From positions 1 through 46,663 of the forward strand of contig DATKRS010000032.1 of the NCBI GenBank assembly GCA_035532035.1: a stretch of 46,663 bases of DNA, in the 5' to 3' direction. Position numbers and translations under genes: made by a program. Origin of the DNA: Candidatus Dormiibacterota bacterium. Its GTDB lineage: Bacteria > Vulcanimicrobiota > Vulcanimicrobiia > Vulcanimicrobiales > Vulcanimicrobiaceae. This document shows, piece by piece, positions 1-46,663 of the stretch (position 1 is its first letter; every line of letters begins with the position of its first letter). The notes under the pieces were generated by a model. It had not been told where the DNA came from, made no database searches, and was given only the letters and a program-made list of their open reading frames with translations.

Positions 1-585
1 ATGTATCGCATCCAGGACAGCGACGCATTGCTGGTGGTCGATCCACAGAACGACTTCCTACCGGGCGGCAGTTTGGCCGTACCCGACGGCAATCGCATCT
101 TCGAGCCGATCAACCGGCTGATGCCGCTCTTCAGCTACGTCGTCGCGTCGCGCGACTGGCATCCGCGCGATCACGCGTTCTTCCAGGCGTACGGCGGCCC
201 GTGGCCCTTCCATTGCCTAGCCGGAACCTCGGGCGCCCAGTTCTCGCCGCTGCTGCACGCAGACGAGGTCGACGAAATCGTCAGCAAGGGCACCGACCCG
301 AAGACCGACGGCTACAGCGCCTTCGCCGGAACCGCGCTGACCGATCGTCTCCACGCGCACGGGATACGGCGCCTCTTTATCGCAGGCATCGCCACCGATT
401 ACTGCGTGCGGTGTACGACCCTGGACGCGCGCGCGGCCGGCTTCGACATCGTCGTCATCAGCGACGCGATCGCCGCCATCAACGCACGCCCGGGCGATGA
501 AGAGCGCGCAATCGCGGAGATGCGCGCGTGCGGCGCCGGTTTCACGGACTCGCATCACGTCGTCGCGGGTGACCAAGCGCGATGA
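1..585 (+). CDS. pncA: Nicotinamidase (isochorismatase family)
   Basis: Hydrolyses nicotinamide to nicotinate and ammonia in the cytosolic NAD salvage pathway. The 194-residue product has normal length for the family. The catalytic triad is visible as D14 (VVDPQNDF), K96 (SKGTD) and nucleophile C135 (ATDYCVRCT). Metal ligands typical of PncA appear as D52 and H54 in SRDWHP, with H58 or H71 (WPFHC, matching the family WPxHCVxGT) nearby. The ATG is the first base of the window, so an upstream start cannot be excluded, but the N-terminus already aligns with family starts. Its TGA overlaps the next gene's ATG (ATGA at 582-585), so it is translationally coupled to an NCS1 permease. The family call is secure; substrate preference between nicotinamide and similar amides is not proven. 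Confidence 0.93.
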   Translation: MYRIQDSDALLVVDPQNDFLPGGSLAVPDGNRIFEPINRLMPLFSYVVASRDWHPRDHAFFQAYGGPWPFHCLAGTSGAQFSPLLHADEVDEIVSKGTDPKTDGYSAFAGTALTDRLHAHGIRRLFIAGIATDYCVRCTTLDARAAGFDIVVISDAIAAINARPGDEERAIAEMRACGAGFTDSHHVVAGDQAR

Positions 586-1961
586 GCGAGGCACGCGTAT
601 ACAGGGATCAAGTCCTCGAGGTCGAGCCGACCGGCATCGAGCATGTACGCGACGATCAGCGCCACGGCAGTCCGCGCCATCTCTTCGGCGTGTGGTTTTC
701 CGCAAACGCCGAGATCGCGACCTGGATGGTCGGCCTCATCATCGCCGCGTCGTACGGCACCGATTTGCGCAGCGCCGCAGCCGGAATTCTGATCGGGAAT
801 CTCGCCGGGTTCGCCGTCCTCGGCGCACTCGCAACGATGGGGCCGCGCTACGGCGTGCCGCAAATGGTGGCGGGGCGGCTTGCCTTCGGGCGCAGCGGAA
901 ACGTCGCGCCCGCAACGCTCAGTTTCCTCGCCGGCGTCGGATGGTTCGCAATCAACACGGTCTTCGGCGCGTACGCGTTGCAAACGATCGCGGGATGGCC
1001 GTACCCCGCGGCGCTCGGCGTCATGCTCGCATTGCAAATCCTGATCGCGGTGTACGGCTACAACTTCATTCACCTCTTCGAGCGCGCGAGCGTCGTGCTG
1101 CTCGCGTTCGGCTTCCTGATCCTCGGCGTCGTGACGTTCTCACACGTACAATGGAACGCACCGTTCAATCCGCTCGCGCCGGCCGCCGGAGGAGGCCCGC
1201 TCGCAGGGTTCGTTTTCGCAACCGCACTCGCGTTCTCGTATGCGCTCGGATGGGTACCGTGTGCTTCGGACTACTCGCGCTACCTGCCCAGCACGACGAG
1301 CGCGCGCGCGGTGTGGTGGTACTCGTTCCTCGGCTGCGTCGTCTCGTGCGTCGTGCTCGAGATCATGGGCGCGGCCACGGTCACCGCCGTGTCGCACGGC
1401 TCCGCGCTTACGAACATGCTTCCGACGCAGGCGGTCTCCGTGCTCTTGCGCTCGGGGTGGGTTGCCAAGCTCGTGCTCTTTGCCGTCGTGCTGGGGACGC
1501 TGACGGCCAACTGCATGAACCTCTACTCCGGAGCCCTCGCGGCGCTCGTGGCGTTCAACATTCGCGTGAAGCGCGCGGCAGCCGCGCTCGCTGTCGGCGT
1601 GCTCGGAGCGCTGCTCGCGACCGGCGGCGCCGTGTGGAGCGATATGGCGACGTACTATACCAACTTCTTGTTGCTGCTCTCGTACTGGGCGTCGCCCTGG
1701 GCCGCCGTCGTGCTCGTCGATCTCTGGCTGCGCGGCCGCTCACAGGCCGACCCCGAGCGCGCGCCCCGTTGGCGGACGGGCATCGTTGCGTGGATCGCAG
1801 GATTGCTCGCCTCGACGCCTTTTTGGAACCAAGCCTGGTTTGTCGGACCTGTCGCGCACGCGTATCCGCAGCTCGGGGACGTTTCCTATTACGTCGGGTT
1901 TGTCGTCGCCGGTGCGCTCACGGCGCTCCTCCGCCGAGCCGAGAGCGTCAAGTTTGCGTAA
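582..1961 (+). CDS. NCS1-family permease (cytosine/purine/vitamin type)
   Basis: Integral membrane symporter of the nucleobase-cation-symport-1 family, 459 residues with about 12 hydrophobic segments. The family hallmark FGVWFSANAEIATW lies at residues 35-48, and a second conserved stretch (FGRSGNVAPATLSFLAGVGWF) follows. Family members carry cytosine, purines, allantoin, hydantoin, thiamine or pyridine vitamins across the inner membrane. The start overlaps the stop of the nicotinamidase gene, so co-translation suggests import of nicotinamide, nicotinate or another amide that PncA handles. That substrate is inference only. No frameshift is seen and the ends look intact. Confidence 0.88.
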   Translation: MSEARVYRDQVLEVEPTGIEHVRDDQRHGSPRHLFGVWFSANAEIATWMVGLIIAASYGTDLRSAAAGILIGNLAGFAVLGALATMGPRYGVPQMVAGRLAFGRSGNVAPATLSFLAGVGWFAINTVFGAYALQTIAGWPYPAALGVMLALQILIAVYGYNFIHLFERASVVLLAFGFLILGVVTFSHVQWNAPFNPLAPAAGGGPLAGFVFATALAFSYALGWVPCASDYSRYLPSTTSARAVWWYSFLGCVVSCVVLEIMGAATVTAVSHGSALTNMLPTQAVSVLLRSGWVAKLVLFAVVLGTLTANCMNLYSGALAALVAFNIRVKRAAAALAVGVLGALLATGGAVWSDMATYYTNFLLLLSYWASPWAAVVLVDLWLRGRSQADPERAPRWRTGIVAWIAGLLASTPFWNQAWFVGPVAHAYPQLGDVSYYVGFVVAGALTALLRRAESVKFA

Positions 1962-1982
1962 AGCACGCGTTTGGATTGCTCC

Positions 1983-2000
1983 TCGGCTAAAGCTCGGCTA
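1983..2000 (+). promoter_or_regulatory. Tandem heptamer repeats, candidate SARP/BTAD operator
   Basis: TCGGCTA occurs at 1983-1989 and again at 1994-2000, exactly 11 bp apart with a 4-bp spacer; the identical core extends to CTCGGCTAA. Direct heptamers with 11-bp periodicity are the classical recognition pattern of SARP/OmpR-type winged-helix activators. They lie 63 bases before the start of the BTAD-domain gene at 2064, so autoregulation is plausible. I could not find a convincing -10 hexamer at the usual spacing. The pattern is seen directly; the function is inferred. Confidence 0.4.
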
Positions 2001-2063
2001 AGCGGCAGACGATGCTGTAAGCACGGACGCCTGCGAAGCGGGCGCCAACCGGTGGAGGTCAGG

Positions 2064-3551
2064 ATGCCGACGGGGGTCGCGATCCCAGCGCGAATGCCCA
2101 GGAAGCCGACGTACGTTCTTCGACGCGAGCGCCTTCTGGCATGGCTCGAGCGCTACGCGCAAACGCCGTTGCGGGCAATCGTTGCTCCCGCGGGCTTCGG
2201 TAAGAGCGTCTTGTTGTCCGAGTATGCTGCGGCACGGCCTGCGTGTTTTTATATTGCGATCGGACCGTTGCGCCGGCTGACCGACCGGCCCGCAATGGTG
2301 CTGTGCGAGCGCCTGGGCATGTCGCCCGAATGCGGCCTATCCGTCGAATCGGCGGTCGCGGCGTTCGAGGCGCTTCCTCCGTGCGAGATCGCGATCGACG
2401 AGATCGACGCGCTGCGCCGCGACGATCGGGAAGCGCTCGCGCAGATCGTCGCGCAGATGCCCGAGCACGTTCGCGTCATCCTTGCCGGGCGCTCGCGCGA
2501 GAGCGTCGCCGATCCCCGCCGTCTGCTCGACGGCGGTACCGCTCTCCTCGACGCATCGAGCTTGGCATTCACCGCCGGCGAAATCGGCGAGCTTGCCGCG
2601 CTCGCAGCCGTGGAAGCGCAGAGCGCGCAGGTGACGCAGCTCGCGCGCGAGAGCGAAGGCTGGCCGCTCGTCGTCGCCGGCGCGATTCGCGCAGCAGCCG
2701 ACGCCGGCCGGACGCTCGCCGACGCGATGCGCCTGTGGAATGCCGAGCGGGGCGTCTCGCTGCGCGAAATGATCTTGGCGGATGCCGCGGCCTCCGATCT
2801 CGGCCCCGCGCTCGTGCGCCTCTGTTCGAGCGAAGGACTCGTCGCCGCCGACGACCTCGGCGCGCTCGAGCGTGCCGGCCTCTACGTCGTGCGCTCCGAG
2901 TACGGGTACGCGCTGCTTCGCGCGGTTGCGAGCGCCTTCAATCCGCATGGCGAAACGCTCGATCTCGCTGCGCTCCCCGACGCAAGCCCCATGTTTGTTC
3001 GCCTCCTCGGCGAGTTCGAGGTGCGCATCGGCGGGCGCCGTATCGAATGGATTCGGCGCAAGGACGCGGCGCTCTTCAAGCATCTGCTCCTCGCGCCGCT
3101 CGGTCGCGCCTCTCGCAGCGAGCTTTGCGAGCTCTTCTGGCCAACGCACGACCGCCAACAGGCCGGCCAGAACCTGCGCACGACGTGCAGCAACATCCGC
3201 GCCGCGCTTCGCCGGTGCTTGCCCGAGTCGCGCGTCGATCTCTACTTCCGCTGCGAGGGCGGCGACGTCGTCCTTCGCACCGATCTCGCTGCCACCGATC
3301 TCGCTGCTTTCACCGCGCACGTGGCGGCGGCTCGCGAGGCGATGACCGCTCAGCATCTCGATCGCGCCGCCGAAGATTATGAAGCCGCGCGCGCGCTCTA
3401 CCGCGGGCCGCTGATCCTCGAGCCGCCGACGGAGGCTAATGCCGCGGTCGCCCGCGACGTCGACGAGAGCTTCAACGAGATCCAGCGCCATGTGACCGCG
3501 TTGCGCCGGCTGCGCGCCGACGTGGTTCCTCTGCGCTCGGTCGTCGCCTAA
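2064..3551 (+). CDS. MalT-like ATPase/BTAD (SARP-type) transcriptional regulator
   Basis: Predicted cytosolic transcription activator of 495 residues. The N-terminal part is a STAND/MalT-like NTPase with Walker A APAGFGKS (41-48) and Walker B IAIDEID (109-115). It is followed by a helical region that includes a LARESEGWPL segment (193-202) typical of MalT/LuxR-family ATPases. From about 310 (MFVRLLGEFEVRIGG) comes an OmpR-like winged helix, then a BTAD region with RAAEDYEAARALYRGPLI. This order is reversed relative to Streptomyces SARPs, where the DNA-binding/BTAD part is N-terminal. The long TPR array usual in MalT-type proteins is missing. The start is set at ATG 2064 because GGTGGAGG sits at 2051-2058; a longer in-frame reading from 1971 has no such site and would overlap the candidate operator. 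Target genes are unknown. Confidence 0.8.
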   Translation: MPTGVAIPARMPRKPTYVLRRERLLAWLERYAQTPLRAIVAPAGFGKSVLLSEYAAARPACFYIAIGPLRRLTDRPAMVLCERLGMSPECGLSVESAVAAFEALPPCEIAIDEIDALRRDDREALAQIVAQMPEHVRVILAGRSRESVADPRRLLDGGTALLDASSLAFTAGEIGELAALAAVEAQSAQVTQLARESEGWPLVVAGAIRAAADAGRTLADAMRLWNAERGVSLREMILADAAASDLGPALVRLCSSEGLVAADDLGALERAGLYVVRSEYGYALLRAVASAFNPHGETLDLAALPDASPMFVRLLGEFEVRIGGRRIEWIRRKDAALFKHLLLAPLGRASRSELCELFWPTHDRQQAGQNLRTTCSNIRAALRRCLPESRVDLYFRCEGGDVVLRTDLAATDLAAFTAHVAAAREAMTAQHLDRAAEDYEAARALYRGPLILEPPTEANAAVARDVDESFNEIQRHVTALRRLRADVVPLRSVVA

Positions 3552-3560
3552 GGGAAACTC

Positions 3561-3890
3561 TCAGGAGGCAACGGTCGGCGTCACGAGGTCGCCGGCCCGG
3601 ATCCCGCGGCGCTCGATCGAGCCCGCAGCGAGTTCCACGACGCGCGACGCCCCGACGCAGCCGACGAACGGGCGCCACGGCCGGACGTTTGCGACCGCAC
3701 GCACCACCCGGTCGCCGGCATCGAGGAAGACGACGTCGATCGGTACGCGCATGAAGAACGTGTGAATCGACGAGCACCGGTCGAAGAGCATGCCTTCGTC
3801 CTCTCCTACCTGCGTGCGCCCGATCAGCCCCAACGTGCGCTGTACGAACGAGCGCGCGGGCGTAGCGCGGATACTGTGCGAGGTTGCCAC
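3561..3890 (-). CDS. DUF192 family protein
   Basis: Small protein of 109 residues with the DUF192 core: QRTLGLIGR near the N-terminus, then DEGMLF, HTFFMRVPIDVVFLD and the C-terminal ASRVVELAAGSIERRGIRAGD. Its biochemical role is not established, although DUF192 genes often sit beside Tad pilus genes. Here it is the distal gene of the minus-strand Tad operon, 161 bases after a prepilin peptidase. The start is GTG at 3890 without a clear Shine-Dalgarno, and there is no signal peptide from this start, whereas some family members are secreted. It converges with the BTAD regulator, leaving 9 bases between stop codons. Confidence 0.75.
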   Translation of the reverse strand: MATSHSIRATPARSFVQRTLGLIGRTQVGEDEGMLFDRCSSIHTFFMRVPIDVVFLDAGDRVVRAVANVRPWRPFVGCVGASRVVELAAGSIERRGIRAGDLVTPTVAS

Positions 3891-4020
3891 TGCATTCTCG
3901 ATTTTGCCAATCGGACGGATTCAGACCTTCCACGAGGCATCCGGCCCAACGGCTTCGAGCCCCTGCGGGGCGATCGCGGGGGCGCCACAGCATTCGGATC
4001 AACAAGCAATGCCGGGATTC

Positions 4021-4039
4021 ACTCCGTCTTAGCCGGAGT
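4021..4039 (-). other. Stem-loop in the spacer before the DUF192 gene
   Basis: The 161-base spacer 3891-4051 contains a perfect 6-bp stem (ACTCCG at 4021-4026 with CGGAGT at 4034-4039) and further GC-rich self-complementary stretches toward 3950-3990. On the minus strand it follows the prepilin peptidase stop. No T tract follows, so it is not a standard Rho-independent terminator. It could reduce read-through or stabilise mRNA ends. I see no open frame of merit and no recognisable riboswitch or tRNA in the spacer. Confidence 0.3.
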
Positions 4040-4051
4040 GGTTACGCATGG

Positions 4052-4660
4052 TCAGCTATGGACGCTGAACCCGAACGCGAGGAGCATCGCCACCACGATG
4101 TACGGAGCGAACGCAATCGGCTGCGTGCCCTTGTTCCGTATTACCGAAACCACGGTTGCGGCAAAGCACGCCACCGCAAGAGCCAGCAGCGACGTCTGCA
4201 AGCCGAGCGCTGCGCCGGTCAGCATCGCGAGCTTCGCGTCGCCCCACCCCATCCCGCGGCCGCGTGAGAACGTTGCTGCGAGCGCGAAGGCGGCGAAGAC
4301 GACCACCGCTGAGATCGCAATCCACCACGTGTGATGGAGCAGAACGCCGAGCGCGATGATGCCGAGCGGAGCGAGCGTGAACGCGTCCGGCACGATGCCG
4401 GTACGCGCGTCGCTATACCACGCGCCGACGAGCGGAACGCCGAGCAGAGCGATCGTGCCGAGCTGCGCGAGGTTTCCTCCGCGCGCGGCGACGACGATAC
4501 CGAGGAGCGCAAAGAGCACGATCGGCACGGCAGGATGCAGCCACATGGGCGCCGGACCATCGTCGTGGCGCTGAGTGCGCGCACAGACGAAATCGGCCGC
4601 GATGATGCCGCACGTCGCCGCGCACGCATAGATGAACGCCCAGGCGAGTATGCCGACCAT
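4052..4660 (-). CDS. A24 prepilin peptidase, operon-distal copy
   Basis: Inner-membrane aspartic protease of the type IV prepilin peptidase family, 202 residues with about seven hydrophobic segments. The two catalytic aspartates are present in YSDARTGIVPD and in the GxGD-type motif GMGWGDAKL. It should cleave Flp-type or TadE/F-type prepilins after the conserved glycine. No N-terminal cysteine-rich methylase domain exists, as in TadV/CpaA. Its ATG overlaps the tadC stop (TGATG at 4658-4662). This is the second peptidase in the same operon; the other is at 9308-9859, and both look catalytically intact. It may be specialised for pseudopilins. Confidence 0.85.
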   Translation of the reverse strand: MVGILAWAFIYACAATCGIIAADFVCARTQRHDDGPAPMWLHPAVPIVLFALLGIVVAARGGNLAQLGTIALLGVPLVGAWYSDARTGIVPDAFTLAPLGIIALGVLLHHTWWIAISAVVVFAAFALAATFSRGRGMGWGDAKLAMLTGAALGLQTSLLALAVACFAATVVSVIRNKGTQPIAFAPYIVVAMLLAFGFSVHS

Positions 4661-5505
4661 CAGTGGTAAATATACCTCGCGAGAACTCCGCCGAAGATCA
4701 TGATGAAGAGCGACGGCAGCATGAAGAGCGCCATGGGAAAGATCAACTTATTCGAAAGCGCTGCCGCCAGCTCTTCCGCGCGCATGATGCGCCGGTCGCG
4801 CGAGTCGGCTGCAAGTTCTTCGATGACGTGCGTTATCGATGCTCCGACGCGCTCGGATTGCACGAGTGCCGTGATGACGGTCGTCAGATCCGGCTCGCGC
4901 ACGCGCGATGCCATCGCGGTCAGCGCCTCGGCGCGCGAGCGCCCCAGCCGTACGTCCTGCAACGCCGTGCGCATCTCGTCACCTAGCGCTCCGTGCAAGC
5001 CCTCCGCAGCAACCGAGATGGCAGCGTTCAGCGCGACGCCCGCCTCGACCGTGCTCGACAGCAGGTCGAGAAAGTCGGGCAGCGCGCGGCGGATTTCGGT
5101 CTTCCGCCGGTTGATCGTGCCCGCGAGCTCGCCAAAGGGACGATAGAAGCCGAATCCTGCAAGCGCCGCTACGAGCAGCAGCATCGCCGTCGACGTTTGG
5201 TGCAGCAGGAGCATGGCTAGGAACCCGATGCCGGTGCCGACCGCGCAATAGACGCCGGCGCGTGCGAAGAGCTTTGCCGGCGTGACGTCGTACCAGCCCG
5301 CCTCTTGCAGGCGCACCTCGAGTCGATCGCGCCGCTGATCGTTGAGCAGGCGCTGAAAGATCGTTCCGGATTCGTCGGCGCCTCCCATTCCTGCCGAGAC
5401 GTTGATCGCGGCAAGCTGCGCCTTCACATCGCTGTTCGAGCTCGTCATCGCGTACACGATGACGCCCACGGCGCCGACCACGAGAAGAATCAACAGCACG
5501 ACCAT
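4660..5505 (-). CDS. tadC: Tad pilus inner-membrane platform protein TadC
   Basis: GspF/T2SSF-domain membrane protein of the Flp pilus assembly platform, which works with TadB and the TadA ATPase. From ATG 5505 the product has 281 residues: an immediate N-terminal transmembrane helix (MVVLLILLVVGAVGV), a central pair of hydrophobic segments, a T2SSF helical domain beginning near RRALPDFLDLLSSTVEAGVALNAA, and a C-terminal helix (LFMLPSLFIMIFGGVLARYI). The start is chosen at 5505 because it forms a TGATG overlap with the tadB stop; a longer reading from ATG 5544 would add 13 residues inside tadB. It is coupled at its 3' end to the prepilin peptidase gene by another TGATG. Confidence 0.87.
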   Translation of the reverse strand: MVVLLILLVVGAVGVIVYAMTSSNSDVKAQLAAINVSAGMGGADESGTIFQRLLNDQRRDRLEVRLQEAGWYDVTPAKLFARAGVYCAVGTGIGFLAMLLLHQTSTAMLLLVAALAGFGFYRPFGELAGTINRRKTEIRRALPDFLDLLSSTVEAGVALNAAISVAAEGLHGALGDEMRTALQDVRLGRSRAEALTAMASRVREPDLTTVITALVQSERVGASITHVIEELAADSRDRRIMRAEELAAALSNKLIFPMALFMLPSLFIMIFGGVLARYIYH

Positions 5506-6365
5506 CAGATGTCGAGCCTCGAGAGCTTGCCGAAGACGATCCATCCCAGGGTGATCAAACCTACGACGACGCCCAAGCAGAGCCGGCCGAGCAGCGTGTA
5601 GAGCAAGCCCGCGCGCATGTCAGGCTCGAAGGTCAGGATAAAGATGCCGACGCCGATGGGGAGCGCCGAGATGATGTACTTCGTAAAGCGAGCCTCGGAG
5701 GTCAGCGCGGCGATCTTACGATTCAGTTTGCGGCGCTGCTTGATCGTCTCCGCCAAGTTCTCCAGCACTTTGCCGAGGTTGCCGCCCGTCTGACTCTGGA
5801 TCCGAATCGAGCGCGTCATCATCGCAAGCTCGCTCGAAGGCATGCGGTCGGCGAGCTGGTCGAGGGCGTCGTAGATGCTGACGCCGATTTGGGTCTGGCT
5901 CAGCACCCGCGAGAACTCGATCCGCGACGGATCCGGCATGTCGCTCACGACGGTGACGAGTGCTTGCCGCAAGCCGAGCCCAACCCGCAGAGCGCCCGTG
6001 ATCAAACGCAGTACGATCTCCAGCTGATTATTGAAATGATTGAGGCGCCGTAGCACCTTGAGATTGACGTACCCCTTGACGCCCACGTATGCGATCCACG
6101 ACGTGCCGGCGAGCAAGAGGAGACCGACGATTGGCGACGGCTTGAGGAGAAACGCCAGAACGCCCCACGGAATGATCGCCGCTGCGATCACCATGAGCGC
6201 AAGCTCTTCGGCCTTGATCGGAATCGCCGCGCGCTCGAGCAACCTGCGGTACGGCTCCAGCCGCAGCGCGACCCACGCGACGAGCCGGTCCCAGAACGCG
6301 ACGCAGCCGATCGCGACTGCGCCCGCGACGCCGAAGAAGACGATGAACGGTGCGACCGAGGTCAT
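5505..6365 (-). CDS. tadB: Tad pilus inner-membrane platform protein TadB
   Basis: Second GspF-type platform protein, 286 residues. It has an N-terminal helix (PFIVFFGVAGAVAIGCVAF), two central hydrophobic segments (residues about 55-95), a T2SSF domain with FNNQLEIVLRLITGALRVGLGLRQAL and QTGGNLGKVLENLAETIKQR, and two C-terminal helices. TadB and TadC are thought to form the inner-membrane base that couples ATPase motion to pilin extraction. It follows the TadZ-TadA gene by 13 bases and overlaps tadC. TadB normally has about 300 residues, so the length is usual. Confidence 0.88.
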   Translation of the reverse strand: MTSVAPFIVFFGVAGAVAIGCVAFWDRLVAWVALRLEPYRRLLERAAIPIKAEELALMVIAAAIIPWGVLAFLLKPSPIVGLLLLAGTSWIAYVGVKGYVNLKVLRRLNHFNNQLEIVLRLITGALRVGLGLRQALVTVVSDMPDPSRIEFSRVLSQTQIGVSIYDALDQLADRMPSSELAMMTRSIRIQSQTGGNLGKVLENLAETIKQRRKLNRKIAALTSEARFTKYIISALPIGVGIFILTFEPDMRAGLLYTLLGRLCLGVVVGLITLGWIVFGKLSRLDI

Positions 6366-6378
6366 TCCGGGATCTCCG

Positions 6379-8457
6379 CTACCACGCGGCGACGGCGAGC
6401 TGCATCTGGCTCAGCCGCTCGATCTGGAAGCTGACGCCGTACTCTTCGAGGCGGCGCAGGAAGTTCGGCTGGACGCCCGTGTAGACGAAGCTTCCGACGA
6501 GCTTGCCTTCTTTGTCGAGGCCGTGTTGGTCGAAGCGCAGGATCTCTTGCGTCGAAATGATGTCGCCCTCCATGCCGACGACTTCGGTGACGGACGTGAC
6601 CTTGCGGCTTCCGTCGCGCAAGCGCGACGTCTGCACGATCACGTCGACGGCTCCCGAGACCTGCTCGCGAATCGCGCGCACCGGGATGTCGAAGCCCGCC
6701 ATCAGCACCATCGTCTCGATGCGCGACAGGCAGTCACGCGGCGTGTTCGCGTGCACGGTAGTCAGCGATCCGTCGTGACCGGTGTTCATTGCCTGGAGCA
6801 TGTCCAGCGCTTCACCGCCACGGCACTCGCCGACGACGATGCGGTCCGGACGCATGCGCAGCGAGTTGCGTACGAGCTCGCGAATCGGGATCGCGCCCCG
6901 CCCTTCGACGTTGGCCGGACGCGCCTCCATCCGAACCACGTGATCCTGATGGAGCTGCAGTTCCGCCGCGTCTTCGATCGTGATGATGCGCTCGTTGACG
7001 GGAATGAACCCCGAGAGGACGTTCAGCAGCGTCGTCTTGCCGGAGCCGGTGCCGCCGCTGATGACGATGTTCAAGCGTGCCTCGACGGCCGCTCGCAATA
7101 GGTCGGCCATCTCCGGCGTCAGCGAGCCTTTGGAGACGAGGTCGTCGGCCTTGAGCCGGTCCTTCGCGAAGCGCCGAATGGTGATCGTCGGATAATCGAT
7201 CGAGAGGGGCTCGACCGTCGCGTTGACGCGCGAGCCGTCGGGAAGGCGTGCGTCGACCATCGGAACCGCTTCGTCGATGTGTCGCCCGATCGGCGAGATG
7301 ATGCGTTCGATGACCAAGCGCACCTGGTGTTGGTCGTTGAAGCGCATGCCCGAAAGCTCGATGCGGCCGCGACGCTCTACGTAGATACGATCCGGGCCGT
7401 TGACCATGATTTCAGTGACCTCGGGGTCGCTCATGAGATCTTCGAGCGGGCCTAGGCCGAGACTCTCGTGGATGATGTCTTGCCGCAGACGGGCGATCTC
7501 CTCGGCCGATCCGAGCCCCGGATGACGCGCTACGGCCTCGGTGACGGTGCTCTCGACCTCGGCGCGAAGCTCCTCCAAGCGCAGCGGGTCTGCGTTGGAG
7601 CCGATCGCAGCGAAGTCGATGCGGCGCGAGAGCTCGCGATGAATCTCCGCCTTCAGCGCCGACCATTTGTTCTTGTGCTGGTCCGATGCGGTATCCGCGG
7701 CGCGCTTCTGGACGCCGTTGTTCGACACATCGACTTTCGTGCGATCGACCATGCGCCGCTCGCCGATCGGCGTGCTCGTCGATGGTTGCAGGACGAGCAG
7801 GTCCGCGGGCTGCGGGCCGCTCTTGAGCCGATCCACGACGGCGGCGACCGCCTTTTCGAACTTCTTGTCATCGAGCGGGGGAATCTCGCCCATTATCTTG
7901 AGCTTCAGCGCGCGCTCGATCTCCGCGGTGGGAACGCGATTGTGCGGGTCGCGCGTGACGACGACCGCGCTTAAGCGCGACTCCGGCACGCCGAACTTCA
8001 TCAACTCGAGCTGCATCACCCGCGCGCCGGTAACGCCGAGCATGGACGGCTCGACGACGAGCAAGAACTGCGCTGCGCGAACCGCGAACGGGCGCACGGC
8101 TGCAGCGAACGGCTGCGCCGCGTCGACGATGGCAAACTTCGTCGCAGCGGAGATCGAGCGCAGAAGCTGCTCGACCTTGTCCGGTTTGATCGTGAACCCG
8201 TCGTGGATCGATCCTGCCAGCTCGAAGAGCGTGAGATTCGGCCCGACCTCCGCCAGCGCGAAATCGTCTTGCGCGCGCCGCGCGTCGACCTTCGCGATCG
8301 CGTTGAACAGCACGGCACCGGCGCGCCGCCCGGACAGATCGCCGTCGACGAGCAGCGTCGGTCCGCCGTCCTTCGCGAACGTCGTCGCCACGTGGGTCGC
8401 GAAGGTCGTCGCACCGACTCCGCCTTTGGAGCCGATGACGAAGAAAATCTCAGGCAT
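6379..8457 (-). CDS. TadZ/CpaE-TadA/CpaF fusion: pilus localisation ATPase joined to assembly motor ATPase
   Basis: Single 692-residue protein with two ATPase modules. Residues 1-225 are a ParA/MinD-fold TadZ-like domain with deviant Walker A KGGVGATT (11-18) and switch region LLVDGDLSG (35-43). The receiver-like N-terminal domain of typical CpaE is absent. A charged linker (about 230-275) leads to a full TadA/CpaF secretion ATPase: Walker A GGTGSGKTT (468-476), Asp box TIEDAAEL (493-500), Walker B RIVVGECRGGEA (539-550) and His box TGHDGSLTTVHAN (559-571). TadZ normally marks the assembly site and TadA powers pilin polymerisation; fusion would fix them 1:1. The reading frame is continuous across the junction and I see no internal start with a clear ribosome site there. 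It lies between cpaB (5 bases) and tadB (13 bases). Confidence 0.9.
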   Translation of the reverse strand: MPEIFFVIGSKGGVGATTFATHVATTFAKDGGPTLLVDGDLSGRRAGAVLFNAIAKVDARRAQDDFALAEVGPNLTLFELAGSIHDGFTIKPDKVEQLLRSISAATKFAIVDAAQPFAAAVRPFAVRAAQFLLVVEPSMLGVTGARVMQLELMKFGVPESRLSAVVVTRDPHNRVPTAEIERALKLKIMGEIPPLDDKKFEKAVAAVVDRLKSGPQPADLLVLQPSTSTPIGERRMVDRTKVDVSNNGVQKRAADTASDQHKNKWSALKAEIHRELSRRIDFAAIGSNADPLRLEELRAEVESTVTEAVARHPGLGSAEEIARLRQDIIHESLGLGPLEDLMSDPEVTEIMVNGPDRIYVERRGRIELSGMRFNDQHQVRLVIERIISPIGRHIDEAVPMVDARLPDGSRVNATVEPLSIDYPTITIRRFAKDRLKADDLVSKGSLTPEMADLLRAAVEARLNIVISGGTGSGKTTLLNVLSGFIPVNERIITIEDAAELQLHQDHVVRMEARPANVEGRGAIPIRELVRNSLRMRPDRIVVGECRGGEALDMLQAMNTGHDGSLTTVHANTPRDCLSRIETMVLMAGFDIPVRAIREQVSGAVDVIVQTSRLRDGSRKVTSVTEVVGMEGDIISTQEILRFDQHGLDKEGKLVGSFVYTGVQPNFLRRLEEYGVSFQIERLSQMQLAVAAW

Positions 8458-8462
8458 CTCCT

Positions 8463-9311
8463 TTATCTCGTCGAGCTGCCCGAGGTGTCCGGGGCGCCGA
8501 TCTGATCGCCTTCGATGATCTCGACCGATGAATACGGCAGCGCGCGGCGCGGGCCGGGAGCGGGTCCGCTCGAGGTAACCGGCGGCGGGGGAGCCGCAAA
8601 GGTCTGCGATGCGAACACGAGGTCCTGACTCGAGCCGCTGGGATCGCCCTTCGGACGCAGCGCCAATCGCAGCGTCGTGTTGAGATCGGCCATCGCGAGC
8701 AAGTCCGCCTGATTCGGCGTGACCTCGAGCGTCACCGAGCGCGGAACGTTGGGAACGGGCTGCGATCCCGGGGTGGGCGTCGAGGGCGCCGAGGGCGCGA
8801 GCTCGCCGCCGACGGCGAAGACCGTGACGTCGTGCAGAATGATCGAGGCCGTCGGCTGGGCGGCTCCGACGCGCGGGGGCACGGCGATCACGTCGACCTT
8901 GTCGCCCGGCTCTACGAGACCCGAAACGTCACGCACCTCGTCGACGGGAATCGAGATCGCTCGATAGCCGCGCATGAGGTGCAGGCCGCGTACCGGCGCC
9001 TCGTCTTTGCTCGTATTCGAGGACGTAATGGCCGCGCCGGCCGGAATCGGGCCCAGCGCGACGTCGCCGGAGATGTCGCTCGGGGACGAGAGCGCGTTGG
9101 AGTCGACGTCGCTGCTCGGACGCATGACCACGTTCACCATCGAGCTCGTGACCGGCGTGTGCGCGGGAATGTCCGCGATCGCGACGAGCACCGGTCTTGG
9201 CGGCGCCGACGCGACGTTTCTATTCGACGACGACAGATAGTTGAAGGTCAAGAGTCCGGCGCCGGCGGCGAGCACGGCCGCCACGATGAGCAGCGTATTG
9301 CGTTTGTTCAT
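8463..9311 (-). CDS. cpaB: Flp pilus assembly protein CpaB/RcpC
   Basis: Periplasmic protein of 282 residues anchored by one N-terminal helix (LLIVAAVLAAGAGLLTFNYL). A SAF domain follows (PVLVAIADIPAHTPVTSSMV, about 39-58), then the RcpC/CpaB core with GYRAISIPVDEVRDVSGLVEPGDKVDVI. The C-terminus is proline/serine rich. CpaB partners the secretin and is needed for Flp pilus biogenesis. Its ATG overlaps the upstream prepilin peptidase stop (ATGA at 9308-9311) and it precedes the TadZ-TadA fusion by 5 bases. Length is typical. Confidence 0.88.
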   Translation of the reverse strand: MNKRNTLLIVAAVLAAGAGLLTFNYLSSSNRNVASAPPRPVLVAIADIPAHTPVTSSMVNVVMRPSSDVDSNALSSPSDISGDVALGPIPAGAAITSSNTSKDEAPVRGLHLMRGYRAISIPVDEVRDVSGLVEPGDKVDVIAVPPRVGAAQPTASIILHDVTVFAVGGELAPSAPSTPTPGSQPVPNVPRSVTLEVTPNQADLLAMADLNTTLRLALRPKGDPSGSSQDLVFASQTFAAPPPPVTSSGPAPGPRRALPYSSVEIIEGDQIGAPDTSGSSTR

Positions 9312-9859
9312 TGAACGATCCTCAGGAAGGGGAAGACGGTGAGACCTGCGACCGCGACGGCGAATCCTGCGCCGATCGCGACCGCGTACGGAATGCGCGT
9401 GCCGCGCGCCCCGATCGCTGCGGCACCGAGAGCGAGACTACGGCCGGCGAGAGTCGTCGTGATGCCGATGCGCACCCGGCTGACGACCGCGCCGACTTCG
9501 CCTCGCACCGCTGCGACGCTGACGGCGAGCACGCCGCCCCAGAGAGCGCAGTAGAGCGCGACGTCGACGCACGCGGGAAACCCCGCAAGCGCGGTGACGC
9601 CTGCGAGCAGCTTGACGTCGCCGCCTCCGAGCACGCCGGCAGCGTGCACGAACGTCCCGAGGACGAGCATGACGGCGACGATGGATGCCGCGGCGAGCGC
9701 GGCTTGCACGCCGTCGAAGGCTGCGAGCACCGGCGCGGCGGCGATGAGCGGCAGCGTGAGCGCGTTCGGAACGCGCCGTGAGGCGAGGTCCGTACACGCC
9801 GCGATCGCGCATGCAGCGCCTGCGACGGCAAAGGCAATGGTGTGCGGTGTTGAAATCAT
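9308..9859 (-). CDS. cpaA: A24 prepilin peptidase TadV/CpaA
   Basis: Inner-membrane Flp prepilin peptidase, 183 residues, mostly hydrophobic. Catalytic aspartates lie in CTDLASRRVPN near the N-terminus and in GGGDVKLL in the middle. It removes the short leader of Flp prepilins after glycine. ATG 9859 is chosen over the adjacent upstream TTG 9862; a weak GAGAA lies before it. It sits 13 bases downstream of a flp gene and overlaps cpaB, which fits the usual flp-tadV order. A second peptidase gene closes the same operon at 4052-4660. Confidence 0.86.
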   Translation of the reverse strand: MISTPHTIAFAVAGAACAIAACTDLASRRVPNALTLPLIAAAPVLAAFDGVQAALAAASIVAVMLVLGTFVHAAGVLGGGDVKLLAGVTALAGFPACVDVALYCALWGGVLAVSVAAVRGEVGAVVSRVRIGITTTLAGRSLALGAAAIGARGTRIPYAVAIGAGFAVAVAGLTVFPFLRIVQ

Positions 9860-9872
9860 CAATGGTTCTCTT

Positions 9873-10034
9873 TTAGATCGCGCTCGCGTCGCTCGAGAAC
9901 ATGGAGCTGATGTCCGCGCCGAACACCGTCATCGCTGCAATAGCGGCGAGGGCGACGAGCGTGATCAGCAGTCCATATTCGACCAGGCTTGCGCCGTGAT
10001 CGTCTCGGACGAGATTGCGAAATGCAATGATCAT
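9873..10034 (-). CDS. flp: Flp/Fap pilin subunit, distal copy
   Basis: 53-residue class IVb pilin precursor beginning MIIAFRNLVRDDHGAS. The processing site G14 followed by xxxxEY (ASLVEY) is exact, and the mature protein starts with a single hydrophobic helix (LLITLVALAAIAAMTVFG) and a short polar tail. It is 10 kb-operon internal: downstream of the terminator at 10039-10076 and directly before cpaA. It lacks a good Shine-Dalgarno, unlike the proximal copy at 10093-10254. It is probably a minor pilin or a lower-dose duplicate; the difference in dose is inferred from the terminator and ribosome sites. Confidence 0.88.
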   Translation of the reverse strand: MIIAFRNLVRDDHGASLVEYGLLITLVALAAIAAMTVFGADISSMFSSDASAI

Positions 10035-10038
10035 GAGT

Positions 10039-10076
10039 GAAAAAAGGCGGGCTACACGCGGACGCGCGTAGCCCGC
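10039..10076 (-). terminator. Rho-independent terminator/attenuator between two pilin genes
   Basis: On the minus strand a GC-rich hairpin (perfect 9-bp outer stem GCGGGCTAC/GTAGCCCGC at 10047-10076, extendable inward with one mismatch) is followed at once by CC and a run of six T residues. It stands directly after the first flp gene (10093-10254) and 5 bases before the second (start 10034). It should end most transcripts after the major pilin gene and let a fraction read into the assembly genes. Confidence 0.75.
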
Positions 10077-10092
10077 TCTTCGATCGTTGGGT

Positions 10093-10254
10093 TTAGAGGT
10101 CGTTGCCTGCGTTGGTGAACAGGCTCGAGATCTTGCCGCCGAGCGTGGTCATGGCGGTGATCGCCGCGAGGGCGACGAGTGCGAGCAACAGGCCATACTC
10201 GACCAGCGTCGCACCGCTATCGTCCTTCACGAGGGTCTTGACTGCGGAAAACAT
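10093..10254 (-). CDS. flp: Flp/Fap pilin subunit, proximal (likely major) copy
   Basis: 53-residue class IVb prepilin beginning MFSAVKTLVKDDSGAT, with processing site G14 and TLVEYG, a hydrophobic helix (LLLALVALAAITAMTTLG) and a short polar C-terminus. A GAGGAG ribosome site lies about 10 bases before ATG 10254. A strong terminator follows its stop, so its transcript can be made separately and in excess; that is expected for the structural pilin. It differs from the distal copy mainly in the leader and the last 20 residues. Confidence 0.9.
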   Translation of the reverse strand: MFSAVKTLVKDDSGATLVEYGLLLALVALAAITAMTTLGGKISSLFTNAGNDL

Positions 10255-10300
10255 ATTGAAGGTTTCTCCTCACTTAGGGTGTTTGGGGTACGAGATTCGT

Positions 10301-10912
10301 CTACGGTCCGCGGTCGTTATCCACGTCAGTAGACGTGATCGGTGGCCCGCTCGATGGAGGGCCGACCGTGAGACTCACGGTTGCCGGATTCGTACCCGGC
10401 GCTTCCGCTTGAATCATGATTTCGGTGCCCTGGATGAAGTCGGGGGCGATCGGAAGTATTACCGAGAAGGCGCCGGACGAGTCCGCAACCGCCGTCAAGC
10501 GATTGAGGAAGACGACCGGCAAGTCGATCGAGATCTTGGCTCTAGCCGTGATCTCGACTGACGTCCCTGGCGGAGCGGTCCCGGTAACGTCGATCGCCTC
10601 CGCGCCATCGTGACGACGAGCGGAGAGTGCGATCGCTCCGGCTTGCGGCGCTTGGCTCAGAACCACCGGCGCCGAGCTGGCGGCGGGAGTCGTAGACCCC
10701 GCGCCGCCCGCGTCGAACGACGGTCGCTCCGAAGCCGAGAACCCATAGCTCGGATAGACCGATGAAACGACAGCTGCGCCGGCGTTCGCACCTACCCAGT
10801 CGTGCTGTGCCTGCGAAAGCGTCGACCCGGGGACGCCGGCCGAAGCCGAACCTCCCGAGGCCATGATGAGCGACGCAACGATCGCAGACGACGTGAACGC
10901 TTGATGCAACAT
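10301..10912 (-). CDS. Secreted protein at the head of the pilin operon, function unknown
   Basis: 203-residue exported protein. An N-terminal signal peptide (about 1-25, ending ASGGSASA) is followed by a low-complexity Ala/Ser/Pro/Gly region (about 45-95). A beta-rich domain of Ig-like type then runs from about 100 (AIDVTGTAPPGTSVEITARAKIS to ATVSLTVGPPS), with the TGTAPPGTSVEI turn typical of bacterial Ig-like modules. A strong AAAGGAG ribosome site lies 7 bases upstream of ATG 10912. It precedes the first flp gene by 46 bases in the same direction and shares its candidate promoter. It is perhaps a pilus-associated surface or periplasmic factor. I do not recognise the family. Confidence 0.6.
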   Translation of the reverse strand: MLHQAFTSSAIVASLIMASGGSASAGVPGSTLSQAQHDWVGANAGAAVVSSVYPSYGFSASERPSFDAGGAGSTTPAASSAPVVLSQAPQAGAIALSARRHDGAEAIDVTGTAPPGTSVEITARAKISIDLPVVFLNRLTAVADSSGAFSVILPIAPDFIQGTEIMIQAEAPGTNPATVSLTVGPPSSGPPITSTDVDNDRGP

Positions 10913-10941
10913 GCCGTTCTCCTTTCCGTGAACGTGGGACG

Positions 10942-10969
10942 ATCATAATCGAGGTTCGGCTTTCTGCAA
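10942..10969 (-). promoter_or_regulatory. Candidate sigma70-type promoter for the minus-strand pilin operon
   Basis: On the minus strand TTGCAG (10969-10964) and TATGAT (10947-10942) are separated by 16 bases. The -10 matches five of six consensus positions, the -35 only three. A transcript would start near 10935, giving a 23-base leader to the secreted-protein gene at 10912. The weak -35 overlaps a decamer repeat, so an activator may be needed. Confidence 0.4.
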
Positions 10970-11006
10970 ACGCTGTGCGCACAAGCTTTACAGAAAGCAA
11001 ACGCTG
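10966..11006 (+). repeat. Pair of GCAAACGCTG direct repeats in the divergent Tad promoter region
   Basis: The decamer GCAAACGCTG occurs at 10966-10975 and 10997-11006, 31 bases apart, about three helical turns. Both lie between the divergent pilin and secretin operons, and the first overlaps the minus-strand -35. The position and phasing suggest a regulator binding site that co-controls both arms. This is inferred from position alone. Confidence 0.4.
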
Positions 11007-11033
11007 CGTTTATGCCCTTAGGGTAGGGGGTCG

Positions 11034-11042
11034 TGGCATAAT
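11034..11042 (+). promoter_or_regulatory. Candidate extended -10 promoter for the secretin operon
   Basis: TGGCATAAT at 11034-11042 forms an extended -10 (TGn plus CATAAT). No good -35 is present at 16-18 bases upstream. A start of transcription near 11049 would leave a leader of about 28 bases before the secretin ATG at 11077, which has a GGAAGG ribosome site. Confidence 0.35.
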
Positions 11043-11076
11043 GAGTTCCGATGCCGTGGCTCACGGAAGGAACTAC

Positions 11077-12504
11077 ATGACAATAGTACATGTGCGCGCG
11101 CTCTGCGCGGCACTCGCGATGACGCTCGTGGTTGCGATTCCGGTCGCGCCGGCGCAAGCCCATCCCGATGTGATCTCGCTCAAAGCCGGTCACTCCACGA
11201 TCATTTCCGCTCCGGGACTCACGCGCGTCGCGATCGGAGACGGTCACATCGCCGGCGTCGTTCCCATTGGAACGAGCCAGCTGATCGTCAACGGTAAAGC
11301 GCCGGGAACGACGTCGCTCTTCGTATGGTCCGGGTCAGGCCGCCGTACGTATACGGTAAGCGTGACGGACGAGCTGTTCGACAACTTCGCACAGATGCTG
11401 TCGTCCGCGATCAACAACCCTGGGATTCGCGTCAGGAGCTACGGCACGAACGTCATCGTCAGCGGTACCGTTCCCGACATGGCGCAGTGGGTAAACCAGA
11501 ACAACATCGTCTCGAGCTTCACGGCGATCGCGCGAGAAGACAAGTACCACATCGTCGACGTCGTCGGCGTTACGCACAACATGGACACGCTGCAGTCGGA
11601 GTTCGCGGCCTCGCCGACCGCGCACGAGCTCAGCATGGAACCCGACGGTAAAGGAAACATCATCGTCAGCGGATACGTGCGCGATCAAGTCGAGGAAGAG
11701 CAGGTGATCAACCGCGCTCGGGTCCTCGCTGGCACGTACCTCGCCGCAGACGGCAAGGTGATCGACCGTCTCTCCGTCGCGCACATCAGTCAGATAAGCA
11801 TCAAGGTCTACGTCCTCGAGATCGATCGGACCGGTCTGGGCGATCTCGGGCTCCAGCTCCAGTCCGGCATTCCGAACCCGAACAATCCCAACGAAATCAA
11901 TCTCGCGCCGCCGGTATTCCCAATCTTCGAGGGCGGAGCCGCCGGCCTGCTCGGCAAAGCGCTGAACCTCGCGCCGTTCTTCCGCACCGTGCGCCTCGTA
12001 CCGACGCTCAACCTCGTGCTCACGAGCGGCCACGGGCGCATTCTCTCGGCGCCGAACCTCGTGACGACCCCCGGAAACCTCGCCACGTTCCTCGTCGGCG
12101 GGCAGATCCCGTACGTCTACTCGACCGGCATCGGCCAGACGTCGGTCGATTGGAAGAACTACGGCGTCCAGTTGAACGTGACGCCGACGCTGCTCCCTAA
12201 CGGCAGCGTCGAGAGCAACATCACGCCCGACATCTCGAATCTCGACTATCAGAACGCCGTCCAGCTCAACGGGTTCTACATTCCCGCGCTCAAGGAGAGC
12301 AGGCTCTCGACCGACATCATCACGGCGCCCGGCCAGTCGATCATCATGGGCGGCTTGATCCAGCACGTGAGCCAGCGGACGGTCAGCAAGATTCCGATTC
12401 TTTCGGCGATCCCGATCCTCGGAAAGCTCTTCCAGTCGGTCAACTACCAGAACTCGGAGTCCGACGTGGTCTTCATCCTCACGCCGGAGATCGTCTCGCA
12501 GTAA
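11077..12504 (+). CDS. cpaC: Flp pilus secretin CpaC/RcpA
   Basis: Outer-membrane channel of the Tad system, 475 residues. A signal peptide (about 1-28, ending PAQA) precedes an N-terminal pilus-secretin domain (DVISLKAGHSTIISAPGLTRVAIGD), a BON-like region (RVRSYGTNVIVSGTVPD) and a C-terminal secretin domain. The latter includes GRILSAPNLVTTPGNLATFLVGGQIPY and the closing IPILGKLFQSVNYQNSESDVVFILTPEIV. ATG 11077 is chosen because GGAAGG at 11065-11070 is well spaced and the signal peptide begins there; in-frame codons back to 10975 add a non-leader sequence. It opens the plus-strand Tad arm and is coupled to a flp gene by TAATG. Confidence 0.92.
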   Translation: MTIVHVRALCAALAMTLVVAIPVAPAQAHPDVISLKAGHSTIISAPGLTRVAIGDGHIAGVVPIGTSQLIVNGKAPGTTSLFVWSGSGRRTYTVSVTDELFDNFAQMLSSAINNPGIRVRSYGTNVIVSGTVPDMAQWVNQNNIVSSFTAIAREDKYHIVDVVGVTHNMDTLQSEFAASPTAHELSMEPDGKGNIIVSGYVRDQVEEEQVINRARVLAGTYLAADGKVIDRLSVAHISQISIKVYVLEIDRTGLGDLGLQLQSGIPNPNNPNEINLAPPVFPIFEGGAAGLLGKALNLAPFFRTVRLVPTLNLVLTSGHGRILSAPNLVTTPGNLATFLVGGQIPYVYSTGIGQTSVDWKNYGVQLNVTPTLLPNGSVESNITPDISNLDYQNAVQLNGFYIPALKESRLSTDIITAPGQSIIMGGLIQHVSQRTVSKIPILSAIPILGKLFQSVNYQNSESDVVFILTPEIVSQ

Positions 12505-12692
12505 TGCGCGCTCTGCGCTCGCTGCTCGCCGACGAGGCAGGAGTCGCACTCCCGGAGTACGCGCTGGCGCTTGCGCTGATCGCACTCGGTGCGATGACGG
12601 CGCTCGCCGGCGTCGCGGTTGCGTGCTCCACGGCGTGGAGCAACTCGAGCACGGCGCTGCAGACGTATACCACAGGGACGCCACCGCCATGA
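12504..12692 (+). CDS. flp: Flp-family pilin-like protein, third copy
   Basis: 62-residue class IVb prepilin. The leader MRALRSLLADEAG ends at G13, followed by VALPEY (xxxxEY rule kept) and a hydrophobic helix (ALALALIALGAMTALAGVAVA). It has one cysteine after the helix and a Ser/Thr/Pro-rich tail, so it differs from the two minus-strand pilins. ATG overlaps the secretin stop (TAATG) and its TGA overlaps the following ATG. Location inside the secretin operon, not the pilin operon, suggests a minor or tip pilin; that is inference. Confidence 0.8.
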   Translation: MRALRSLLADEAGVALPEYALALALIALGAMTALAGVAVACSTAWSNSSTALQTYTTGTPPP

Positions 12693-13717
12693 GAGGAGCA
12701 TCCTATCGCGTTCGGGGCGCCGCGCTGGCTGAGACGGCCATCGTCCTGAGCTTCACGCTGCTCGTCATCTTCGGCGCGATTCAGATCGCGCTGATTGGTT
12801 TCTTCCAGACGCAGCTCGACGGCGCGACCTTTATGTACTCGCATGCCGCCGCGCTCGGCTCAAGCAACTACACCGCCATCGACGCATCGCTCGGGCCGAT
12901 CTTCCCGAGCGTCCCAATGACGACGTGGGGCGTCTCGAACATAACCGATGCGAATCCGCTTTCGACGAACACGACGACGATGCCGAACTGGACGCAGTGG
13001 GGAAGCCTGACCCAACGATTCGGCGGCTCGGCGATCCTTCGCTCGCAGCTCGTCCAGACGAAGGGCACGATGACCGTCAACGGGCTCTCGGTTCTCGGCA
13101 ACTCGATCACGCTCTCCGCCGGCAACGTCGAGGGAATGACGATGGTCGGCAACCACGACGACGACGCGCAAGGCGCGGGATACAACTCGCCCACGGTCTA
13201 CAGCTCGCTCGTGAACCCGATCACGCAAGACGACCAGAACGTTCCGCCCTACTATTTCACGTTCGCGTACATGAGCTATTGCACGCTGTCGCAGTTCAGC
13301 TCGAATGGATCGTCGTGCTCGAGCTGGTATTCGGGCGGCGGGCTGCGTTCGCTCGGGCTCGCCGAGTACCTCAAGGACGACCAGACCGGGAACGCCGGCA
13401 ACTACACGACGAGCGCCGACGGCATCGGCACCAATGGAACCTTTCAGACGATGGCGTGCCATCAGCGGATCTTCGCCGATTTGGCGACGGCGTTTCCCAG
13501 CGTGATGCCGGCGCCTTCGCCGATTCCGGGCAGCAACTACGACGAGACGTCGAGCGGGCCGGCAACCGTGGCCGCATGGAACGGCGCCTCGTTCCGCATG
13601 GTCTACACGTGGGACGTGCAGGGCACGCACGGCGAGTATCCCGGAAGCAAGGCGTTTGCGAACGGCTACCCGTTGAATCCGACCTACGGATGCACCGATG
13701 GAGGCCCCGGCTCGTGA
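12689..13717 (+). CDS. TadE-like pseudopilin, large
   Basis: 342-residue protein with a TadE-type N-terminus: a short charged leader, then AALAETAIVLSFTLLVIFGAIQIALIGFFQTQLDGA (about 10-48). This includes the glutamate at +5 relative to the G-A cleavage region. The remainder is a long extracytoplasmic domain rich in Asn/Ser/Thr and aromatic residues with five or more cysteines, much longer than classical TadE (about 200). It starts at ATG 12689 in an ATGA overlap with the flp stop. Probably a minor pseudopilin carrying a surface domain; no homologous domain is recognised in the C-terminal part. Confidence 0.75.
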   Translation: MRGASYRVRGAALAETAIVLSFTLLVIFGAIQIALIGFFQTQLDGATFMYSHAAALGSSNYTAIDASLGPIFPSVPMTTWGVSNITDANPLSTNTTTMPNWTQWGSLTQRFGGSAILRSQLVQTKGTMTVNGLSVLGNSITLSAGNVEGMTMVGNHDDDAQGAGYNSPTVYSSLVNPITQDDQNVPPYYFTFAYMSYCTLSQFSSNGSSCSSWYSGGGLRSLGLAEYLKDDQTGNAGNYTTSADGIGTNGTFQTMACHQRIFADLATAFPSVMPAPSPIPGSNYDETSSGPATVAAWNGASFRMVYTWDVQGTHGEYPGSKAFANGYPLNPTYGCTDGGPGS

Positions 13718-14778
13718 ACGGCATTCGCTGGAGCTCCCATGCCCAACGCGGCCAAACGTTTCCGATCTGGGCGTTCGGGACGCTCACCGTGCTCACCATG
13801 CTCGCGCTCGCGATGAGCTACGGCCAGATGGTAGCATGGCAGATGCGCGCGATGAACGCAGCCGACGCAGCCGCCCGCGGCATGCTCTCGGTCCAAACGA
13901 CGCAATGGAACGAGACCGAGGCCGCGCTGCACGCTGCGGCCGTCGAAGAGTATCGCCTGCGCGTCACGATGAATGACTTGCTCGAGGTGATCCACGGCGA
14001 CGGCGGCTGCAAGGGCAGCACGCCGAGCTGCGCGACGCTCTACGCCAACCTGCGCCAGAACTACTTGGATTCGCTCAGCCGGTACACGAACGACGTCGCG
14101 ATCGTCGGGCGCGTCTCGACGCCAACGTGGTCGAACCAAGTCTCGTTGATCCAGTCTGCGCTCTCGCAGTATCAGACGAACTGCGGTACCGCGAGCGGCG
14201 GTGACTGCGCCTTCAATTACACGCTCGTCGAGGCGACGCCTCGGCCCTCCACCTACACCGAAGACGTCTACGCAGACTGCTGTAACATGGTCGTCGGCGG
14301 CGGTACGAGCGGACATCCGAAGCTCGACCTGACGCCGATGCAGATCGAGATCGTAGCCTGCGCACGCGTGACGCCGTGGATGCCGACGTTCTGGAACTGG
14401 AACGGGAGCGCCGTCAACGTCGTCGGGCGCGCGGCGGCGACATCCATCCAAGACACGCAAGAGTTCATGTGGGTCGGCTCCATGGTCGATCCGGCGAGCT
14501 CGTCGAGCGCGGTGTTTCAGCCCTCCGAGTATCCGGAGAGCTCGGACGATCAAACGGCCGGATTCTCGAACAACGACCGGTACTACCGCGTCGACTACGG
14601 CGGAAACCCCAACAACACGTACAACCCCGGTGATCCGTCGACGTCCGACGGCAGCGGCGGCTTCACGTACAGCGCGAGCCATCCGGGACTCTACGTCGCG
14701 GACGGGTGGTGGAGCACCATGGCGATCAAGCCGTTCGCCGGAGCGCTCAGCGCGGGATCGAGCTTCACGTGCAAGTGA
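13714..14778 (+). CDS. TadG-like pilus assembly protein
   Basis: 354-residue protein with a TadG-type N-terminal segment: RGQTFPIWAFGTLTVLTMLALAMSYGQMVAWQMRAMNAADAAARGML (about 12-58), a single helix followed by the conserved AADAAA-type stretch. The rest is predicted extracytoplasmic with several cysteines (KGSTPSCATLY, CGTASGGDC, DCCNMV). A von Willebrand A domain, found in many TadG proteins, is not evident. GTG 13714 overlaps the previous stop (GTGA), with GGAGG about 10 bases upstream. Function follows from operon position and N-terminal motif. Confidence 0.72.
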   Translation: MNGIRWSSHAQRGQTFPIWAFGTLTVLTMLALAMSYGQMVAWQMRAMNAADAAARGMLSVQTTQWNETEAALHAAAVEEYRLRVTMNDLLEVIHGDGGCKGSTPSCATLYANLRQNYLDSLSRYTNDVAIVGRVSTPTWSNQVSLIQSALSQYQTNCGTASGGDCAFNYTLVEATPRPSTYTEDVYADCCNMVVGGGTSGHPKLDLTPMQIEIVACARVTPWMPTFWNWNGSAVNVVGRAAATSIQDTQEFMWVGSMVDPASSSSAVFQPSEYPESSDDQTAGFSNNDRYYRVDYGGNPNNTYNPGDPSTSDGSGGFTYSASHPGLYVADGWWSTMAIKPFAGALSAGSSFTCK

Positions 14779-15452
14779 GCCTGCGCCGGCGCCGCCACGG
14801 AGAGCGCGGCCAAGCGACGATCGAGACGGCGATCTTTCTGCCGGCATTCCTGCTCGTGCTCTTCGGCGTGATCTGGACCGTGCAGTCCTCGGTGATCAGC
14901 GAGCGCGCGCAAATCGCAGTGCGCTTCAGCGGCCTCGTCTCCGACGAGGCCAACCCGTATCAGCAGTACAGCCTCGGCGCGCTCTACGACGGGCTTCCCG
15001 GCATCGCCCCCACCGAGATCTACACGTGCGCCACGCCGGGGCCGGATGCCCTGACGAACGACCCCACCAACGGCACGTTCCCGGGGCCGAGATCGCCCTC
15101 GTTCTTCCAACCGACCGGCGTCGTGAGCGGCACATGCACGCCGGGCCCGACGCATCTCTCCGGCGGCACGATGGCATCGCCGATGCTCTTCGTGCACACG
15201 CAGTCGACCGTCACGACGGCCGTATCGGTACCGTCGTACCTGCAAAGCGCGCTCGGGGCAAACCAAAACTTGAGCGCGACGCAGAACTTCTTCGACGGCC
15301 CGGACGTACAGACGATCTTGACGTGTTACGCGGAGCTGGGTACCGCGGTCGAGCAGTCTCTCCAGCACACGGCGCTCAACGTCTCGAGCCCCGCAACGCC
15401 GCTGCCGGATTCACCGAATACCGCCGCGCTGACGCTCTCGGGATCCTGCTAA
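14775..15452 (+). CDS. TadE-like pseudopilin, second copy
   Basis: 225-residue TadE-family protein. The leader VSLRRRRHGERG precedes QATIETAIFLPAFLLVLFGVIWTVQSSVI, a typical prepilin-like helix with glutamate at the expected place. The extracytoplasmic part (about 45-225) has four cysteines and many Pro/Thr/Ser residues. Start GTG 14775 gives the same GTGA coupling as its neighbours; GTG 14769 is an alternative. It is the last gene of the secretin arm and its stop codon overlaps that of the convergent unknown membrane protein. Confidence 0.75.
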   Translation: MSLRRRRHGERGQATIETAIFLPAFLLVLFGVIWTVQSSVISERAQIAVRFSGLVSDEANPYQQYSLGALYDGLPGIAPTEIYTCATPGPDALTNDPTNGTFPGPRSPSFFQPTGVVSGTCTPGPTHLSGGTMASPMLFVHTQSTVTTAVSVPSYLQSALGANQNLSATQNFFDGPDVQTILTCYAELGTAVEQSLQHTALNVSSPATPLPDSPNTAALTLSGSC

Positions 15453-17311
15453 CGCGCGTAGACCGTCAGCGGCTCCAGGACGAGCTGATCGGCAGTGCCC
15501 CGCGTAAACGACGCCACGATGACATAGCGACGGCCGGCCGTTGCCGGCGGCGCCAGAAACTCCACTGCCGCTGCATTGAGCGGGATCGAGCGCTGCGCAA
15601 AGGACGTTCCATCTCGACCTTCTAGCGTCAGGCGCAAGTTCGCGGGATGCGCGAGCACGACCACGGAGAAGCGGTGCGCCGCAACGACGCGGCCCGGTAC
15701 GCGCATCAGCTGCGCGGCATCGAACATCGGTGGAACGACAGCCGGCGTCATCGGTGCGGGAAGCGTCTGCGGAATGACGAGTACGCCGACCGACGCGCGC
15801 GCCATCGAACGGCCACGAGCGATCCGCAGCAGCACTTGATACTGCGTCGGAGCGACGACGCGTGGCGCGGTGAGCACCGCGACGCCGCTCGCGCTGTACG
15901 GTACGGCCACAACGGCGATCTGCGCGGCATCGACGAGCGCGATGCTTCCGCCCTGCGCGTGAGCAACGTAGTGGACGGTGATCGGCGCCCCTGACGCCGC
16001 AACGCCCGGATCGACCTCGAGTGCGTCGACGGAGGCGCGCGTCGCCGCCACGTGGCCGAGCGCTCTCAGCACGAGCGACGATTGCGTACTGCCGAACGGC
16101 CCGGTCGCGAGCAGGGCGACGCGATACGTTCCACGCGGGCCGCGCGTAGGAAACGTAAACGAGCCGCGCCCGATCCGCACGGTACCGCTTGCGACACGAA
16201 CGCGGCCGCGCGATACGACGTAGCGCGCGGCACCGATACCCGAGAGGGCGTAGTTTGCGGTTACCGTGTCACCGGCGAGCACCTGCGCCGGCACGGCAAA
16301 CGCCTGGATCGTCGGTCTGAGCACGCGGTACGCGACCGCGGCAATTGCAAGCGCGACGACGAGCGCTGCCAGCGCGACGGCAAGACGAACGGCGAGGGGA
16401 ACGGGAACGTCTGCTTGCGCGGACGCGCGCAAGGACGAGTTTTCCATGAGCAGCTGCAGGTTTCGCAGACGCCACGGGAAGCGCAACGGGGCCAAGACGG
16501 CGACCGCGACCGCCGATTGCGGATGAATCCAAAAGGAACCCGGCGAGGTGGGGACGGTCGCATCGCGCGTCCGGCCCGTCACCGTACAGAGAAGCGGCTC
16601 GTGCGCCTGATTGACGACTTTTGCGACGAAATCGGTCGAGAAGAAGCGGCGCTGCGTGCACTCGAGCGTTCCCATGACGACGCGCCGCTCGTCGAGCACC
16701 GCGGCGAAGCCGTGCGTCTCGATGCCGCGCACCGGCTCGGACGCGCGCGGTGGCCGCGGGGCTACGGGCAGTATCGGCGCGGGAGCCGGCTCCGGCGCAG
16801 GAGCGGGATGCGGCGCAGGAGCGGGTGCTGCATCCACCGGCTTTGCTCGCGGTTTCGGGCGCTTTCGGCGTTCGTATACGACGACGCCGGCAAGCAACGC
16901 GACGAAGAGGGCTGCGACGGCAAGCGAGATCGCGGCCGCGCGCACGCCGTCGTCGTCGAGCGGCGCCTCGAAGGCGCAAGCAAAGGATGTTCCGCAGATG
17001 CGTACGAACGCGGCGCGCTCCGAACGGCCGAATCGCGACACTGCAAAGAGAAAGCCGAGCTCCGCATGCGGCTCGCACGTCAGATCGAGATCGGTGTGCA
17101 GCAGGGCGCTAGAGTCCAGCTTGGTGCCGGGAGTACACCGCACGGGCTCCTCGGTATCGTTGACGACATGCACGCGAAGAACGATGCGGCTCAACTCTTT
17201 TCGAAGAACCGAGATCGTGCAGCGAATTGCCGAGGCGGGTGAGGTATCGACGCACTCGCCCGAGGCTGCAGTGCGGAGAGAAGAGACGTCCAGCCTCGCG
17301 GCGGCCCTCAC
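15449..17311 (-). CDS. Two-helix membrane protein with duplicated beta domain, function unknown
   Basis: 620-residue protein I do not recognise. Residues about 35-115 form a beta-rich domain, then a helix (124-146) with RRKRPKPRAK behind it. A Pro-Ala-rich linker follows (160-192), then a second domain (about 205-300), a second helix (305-330) and an extracellular-type beta-rich region (335-620) with Ig-like strand patterns. The first and second domain-plus-helix units resemble each other (VHVVNDTEEPVRCT with AKVVNQAHEPLLCT), which suggests internal duplication. Start GTG 17311 is uncertain; no Shine-Dalgarno is clear and the first 30 residues may not be translated. It converges with the Tad secretin arm (overlapping stops) and diverges from rsmI by 62 bases. 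Confidence 0.6.
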   Translation of the reverse strand: MRAAARLDVSSLRTAASGECVDTSPASAIRCTISVLRKELSRIVLRVHVVNDTEEPVRCTPGTKLDSSALLHTDLDLTCEPHAELGFLFAVSRFGRSERAAFVRICGTSFACAFEAPLDDDGVRAAAISLAVAALFVALLAGVVVYERRKRPKPRAKPVDAAPAPAPHPAPAPEPAPAPILPVAPRPPRASEPVRGIETHGFAAVLDERRVVMGTLECTQRRFFSTDFVAKVVNQAHEPLLCTVTGRTRDATVPTSPGSFWIHPQSAVAVAVLAPLRFPWRLRNLQLLMENSSLRASAQADVPVPLAVRLAVALAALVVALAIAAVAYRVLRPTIQAFAVPAQVLAGDTVTANYALSGIGAARYVVSRGRVRVASGTVRIGRGSFTFPTRGPRGTYRVALLATGPFGSTQSSLVLRALGHVAATRASVDALEVDPGVAASGAPITVHYVAHAQGGSIALVDAAQIAVVAVPYSASGVAVLTAPRVVAPTQYQVLLRIARGRSMARASVGVLVIPQTLPAPMTPAVVPPMFDAAQLMRVPGRVVAAHRFSVVVLAHPANLRLTLEGRDGTSFAQRSIPLNAAAVEFLAPPATAGRRYVIVASFTRGTADQLVLEPLTVYAR

Positions 17312-17373
17312 CGCTAGTGACGCTACGGGGCAACGCGGTGGAGGACCTGCGCGATGCGGCGAATCCGCGCACG

Positions 17374-18213
17374 ATGCCGCTGATCGTCGTTCCCACGCCG
17401 CTCGGCAACCTCGCAGACGTCACCCTCCGTGCGATCCAGGTCCTGCGCGAGTGCGATCTGCTCGTGGCCGAGGACTCGCGCGTCGCGCGCACGCTCCTGG
17501 CCGGGCTAAAACTGCCCGGCAGAGAGATCTGGAGCTATCACGCACACAACGCGGCCGCTGCGACACCGAAGATACTCGAGCGAGCGCGCCACGAGAGCGT
17601 CGCGCTGACGACCGACGCCGGCACGCCGGGCATCTCGGATCCCGGCAACGAGCTCATCGCCGCGGCGCGCGCCGCGGGCATCGCCGTCGAGGTGCTTCCC
17701 GGGCCGAGCGCGCTCGTCGGCGCAGCGGTGCTCTCGGGCTTCTCGTTGCGGCGCTTTCTCTTCGAAGGCTTCCCCGCGCGCTCAAGCCGCGCACGACGCG
17801 AGCAGTTCGCGCGCGCGCTCGCCTCGGAAGCGACGAGCGTGTGGTTCGAGTCGCCGAAGCGCATTCGCGCCACGCTCGCCGACCTCGCCGCCATCGCTCC
17901 CGATGCACGGGTCTTCCTCCTGCGCGAGTACACGAAACTGCACGAGCAGCAACTTCTCGGCTCGGCGGCAGACGTTGCCGCACGACTCCCGGAGCCCGTG
18001 CGCGGCGAGATCGCGCTGGTCGTCGAAGGCGCCGCAACCGTGCAGGCGGCACCGGACGCGGCGACGCTGGACGCCGCGATCGACGCGTTGCTCGCGCAAG
18101 GCGCCCCGGTGTCGGCGATCGCCAAAGATCTCGCCGGACGCGGTTACGGCGTGCGGCGTCACCTCTACGCGCGCGCGACTGAGCGCAAGCGCGACCAGAA
18201 GGGCCTTTCATAA
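17374..18213 (+). CDS. rsmI: 16S rRNA (cytidine1402-2'-O)-methyltransferase RsmI
   Basis: SAM-dependent tetrapyrrole-methylase-fold enzyme that 2'-O-methylates C1402 of 16S rRNA in the decoding centre. The 279-residue product opens with the family signature MPLIVVPTPLGNLADVTLRA and holds LLVAEDSRVARTLL, SYHAHNA, the SAM-site DAGTPGISDPG and PGPSALVGA. ATG 17374 is chosen because it places the signature at residue 1. In-frame GTG codons at 17317 and 17338 are alternatives, and a GGAGG near 17340 would not serve 17374 well. MetG follows 20 bases downstream. Confidence 0.92.
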   Translation: MPLIVVPTPLGNLADVTLRAIQVLRECDLLVAEDSRVARTLLAGLKLPGREIWSYHAHNAAAATPKILERARHESVALTTDAGTPGISDPGNELIAAARAAGIAVEVLPGPSALVGAAVLSGFSLRRFLFEGFPARSSRARREQFARALASEATSVWFESPKRIRATLADLAAIAPDARVFLLREYTKLHEQQLLGSAADVAARLPEPVRGEIALVVEGAATVQAAPDAATLDAAIDALLAQGAPVSAIAKDLAGRGYGVRRHLYARATERKRDQKGLS

Positions 18214-18233
18214 GAGGCCGTAACGAGAGAGGG

Positions 18234-19751
18234 GTGGAGCAGCGCGCGTACTACGTCACGACGCCGATCTACTACATCAGCGGCAATCCGCACATCGGTC
18301 ACGTCTACACGACGGTCGTGGCCGACGTCCTCGCGCGCACGGCACGAACCGCCGGACCGGCGTTCTTTCTCACGGGGACCGACGAACACGGGCAGAAGGT
18401 CGCGAACGCCGCGACCGCGGCCGGCAAGACGCCGCAGCAATGGTGCGACGATCTCGTTCCGCGCTGGCAGTCGCTCTTCGCCGCGTACCACGTCGCCTAC
18501 GACGATTTCATTCGCACGACGCAACCGCGGCACGAGCGGGTGGTGCAGCGCGTCTTCGAGACGCTGCGCGAGCGCGGCGACGTGTACCTCGGAAAGTACG
18601 AAGGATGGTACTGCGTCTTCGATGAGACGTTTTGGCTCGAGTCGAAGCTCGCCGACGGGAAATGCCCGACCTGCGGGCGCGAGGTACAGTGGCTCTCGGA
18701 AGACGATTGGTTCTTTCGGCTCTCAAAATACGGACCGCGTCTGCTCGAGCACTTTCGCGCGCATCCCGATTGGGTGCGTCCGAAGAGCGTCTACAACGAG
18801 ATGATGGCGTTGCTCGAGGAAGGCGTCGAAGACTTCAGCATCTCTCGCAGCACCTTCGATTGGGGCATCCCGATTCCGGAGGGCGGCGGCGTCATCTACG
18901 TCTGGTTCGACGCGCTGCTCAACTACATTTCGGCCATCGGCTGGTCCGTCGACGATGCCCGCTTTCGCACGTACTGGCCTGCGGCCGTGCAGCTCGTCGG
19001 CAAAGAGATCGCGCGCTTTCATACGATAATCTGGCCTGCCGTGCTGTGGGCGATCGGCGAGTCGGCCCCGGAGCTCGTCTTCGCGCACGGTTGGATCACG
19101 GTCGAAGGGCAAAAGATGGGGAAGAGCCTCGGCAACGCGGTGGATCCCTTTGCGCTCGCCGATCGTTTCGGCGCCGACTCATTGCGCTATTTTCTTCTGC
19201 GCGAAGCGCCTTTCGGCAGCGACTTCTCCTACTCCGAAGAGAAGATCGCGCAGCGTCATAACAACGACCTCGGCAACGATCTCGGAAATCTCGCGCACCG
19301 TACGCTCTCGATGCTGCAGCGTTACCGCGAAGGGAGCGTTCCCGCTCCGGGAGCCGCCCCCGTGCTCGCGCAGTTCGCAGATCTGCAGCAGCACATGCGC
19401 ACGGCAATTCTCGACCTGCGCTTTCGCGACGCGCTCGAATCGGCGTGGGAGCTCGTCACGACGCTCAATCGCGCAGTTGAAGAGCGCAAGCCGTGGGCAC
19501 TCTATAAGGAAGGACGCGCGCAGGAGCTCGACGCCTTCCTCTACGAGCTCTGTGAAGGGCTGCGGCGTCTGGCAATGCTGCTCCACCCCTTCATGCCCGA
19601 GCGCATGGAGGAGTTGTGGCGCAGGCTCGGCATCGGAGAGGCCCAGATCGACGACGCTTGGGATGCTGCATTCGAACGCCGCATCGCTCCGGGGACGCGA
19701 ACGATCCTCGGCGACCCGCTCTTCCCTCGACTCGACCTGCTCGAGCAGTGA
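18234..19751 (+). CDS. metG: Methionyl-tRNA synthetase
   Basis: Class I synthetase charging tRNA-Met, 505 residues. HIGH motif is exact at 20-23 (NPHIGHVY). The KMSKS motif is KMGKS at 294-298. A zinc-knuckle remnant shows one CPTC pair, with WFFRLSKY following. The anticodon-binding helical domain (about 340-500) includes NDLGNDLGNLAHR and HPFMPERMEELW. The EMAP-like C-terminal tRNA-binding domain of longer MetRS is absent, as in many compact bacterial forms. The start codon is GTG. Its TGA overlaps the GTG of tatD. Confidence 0.95.
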   Translation: MEQRAYYVTTPIYYISGNPHIGHVYTTVVADVLARTARTAGPAFFLTGTDEHGQKVANAATAAGKTPQQWCDDLVPRWQSLFAAYHVAYDDFIRTTQPRHERVVQRVFETLRERGDVYLGKYEGWYCVFDETFWLESKLADGKCPTCGREVQWLSEDDWFFRLSKYGPRLLEHFRAHPDWVRPKSVYNEMMALLEEGVEDFSISRSTFDWGIPIPEGGGVIYVWFDALLNYISAIGWSVDDARFRTYWPAAVQLVGKEIARFHTIIWPAVLWAIGESAPELVFAHGWITVEGQKMGKSLGNAVDPFALADRFGADSLRYFLLREAPFGSDFSYSEEKIAQRHNNDLGNDLGNLAHRTLSMLQRYREGSVPAPGAAPVLAQFADLQQHMRTAILDLRFRDALESAWELVTTLNRAVEERKPWALYKEGRAQELDAFLYELCEGLRRLAMLLHPFMPERMEELWRRLGIGEAQIDDAWDAAFERRIAPGTRTILGDPLFPRLDLLEQ

Positions 19752-20512
19752 TCGACAGCCACGCGCACGTCCACGATCGGGCGTTCGACGCAGATCGCGG
19801 CGCCGTGATCCGCCGCGCCCGCGACGCGGGAGTTGCCGGTGTCCTGACCGTCGGGTGCGATCTCGAGGACAGCGAGCGCGCGGTGGCGACGGCGCGGGAG
19901 TTCGGTATCGTTGCCTCGATCGGTATCCATCCGCACGAGGCCAAGAGCGCACCCGACGACGTTGCCGCTGCGTTTGCCCCGTTGCTCGAGTCGCCGGACG
20001 TCGTCGCGATCGGCGAGACCGGCTTGGATTTCTACTACGACCACAGCCCCCGCGACATGCAGGAGCGCGTCCTCCGCGCCCAGATCGCCATCGCCAGGGA
20101 ACGCAATCTCCCGCTCGTGTTTCACGTCCGCGACGCGCACGACCGCATGATCGAAATCTTGCGTGAAGAGCGCAGCCCTGGGATGCGCGGCGTCATCCAT
20201 TGCTTCACCGGGAACGAGGAACAGGCGCGCGCGTACACCGGCGAGTTCGCCTTGCATCTCGGCATCGGCGGCGTGCTGACGTTCGCGACGGCTGCGAATC
20301 TGCGCCAGGCGGTAAGGGCCGTCGGCATCGAGCCGCTGCTCATGGAGACCGATGCTCCGTATCTGGCGCCCGTTCCGATGCGCGGCAAACGCAACGAGCC
20401 CGCCTTCGTTACCTATACCGCCGAGCAGCTTGCGCAGACGCTCGGCATCTCGCCCTCTACGGTTGCGGAGGTCACGACGCGAAACGCCGGGCACCTCGGG
20501 TTCATGCGCTGA
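19748..20512 (+). CDS. tatD: TatD-family metal-dependent hydrolase
   Basis: TIM-barrel metallohydrolase of 254 residues related to TatD/YcfH DNases. Metal-site motifs are in order: IDSHAHVHD (2-10), AIGETGLDFYY, LVFHVRDAHD, VIHCFTGN and METDAPYLAP. GTG 19748 overlaps the metG stop, a very common metG-tatD pairing in bacteria. Family members show 3'-5' exonuclease activity on DNA or act in tRNA/D-aminoacyl quality control; the exact substrate is not shown by sequence. Its 3' end overlaps the convergent PLD-like gene by 11 bases. Confidence 0.92.
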   Translation: MIDSHAHVHDRAFDADRGAVIRRARDAGVAGVLTVGCDLEDSERAVATAREFGIVASIGIHPHEAKSAPDDVAAAFAPLLESPDVVAIGETGLDFYYDHSPRDMQERVLRAQIAIARERNLPLVFHVRDAHDRMIEILREERSPGMRGVIHCFTGNEEQARAYTGEFALHLGIGGVLTFATAANLRQAVRAVGIEPLLMETDAPYLAPVPMRGKRNEPAFVTYTAEQLAQTLGISPSTVAEVTTRNAGHLGFMR

Positions 20513-21362
20513 GCGCGCGAGCGCTTTGCCACCGCGCTTCGAAATGCGCGCGCAGCTCGTCGACGATGGCAGGGTTGGGCGTGCGTACGCCCCAGTCGAG
20601 CTGACGCGGCGTAAGATACGCCGACGTAGCGTTCGCGGAGCCGACCCACGCGCGGCTCCCGGCGAGCGCGAACTTTTCGTTCGAGCTGCAGACGCGCACG
20701 CTAACGCCGCCGGCTCGCAATCGCCCGAGCAGGGAGCGCTCCTTCGCGGAGAGCGCTTCGCGCGAGACGAGCAGACGCGGTGCACATCCCGCTGCGCCGA
20801 GGCGTTCCAACGCCGAGTAGACCGCATTACCGCTGCCGATGGACTCGCTCTCCACGGCGACGGGAGCGTGCCCGCCTGCCGCACCGAGAAGGCCGGCCTC
20901 GAGCGCGAGCGCATCGTTCTTGCGCAACGCGAAGCCGTCGCGCGGCGGATCGGAGCGTCCTTCAATCGCATCGCGTAACGCGCGCGCGTCGGGTCGCGCG
21001 TCGTCGCGAACGATGGTGCCTTCCCCGCCGCGCGCAAAGTTGACGTCGTCGAGGTACAGCCGGCCGTCGACGAGCGCCGCTTTGGCGTGCACCGGAGCGC
21101 TGCCGTCGCCATCGACGAGACGGGCGTCGACGCCGTTTGCGGCCAGATCGTCGGCCACCGATCGATTCAAGCGCCGTATGCCGCCGCGTGCGTCGTAGTA
21201 CGGGCGGCCCTCGAGTCGCACGACGACGCGCGCGCCACGCCGTGCCGCTGCTGCAAGCGCTGCGAACGTCGGACCGCGTGGTAGGAGGTAGGCGACGAGC
21301 GTCACGTCGTGCGCGCGCTCGATGGCCAAGACGAGCTTCGCCTGCGAGCTGAGGTAAACCAT
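20502..21362 (-). CDS. Phospholipase D-like protein with one intact HKD motif
   Basis: 286-residue protein with the two-lobed PLD fold layout. The first catalytic motif HAKAALVD (H92, K94, D99) is intact and followed by LYLDDVNFA. The second reads NEKFALAG (N228, K230, G235), so both histidine and aspartate are replaced, yet the downstream GSAN is kept. No signal peptide or membrane helix is seen. PLD-fold enzymes with paired motifs act as phospholipases, nucleases or transferases; with only one motif this one may dimerise for activity, as Nuc does, or bind without cleaving. It diverges from menG by 58 bases. Confidence 0.7.
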   Translation of the reverse strand: MVYLSSQAKLVLAIERAHDVTLVAYLLPRGPTFAALAAAARRGARVVVRLEGRPYYDARGGIRRLNRSVADDLAANGVDARLVDGDGSAPVHAKAALVDGRLYLDDVNFARGGEGTIVRDDARPDARALRDAIEGRSDPPRDGFALRKNDALALEAGLLGAAGGHAPVAVESESIGSGNAVYSALERLGAAGCAPRLLVSREALSAKERSLLGRLRAGGVSVRVCSSNEKFALAGSRAWVGSANATSAYLTPRQLDWGVRTPNPAIVDELRAHFEARWQSARALSA

Positions 21363-21420
21363 CGTTCTTCACATCCCGACGAAGGGCGGCTCCGGCAAGG
21401 GTTGGAAGGGTAGCCCGCTC

Positions 21421-22146
21421 ATGCACTCTTCCCACGCGACGCGCTCCAGCGCCAAGTCGGTCCACGTCCGCGAGATGTTCGCGCGCATCGCCCCGCGCTA
21501 CGATGTTGCGAACCGCGTCCTCACGGCCGGGCTCGACGAAGCCTGGCGCCGCCGCGCGATCGCTCTGCTCGCGCCCCCTCAGGGCGGACGCGTGCTCGAT
21601 CTCTGCTGCGGCACGGGCGACGTCGTCTTCCACCTGCTGCGCACCGATCCGACGCTGCGCGTCACCGGCATCGACTTCTGCACGCCGATGCTCGACGGCG
21701 CCCGCGCGCGCGCCGCGCGTGAAGCTCGCGGTGCGCCCGATTTCGTAGAGGCCGACGTCACCGAGCTTCCCTTCGCCGACGACACGTTCGACGGCGCCAC
21801 CATGGCGTTCAGCCTGCGCAACGTCGTGGACATCGACGAGGTGCTGCGCGAGGTGCTGCGCGTATTGCGGCCCGGCGCGCGCTTCGTCAATCTCGACGTC
21901 AGCAAGCCCCGCAATCGTCTTTGGCGGCGTCTCTTCGGGTTCTACTTCTACGGCGTCGTGCCGGTCCTCGGCGGCCTGGTCGGGGGATCCCGGCAAGCCT
22001 ATGCGTATCTTCCAAGCTCGCTCACGCATCATCCCGACGCGCCGCATCTGCGGGAGCACTTCGAGCGCGCCGGCTTCGAGCAGGCGCGGTACGTGCCGCT
22101 CATGGGTGGCGCCATCGCGGTGCACATGGGGGCCAAGCCGGTATGA
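21421..22146 (+). CDS. menG: Demethylmenaquinone methyltransferase (MenG/UbiE family)
   Basis: SAM-dependent C-methyltransferase of 241 residues that completes menaquinone. The N-terminus has VREMFARIAPRYDVANRVLTAGLDEAWRR, the SAM loop is VLDLCCGTGDV (58-68), and the family motifs TGIDFCTPML, ADVTELPFADDTFDGATMAFSLRNV and GGAIAVHMGAKP are present. It is translationally coupled to a polyprenyl diphosphate synthase that would make the quinone side chain. A GGAAGGG lies about 11 bases before the ATG. Ubiquinone cannot be excluded by this sequence, but no other ubiquinone gene is present. Confidence 0.92.
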   Translation: MHSSHATRSSAKSVHVREMFARIAPRYDVANRVLTAGLDEAWRRRAIALLAPPQGGRVLDLCCGTGDVVFHLLRTDPTLRVTGIDFCTPMLDGARARAAREARGAPDFVEADVTELPFADDTFDGATMAFSLRNVVDIDEVLREVLRVLRPGARFVNLDVSKPRNRLWRRLFGFYFYGVVPVLGGLVGGSRQAYAYLPSSLTHHPDAPHLREHFERAGFEQARYVPLMGGAIAVHMGAKPV

Positions 22147-23111
22147 TGCACGACGTGCGCGACGCACCGGACCCGATGGAAGAGTCGGCATTGCACGATC
22201 TCGTGGAGCACTACTTCCGGGCGAGCTTCACGACGGAGAACCCGATCATCACGGAGGCCGTGAAGCGTATGCTCTCGGCGGGCGGCAAACGCTTGCGCCC
22301 ACGCATCACCCTGCTCGCCGTCCAAGCCTGCGGCGGCGATGCGGTGAGCGCGTTGCATCTCGCCGCGTACATGGAGCTGATTCACGTTGCGACGCTCATC
22401 CACGACGACGTCGTCGATCGCGCCGCGACCCGGCGCGGCGTGAACGCCACCGCGATCGATTTCGGTAACCGCACGAGCGTGCTCGCCGGCGATTATCTCT
22501 TCGCGTGGATCTTCAAGAACGTCACCGCAAACTACCCGCCGCCGATTCCGCAAGTGCTTTCCACCACGCTCGCGGAGATCTGCGACGGCGAGGTCCTGCA
22601 ACTGCACGCGCTCGGCGATCTCACGACGACGCTCGACGACTACCTTGCGATCGCGCGAAGGAAGACCGCCTCGCTCTTTGCCGCGGCTGCCGAATGCGGC
22701 GCTCTCGTCGGCGGAGGCAGCCCGGAGCAGGTTGCGGCGTTGCGCGGCTTCGGTGAAGCATACGGCGTCGCATTCCAGATGCTCGACGACTTGCTCGATC
22801 TCACCGGGGAGAGTGCGGCGCTCGGGAAGCCGGTCGGGAACGACCTCGCCGAGAAAAAGATGACCGTTCCATTGATCTTGGCACTCGCCCGCGGTGACTC
22901 CGCCTTTCGCAGCGCGGTACGCTCGTTCTTCACCGACGCAAGCGTACCGGTCGAGCGGATCATCGAAGCGATCGAGCGACAGGGGGGCGTCGACGCAACC
23001 CGAGACGAGATCGCACGCCACCTCGCTCTGGCCAAGGTTGCATTGCAGCCGTTACCGCCGAGCACGGCGAAGCAACGGCTGAGCGGTCTCGCCGACGCGC
23101 TCCTCGAATAA
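22143..23111 (+). CDS. Long-chain polyprenyl diphosphate synthase
   Basis: Trans-isoprenyl diphosphate synthase of 322 residues. Both aspartate-rich motifs are present: DDVVD at 88-92 and DDLLD at 215-219. GGKRLRP (47-53) and the GDYLFAWIF stretch complete the active site. It likely makes the hepta- to decaprenyl tail of menaquinone. Start ATG 22143 overlaps the menG stop (ATGA). Chain length is set by residues before the first DDxxD; small residues there (AAYMELIHVATLI) favour long products. No paired small subunit is present, so it is probably homodimeric. Confidence 0.9.
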   Translation: MMHDVRDAPDPMEESALHDLVEHYFRASFTTENPIITEAVKRMLSAGGKRLRPRITLLAVQACGGDAVSALHLAAYMELIHVATLIHDDVVDRAATRRGVNATAIDFGNRTSVLAGDYLFAWIFKNVTANYPPPIPQVLSTTLAEICDGEVLQLHALGDLTTTLDDYLAIARRKTASLFAAAAECGALVGGGSPEQVAALRGFGEAYGVAFQMLDDLLDLTGESAALGKPVGNDLAEKKMTVPLILALARGDSAFRSAVRSFFTDASVPVERIIEAIERQGGVDATRDEIARHLALAKVALQPLPPSTAKQRLSGLADALLE

Positions 23112-23122
23112 AGGAAGTTGCC

Positions 23123-23422
23123 ATGTTCATTCACCCCGCCTTTGCCCTCATCGACGCACCGATCATCATCGGCATCGTCGTCATAGCCGCGCTGCTTTTC
23201 GGCGCCGACAAGCTGCCGAAGCTCGCCCGTAGCGCCGGGCAAGCGAAGAAGGAGTTCATGATGGGCCAAGCAGAGGCCGACGAAGCCGTCCTTCGCGCAC
23301 GCGAAGAGGCGCGCCGCAAGGCCGAGGCCCAGAAGGCAGACATCATGGAAGGCGTCGAGGCCGGCTCGATAAGCGGCGAAGCCGTTCCTCCCCCCTCCGA
23401 CAAGGGGACGCTCAGCTCGTAA
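23123..23422 (+). CDS. tatA: Sec-independent translocase subunit TatA/TatB
   Basis: 99-residue single-span protein. The hydrophobic helix (IIIGIVVIAALLFGADKLPKLA, about 14-35) carries the FG hinge, followed by an amphipathic helix and a charged, alanine-rich tail. It polymerises with TatC to pass folded proteins across the inner membrane. AAGGAAG lies 6 bases before the ATG. The TatC gene is 11 bases downstream and a twin-arginine Rieske protein lies further on in the same direction. No separate TatB is seen, so a TatAC minimal system is likely. Confidence 0.88.
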   Translation: MFIHPAFALIDAPIIIGIVVIAALLFGADKLPKLARSAGQAKKEFMMGQAEADEAVLRAREEARRKAEAQKADIMEGVEAGSISGEAVPPPSDKGTLSS

Positions 23423-23433
23423 GACCGGCGATC

Positions 23434-24219
23434 GTGCCGCTTTCATCCATGCCGATACTCGACGAGCCCGCAAGCGATACGCAGTGGGATCAAAAAGAGA
23501 TGCCCTTCACCGAGCATCTGCGGGAGCTGCGCGCGCGTCTCCTGATCTCGCTCGCGACCGTCGGCGGCATCGCCGTGCTGCTCTTCATCCCTTCGAAAGA
23601 CGTGATCATATGGATGGTTCACACGTACTTCGCCGGCATCACCCTGCACGCATTCGGCCCAGCCGACGTCATCTTCACCGAGTTCAAGTTCTCCGTCATC
23701 GGCGGCATCGTCGTCGGCTTGCCCGTGTTGATCTATCAGTTGTGGATGTTTGTCGTCCCAGCCATTCATCCGCGCACGCGCCGCATGGTCTACGGCTTCA
23801 TCGCGCCGTCGATGCTGCTCGCCTTCGCCGGGCTGGCATTCGCACACTTCCTCGTGATTCCGCGCGTCGTCCATGCGCTGCTCGGCATCACCGACGCGGT
23901 CGCCACGCCGACGTTCGGCGTCGCACCCACGATCAACTTCGTGCTGATCCTGCTCGGCATCTTCGCAATCATCTTTCAGATGCCGATCGTGTTGATCGGC
24001 TTGGCCCGCCTAGGCATCGTCGGCTCGACCTCGCTGCGGCACTATCGCCGGCACGCGTTCTTCGCATTCTTCGTGATAGGCGGCATCGCGGCTCCGGATG
24101 GTAATCCGATGACGATGGCGCTCATCGCGCTGCCGATGTACGCGCTCTACGAGATCTCGATCTGGCTCATTCTCGTGCTCGAGCGCTCGTGGCACCGGCG
24201 CAGCCTTCCCACCACGTGA
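23434..24219 (+). CDS. tatC: Sec-independent translocase subunit TatC
   Basis: Receptor subunit for twin-arginine signal peptides, 261 residues with six hydrophobic spans. The family N-terminal motif MPFTEHLRELRARLL (23-37) and the conserved FTEFKFSVIGGIVVGLPVLIYQLW and PDGNPMTM segments are present. The start is GTG 23434; ATG 23449 is an alternative with no better ribosome site. Its stop overlaps the ResB start (GTGA). Expected substrates here include the Rieske protein at 26632-27282. Confidence 0.93.
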   Translation: MPLSSMPILDEPASDTQWDQKEMPFTEHLRELRARLLISLATVGGIAVLLFIPSKDVIIWMVHTYFAGITLHAFGPADVIFTEFKFSVIGGIVVGLPVLIYQLWMFVVPAIHPRTRRMVYGFIAPSMLLAFAGLAFAHFLVIPRVVHALLGITDAVATPTFGVAPTINFVLILLGIFAIIFQMPIVLIGLARLGIVGSTSLRHYRRHAFFAFFVIGGIAAPDGNPMTMALIALPMYALYEISIWLILVLERSWHRRSLPTT

Positions 24220-25541
24220 CGCGCGCGCTGACCCGGACCCTCGGCAACGTCACCGTCGGCGTCGCATTGCTCGCGCTCTGGGGAGTCCTCACGCTCGTGG
24301 GCGTCGTCGTCGAACAAGGAAAGGACGCCGCCACGTACTTCGCGTCCTATCCGGCACCGATCGCGCGCGCGATCATGCGGCTGAACTTCGACGACATCTA
24401 CCATAGCGGATGGTACTTGGCGAGCGTCGGTCTCGTCCTCGCCTCGATGACGGTCGCGACCTTCACGAAGGTCATTCCACGCCGTCTTCCCCCTCGCAGG
24501 GCGGTCACGATCGACGCGATTCCGCTCCACGCGCACGTCACCGTTCCGGGCAACGAAGCGTCGGTCCGGGAACGCGTCGAGCGTTTTTTCTCGACCCGCG
24601 GCTGGAAGATCGTACGGCACGACATCGAGGGTACGCAGTGGTCGTTCGCCGACCGCCATAACTGGGCGCGCATCGGCGTGCTCGTCAACCACACCGCGAT
24701 TCTCGTCATCGCCGCCGGCACAATTCTCTACTGGGCGCGCGGCTTTGCCGGCGAGACGGCGATTCTGACCGGTCAGACCGCGCAGATCCCGCAGACGCAC
24801 GCGCTGATCCGGTTGGACCGCTTCGCCTACACGATCGCGCCGGTGCTGACCAAGGGTGGCATGGTCTATCAACCGATCGATTACGTCTCACACGTGACCG
24901 TCGTCGGTCGCAACGGCCTCCCTACCCCGATGGTCGTACGCGTCAATCACCCGATCGACGTCGACGGGACGCTCGTATACCAAGCCAGCTATGGTTTCGG
25001 TATGCGCGTCACCGTGACGCACGACGGGAGGCCGGTACCCGCGCTGTCGCGCCACACGCTCGTCGAGGGCGATGCGCTCTCGATTCCCGGAACGACGCGC
25101 AGCGTCGTGTACGAGCGATTCGTCCCGACGGTCGACCGCCAAACGCACATGCCGTCGTCCGATCCACGCGTCACCAACCCCGCGGTCATTCTCTCGCTTC
25201 AAGAAGACGGCACGCCGCTCGGCGCCGTGCTCGATCCCCTTCGCTCGCCGGTCGATCTCGGAAACGGATGGCGCATCGTGCCGCAGCGAGCCGTGCTGTA
25301 CAGCGGCTTTCAGTACCGCTACGATCCCGGCGTTCCCCTCGTCGCGGCGGGCGCGGTACTGCTGCTGATCGGGCTCGTGATCTCGTTCTACTTCTTACCG
25401 GCTCGGCTGCACGTCCGCGTGGACCCGGCGGGCAAGGATGCGTCCACGGTGGGGCTCGCGGCCACGACCGTCAAAGGCTACGATATCTTCGAAACGCAGT
25501 TTCAAGAGCTCGTCGACGAGCTACGCAAGCACGTCGACTAA
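24216..25541 (+). CDS. resB: Cytochrome c assembly protein ResB/Ccs1
   Basis: Membrane protein of system II cytochrome c maturation, 441 residues. It has paired N-terminal spans (TVGVALLALWGVLTLVGVVVEQG and a second near 65-85), a third span with VNHTAILVIAAGTILYW, a large periplasmic domain (about 185-385) and a last span (AAGAVLLLIGLVISFYFLP). With CcsA it delivers and holds haem for ligation to CxxCH. GTG 24216 overlaps the tatC stop. The partner gene follows 24 bases later with its own AGGAAGG site. Confidence 0.88.
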   Translation: MTRALTRTLGNVTVGVALLALWGVLTLVGVVVEQGKDAATYFASYPAPIARAIMRLNFDDIYHSGWYLASVGLVLASMTVATFTKVIPRRLPPRRAVTIDAIPLHAHVTVPGNEASVRERVERFFSTRGWKIVRHDIEGTQWSFADRHNWARIGVLVNHTAILVIAAGTILYWARGFAGETAILTGQTAQIPQTHALIRLDRFAYTIAPVLTKGGMVYQPIDYVSHVTVVGRNGLPTPMVVRVNHPIDVDGTLVYQASYGFGMRVTVTHDGRPVPALSRHTLVEGDALSIPGTTRSVVYERFVPTVDRQTHMPSSDPRVTNPAVILSLQEDGTPLGAVLDPLRSPVDLGNGWRIVPQRAVLYSGFQYRYDPGVPLVAAGAVLLLIGLVISFYFLPARLHVRVDPAGKDASTVGLAATTVKGYDIFETQFQELVDELRKHVD

Positions 25542-25565
25542 TCGAATAAAAGGAAGGTTGCCCAC

Positions 25566-26546
25566 ATGCACGCGATGGCACTCGACGCCGTGCTCATGGT
25601 TCTCGCTCTGAGCTCCTACGCCGTTGGGGCGCTCGCTCTCGTCGTCTACTTCTTTTCGCGGGAAGGGTGGCTGCGCAACTTCGGTGCGACGCTTGCCGTG
25701 ACCGGGTGCGCGGCGCAGTTCGCGCAGCTCGGGGCGCGCTACGCCGAGACGCACATCTGGCCGTTGCTCAACCTGTACGGATCGCTCTCGCTCTTCTCGG
25801 CGATGTCCGTCGCGATCTTCATCGCCTTCGCGTTTCGCTACCGGCTCTGGTTCGCGGGCGGCTTCGTTCTCGCGCTCGCTGCCATCTTTTTGGCGTACGG
25901 CGTCACGTGGAACGAGGGCGTGATGCCGGCCGTTCCCTCGCTGCAGTCGTACTGGGCGAAGATCCACGTGCCGCTCGTCGTCTCGTCCTATGCCGCCTTC
26001 CTCGTCTCGTTCGTCTTCTCGATCCTCTACCTCGTGAAGTACTACGCGAACCGGCACTACGCCCGGCGCAGCACCACCTTCGCGGCGGCGGCCGCTGGCG
26101 GCGGCGCGGCACTGTTGACGTCGTTCGCGGTCGATACTCCGGCAGCCACGCTCAGCCCGGCGCTGCGCGACACGCCCGCGCTCGCGGCCGCCGCCGAGCA
26201 CGGGGATACCGTCGCGGAGTGGTTCAGTACGCTGCCGTCGCTCGCGCAGCTCGACGTGCTCGTCTATCGAGCGGTTGCGGTCGGCTTGCCGCTCTTGACG
26301 CTGGGCGTCATCACCGGCGCTGCCTGGGCGCACGAAGCGTGGGGCGCATACTGGCAGTGGGACCCGAAGGAGACGGCCGCGCTCGCCTCGTGGATCCTGT
26401 ATGCGGCGTACATGCATCTGCACACCCGCCATGCGTGGCGAGGCCTGCGGTGCAGCTGGTGGAGCGTCATTGGCTTCGCCTCGATCATTTTCTGCTATCT
26501 CGGCGTGAACATCTGGATAAGCGGTCTGCACAGCTACAAGATGTAG
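25566..26546 (+). CDS. ccsA: Cytochrome c synthase subunit CcsA/ResC
   Basis: Polytopic membrane protein of 326 residues that handles haem in system II cytochrome c assembly. The tryptophan-rich WWD-type motif WGAYWQWDPKET is at 259-270. Family histidines occur in AKIHVPLVVSSYA, in the HEAWG stretch and near HLHTRHAW. A Gly/Ala-rich insert at about 172-215 separates the middle spans. It pairs with ResB just upstream. Its obvious client is the cytochrome c domain encoded at 27301-28785. Confidence 0.9.
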   Translation: MHAMALDAVLMVLALSSYAVGALALVVYFFSREGWLRNFGATLAVTGCAAQFAQLGARYAETHIWPLLNLYGSLSLFSAMSVAIFIAFAFRYRLWFAGGFVLALAAIFLAYGVTWNEGVMPAVPSLQSYWAKIHVPLVVSSYAAFLVSFVFSILYLVKYYANRHYARRSTTFAAAAAGGGAALLTSFAVDTPAATLSPALRDTPALAAAAEHGDTVAEWFSTLPSLAQLDVLVYRAVAVGLPLLTLGVITGAAWAHEAWGAYWQWDPKETAALASWILYAAYMHLHTRHAWRGLRCSWWSVIGFASIIFCYLGVNIWISGLHSYKM

Positions 26547-26631
26547 CCGAGGGCGCTTCCCGGTCGCATTTGTGCAAAAGTCGCAACGCCCGGTAAAAGG
26601 GCGGACGTAAAATTACGAGTAATGGCGGGGT

Positions 26632-27282
26632 ATGTCGACTCATAGCGCGCAGGGCGCCCAAGAGCAGCCGGAGACGCCGGACGAGATTTCGCGGCGTTCC
26701 TTCATGGTCAAAGCCGTCGTCACCATGAGCGGTGTCATCGGCGTGGGTCTCGCGATTCCCATCATCGGCGGGCTAATCCCCGAAGCAGGCTCGGGGGCCG
26801 GCAGTTGGTCGCCGCTCACGCACGCCGAGTTGTCCGAGCTCGAAGCGGCGACGCGCAAGCCGGTGAAGCTGAGCTTCACGATGACGACGAAGGATGCATA
26901 TCTTCCCGAGCAGACGCTCGAGGATTACGTCTGGGGCATCAAAGTCGACCCCGCGCGATTTCGGGCGGCTCGTCCCGACATCTTCAACGGGCCAGGCGGT
27001 AAGCCCGACGTGCCGTACGACGTCGCCAACATGACCTTCGTCGTCTTCAGCCCGCTCTGCCCGCACCTGGGCTGCCGCTACGCTTGGGATGCGAGCGCGA
27101 ACAAGTTTCTCTGCCCGTGCCACGGCTCGGTCTACAACTTCGACGGCGCGCATCTCGCGGGGCCCGCTCCGCGCGGGCTCGACCCGTTGCCGCTCCGCGA
27201 AAAGAGCGGCATCGCGCAAGTTATGTGGATTCGATACCAGTCGACGACGCCCGACCGCATCGTCATCTCATATCAAGCGTAG
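26632..27282 (+). CDS. qcrA: Rieske iron-sulfur protein of a bc-type complex
   Basis: 216-residue [2Fe-2S] subunit of a menaquinol-cytochrome c reductase. Ligand boxes are CPHLGC (C143, H145) and CPCHGS (C161, H164), with disulfide cysteines C148 and C163. The N-terminus holds a twin-arginine motif SRRSFMVK (20-27) followed by a hydrophobic helix (VVTMSGVIGVGLAIPIIGGL), so export should use the TatAC pair upstream. An 85-base gap separates it from ccsA and contains a CGCCC/GGGCG stem at 26587-26603 and an AT-rich TAAAAT at 26608, possibly a local promoter. It precedes cytochrome b by 18 bases. Confidence 0.93.
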   Translation: MSTHSAQGAQEQPETPDEISRRSFMVKAVVTMSGVIGVGLAIPIIGGLIPEAGSGAGSWSPLTHAELSELEAATRKPVKLSFTMTTKDAYLPEQTLEDYVWGIKVDPARFRAARPDIFNGPGGKPDVPYDVANMTFVVFSPLCPHLGCRYAWDASANKFLCPCHGSVYNFDGAHLAGPAPRGLDPLPLREKSGIAQVMWIRYQSTTPDRIVISYQA

Positions 27283-27300
27283 GCCGTAGGAGCAACAACG

Positions 27301-28785
27301 ATGCTGAACTGGATCGAACAGCGCACCGGCTTCCTCTCGATGGCGAAGGACTTCCTCACCGAGGACGTCCCCGGCGGCGCGAGCTATTGGTACGTCTTCG
27401 GGAGCGCGACGCTCTTCGCGATGATCGTGCAGATAACGACGGGCATCTTCCTGACGTTTTGGTATGCGCCGTCTGCTGCAACTGCGTGGGAATCCACCCG
27501 CGCGATCTACCTGAATCCATTCGAGCATTTCGTCCTCTCAGTACACTATTGGGGCGCGACCGCGATGATCGCGCTTGTCTTCCTGCACTTGCTGCAAGTT
27601 GCCATCTTCGGCGCGTACAAAGCGCCGCGAGAGCTGCAGTGGGTCGTCGGCGTGCTTCTCCTGCTCGTGACGCTCGCGCTTGGTCTCACCGGCTATCTCT
27701 TGCCGTGGGATATGAACGCCTACTTTGCCTCGCAGGTCTCGCTGAACATCACGGGGACCGCGCCGATCGCCGGCCCCCTGATTCAGAGCATCGCACAGGG
27801 CGGCGGCGTGATGGGCACGGAGACGATCAACCGGTTCTTCGGCTTACACGTCTGGCTGATGCCCGCGCTGCTGCTGCTCCTCGTCGGCGCGCACTTAGCG
27901 ATCTTCCGCCACAACGGCTCCGCGGGCCCCGTTACCGATGACCGCCGTGGCCTGAAAGTCGGGCGCTTCTGGCCCGATCAGCTGTTCATGGATACGGTCG
28001 TCTCGTTCTCCGTCTTTCTGTTGATCCTGATCCTCGCATTCGTCGCGCCGCCGTTTCTCGATCAGAAGGCCGATCCGTCGAGCGCCGCATTCCAACCGTA
28101 TCCGGCGTGGTATTTTCTCGCACTCTTTGGAATGCTGAATCTCTTTCCACCGCAGCTCGACACCGTTGCGACGATCTACCTCCCGACGCTCTTCTTGCTC
28201 GTAGTTTTGCTCGTTCCGTGGATCGACCGTAGCTATACGCGCTCCTTCGGAACGCGCCGCGGTATCCTCGCGGGCGTCGTGCTCGTGGTCGCCGTCATAG
28301 TGGGCCTCTCGATACAGAGCCAGCTGCACATCATGGCACTGCAGGCTGCCGGACCGCCCTCGCTCGGCGAGGCGCAGATCCTTGCGGCACCCGTTGCGGC
28401 CGCTACGCCGGGGGTTGCGTCGGCCGCAGCCGCATCCACGGGCGCTTCCGGTGCGGCCACCTCCGCCTCCGCGGTGCACGGCGCGTCGGTCTTCTCGCAG
28501 AACTGTGCGAGCTGCCACGGAGCGCAAGGGCAGGGAATGCCCGGCGTCTTCCCCCCGCTTGCAAACAATCCGTTCGTCACCGGCGACCCGAGCAAAGTAA
28601 TCGATGTCGTCGAGAACGGGCTGCACGGCGCGGTCGCCGTCGCCGGAAAGACGTACAACGGCCAAATGCCGGCGTGGAAGAGCCAGCTCTCCACGCAAGA
28701 CGTTGCCGACGTGATCACCTACATTCGCACGAAGCTCGGCAATAACAATGCGTCGCCGGTCAGCGCGACGCAGGTCCCGAAATAG
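27301..28785 (+). CDS. Cytochrome b fused to a C-terminal cytochrome c domain
   Basis: 494-residue quinol-oxidising subunit. Residues 1-210 are the four-helix haem-binding cytochrome b/b6 part with haem ligands H82, H96, H183 and H198. Residues about 220-345 are the subunit IV-like part; its Qo motif reads PAWY (268-271) in place of PEWY. An Ala/Ser/Pro linker (about 352-392) leads to a mono-haem cytochrome c domain with CASCH (402-406) and probable axial M456 (GQMPAW). No separate cytochrome c1 gene follows, so this domain may take its role. A TAGGAG site lies 9 bases before the ATG. The product would need CcsA/ResB upstream. Confidence 0.9.
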   Translation: MLNWIEQRTGFLSMAKDFLTEDVPGGASYWYVFGSATLFAMIVQITTGIFLTFWYAPSAATAWESTRAIYLNPFEHFVLSVHYWGATAMIALVFLHLLQVAIFGAYKAPRELQWVVGVLLLLVTLALGLTGYLLPWDMNAYFASQVSLNITGTAPIAGPLIQSIAQGGGVMGTETINRFFGLHVWLMPALLLLLVGAHLAIFRHNGSAGPVTDDRRGLKVGRFWPDQLFMDTVVSFSVFLLILILAFVAPPFLDQKADPSSAAFQPYPAWYFLALFGMLNLFPPQLDTVATIYLPTLFLLVVLLVPWIDRSYTRSFGTRRGILAGVVLVVAVIVGLSIQSQLHIMALQAAGPPSLGEAQILAAPVAAATPGVASAAAASTGASGAATSASAVHGASVFSQNCASCHGAQGQGMPGVFPPLANNPFVTGDPSKVIDVVENGLHGAVAVAGKTYNGQMPAWKSQLSTQDVADVITYIRTKLGNNNASPVSATQVPK

Positions 28786-28860
28786 CGTAGCGAAGTTGAC
28801 GCCGCGTTTAGCGGCGGAAGCGCAGCGCAGCGCCAAGCGGCGCGCAACGTGCGCCGCTAT
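28785..28860. repeat. 76-bp direct repeat, copy 1
   Basis: A 76-base unit beginning GCGTAGCGAAGTTGACGCCG is present here and again at 28897-28972 with a single mismatch. It contains two internal palindromes: GCCGC/GCGGC around GTTTA (28801-28815) and AGCGGCGC/GCGCCGCT around a 7-base loop (28836-28858). Copy 1 starts on the last base of the cytochrome b-c stop codon. The layout resembles REP/RAYT-type or other extragenic palindromic elements. The family is not recognised. Confidence 0.85.
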
Positions 28861-28869
28861 TAGTGGGGG

Positions 28870-28893
28870 CCCACGCGGCGTAGTCCGCGTGGG
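28870..28893. other. Hairpin between the two repeat copies
   Basis: The 36-base spacer contains CCCACGCGG (28870-28878) and CCGCGTGGG (28885-28893), a perfect 9-bp stem with a 6-base loop, flanked by G runs. It lacks a T tract on either strand. It lies between convergent genes, so it could act as a bidirectional transcription barrier together with the flanking palindromes. Confidence 0.6.
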
Positions 28894-28896
28894 GGC

Positions 28897-28972
28897 GCGT
28901 AGCGAAGTTGACGCCGCGTTTAGCGGCGGAAGCGTAGCGCAGCGCCAAGCGGCGCGCAACGTGCGCCGCTAT
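28897..28972. repeat. 76-bp direct repeat, copy 2
   Basis: Second copy of the unit at 28785-28860, differing at one position (GCGTAGCG for GCGCAGCG). It overlaps the 3' end of the convergent glycosyltransferase gene: the last 17 codons and stop of that gene (28920-28972) are read from repeat sequence. The copies are in the same orientation. Confidence 0.85.
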
Positions 28973-30569
28973 AGAGAAACAACGCGGTCTTCGCAGCCGC
29001 CGCGACCTCGCGGCGGCTGCGCCCGTACGTGGGGTCGAATACCGGACGCGCTCGCGGAGCGACGACCCAAACGCGCGACGCTCCGCAGATCACCCGCCGG
29101 GGTTCGCGCGCTCCCCGCAGGCGCGGAGCGCCCGGTGACGCGAGCATCACGACACCCGGCTGCGTGTAGAAGACCAGCGCGTTCGACCCGGAGACGTCTT
29201 GGATCGCCACCACGTCGCCCGGTCTGCGCTCGCGGTCGATCACCGCGGCGAGGCGCGGAACCGGTTTGAAGGCTTCCGCGTGTGGAAGCACCGCGACCGC
29301 GAGCACGTCGATTGCGGCGAGCGTGGCTGCGGCCAGCGCGTAGGGCGCCGCCGATATGGTGCTGCGCCGTACGAGGAGCACCGCCGTCACAAGCGATCCG
29401 AGAAAGATCGCCGCAGCCGCCCCGACCAGCGGCGGAACCGCAGAAGCGACCGCCGACGTCAAGCGGTTCTCGTGCGAGAAGAGGCGGATCGCAATCGCGA
29501 ACAGCCCGATCGTCACCGGAACGACGGCGGCAGCGACGACCGCCCAACGCGTCGCACCTCGTCGCGCCACGGCGTCGAAGTAGAGCGCCGTCACGATAGC
29601 GAGGCCGGGCAGCTCGAGGGCGACGTAGTTCGGAAGCTTCGTCTGCGCGAAGCTAAAGAAGAGCAGTGGCACGACGATCCATACGAAGCTCAAGCGCCAC
29701 AAGCGATTTCGACGAGCCTCTCCGGTTCCGTAGGCAATGGCGGGTGCTAAGAACGCAATCCACGGGAAGAATCCGAGGATGAGCACGGGGACGTAGTACC
29801 AGACCGGTCCGGACTGATTCTCGATGACGCCGGCATATCTCCCGAACGTGTAATGTCCGATCAGCACGAGCACGCTTGCGCCGCCGGCTCGGCACGCGAG
29901 CGCAACGAACCACGGAGCGACGATCGCGAGGAAGGCAGCGACGCACAGAACCCACGCGCGCGCGCGCGGAACGCGCACGTCGGCGCGGCTCCAGTACGCA
30001 TACGGCAAAATGACGAGCAGCGCAACCACCGGCGCGACCGGCCCCTTTGCAAGAAAACCGAGAGCTGCAGCGACGGTACCGTAGAGATAGTAGCGGTCTT
30101 TACCGGTCTCGAGGCCACGGAACCACATGAGCAAAGCCGTCATGACTGCGAGATCGAGCACCGCATCCATGATGGCGAGCCTGCCGATGACCGCTTGCAT
30201 CAGCGCCGACGACAGGATGATCCCGCCGAGGATGCCGGCGCGCTCGCCTGCCTCCCGTGCCAAGACGTAGGCAATCACGCCGGCCATCGCGACGCTCGCG
30301 AGCGCCGACGGAAGTCGCAGCGCAAAGGCCGTCGCACCAAAGACGTGCGCAAAGGCTGCGGCAATCCAAAAGTAGAGCGGGGGCTGAACGAACCACGGCT
30401 GGCCGTTCAGGTGCATGACGATCCAGTCGTGACGAAGGAGAATCTCGCGTGCTACTTCTCCATAGGCCGTCTCGCTGTTGTCCCACAGCGTCCCGGCACC
30501 GAGCCCGGGAAGCGTGGCGAGCGCGCCGACGGCCGCACCGATAAACGCCGCGCGCACGGGCTTCTCCAT
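28920..30569 (-). CDS. ArnT/PMT-like lipid-linked sugar glycosyltransferase
   Basis: 549-residue polytopic protein of the GT-C fold (dolichyl-phosphate-mannose or undecaprenyl-phosphate-sugar dependent). The first periplasmic loop has TLWDNSETAYGEVAREILLRHDWIV followed by QPWFVQPPLYFW, matching the family WDE/ArY and KPPLxyW region. About 11 hydrophobic spans follow, then a soluble C-terminal part from about 430. Such enzymes transfer sugars to lipid A, proteins or polymers in the periplasm; the acceptor here is unknown. ATG 30569 is preferred over upstream codons that would run through the divergent haem gene. The final 17 residues (from YSGARC) derive from a repeat element. Confidence 0.8.
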   Translation of the reverse strand: MEKPVRAAFIGAAVGALATLPGLGAGTLWDNSETAYGEVAREILLRHDWIVMHLNGQPWFVQPPLYFWIAAAFAHVFGATAFALRLPSALASVAMAGVIAYVLAREAGERAGILGGIILSSALMQAVIGRLAIMDAVLDLAVMTALLMWFRGLETGKDRYYLYGTVAAALGFLAKGPVAPVVALLVILPYAYWSRADVRVPRARAWVLCVAAFLAIVAPWFVALACRAGGASVLVLIGHYTFGRYAGVIENQSGPVWYYVPVLILGFFPWIAFLAPAIAYGTGEARRNRLWRLSFVWIVVPLLFFSFAQTKLPNYVALELPGLAIVTALYFDAVARRGATRWAVVAAAVVPVTIGLFAIAIRLFSHENRLTSAVASAVPPLVGAAAAIFLGSLVTAVLLVRRSTISAAPYALAAATLAAIDVLAVAVLPHAEAFKPVPRLAAVIDRERRPGDVVAIQDVSGSNALVFYTQPGVVMLASPGAPRLRGAREPRRVICGASRVWVVAPRARPVFDPTYGRSRREVAAAAKTALFLYSGARCAPLGAALRFRR

Positions 30570-30616
30570 AGGTGCTAAACGGTGTTTGCCGGGCGTTTGG
30601 GGAACTCTTCCCTGCC

Positions 30617-32110
30617 GTGTCTTCGACCGTCCTTCCCATCGCGCTGCGCGCGGGCGCGCGTCAGGCGCTCGTCGTCGGCGGCGGAAACGTAGCGCTGCGC
30701 AAAGCGCGCGTTCTCGTTGCGTCGGGCTTTCGGATTCGCGTCGTTGCGCCGCGCGTCGATGAGGGCTTGCGGGAGCTCGCCGGCGTGTCGCTGCTCGAGC
30801 GCCCATACGAAGAACGCGACGTACGCGATGTCGCACTTGCCGTCGCAGCGACGGGCGACGAGGGCGTGGACGCGCGCGTCGTCATCGACGCGCGCGCGCA
30901 CGGCGTGCTCGTCTGCGACGCGACGATGCCCGAGCGCGGCGACTTCACGATGCTTGCAACGTTGCGCCTCGGCGACCTCACGATTGCCGTCGAGTCGGGA
31001 GGTTCCTCGCCTTCGTTCTCGCGACGCATCCTCGACGAGATCGACGCGTGCTTCGGTAGCGCGTACGCCGATGCGGCGCGCACGCTCGCGCGCATCCGTA
31101 AAGAAATCCGGACGACGCTTCCGCGCGACGATCGGATTGCGCTGATGCGGCGCCTGAGCGCGTTGCCCGTCGAAGAGCTGGCGGCAATGCACGAGCATCC
31201 GCGCCTCGTCTGCGCGTCGCGCGCGAGCGCCCTTGCGACGGTTCAGGCGCGCAGCGTCGCGGCGCTCGTGGCCCTGCGCACGATCGCAACCGAGATCCTC
31301 GACGTGACGACCGCAGGTGACCGCGACCGCCGGCGGGCCCTGCACGATCTTGGCGACGCGAACGTCTTCGTCAAAGAGCTCGAAACGGCGCTGCGAGACG
31401 GCCGCGCCGATTACGCCGTGCACTCGTGCAAGGATCTTCCGAGCGAGCTGCCCGCCGACATGGCGATTGCAGCGATCTCAGCTCGCGAAGATCCACGCGA
31501 TGCGTTTTGCAGCGAGCGCTACGCGGGCTTCGACGCCCTGCCGGCGGGTGCGGTCGTAGGAACGTCGAGCCTGCGCCGGCGATTCCAACTCGAAGCGATG
31601 CGGCCCGATCTGCGCTATGAGAATTTGCGCGGCAACGTGGACACGCGCCTGCGAAAGCTTCGCGAAGGACAGTACGACGCGATCGTTCTGGCGATGGCCG
31701 GTCTCGCACGCCTGGGAGTGCGCGCGACACACACCGTGCCGTGGGACGTCGACGTGCTCGTCCCGGCAGCCGGGCAGGGCGCGCTAGCCGTCGAGATCAG
31801 GCGAAGCAGCGAACTCCTCGCCTACGAGCTGCGCGCCGCCGTCAACGACGCCGAAGCCGAACGCTGCGTGCTCTGCGAGCGCGCGGCGCTGCGTGCGCTG
31901 CGTGCGGGCTGCAGCGCTCCGGTCGGCGTACACGCGCGTGCGCGCGGCGACGTCGTGCTCGCCGAGCTCGTCTACTCCACCCCGGTCGGCGTTCTCCGCG
32001 AACGGGGGGAACGACGCGCGCAAACCCCGGCCGAGGCCGAGGAGCTCGGCCGCATGCTCGCGGAATCGATCGCGCAGCGGCTTACCCTTCCAGCGGGAGC
32101 ACGCTCGTGA
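30617..32110 (+). CDS. Fusion of precorrin-2 dehydrogenase (Met8/CysG N-domain) and porphobilinogen deaminase HemC
   Basis: 497-residue bifunctional protein. Residues 1-145 form the NAD-dependent Met8/CysG-N domain ([24 protein letters not shown], 6-29; [16 protein letters not shown]), which oxidises precorrin-2 to sirohydrochlorin and may insert iron. A helical Met8 tail (about 150-190) leads to HemC (about 195-497). HemC shows [53 protein letters not shown] and cofactor cysteine C432 in AGCSAPVG. HemC polymerises four porphobilinogens to hydroxymethylbilane. GTG 30617 is preferred to GTG 30572 because the latter leaves only 2 bases to the divergent glycosyltransferase start. Its TGA overlaps hemB. 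Confidence 0.9.
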
Positions 32111-33072
32111 GCATTATGCGCTTGCGCCGTTTGCGGCGTACGCCGGCGCTGCGAAGCCTCGTGCGCGAGCATCGCCTACATGTCGAGCAGCTCGTCCAGC
32201 CCCTCTTCGTCGTCGAGCGCGACGCCGATGCCGGACCGATCGGTGCGATGCCCGGCATCGACCGGCTGACGCTGTCCGGCGCCGTGCGGGAGGCTCGGGA
32301 GCTCGCGTCCCTCGGCGTTCCCGCCGTGCTGCTCTTCGGAATCCCGGCACACAAAGATGCGGCCGGTTCGAGCAACGCCGATCCGGACGGCATCGTGCAG
32401 CGCACGATCCGTGCCATCAAGGACGCGCTCCCGGAGACGATCGTCATCGCCGATCTCTGCAACTGCGAGTACACGGACCACGGGCACTGCGGCGTGCTCG
32501 ACGATCGGGGGAACGTGGACAACGACGCGACCGTCGCGCTCTTGGCGCGAGTCGCGCTCACGTATGCCGGCAGCGGCGTCGACGTGATCGCTCCGTCCGA
32601 CATGATGGACGGGCGCGTCGAAGCGATCCGCAGCACGCTCGACGCGCACGGCTTCTGCGACACCGCCATCCTCGCATACAGCGCGAAGTACGCCTCGGCG
32701 TTCTACGGACCGTTTCGCGAAGCTGCCGAATCGACACCGCAGTTCGGCGATCGCCGCAGCTACCAGATGGATCCCCCGAACGTACGCGAGGCGCTGCGCG
32801 AGATCGCTCTCGACATCGAGGAGGGCGCCGATGCGATCATGATCAAGCCCGGCCTGCCGTATCTCGACGTGCTCCGCGCCGCGCGCGACGCCTTCGACGT
32901 TCCAATCGCCGCGTACAACGTAAGCGGCGAATACGCGATGCTCGTGGCCGCCATCGCAAACGGCTGGATCGAAGAGCGCGCGATCGACGAGACGTTGACG
33001 GCCTTCGTCCGAGCGGGTGCCGACTTCGTCATCACCTATTTCGCCAAAGCGTGGGCATCGCGCAACCGATGA
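32107..33072 (+). CDS. hemB: Porphobilinogen synthase (delta-aminolevulinate dehydratase)
   Basis: Condenses two 5-aminolevulinates to porphobilinogen; 321 residues. The metal-binding loop is of the zinc type: [14 protein letters not shown] with C118, C120 and C128. The two active-site lysines are K194 ([14 protein letters not shown]) and K247 ([10 protein letters not shown]). GTG 32107 gives a GTGA overlap with the preceding fusion gene; ATG 32116, three codons later, is an alternative. The stop overlaps hemL. Presence of the cysteine cluster predicts Zn2+ dependence rather than the Mg-only form. Confidence 0.95.
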
Positions 33073-34370
33073 CGATCGAGCGTTCCATCGCGTCATTCGC
33101 GCGCGCTCGCAACGTCATCGCCGGCGGGGTGAACTCGTCCGTGCGCGCGTTCAAAGCCGTCGGCGGCTCGCCGATTTTCATGAAGAGCGGGACGGGTGCG
33201 ATCGTGTGCGACGTCGACGGTCACACCTACATCGACTACGTGCTTTCGTGGGGGCCCTTGCTGCTCGGGCACGCGCACCCCGCAGTGACGAAGGCAGTCA
33301 CCGCCGCGGTTGCGCGCGGTAGCACCTTCGGCGCGCCGACCGAGGCAGAGACGGAGCTCGCCGAGCTGATTTGCTCGATGATGCCGGGGATCGAACGCGT
33401 GCGCCTTACGTCGAGCGGCACCGAAGCGGCGATGAGCGCGGTGCGCCTTGCGCGCGGATACACGCGGCGCGAAAAGATCATAAAGTTCGCCGGCTGCTAT
33501 CACGGTGCCGCGGATGCATTTCTCATCGCGGCGGGCTCGAGCGCGTTGACGCTCGGCGTTCCGAGCTCTCCGGGCGTTCCACGCGGAACCGCGGCGGACA
33601 CGATCGTCGTTCCCTACAATGACGCCGACGCCGTCGATGCGGCATTCGCAGCGAACCCGGGCGCAATCGCGGCGGTGATCGTCGAGCCGTACGCTGGGAA
33701 CATGGGGCTCGTCCTTCCGAAACCCGGCTTTCTCGAACGCGTCCAGGCCGCGTGCGAGCGAACGCGCACCGTGCTGATCTTCGACGAGGTGATGACCGGT
33801 TTTCGCGTTGCGCGCGGCGGCGCGCAAGAGCGCCTCGGCGTGCGGCCCGATCTGACCGTGCTCGGAAAGGTCATCGGCGGAGGTCTTCCCGTCGGCGCGT
33901 TCGGCGGCCGGCAAGAGATCATGGCGTATTTGAGCCCCGACGGTCCCGTCTTTCACGCCGGCACCCTCTCGGGCAATCCGCTTGCAATGGCGGCCGGCAT
34001 TGCAACCTTGAAGGTGGTTCGCGACGATCCGTCGCTTTTCGACAAACTCGAAGTGATGACGGGGCTTTTGACCGAAGGGCTCTCCGAGATCATGCGCAAG
34101 CACGGCGCCCCTCACCGCACGGCACATGCCGGCTCCATGTTCGGGCTCTTCTTTACGCGCGAGCCCGTGGTCGACCTCGCGTCGGCGATGACGTCCGACA
34201 CGGCCCTGTACGCGAAGTATTTCCACGCCATGCTCGAGCGCGGCGTCTTGCTCGCGCCATCACAGTACGAAGCCGCATTCGTGTCGACGGCGCACACGAC
34301 GCGCGACGTGGAGCGCACGCTGGCTGCGGCGGACGAAGCGCTCGGCGCGATCGCGGCGGCCGCACCGTGA
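33069..34370 (+). CDS. hemL: Glutamate-1-semialdehyde 2,1-aminomutase
   Basis: PLP enzyme that converts glutamate-1-semialdehyde to 5-aminolevulinate in the C5 pathway; 433 residues, normal length. [10 protein letters not shown] (19-28), [16 protein letters not shown] (115-130), [29 protein letters not shown] (238-247) and PLP lysine K267 ([17 protein letters not shown]) identify it. ATG 33069 overlaps the hemB stop (ATGA), and its stop overlaps the rex GTG. It works with HemA encoded one gene downstream. Confidence 0.95.
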
Positions 34371-35032
34371 TCGAGCCAGGCTTCGGCGTCTCGATCCCGC
34401 GCCTGTACGCCTACCATCGCGCGTTGCGTCAGGCGGAGGCGGCCGGAAAGACGACGATCACGTCGCACGATCTGGCAGCACTTCTCGGCCACACGATCGC
34501 GTCCACGCAGATTCGCAAGGATCTCTGCGCGCTCGGCGCGCTCGGCCGCCGGGGGCACGGATACGCGATAGCGCCGCTGACGGCGCAGCTCGCCTGGGTG
34601 CTGGGGCTCGAGAACGATTGGCGCATCGCGATCGTCGGCTTCGGCTACCTCGGTCATGCGTTCGCAACCTTCATCTCCGCGCGCGAGAAGCGTTTCCACG
34701 TCGTCGCCGTCTTCGATACCTCTGCAAACGTCATCGGTCAGGTATGGCAGGGGGTGCTCGTTCACGATATCGCCGAGGCGCCGCGCGTTCTGCGCTCCTG
34801 CGGCTGCGAGATCGGCGTGATCGCCGTCCCGGCGGAGGCGGCGGAGGAAGTCGCCGAATGCCTTGCAGCGCTCGGCGTTCGCGCGATCCTCAACTTCGCT
34901 CCGACGACCCTGCACCTCCCCGCGAGCGAGCGCGCGCCCGTTATCGTCCGCAACATCGATCTTGCGGGCGAACTCTCTATTCTCACCCATCGCCTGACGA
35001 TCGGAACTCTGCCGACCGTCGAAGAAGCATGA
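34367..35032 (+). CDS. rex: Redox-sensing transcriptional repressor Rex
   Basis: 221-residue NADH/NAD+ sensor. The N-terminal winged helix (about 10-75) includes the recognition region TQIRKDLCALGALGRRGHGY. The Rossmann domain has GFGYLG (91-96) and VVAVFDTSANVIGQ, followed by a dimer-swap helix. Rex represses respiratory and fermentation genes when NAD+ is high and releases DNA when NADH rises. GTG 34367 overlaps the hemL stop, and hemA begins 10 bases after it. It is locked inside the tetrapyrrole operon, so it probably controls this operon or the adjacent cytochrome genes, which is inference. I did not find a clear TTGTGA-type operator near 30600. Confidence 0.92.
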   Translation: MIEPGFGVSIPRLYAYHRALRQAEAAGKTTITSHDLAALLGHTIASTQIRKDLCALGALGRRGHGYAIAPLTAQLAWVLGLENDWRIAIVGFGYLGHAFATFISAREKRFHVVAVFDTSANVIGQVWQGVLVHDIAEAPRVLRSCGCEIGVIAVPAEAAEEVAECLAALGVRAILNFAPTTLHLPASERAPVIVRNIDLAGELSILTHRLTIGTLPTVEEA

Positions 35033-35042
35033 TCCCTGCACG

Positions 35043-36356
35043 ATGCCGCTGATCTGCCTTGGCCTCTCTCATCGAACGGCGCCTCTCGAGGTGCGAGAGC
35101 GCCATGCCTTCCCGCCCTCACGTATGGCGGAGACGCTCGCCGCGCTTCGCGATTACGGCACGATCCGCGAAGCGGCGATGCTGCAGACTTGCGGGCGGCT
35201 CGAGTTCTATGCCGACGTCGACGACTACGAATCGGGCGCAGCACAGCTGAAGTCGTTTCTCCAACATTTTCGGCATGCCGATCTCGAGTACGATCTCGAA
35301 TCGTATCTCTACACGCTGCTCGGGGCCGAGGCGGCGGAGCATCTGCTGCGCGTCGCGACCGGCTTGGATTCGATGTTGATCGGAGAAGCGGAGATTCTCG
35401 GCCAAGTGAAGGACGCGTACGTGCAGGCGCAGCGCGCCGAGGCGATCGGCACGACGCTGCACCGGCTCTTCCGCGAAGCATTGCGCGCGGGGAAGATGGC
35501 GCGCTCCACGACGCGCATCGGCGGCGAATCACTGTCGCTGGCAACGGCTGCGATCGAGGCCGCGCGCGCGCACCGGGGAACGTTGGCGGGAGCCTCCGTC
35601 GTGATCGCCGGCGCCGGAAAGATGGGGCGTACGGCGCTGCGGCGTCTGCGCGCCGAGGGTGTTGCGCGCGTCGTCGTCGTAAATCGCACTCTGTCGCATG
35701 CTCGCGAGCTCGTGGAGGAGATTGCGTTCGGCGAAGCGCTCGAAATGCCGGAGCTCCTGAAGGCGTTGGCGCATGCCGATATCCTCTTTACCTCCACCGG
35801 TGCATCGCACTTCATACTGACGAAGGACGAGCTCGAGCGCGAAACGGTGGGAGAGCGAAGATTGCTCGTCATCGATCTTGCCGTACCGCGCGACGTGGAT
35901 CCCGAGGTTGCGACGCTTGCGGGCGTCCGCCTCATCGACGTCGATGGCCTACGGCCGGTGATCGAGGAGCGGCTCGAGATTCGCAGGGATGCCATCCCCG
36001 ACGTGGAGCGCCTGATCGCGCGTTACCTGGAGCGTTTTCTGCGCTGGTACCGCTCGCGCGTTGCGCTGCCGGCGATCGCTTCGCTGACGCAAAAAGCCGA
36101 GTCGATCCGCGTGGCGGAGCTCGATCGTCTGTTCCTGCGCTGCCCGGAGCTGAGCGAGCGCGAGCGCGCGCTCGTCACCGGCATGTCGATGACGATCGTT
36201 TCGAAGCTGCTCCACTCCGCCATTTCCAATATCCGCGAGAAGGCGACCGCAAATGACGCCGAGGTGCTCTCGCACGTTCGCGTCCTCGACGAGCTATTCG
36301 AGTTGAACCTGGCGGAAAGCATCGCGGAGCTCGGAGAGACGAAGCTCCCGCGGTGA
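35043..36356 (+). CDS. hemA: Glutamyl-tRNA reductase
   Basis: First committed enzyme of C5 tetrapyrrole synthesis, reducing Glu-tRNA to glutamate-1-semialdehyde with NADPH; 437 residues. It starts LICLGLSHRTAPLEVRE, has catalytic C50 in LQTCGRLEFY (usually STCNRxE), LIGEAEILGQVKDAY, the NADPH site VVIAGAGKMGRTALRRL, DLAVPRDVDPEV and a C-terminal helical dimerisation domain. The substitution of N by G after the cysteine is mild. There is no obvious Shine-Dalgarno before ATG 35043. Its stop overlaps the next gene (GTGA). Confidence 0.95.
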   Translation: MPLICLGLSHRTAPLEVRERHAFPPSRMAETLAALRDYGTIREAAMLQTCGRLEFYADVDDYESGAAQLKSFLQHFRHADLEYDLESYLYTLLGAEAAEHLLRVATGLDSMLIGEAEILGQVKDAYVQAQRAEAIGTTLHRLFREALRAGKMARSTTRIGGESLSLATAAIEAARAHRGTLAGASVVIAGAGKMGRTALRRLRAEGVARVVVVNRTLSHARELVEEIAFGEALEMPELLKALAHADILFTSTGASHFILTKDELERETVGERRLLVIDLAVPRDVDPEVATLAGVRLIDVDGLRPVIEERLEIRRDAIPDVERLIARYLERFLRWYRSRVALPAIASLTQKAESIRVAELDRLFLRCPELSERERALVTGMSMTIVSKLLHSAISNIREKATANDAEVLSHVRVLDELFELNLAESIAELGETKLPR

Positions 36357-37867
36357 GCGGACGCGTCGCGCTCGTCGGCGCGGGGCCCGGCGATCCGGAG
36401 CTATTGACGCTCGGAGCGGTGCACGCGCTGCGCGCGGCCGACGTCGTCCTCTACGACGCACTCGTCTCCGATGCGGTCCTCGCGTTTGCGCCTCCCACGT
36501 GCGAGCGCATCTACGTCGGAAAACGCGGCGGCGATCATGCGGTGAGCCAGAACGAGATCGAGACGCTCATGGCGCGCAAGGCACGCGAGGGGAAGGTCGT
36601 CGTGCGGCTCAAGGGCGGAGATCCGTTCGTCTTCGGACGCGGAGCGGAAGAGGCGGAGAGCCTGCGCGACGCCGGCATCGCGTTTGCGATCGTACCGGGG
36701 GTCACGTCGGCGATTGCCGTACCGGCGTACGCGGGAATTCCCGTGACGCGCCGCGGCCTGGCGTCGTCGTTTGTCGTCGCAACGGGGCATGAGGACCCGC
36801 AGAAGGACGAGTCCGCGATCGACTGGACGCGCCTCGCCGGCGCGAGCGACACGCTCGTCTTTCTCATGGGTCTCGATACCCTCGAGAGCATTGCCGCGCG
36901 GCTTCAGGCAGCGGGCCTCGACCCCGCGACACCCGCGGCGGTGATTGCCAACGGGACGCGCCCGACGCAGCGCAGCGTCGTCGCGACCCTGGAGATGATT
37001 GCGCAGAGGGCGCGCGACGCGGGGCTGCGCGCCCCGGCCGTCCTCGTTGTCGGCAAGGTCGTCGCTCTGCGCGAGCGGCTGCAATGGTACGATCGAGGCG
37101 CGCTCTTCGGCAAGCGCGTGCTGATCACGCGCCCCGGTCGCGAAGCCTCGCACTCTGCGCGGCTTCTTCTTTCAGCGGGAATGGAGCCGATCGTCGCACC
37201 CACGATCGAGATCGGCCCGCCCGACGACGTGCAGCCCGCGCTTCGCGCGGTCGAAGAGGCCGCGCAGTACGCGTGGATCGTCTTTCTCTCCCGCTACGGA
37301 GCGGAGGCATTCTTCGACCGGCTTCGCGAGCGCGGAAAAGACGTGCGCGCGCTGGCTCGGGCAAAAGTGGCGGCGATCGGTGCAAAGACCGCACATCGAT
37401 TGCACGAGCTCGGTTTGATCGCCGATCTGACGTCCGAGCACTCGACGAGCGAGGACGTCGCGCGCGATCTCCTCGCACGAACCGCTCCCGGCGACCGCGT
37501 CCTCATCTATGCCGCGCAGGAAGGGCGTGACGTGGTGCGCAGCGTCCTCGAGGAGAACGGCCGCCTTCCCGTCGCCGTCGCTGCCTACAAGACGGCGTTC
37601 GTCAACGATCCGGAGTTTGCGTCGAAGGTCGCGCGCGCCGACGTGCTCACCTTCACGAGCCCAAGCACGGTGCGCGGATTCGCGGCTCTCCTCGGCGGTA
37701 GCGCGGCGGCCGCCGAGGCCGCACGCGACAAGATCGTAGCGTGTATCGGACCCGTTACCGCGGACGAAGCGCGCGGCATCGGCTTGCACGTCGACGCAAC
37801 CCCGCACGCGTTTAGCGCCGAGGACATGCTCGCTGCGATCGCGTCTCGCCTCACGACGCCGGCATGA
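36353..37867 (+). CDS. Fused uroporphyrinogen III C-methyltransferase and uroporphyrinogen III synthase
   Basis: 504-residue two-domain enzyme (CobA/SUMT plus HemD). Residues 1-240 are the methyltransferase: ALVGAGPGDPELLTLGA, VLYDALVS, VRLKGGDPFVFGRGAEE, VTSAIAVPAYAGIPVTRRG and the closing APAVLVVGKVV. Residues about 255-500 are HemD: GKRVLITRPGREASHSARLL, AWIVFLSRYGAEAFFDRL, KVAAIGAKTAHRL, VLIYAAQEGRD and DVLTFTSPSTVRGF. HemD cyclises hydroxymethylbilane to uroporphyrinogen III; the N-part methylates it twice to precorrin-2 for sirohaem/cobalamin. This fusion is known in Firmicutes, planctomycetes and others. The GTG start overlaps hemA. Confidence 0.94.
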   Translation: MSGRVALVGAGPGDPELLTLGAVHALRAADVVLYDALVSDAVLAFAPPTCERIYVGKRGGDHAVSQNEIETLMARKAREGKVVVRLKGGDPFVFGRGAEEAESLRDAGIAFAIVPGVTSAIAVPAYAGIPVTRRGLASSFVVATGHEDPQKDESAIDWTRLAGASDTLVFLMGLDTLESIAARLQAAGLDPATPAAVIANGTRPTQRSVVATLEMIAQRARDAGLRAPAVLVVGKVVALRERLQWYDRGALFGKRVLITRPGREASHSARLLLSAGMEPIVAPTIEIGPPDDVQPALRAVEEAAQYAWIVFLSRYGAEAFFDRLRERGKDVRALARAKVAAIGAKTAHRLHELGLIADLTSEHSTSEDVARDLLARTAPGDRVLIYAAQEGRDVVRSVLEENGRLPVAVAAYKTAFVNDPEFASKVARADVLTFTSPSTVRGFAALLGGSAAAAEAARDKIVACIGPVTADEARGIGLHVDATPHAFSAEDMLAAIASRLTTPA

Positions 37868-38646
37868 CGCAAATCGCTCTCGCCGCGGTCGCTTCGTTCG
37901 CGATCGCCTCCCTCGCCTACGCCTTTCGCGCGCTCTCTCCGAGCGGCGCCGTCGCCGCGTTCGCGATAGGAACGATCGTCTTTGCCATCGGCGGATGGCC
38001 GGCAGCAGCAGTGCTGCTCGCGTTTTTCATCAGCGCGTCACTGCTCTCGCGCATCGGCGTGCGCCGTAAACGCGGGCTCGTCGACTGGGGCAAACAGGGG
38101 GCGCGCGACGCGCGGCAGGTCCTCGCGAACGGAGGCGTCGCCGCAGCGTGCCTGGCGCTCTCGCCGTTCCTCGCCGCGCCATTGCTTCTCGCCTTCGCCG
38201 CCGCACTTGCGGCAGCAACCGCGGATACGTGGGCGACGGAGATCGGAACGCTCGCGCGGCGAGCGCGCAGCGTGCTGACGTTTCGGCCGATCTCGAGCGG
38301 AATCTCAGGAGGCGTCTCCGTTCCGGGAACGATCGCGCAGCTCGGCGGCGCCGCCTTCGTCGCATATGTCGGATACGCGGTACACCTCACACCCTTCTGG
38401 CCGGTCGCGATCGCGGGCGTGGTGGGAAGCCTCTTCGACTCGGTCCTCGGCGGGAGCGTACAGGCGTTACGGTGGTGCCCGGCGTGCGCGCGCCCGTGCG
38501 AAACGAACCCGCACGTGTGCGGAACGCCGACGACGATGTTTCGTGGCTTGTCTTGGGTCGACAATGACGCGGTGAACTTCCTCTCGACGCTCGTCGGAGC
38601 CGGCGTCGCGGTGCTCGTCGCGCGGCATTGGCCGAGCCTATGGTAA
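37864..38646 (+). CDS. DUF92/VTE6-like membrane protein
   Basis: 260-residue polytopic membrane protein of the DUF92 (TIGR00297) family with six or seven spans. Conserved DUF92 segments include FISASLLSRIGVRRKRGL, KQGARDARQVLANGGVAA, TADTWATEIG, SGGVSVPGTIAQLGG, SLFDSVLGGSVQ and the end WVDNDAVNFLSTLVGAGVA. In plants and cyanobacteria DUF92 proteins act as phytyl-phosphate kinases (VTE6). Here the substrate may be another prenyl phosphate for quinone or lipid synthesis, which is inferred. ATG overlaps the preceding stop; the 3' end overlaps the convergent methyltransferase gene by 9 bases. Confidence 0.85.
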   Translation: MTQIALAAVASFAIASLAYAFRALSPSGAVAAFAIGTIVFAIGGWPAAAVLLAFFISASLLSRIGVRRKRGLVDWGKQGARDARQVLANGGVAAACLALSPFLAAPLLLAFAAALAAATADTWATEIGTLARRARSVLTFRPISSGISGGVSVPGTIAQLGGAAFVAYVGYAVHLTPFWPVAIAGVVGSLFDSVLGGSVQALRWCPACARPCETNPHVCGTPTTMFRGLSWVDNDAVNFLSTLVGAGVAVLVARHWPSLW

Positions 38647-39309
38647 GCCGAACTTGCCGATTTCCGGCCCCCAGCAGTCCCAACCCGGAGAGACCTCGCG
38701 CGCGAAAAGTTCTATCCGGGTGCGGTCACCACAGAGTTGCCCGATGAGGCTCCGGAAGACAGCGGGCTTCCGGCTATGCTCCGCCCGCGGTTCGAGGACG
38801 ACTTGCCCCTGGCGAAGATCGAGGAGTGGAAAGGGGCGACCGGCAGGCATGGTTGTCGCAGCCAGTACGAACTCCGTCGTCGGTTTCGTAAAAGTTGGCG
38901 GAATGCCCTGACCGCGTATGATCTTCCCCTGCCGGTTTGCCTTGACCCACACGTAGGCAACGCCACGATAGTGGAGTCCCCAACGCGCGATAAGATCGAC
39001 GGCAAAGTTCAATCGCGGTCCGGTCGCCCACAGAAATAGCGCGGCTCTTTTCGACATGATCGATCGAAGAGGCAGCGCGGCCAATGCCTCTTGCGTCATA
39101 AGAGGGTAGTGCTTTGCCGCGGCGGCATCTTTTATCTGGCTGCCGTAGTAAAACCACGGCGGATCCGCATAGACGATGTCATACGTGCGGTCCGGGAAGG
39201 GCGGAAGCTTGTCATGGGATTCGGCAACGTTCCGCTTCGCCAATCTCGTGAGATGCTTCCGATTCTTGTTAGGCGGCGCGCACGCAGCGCCATCCTTCTT
39301 GCGCGCCAT
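38638..39309 (-). CDS. Orphan MT-A70 family adenine methyltransferase
   Basis: 223-residue SAM-dependent N6-adenine methyltransferase. The catalytic DPPW motif is in YDIVYADPPWFYYGSQ (about 46-61), then ALFLWATGPRLNFAVDLIARWGL, a PTTEFVLAAT stretch and the C-terminal HSRKP region ending GWDCWGPEIG. A basic N-terminal extension (MARKKDGAACAPPNKNRK) may bind nucleic acid. No restriction endonuclease lies nearby, so it looks solitary. GC content (roughly 55-60 percent by hand count of several lines) is below that of its neighbours, which suggests horizontal acquisition. ATG 39309 is chosen; the upstream frame lacks conserved sequence. DNA or RNA as substrate is open. Confidence 0.82.
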   Translation of the reverse strand: MARKKDGAACAPPNKNRKHLTRLAKRNVAESHDKLPPFPDRTYDIVYADPPWFYYGSQIKDAAAAKHYPLMTQEALAALPLRSIMSKRAALFLWATGPRLNFAVDLIARWGLHYRGVAYVWVKANRQGKIIRGQGIPPTFTKPTTEFVLAATTMPAGRPFPLLDLRQGQVVLEPRAEHSRKPAVFRSLIGQLCGDRTRIELFAREVSPGWDCWGPEIGKFGLP

Positions 39310-39329
39310 CCTGCTACGTCCGAGGTCGC

Positions 39330-39770
39330 TCAGCTTACAAAACGAATCGCCGGGTAGTGGAAAGCGCGCCCGTTCGATGCGGCGATCGCTCCGAGCACGC
39401 AGGCAATAACGTTGGCGACCACAGCGACGAGCAGCACCGCGATCCATGCGAAGAGCCAGAACAAGAACGCGAAGGGAGGGCCGGCGCTTTCGATACGATT
39501 TCCTTCCGCGACGAGCGCGATGACCGCTCCGCCGCATGACGCGAAGGCCAGCACGATGCCGAGGATCATGCCCAGCGTAAACGTGATCTGAAAATTCAGC
39601 GATGCGCGGGCGTGCTGTAACGCGAACGGCCAATGCTGGTCTCTGGCTTTGAGATACACGAGCAGGGGCGCGACGATGTTAGCGAACGGGATGTGTGAAA
39701 GCAAGAAGAGGCCGGCGAGGTTCGCGAACATCGCCCAGTTCCGTTCGTCGGCCGTCAATGCATCGCTCAA
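39330..39770 (-). CDS. DUF4870 membrane protein
   Basis: 146-residue protein with the DUF4870 pattern: LTADERNWAMFANLAGLF at the start, then a hydrophobic HIPFANIVAPLLVYL span, the HARASLNFQITFTLGMILGIVLAF motif and a final span (FLFWLFAWIAVLLVAVVANVIACVLGAIAA) before a short tail. Function is unknown; the family resembles small Tic20-like membrane proteins. TTG 39770 is chosen because it forms a TTGA overlap with the glutaredoxin stop and places the conserved DERNWA near the N-terminus. The usual ATG is absent in that region. Confidence 0.72.
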   Translation of the reverse strand: MSDALTADERNWAMFANLAGLFLLSHIPFANIVAPLLVYLKARDQHWPFALQHARASLNFQITFTLGMILGIVLAFASCGGAVIALVAEGNRIESAGPPFAFLFWLFAWIAVLLVAVVANVIACVLGAIAASNGRAFHYPAIRFVS

Positions 39771-40015
39771 CGCACGTACTTCTTGTGCACGTAGCCGATG
39801 ATCGCATCGTCGTCGTCGGCGATCTTCACGTCGCCGTCGACCATCGATGGAATCCCGGTCGTGCCGAAGGTCTCTTGCAGGAGCGTGCGCTCGGAGTGAT
39901 CGCGCGGAACGTTCACGATCGTGTAGTCGAGCAAGAGATCGGTCATGGCCGATCGCACGCGCGCGCAGTAGGGGCACCATTCGGCTTGATAGAGCACGAT
40001 ATCCGTTTTCGTCAT
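39767..40015 (-). CDS. Glutaredoxin-like thiol-disulfide protein
   Basis: 82-residue thioredoxin-fold protein with the dithiol active site CPYC at 14-17 (EWCPYCARV), the cis-proline loop TGIPSMV and a C-terminal acidic stretch DDDDAIIGY. It may act in ribonucleotide reductase recycling or other disulfide exchange; NrdH-like and Grx-like types are both possible, and IVNVPRDHSER favours a glutaredoxin/NrdH hybrid. It is coupled at both ends, ATGA with arginase and TTGA with the DUF4870 gene. Confidence 0.88.
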   Translation of the reverse strand: MTKTDIVLYQAEWCPYCARVRSAMTDLLLDYTIVNVPRDHSERTLLQETFGTTGIPSMVDGDVKIADDDDAIIGYVHKKYVR

Positions 40016-40878
40016 AGGATGGATTTCCCCAGTCCCGAGCAGACGAGGCCCACGGCGAGCGACGCCGTCTGGTTCGATCGGTCGAGGATGGGGTTGATCT
40101 CGACCATTTCCATGGAGCCCAGACGGCCGGTCTCTGCGAGCATCTCCATCGCCAAGTGACCTTCGCGATAACTCAGGCCGCCTTTGACGGGCGTGCCGGT
40201 TCCGGGCGCCTCGCTCGGATCGATGCCGTCCAAATCGAACGAAACGTGCATGGGACGGTCATCCGCGCCCGCGATGCGCAACGCCTCCTCCATGACGCGC
40301 GCCATTCCGAAGCGATCGACCTCGGTCATGGAGAACGCGCGAATGCCGCGCTCGCGCAGGATGCGCTTCTCCGCTTCGTCGACGTCCCGCAAGCCGATGA
40401 GCACCGTTTGCTCGGCACGCGCGTCACCGCGCTCCAGCGCGAACCAGAGCGGCATTCCGTGCACGTTTCCGGTGCGAGAGCTATCCGGGCTGTTGATGTC
40501 CGCGTGCGCGTCGATCCAGATGAGCCCGGCAGGGCGCTCGTAGGCCGCGCGCAGACCGGCAAGCGTCCCCATCGCGATCGAATGATCTCCCCCGAGCACC
40601 ACCGGCAGGCCTCCGTCGCGCACGACGCGCTCGACGACCCCGGCAAGGCGCCCGCACACCTCGTCGATGACGTCGTAATACCGCACCTGCTGATCGCCGC
40701 TCTGCATCGCCTCGCGGATCGGCACGTAGAGGTTGCCGTGGTCCACGACGCGCTGTATTCCAAGCGCGGTGAGCCGGTCGTGAAGGCGCGCGTAGCGAAC
40801 GGCGGACGGCCCCATATCGACGCCGCGCCTGCTCGCTCCGAGATCCATCGGCACGCCGACGACGTCGACGCGATTCAC
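40012..40878 (-). CDS. rocF: Arginase
   Basis: Binuclear manganese ureohydrolase converting arginine to ornithine and urea; 288 residues, usual length. Metal ligands are H99 (GGDHS), D123, H125 and D127 (WIDAHAD), and D215 and D217 (SFDLDGIDP). The substrate loop NSPDSSRTGNVHGMPLWF is arginase-like rather than agmatinase-like. GTG 40878 overlaps the DUF5069 stop; a nine-codon longer reading from GTG 40905 would invade that gene. No urease or ornithine pathway gene is nearby, so its physiological link is unclear. Confidence 0.93.
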   Translation of the reverse strand: MNRVDVVGVPMDLGASRRGVDMGPSAVRYARLHDRLTALGIQRVVDHGNLYVPIREAMQSGDQQVRYYDVIDEVCGRLAGVVERVVRDGGLPVVLGGDHSIAMGTLAGLRAAYERPAGLIWIDAHADINSPDSSRTGNVHGMPLWFALERGDARAEQTVLIGLRDVDEAEKRILRERGIRAFSMTEVDRFGMARVMEEALRIAGADDRPMHVSFDLDGIDPSEAPGTGTPVKGGLSYREGHLAMEMLAETGRLGSMEMVEINPILDRSNQTASLAVGLVCSGLGKSIL

Positions 40879-41330
40879 AATCCGTCGACCGCTCGCGACG
40901 GCCACAGCACTTTGATCGCCCGTGCAAAGGCGGCCGAGCCCCAGCGCAGCGGCACGCGTACGGGCATCCAGCGGCGGCCGAGATACCCGTCGTCGAGGTC
41001 GATGACGAAGAGAAAGGGCGCCTGCCGGCGCACGAGCGCGTCGCTCCAGATGCGCGCGGCGCGAACGCCTTCGGGCGAGCGCGCCTGCAGAGCCGCGAGA
41101 ACGTCGCCGTCGGCCGGCGCGTTCGAGACGATTCGTGCGAACTCGCGATGCCCTATCCGGAGCTCTCGCAACAGCGCGCGATCCATCGGGCTCTGGCCGT
41201 AGAAGTAGTCGCCCAGCTTGCCGTCGATCGCCGCCCGCGCCTTGTCGATGAGCCTTGGCAGCCAGCGAATCTGACCGAGCGACTCACTCCAGCGGCGCGG
41301 CGGGCCGCGGCGCAGATCTGGCACGCTCAT
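40875..41330 (-). CDS. DUF5069 protein
   Basis: 151-residue protein with the DUF5069 pattern: PPRRWSESLGQIRWLPRLIDKARAAIDGKLGDYFYG, then SPMDRALLRELRIGHREFARIV, and PEGVRAARIWSDALVRR. Function is unknown. There is no signal peptide or membrane span in its core, though the C-terminus adds an unusual 45-residue hydrophobic-basic tail. It is the first gene of a minus-strand operon leading to arginase and is 72 bases from the divergent importer operon. The start is ATG 41330. Confidence 0.75.
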   Translation of the reverse strand: MSVPDLRRGPPRRWSESLGQIRWLPRLIDKARAAIDGKLGDYFYGQSPMDRALLRELRIGHREFARIVSNAPADGDVLAALQARSPEGVRAARIWSDALVRRQAPFLFVIDLDDGYLGRRWMPVRVPLRWGSAAFARAIKVLWPSRAVDGL

Positions 41331-41402
41331 GCAACGCGGTTACTCTCCCCTGCCCCATTCTCCCGCAGGCGTCGGGCGCATTGCGGACGTACTTCGGCGG
41401 GA

Positions 41403-42428
41403 ATGCCTCCGTCGCGGTTGCTGTTTGCAGCCCTCGCCGCCGCTCTCGTTCTTCCGAGTTGCGCCTGGCATCATCGCGGCCCGAGGCCCGGACAACTCAC
41501 GCTCGGTATGGTCACCGACGTGGGAGGCCTCGGCGACCGATCCTTCAACGACTCCGCGTACCGCGGGTTGCTCGCGTCGCAGGCACGGCTCGGTGCGTAC
41601 ATCCAGGTTCTGCAGTCGCGCTCCGCCGCCGATTACCAACCGAACTTGAGCGCGCTTTCGAACCTGCATTTCGACATGATCTACGCAATCGGATTTCTCA
41701 TGAGCCGCGATCTGGACGAAGTCGCGCAAGCCAATCCGTCGCAGCACTATGCGATCATCGATGCGGTGGTTCCAGATCCGAACGTCGTCTCCGTGACGTT
41801 CAAAGAGGAGGACGGATCGTTCCTCGCGGGAGCGCTCGCGGCCATGGTGTCGCGAACCCATCACATCGCGTTTCTCGGCGGCCAAGACATTCCGCTGCTG
41901 GAGAAATTCGAGGCTGGGTTCGTCGCGGGCGCGCACGAGGTCGATCCGCGCACGCGCGTCGACGTCAAGTACGTCGGCAGCTTCGACGACGTCGCAGCCG
42001 GCAAAGAGCTGACGGATCTTCTCTTCGACGACGGCGCCGACATCGTCTATGCGGCCGCCGGCAAGGCGACGCTCGGTGCCATCGATTCGGTGAAGCAGCG
42101 CACCGGCGACTACGTCATCGGCGTCGACTCGGACCAAGACGGGCTCGCACCGGGAAAAATTCTCACGTCGATGGTCAAGAAAGTGAACGTCGCGGTCTTC
42201 GACGTCGCCAAAGCCATTCAAAGCGGACATCCGTTAACCGGCCATCTCGTGCTCGGCCTCAAGCAACACGCGATCGGTCTCACGGATTTTCGATACACGA
42301 AGGCAGCCATCGGTCCTACGCGACTCGCCCGTCTCGCGCGCATCGAGCGCGCCATCGAAGACGGCAGGATATCGCCGCCGTACACGCGCGCAGGCGAAGC
42401 CACGTTCCGCCGGGTGCCGCTGCCATGA
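41403..42428 (+). CDS. BMP/Med-family substrate-binding lipoprotein
   Basis: 341-residue periplasmic binding protein of an ABC importer in the basic membrane protein family. The lipobox LPSC (residues 17-20) follows a short signal peptide, so it is lipid-anchored. Family motifs GMVTDVGGLGDRSFNDSAYRG (about 35-55), FKEEDGSFLAGALAAMVS, KFEAGFVAGA, VYAAAGKATLGAI and GVDSDQDGLAPGKILTSMVKKV are all present. BMP proteins bind purine nucleosides in spirochaetes and Bacillus (NupN). ATG 41403 opens a four-gene operon and its stop overlaps the ATPase gene. Confidence 0.92.
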   Translation: MPPSRLLFAALAAALVLPSCAWHHRGPRPGQLTLGMVTDVGGLGDRSFNDSAYRGLLASQARLGAYIQVLQSRSAADYQPNLSALSNLHFDMIYAIGFLMSRDLDEVAQANPSQHYAIIDAVVPDPNVVSVTFKEEDGSFLAGALAAMVSRTHHIAFLGGQDIPLLEKFEAGFVAGAHEVDPRTRVDVKYVGSFDDVAAGKELTDLLFDDGADIVYAAAGKATLGAIDSVKQRTGDYVIGVDSDQDGLAPGKILTSMVKKVNVAVFDVAKAIQSGHPLTGHLVLGLKQHAIGLTDFRYTKAAIGPTRLARLARIERAIEDGRISPPYTRAGEATFRRVPLP

Positions 42429-43861
42429 CGGCGCCGGTACTGCGGCTGCGGGGCATTCGCAAAGCCTTTCCGGGCGTCGTCGCCGTCGACGGCGTCGACC
42501 TGGATCTCTTCGCGGGCGAGATACACGCGCTCGTCGGCGAGAACGGCGCGGGAAAGTCGACGCTCGCCGCCATCGCGTTCGGCGAGCTGCGGCAGGACGC
42601 CGGAACGGTCGAAGCGCACGGCAGCGTCGGGCTCGTTCACCAGCACTTCGAGCTCGTCGGCAGGCTGCGCGTCTGGCAGAACGTCTTGCTCGGTCGCGAG
42701 CCGCGCCGCGGCTGGCGCGTCGATGCTGCTGCGGCGCGCGCGCGCGTCCGCGACCTCGCCGCGGCAAACAACTTGATCGTCGACCCGGACGCGTTCGTCG
42801 ACCAGCTGCCCATCGGCGTTCAGCAGCGGGTAGAGCTGCTGCGCGAGCTGGAGCGCGAACCCACGGTACTACTGCTCGACGAGCCGACGGCGGCGCTCGC
42901 TCCGGCGGAGATCGAGGGGTTCTTTGCGACCATCGTCGCGCTCGCGCGGCGCGGCACGTCGGTTTTGATCGTCACGCACAAACTCCAGGAGGTTATCTCG
43001 TACAGCGCGCGCGTCAGCGTGATGCGCCACGGGAAGATCGTCGCGGCGATGCAAACCGAAGGCACGAGCATCGACGAGATCGCGCAAGCGATGGTGGGCG
43101 GAGAACTTCCGAAGGTCGCCCAGCGAAAGCAGACGACGCTCGAACCGTGTCTCTGCGTTGAAGGGCTGCGTGCCGGTACGGCAGTCGGCGGCGCAAGCGA
43201 TATCTCACTCGACGTTCGCGCGGGAGAGATCGTGGGGATCGCCGGGGTCGAGGGCAACGGGCAGACTGCGCTCGCCGACGCCATCGCCGGAATGATTCCG
43301 TATCGCGGTACCGTGCGGCTCGCATCCCGCACTCCGGCAAAGACGCGGGCAGCGATGGGGGTCATTCCGCAGGACCGGCACGTCGAAGGCCTGATCTTGA
43401 ACTTCACGGTCGTCGAGAACGCGATTCTCGGACGTCAAAACCGCCCCGGCGTTCGCCACGGGGCCTTCCTCGACAAGGCGCGCGCGCGAAGCGACGCGCG
43501 CGCAATCGTCGAACGCTTCGACGTTCGCGCCGCGTCGCTCGACGTGAAAGTGCGCACTCTCTCCGGCGGAAACCAGCAGAAGCTGCTCGTCGGGCGCGCG
43601 CTCATCGACGGGCCGCCGTTCGTGCTGGCCTACAACCCGACGCGAGGCATCGACGTGGGCGCCGCCGCACTCGTTCAGTCGCGGCTCATCGAAGCGCGTA
43701 ACGCCGGTACGGCGGTGCTGCTCATCTCCTTCGACCTGGACGAGATCCTCGCGCTGGCCGACCGCGTGATCGTTATGTATCGCGGAGAGATCGCCGGTGA
43801 GTTCGACCGCGCGAGCGTCGACCGCGGCGTCATCGGTCGCCTCATGGCGGGGTCTCGATGA
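42425..43861 (+). CDS. Nucleoside ABC importer, tandem ATPase (NupO type)
   Basis: 478-residue protein with two ABC domains. Domain 1 has Walker A GENGAGKST (38-46), VHQHFELVGRL, Walker B TVLLLDEPTAAL (147-158) and an unusual signature PIGVQQRVELL (LSGGQ lost). Domain 2 has a degenerate Walker A GVEGNGQT (274-281) lacking lysine, IPQDRHVEGLI and an intact signature LSGGNQQKLLVGRAL. This asymmetry is normal for RbsA/NupO-type importers. ATG 42425 overlaps the lipoprotein stop. Confidence 0.92.
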   Translation: MTAPVLRLRGIRKAFPGVVAVDGVDLDLFAGEIHALVGENGAGKSTLAAIAFGELRQDAGTVEAHGSVGLVHQHFELVGRLRVWQNVLLGREPRRGWRVDAAAARARVRDLAAANNLIVDPDAFVDQLPIGVQQRVELLRELEREPTVLLLDEPTAALAPAEIEGFFATIVALARRGTSVLIVTHKLQEVISYSARVSVMRHGKIVAAMQTEGTSIDEIAQAMVGGELPKVAQRKQTTLEPCLCVEGLRAGTAVGGASDISLDVRAGEIVGIAGVEGNGQTALADAIAGMIPYRGTVRLASRTPAKTRAAMGVIPQDRHVEGLILNFTVVENAILGRQNRPGVRHGAFLDKARARSDARAIVERFDVRAASLDVKVRTLSGGNQQKLLVGRALIDGPPFVLAYNPTRGIDVGAAALVQSRLIEARNAGTAVLLISFDLDEILALADRVIVMYRGEIAGEFDRASVDRGVIGRLMAGSR

Positions 43862-44898
43862 AGCGCGCTATCGCATTCCTGTCCGGCCCGTTCGGCGCCG
43901 TCGCGCTCGTCGTCGTGCTGATGTCGATCGCAATGATGATTGCCGGCACGAGCCCGATCGACGGCTTTCGCGCGCTGATTCTCGGCTCTCTCGGCGGGCG
44001 CAGTCAGCTCGGCGAAACGCTCGTCGCCACGACCGCACTGCTCTTCCCGTCGCTCGGCGTTGCATTCGCGTTCCGCGCCGGGCTGTTCAACATCGGAGCC
44101 GAAGGACAACTGCTCGTAGGCGGGATGCTGGCCGGCGCCGCAGGCGCGGCATTCGTCATGCCGCCGTTCGCGGCCATCGTCGTCATGCTCGCGCTGGGCG
44201 CGGTCGGCGGCGGGCTCTGGGGCGCGATCGCAGGGTGGATGAAGGCGAAGCTGCATGCAAGCGAGATTATCTCGACGCTGATGCTCAACTTCGTTGCGCA
44301 GTACGTCACGCTCTATCTCGTTAGCGGTCCGCTCAAGGGGCCCGCGGCGACGGGTGCCGAGACGGCGTGGCTGCCGGCGAGCTATTGGCTGCCGACGCTG
44401 CTCCCACACACGCGCCTGTCGATCGCATTGCTTCTCGCCGCCGCGATCGCCGTCGCTCTGCAGTTCCTCTTCGCGCGCACGGTGTTCGGGTACGATTTGC
44501 GCGCCGCCGGTGAAGCGCCGGAAGCGGCGCGCCGCAACGGCGTGAACCTGCCGCGCTTGACGTGGCTCGCGCTCGCGATCTCGGGTGCGATCGCCGGCGT
44601 CGGCGGCGCGACGATCGTCACGGGCGAGCTGCACCGCTTCAACACGCAGCTCTCGCCGGGGTACGGCTTCATCGCAATCGCCGTCGCGCTCGTCGGCGAT
44701 CTCGATCCGATAAAAGTGTGCTTTGCCTCGTTTCTCTTCGGCATTCTCGAAGCCGGAGGCCTCGCGATGCAGGCGAGCGCGCAGGTCCCCAAGGACGCGA
44801 TCCACGTCATCGAAGGGCTGATCATCCTCGTGCTGGCGGCGCGCCGCTACGTCGCGCAACGCAGCGAGCGGGTTGCGGAGGCTGCGGCGAGCGTATGA
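43858..44898 (+). CDS. Nucleoside ABC importer permease (NupP type)
   Basis: 346-residue permease of the BPD_transp_2 family with about nine spans. Signature segments are LRFxxGLFNIGAEGQLL-like FRAGLFNIGAEGQLLVGG (about 76-93), ISTLMLNFVAQYV and GYDLRAAGEAPEAARRNGVNL, then SPGYGFIAIAVALVGDLDPI. It forms half of the channel with the next gene. It overlaps both neighbours by four bases. Confidence 0.92.
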   Translation: MKRAIAFLSGPFGAVALVVVLMSIAMMIAGTSPIDGFRALILGSLGGRSQLGETLVATTALLFPSLGVAFAFRAGLFNIGAEGQLLVGGMLAGAAGAAFVMPPFAAIVVMLALGAVGGGLWGAIAGWMKAKLHASEIISTLMLNFVAQYVTLYLVSGPLKGPAATGAETAWLPASYWLPTLLPHTRLSIALLLAAAIAVALQFLFARTVFGYDLRAAGEAPEAARRNGVNLPRLTWLALAISGAIAGVGGATIVTGELHRFNTQLSPGYGFIAIAVALVGDLDPIKVCFASFLFGILEAGGLAMQASAQVPKDAIHVIEGLIILVLAARRYVAQRSERVAEAAASV

Positions 44899-45785
44899 CG
44901 GAGCTGCTATTGACGCTCTTGCTGCTGACGCTGGTGAAGTCGGCGCCGATCATCTACGCCGCACTCGGCGGCGTGATTTCGGAACGCTCGGGCGTCATCA
45001 ACATCGGCCTAGAGGGCATGATGGCCGCCGGCGCGTTCGCCGCAGTCGTCGCGTCGTATTTTGCAAACGACGGCGTCGTGGGACTGGTCGCCGGCGTTGC
45101 CGCAGGCGCCTTCGTCGGTCTCGTGCTGGCAATCGCGGCGACGAAATTCAAAGTCGATCAAATCGTCGCCGGCACCGGCATCAACCTCATCTGCGCGGGA
45201 GGCGCTGCGTACGGGCTCGTGCTCATCTTCAATCAGCCGGGCGCATCGAGGACGGTGCCGCCGCTCGGTGGCATCAACATTCCCCATCTGAACATGAACC
45301 TCGGCGAAGCAATCCTGATCGCCTTGGCGTTTGCGCTTGCGATCGCGCTGCATTGGGTACTCTACCGCACGCCGTGGGGCTTGCGCGTGCGCGCGACCGG
45401 CGAAAACCCGCTCGCCGTCAAATCCGCGGGACTCGATCCGTTGCGCTTTCGCCTGCTGGCCGTAACCGCGAGCGGCGCGCTCGCGGGACTCGGCGGCGCG
45501 TTCCTATCCATCGGCGAGCTTTCGATCTACTCAGACGGCATGACCGCCGGTCGCGGCTTCATAGCGCTTGCAGCGGTGATCTTCGGCCGCTGGACGCCGC
45601 TCGGGGCAATGGGCGCCGCAATCGTCTTCGGCTTCTTCGAAGCCCTTCAGGACGTACTGCAGGGCCGCTTCGCGTGGCTGCCCGCCGACGCGCTCTCCGC
45701 GCTTCCGTACGTCGCAGCGCTCGTCGCGCTCGCGGGCATCACGGGCCGCGTGCGCGCTCCCGCCTCGGACGGCGTGCCGTATTGA
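44895..45785 (+). CDS. Nucleoside ABC importer permease (NupQ type)
   Basis: 296-residue second permease of the importer. Family segments are VISERSGVINIGLEGMMAAGAF (about 27-48), DQIVAGTGINLICAGG, LRVRATGENPLAVKSAGLDP, LAGLGGAFLSIGELSIYSDGMTAGRGFIALAAVIFGRW and a final span. It is shorter than the first permease, as usual for NupQ. It ends the operon; the following 72 bases hold only a weak CCCAA/TTGGG stem. Confidence 0.92.
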   Translation: MTELLLTLLLLTLVKSAPIIYAALGGVISERSGVINIGLEGMMAAGAFAAVVASYFANDGVVGLVAGVAAGAFVGLVLAIAATKFKVDQIVAGTGINLICAGGAAYGLVLIFNQPGASRTVPPLGGINIPHLNMNLGEAILIALAFALAIALHWVLYRTPWGLRVRATGENPLAVKSAGLDPLRFRLLAVTASGALAGLGGAFLSIGELSIYSDGMTAGRGFIALAAVIFGRWTPLGAMGAAIVFGFFEALQDVLQGRFAWLPADALSALPYVAALVALAGITGRVRAPASDGVPY

Positions 45786-45839
45786 CCCAATCCGAACGTG
45801 GGTTGGGGCGCTTGACTCTAGTCCGCCGTTGCGACGGTG

Positions 45840-45848
45840 TGCTACAAT
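45840..45848 (+). promoter_or_regulatory. Extended -10 promoter for the beta-lactamase-fold gene
   Basis: TGCTACAAT (TG at 45840-45841, hexamer TACAAT at 45843-45848) is a good extended -10. Transcription would start near 45855, only about three bases before the GTG at 45858, so the mRNA may be leaderless or nearly so. Confidence 0.4.
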
Positions 45849-45857
45849 CCGAGCATC

Positions 45858-46663
45858 GTGGCGTCCGGTCGGCGTAGCAGCGCCTTTCGCTTTGCCATTG
45901 TCGCGATCTGCGCGATCGTGCTGATGCCGCTTGCAGCGAGCGCCGCACCAGAGCCCTTACGCCAGATGCGCGCCGAGATCCGGCACCTTGCTTCGCATCT
46001 TCCCGCAGAGACGGCGTTCGAGGTAATGGACCTCTCGAGCGGTTTGGTTGCCGGTTACAACGCCGGCGCCTCGATGCCGGCCGCGTCGACGATCAAAGTT
46101 GCGGTCATGGTCGAGGTGTTCAAGCAGCTCGAGCGCGGCGACTTCTCGCTCGAGCATCGCGTCGTGTTACGAGCGAGCGACAAAGATAACGGCTCCGGAG
46201 ATCTCTGCGACGAGCCGGCCGGTAGCGCGTACTCCGTCGCCGCCTTGCTCTCGCGGATGATCGACGTCAGCGACAACACCGCCGCGAACATGCTCATTCG
46301 CCTCGTCGGTAGGCAGCACATCAATCGCGACATGCGCCGGCTCGGCCTGCATCATACGTATCTCACGAACTACATCCGCACGGACGGCTGGGCGATTCGC
46401 AGCCAGCTGCGCAGCTCGCCCGCAGATATGGTACATCTGCTCGCGCTGATGGCGGAGCGCAAACTCGTCGACGCCTGGTCGTCGAACGAGATGGTCTCGA
46501 TTCTCGAGGACGACGAGATCAACACGCTCCTGCCGCAACCGCTGCCCGACGACGTGCTCGTCGCGCACAAGACCGGCAGTCTCTTCGACACGCTCGACGA
46601 CGTCGGCATCGTGTACGCCGACGGCGCCCCGTACGTCATCGCCGTCATGACCACAGCGCTTCC
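45858..46663 (+). CDS. Serine beta-lactamase/class A-like exported protein (3' truncated by window)
   Basis: At least 268 residues, cut by the window end. A signal peptide (about 1-30, ending AASAA) is followed by a class A-type fold with STIK (S77, K80), SDN (138-140) and KTG (238-240), the three motifs of serine beta-lactamases and DD-peptidases. The general-base ExxLN of the omega loop of true class A enzymes is not visible near 165-180. It could therefore be a DD-peptidase-like or otherwise altered member instead of a working beta-lactamase. GTG 45858 is the only start that keeps the signal peptide; no Shine-Dalgarno precedes it. Confidence 0.8.
   Translation, partial: MASGRRSSAFRFAIVAICAIVLMPLAASAAPEPLRQMRAEIRHLASHLPAETAFEVMDLSSGLVAGYNAGASMPAASTIKVAVMVEVFKQLERGDFSLEHRVVLRASDKDNGSGDLCDEPAGSAYSVAALLSRMIDVSDNTAANMLIRLVGRQHINRDMRRLGLHHTYLTNYIRTDGWAIRSQLRSSPADMVHLLALMAERKLVDAWSSNEMVSILEDDEINTLLPQPLPDDVLVAHKTGSLFDTLDDVGIVYADGAPYVIAVMTTAL

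Follow-up and report, generated by a model that had tools for sequence, protein, structure and literature searches.

When a gene for a transcriptional regulator is preceded by a perfect direct repeat, the question arises which stretch of DNA the regulator reads. In the window considered here (the whole stretch of 46,663 nucleotides that was analysed), this question is raised by a gene with an OmpR/SARP-type DNA-binding domain and by two identical TCGGCTA heptamers with a 4-bp spacer, 63 bases in front of it. The initial annotation took this pair for a SARP-type operator, suggested autoregulation, and offered the motif as a key to further targets. Both the repeat and the type of gene were described accurately: TCGGCTA-AAGC-TCGGCTA stands exactly at 1983-2000, within the 102 bp that separate a permease gene from the regulator ATG (2064), and the Pfam BTAD match, the AfsR profile and the EmbR/AfsR folds agree on the nature of the encoded domain (Table 1). 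The proposal as a whole is only partly supported: the kind of regulator and the kind of operator were right, but the repeat was wrong.

Table 1. Coordinates of the features discussed (window positions, unless a locus is named)
Feature	Position	Strand	Basis or occurrence
Permease gene before regulator	582-1961		Pfam Transp_cyt_pur
Predicted operator box GTCAAGT-TTGC-GTAAAGC	1947-1964	+	upstream of regulator in 8/8 genus genomes
Reported repeat TCGGCTA-AAGC-TCGGCTA	1983-2000	+	present; identical pair in 0/7 other genus genomes
TAAA element within reported copy 1	1988-1991	+	8/8; 41-43 bp after box start
GWCGAT hexamer	2008-2013	+	8/8; 19-20 bp after TAAA start
Ribosome-binding site GGAGG	2054-2058	+	read from sequence
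Regulator gene, 495 aa	2064-3551	+	Pfam BTAD above cut-off; genus orthologues
MalT-like STAND ATPase module, about residues 7-300	2082-2963	+	MalT 8bob, E 2e-19 (profile search)
SARP core (OmpR-type winged helix + BTAD), about residues 307-487	2982-3524	+	AfsR 8hvr, E 1.5e-6
199-aa regulators without ATPase	L037 1460-2059; L038 307-906	-	in G002 and G005; box kept

The regulator is a STAND-ATPase/SARP hybrid, in which an AfsR/EmbR-type core lies behind a MalT-like head. Its BTAD match of 27.9 bits exceeds the Pfam cut-off of 22.1, and the NCBIfam models for MalT and for SARP both match far below their cut-offs. Comparison of folds, made on an AlphaFold model (pLDDT 82.4, pTM 0.58), related the ATPase module to CED-4, MalT and archaeal ATPase folds with Z of 16-19 (MalT 16.6), and the SARP core to EmbR (2ff4, Z 17.5 over 177 residues) and AfsR (8k60, Z 16.4). 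The winged helix followed by BTAD, a trait of the SARP family, is present, as is the STAND ATPase head of the MalT/LAL type; the C-terminal LuxR-type HTH of the latter is absent, none being found among the Pfam matches at E <=1. The SARP core is N-terminal in AfsR and PimR (PMC10936776, PMC10972967), and this family trait is absent from the 495-aa form, with its core behind the ATPase; the 199-aa forms of G002 and G005 alone consist of little but the core. In the profile-search alignment, with the residue numbers given in the available text of PMC10936776, two AfsR contacts are kept, namely the base-contacting Thr88 (Thr373 here) and Arg94 (Arg379), and Arg92, which reads a T of the afs box, is replaced by Asn377. 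Of 30 related records, 22 bear the name Candidatus Eremiobacterota or Eremiobacteria.

Comparison of eight genomes of the genus (G000-G007) draws attention to another repeat, which starts 36 bp upstream of the reported one and reads GTCAAGTTTGCGTAAAGC in the window. The consensus of this box, GTAAAGC-N4-GTAAAGC, has the 11-bp period and the geometry of the reported repeat; the copy in the window is imperfect (5/7), and the stop codon of the permease gene (1959-1961) falls within it. The pattern GTMAAGWYTSSGTAA, built from five genomes, has exactly one match per genome in six of the eight, each time upstream of the regulator, the match in G006 being out of sample, as this genome was not used in building the pattern. 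In the two genomes lacking a match, G002 and G005, variants of the box occur (GTAAAGATTTTGTAA and GTAAAAATTTCGTAA), each separated by 66 bp from the regulator ATG, and with these counted the box precedes the regulator in all eight genomes. The genes on the 5' side differ among congeners while the box persists: a purine/cytosine-type permease in G000 and G003, a DUF192-like frame in G001 (judged by eye against the DUF192 gene of the window), and an ABC-2 permease in G002 (by Pfam), with look-alike frames in G004, G005 and G006. A terminator-like site at 1955-1969 overlaps the box (1 versus 0.2 expected in a scan of 1850-2150).

Beyond the genus, a forward-strand matrix scan of 23 regions upstream of regulator homologues gave nothing above 11.5, and a search of 31 such regions from other genera for a shared period-11 repeat yielded 18 pairs against 16.1 expected. 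One place stands apart: before the regulator homologue of G041, a member of another genus, an inverted match to the box, GTAAAGCGACCGTAAAGG, is found at 1299-1316 of L011 on the minus strand with a score of 19.7, just after an ABC-2 permease gene; such a permease gene also precedes the regulator in several members of the genus. Four non-genus places in 735,176 positions score at least 18 (both strands, whole loci, overlaps counted repeatedly). This outgroup match can be regarded as suggestive.

The box also recurs elsewhere in the genomes of the genus. Most of the matches elsewhere ran on as TAAAGC, with bases outside the search pattern, hence the fuller consensus given above. With at most one mismatch, this consensus has 16 sites in the eight genomes versus 3 for the reversed pattern; with at most two, the excess vanishes (76 versus 94 for the reversed control in the eight genomes). 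A looser box, GTMAAGNYTNNGTAA, with one mismatch gave 12 matches in the genome of the window versus 11 for its reversed control and was set aside. Fourteen of the 16 sites are at promoter positions and fall into six gene groups: protein A (5), family B (4), LigD-like (2), the regulator (1, in G006), a TadE/G-like gene (1) and an acyltransferase (1). Several of these sites lie inside longer, mechanically derived open frames, so that position was judged by the start common to homologues; Pfam names stand behind the LigD-like protein of G005, the TadE/G-like protein of G003 and the acyltransferase of G004. In the LigD group the gene diverges from the site and is with, or resembles, a LigD primase-polymerase, and no counterpart of the TadE/G-like gene of G003 turned up in the remaining seven genomes. 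The two remaining sites, within coding frames of G005 (C203) and G007 (C211), were judged to be chance occurrences, as were box matches in L073, which we take to be an antisense 16S-like stretch, and in L050, presumably a pyruvate-kinase-like frame.

Protein A (459 aa, with one hydrophobic segment by eye) carries the box in all seven genus upstream regions scanned and also in G003, where the box precedes a fragment at a contig end, which makes eight genomes of eight; the site in G007, outside the training set of the box matrix, scores 20.0. None of 20 regions scanned upstream of protein A outside the genus contains the box. Family B is a multi-copy, secreted-type family, with a boxed copy in seven of the eight genomes, G006 being without a clear B; the sites in G001 (18.9) and G007 (21.3) were likewise outside the training set. 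The family B protein of G003 contains a CarboxypepD_reg domain (Pfam), and in G002, G003, G004 and G005 the boxed B adjoins an EF-G-like GTPase frame resembling BipA/TypA, identified by Pfam in G002. Not every copy is boxed: those at C93 of G003 and C52 of G004 are unboxed, and for the best-scoring copies of G002 (C61) and G005 (C68) only a weak site of 15.9 was found, other copies being boxed in these two genomes. A matrix made from 10 A and B sites only ranks position 1947 first in the window, at 19.4 with the next site at 13.2, and scores the remaining regulator sites between 14.4 and 25.7, those of G007 (14.4) and G004 (15.8) being low. Elsewhere in the window, the box matrix pointed to nothing strong.

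Judging from these sequence comparisons, the box at 1947-1964 is probably the operator of the regulator, which would control its own gene and a small regulon with protein A and family B as its core. The C-terminal winged helix would bind the head-to-tail GTAAAGC-N4-GTAAAGC, with two protomers aligned along the same face of the DNA at a distance of one helical turn. This arrangement is suggested by the SARPs, whose protomers occupy adjacent positions on repeats spaced by one turn and make contact with RNA polymerase (PMC10936776). The site in its own promoter would provide for autoregulation, the sites before protein A and a member of family B would define the core of the regulon, presumably by activation rather than repression, and, on the model of AfsR, MalT and STAND proteins in general, the SARP core would be gated by the ATPase. 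The earlier expectation of a SARP-type operator thus holds insofar as a direct repeat of 11-bp period is likely, and autoregulation is still the best reading, in both cases through the box and not through the TCGGCTA pair.

Could the box belong to somebody else? Another OmpR/PhoB-type regulator might read it, the STAND-SARP gene being merely one of the targets. OmpR-type proteins in general can bind direct repeats of 11-bp period, and the other boxed genes are not adjacent to the regulator within the genus. In Streptomyces, moreover, the AfsR site at afsS is also recognized by PhoP, according to the available text of PMC10972967, which provides a precedent for such overlap. We nevertheless consider this explanation, the main alternative, less likely, because only the regulator and protein A have the box in all eight genomes, and their homologues are neighbours elsewhere. 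Specifically, among 28 non-genus genomes with a protein A homologue, 22 also have a regulator homologue, and in 10 of these the two adjoin on one strand (G010, G014, G015, G023, G028, G029, G035, G044, G045 and G048), mostly with A leading, the order being reversed in G015, in G048 and at one of the two G045 places. Furthermore, no box was found before protein A in three genomes without a regulator match (G017, G021 and G037), and the two other BTAD-like loci of the genome (one of them under the Pfam cut-off) show no site above 12.5 in the 6-kb stretches scanned.

Several features of the neighbourhood may be recorded here. Beside the A homologue of G028, at C62:45880-47217, lies a regulator homologue with one in-frame TAA, possibly a decayed copy. 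In the window itself, a paralogue of protein A without a Pfam family is encoded about 12 kb from the regulator (15449-17311, minus strand), and similarly placed matches to it occur in G003 and G004. A DUF192 gene and Tad/Flp pilus-type genes, namely those for a prepilin peptidase, T2SSF, T2SSE with an N-terminal ParA-like part, and RcpC/CpaB, converge on the regulator (3561-9311, minus strand).

The TCGGCTA pair itself might still be the operator, or a lineage-specific secondary one, PimR being described as having two (available text of PMC5930380). The pair has the exact 11-bp geometry and is even longer than first noted, CTCGGCTAA-AG-CTCGGCTAA at 1982-2001, so that nine bases are identical at period 11 (CTCGGCTAA at 1982-1990 and 1993-2001). 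A random leader would rarely contain it: when the 102-bp intergenic sequence was shuffled 20,000 times by dinucleotides, a period-11 run of at least 7 appeared in 0.58% and one of at least 9 in 0.045% (p about 0.0005), a run of at least 9 at any period of 10-33 appeared in 0.8%, and no other period-11 run of at least 9 occurs in the 46.7-kb window. The repeat thus exceeds casual chance in this leader, with the reservation that a repeat might have been noticed at many other places or spacings. Its 3' end, in addition, is 7 bp before the hexamer GACGAT, the form that GWCGAT takes in the window, which is near the SARP spacing if this hexamer is the -10 element. Read in another register, the repeat gives CTAAAGC-TCGG-CTAAGCG, which resembles the box only poorly (score 4.6).

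Conservation speaks against the pair. Between the window and its closest relative, G003 (86% protein identity), the 81-bp stretch 1947-2027 is near-invariant, with three substitutions, at 1984, 1997 and 2004, and the first two of these hit one TCGGCTA heptamer each. The six further congeners have no TCGGCTA-type pair, the numbers of bases common to both heptamer positions in the eight genomes being 7, 5, 2, 2, 1, 2, 3 and 4 of 7. Copy 2 is unconserved, with 0.46 bits per column versus 1.64 for the box, and the 1.35 bits of copy 1 are due to the TAAA element that overlaps it. The pair is a single copy in the 2.25-Mb genome with up to one mismatch allowed, and its 20-mer with up to three; the genome scan thus revealed no frequent copies in coding regions, which the initial annotation had named as a refuting outcome, and, with no second copy anywhere, the motif predicts no targets. 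As an operator the TCGGCTA pair is therefore poorly supported and very improbable; we regard it as a coincidence at the level of the species, and one of its halves happens to fall on a conserved element resembling part of a core promoter. Next to a repeat that is conserved though less perfect, an exact one may strike the eye and yet be a decoy.

The two conserved elements downstream of the box could be parts of the promoter, TAAA possibly as a -10 or -35 element and GWCGAT possibly as a core-promoter element; a sigma-70 scan of 1850-2150 found no promoter. That the box is itself a sigma-factor element or another promoter part is hardly credible, for all the regular spacing of 41-43 bp from box to TAAA and 19-20 bp on to GWCGAT at the regulator promoters, because the box precedes A and B without this arrangement (by eye), has an 11-bp period, and is matched in inverted orientation before the G041 homologue. 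Further downstream in the leader, an RNA hairpin is predicted at 2025-2046, just 5' of the ribosome-binding site; hairpins in this place are seen in G000, G001, G003 and G006 and are not convincing in G004 or G007. Rfam reported zero families at gathering score in the whole window, and an lncRNA match near the repeat was discarded as sub-threshold (11.2 bits versus 70).

The forms of the regulator without the ATPase also bear on the reading of the box. In G002 and G005, which by their record names come from one common sequencing project, the regulator comprises the SARP core and a short N-terminal peptide that by eye resembles the N-terminus of the long form. A 16-row tree of the core puts both forms inside the genus clade (support 100/99), though at no firm position within it, and, since all nine rows from outside the genus are of the long form, the simplest explanation is that the ATPase was lost. 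The retention of the box by these forms points to the SARP core as its reader. More tentatively, we suggest that the regulator runs genes of the surface or secreted type, not antibiotic genes, and that the head, having been deleted in one lineage while the operator, the core and the targets stayed, would be a removable gate. If so, the natural loss of the head would amount to a truncation experiment done by nature.

How does this regulator relate to known systems? With MalT of Escherichia coli it has the N-terminal STAND ATPase module in common; the C-terminus of MalT is a LuxR-type HTH, and here the SARP core stands in its place. EmbR of Mycobacterium tuberculosis has the same winged helix and BTAD fold; it carries an FHA domain and, to our knowledge, has no STAND ATPase. 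A parallel in composition is AfsR, the large SARP of Streptomyces coelicolor, which likewise unites winged helix, BTAD and a STAND-type ATPase in one chain and has an operator of two 11-bp direct repeats, like the geometry of the box (PMC10936776). However, the ATPase of AfsR is C-terminal, whereas here it is N-terminal with no TPR part seen, and the heptamer here is GTAAAGC. The distances may differ as well: in SARPs as described, the 3' repeat is 8 bp from the -10 element, whereas 23 bp lie between the end of the box and TAAA and 43 bp between it and GWCGAT, so that neither of these candidates for a -10 element is within 8 bp. PimR, like other SARP-LAL regulators, also combines a SARP core with an ATPase part and uses heptamers with 4-bp spacers, and its main operator avoids the -35 element, departing from the usual overlap (available text of PMC5930380); its domain order is inverted relative to that of the regulator, its heptamer is CGGCAAG, and its role is in antibiotic biosynthesis. 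In the open-licence SARP literature, as far as its available text goes, SARPs are actinomycete regulators, nearly all for antibiotic genes, and Eremiobacterota were absent among the matches listed. What is new here is the conserved box, the small set of genes predicted to be under its control and the forms that have naturally lost the head: in the little-studied phylum Ca. Eremiobacterota, a SARP core is placed behind a MalT-type head, and its predicted operator and targets, along with a natural version lacking the head, make both operator reading and ATPase gating accessible to experiment.
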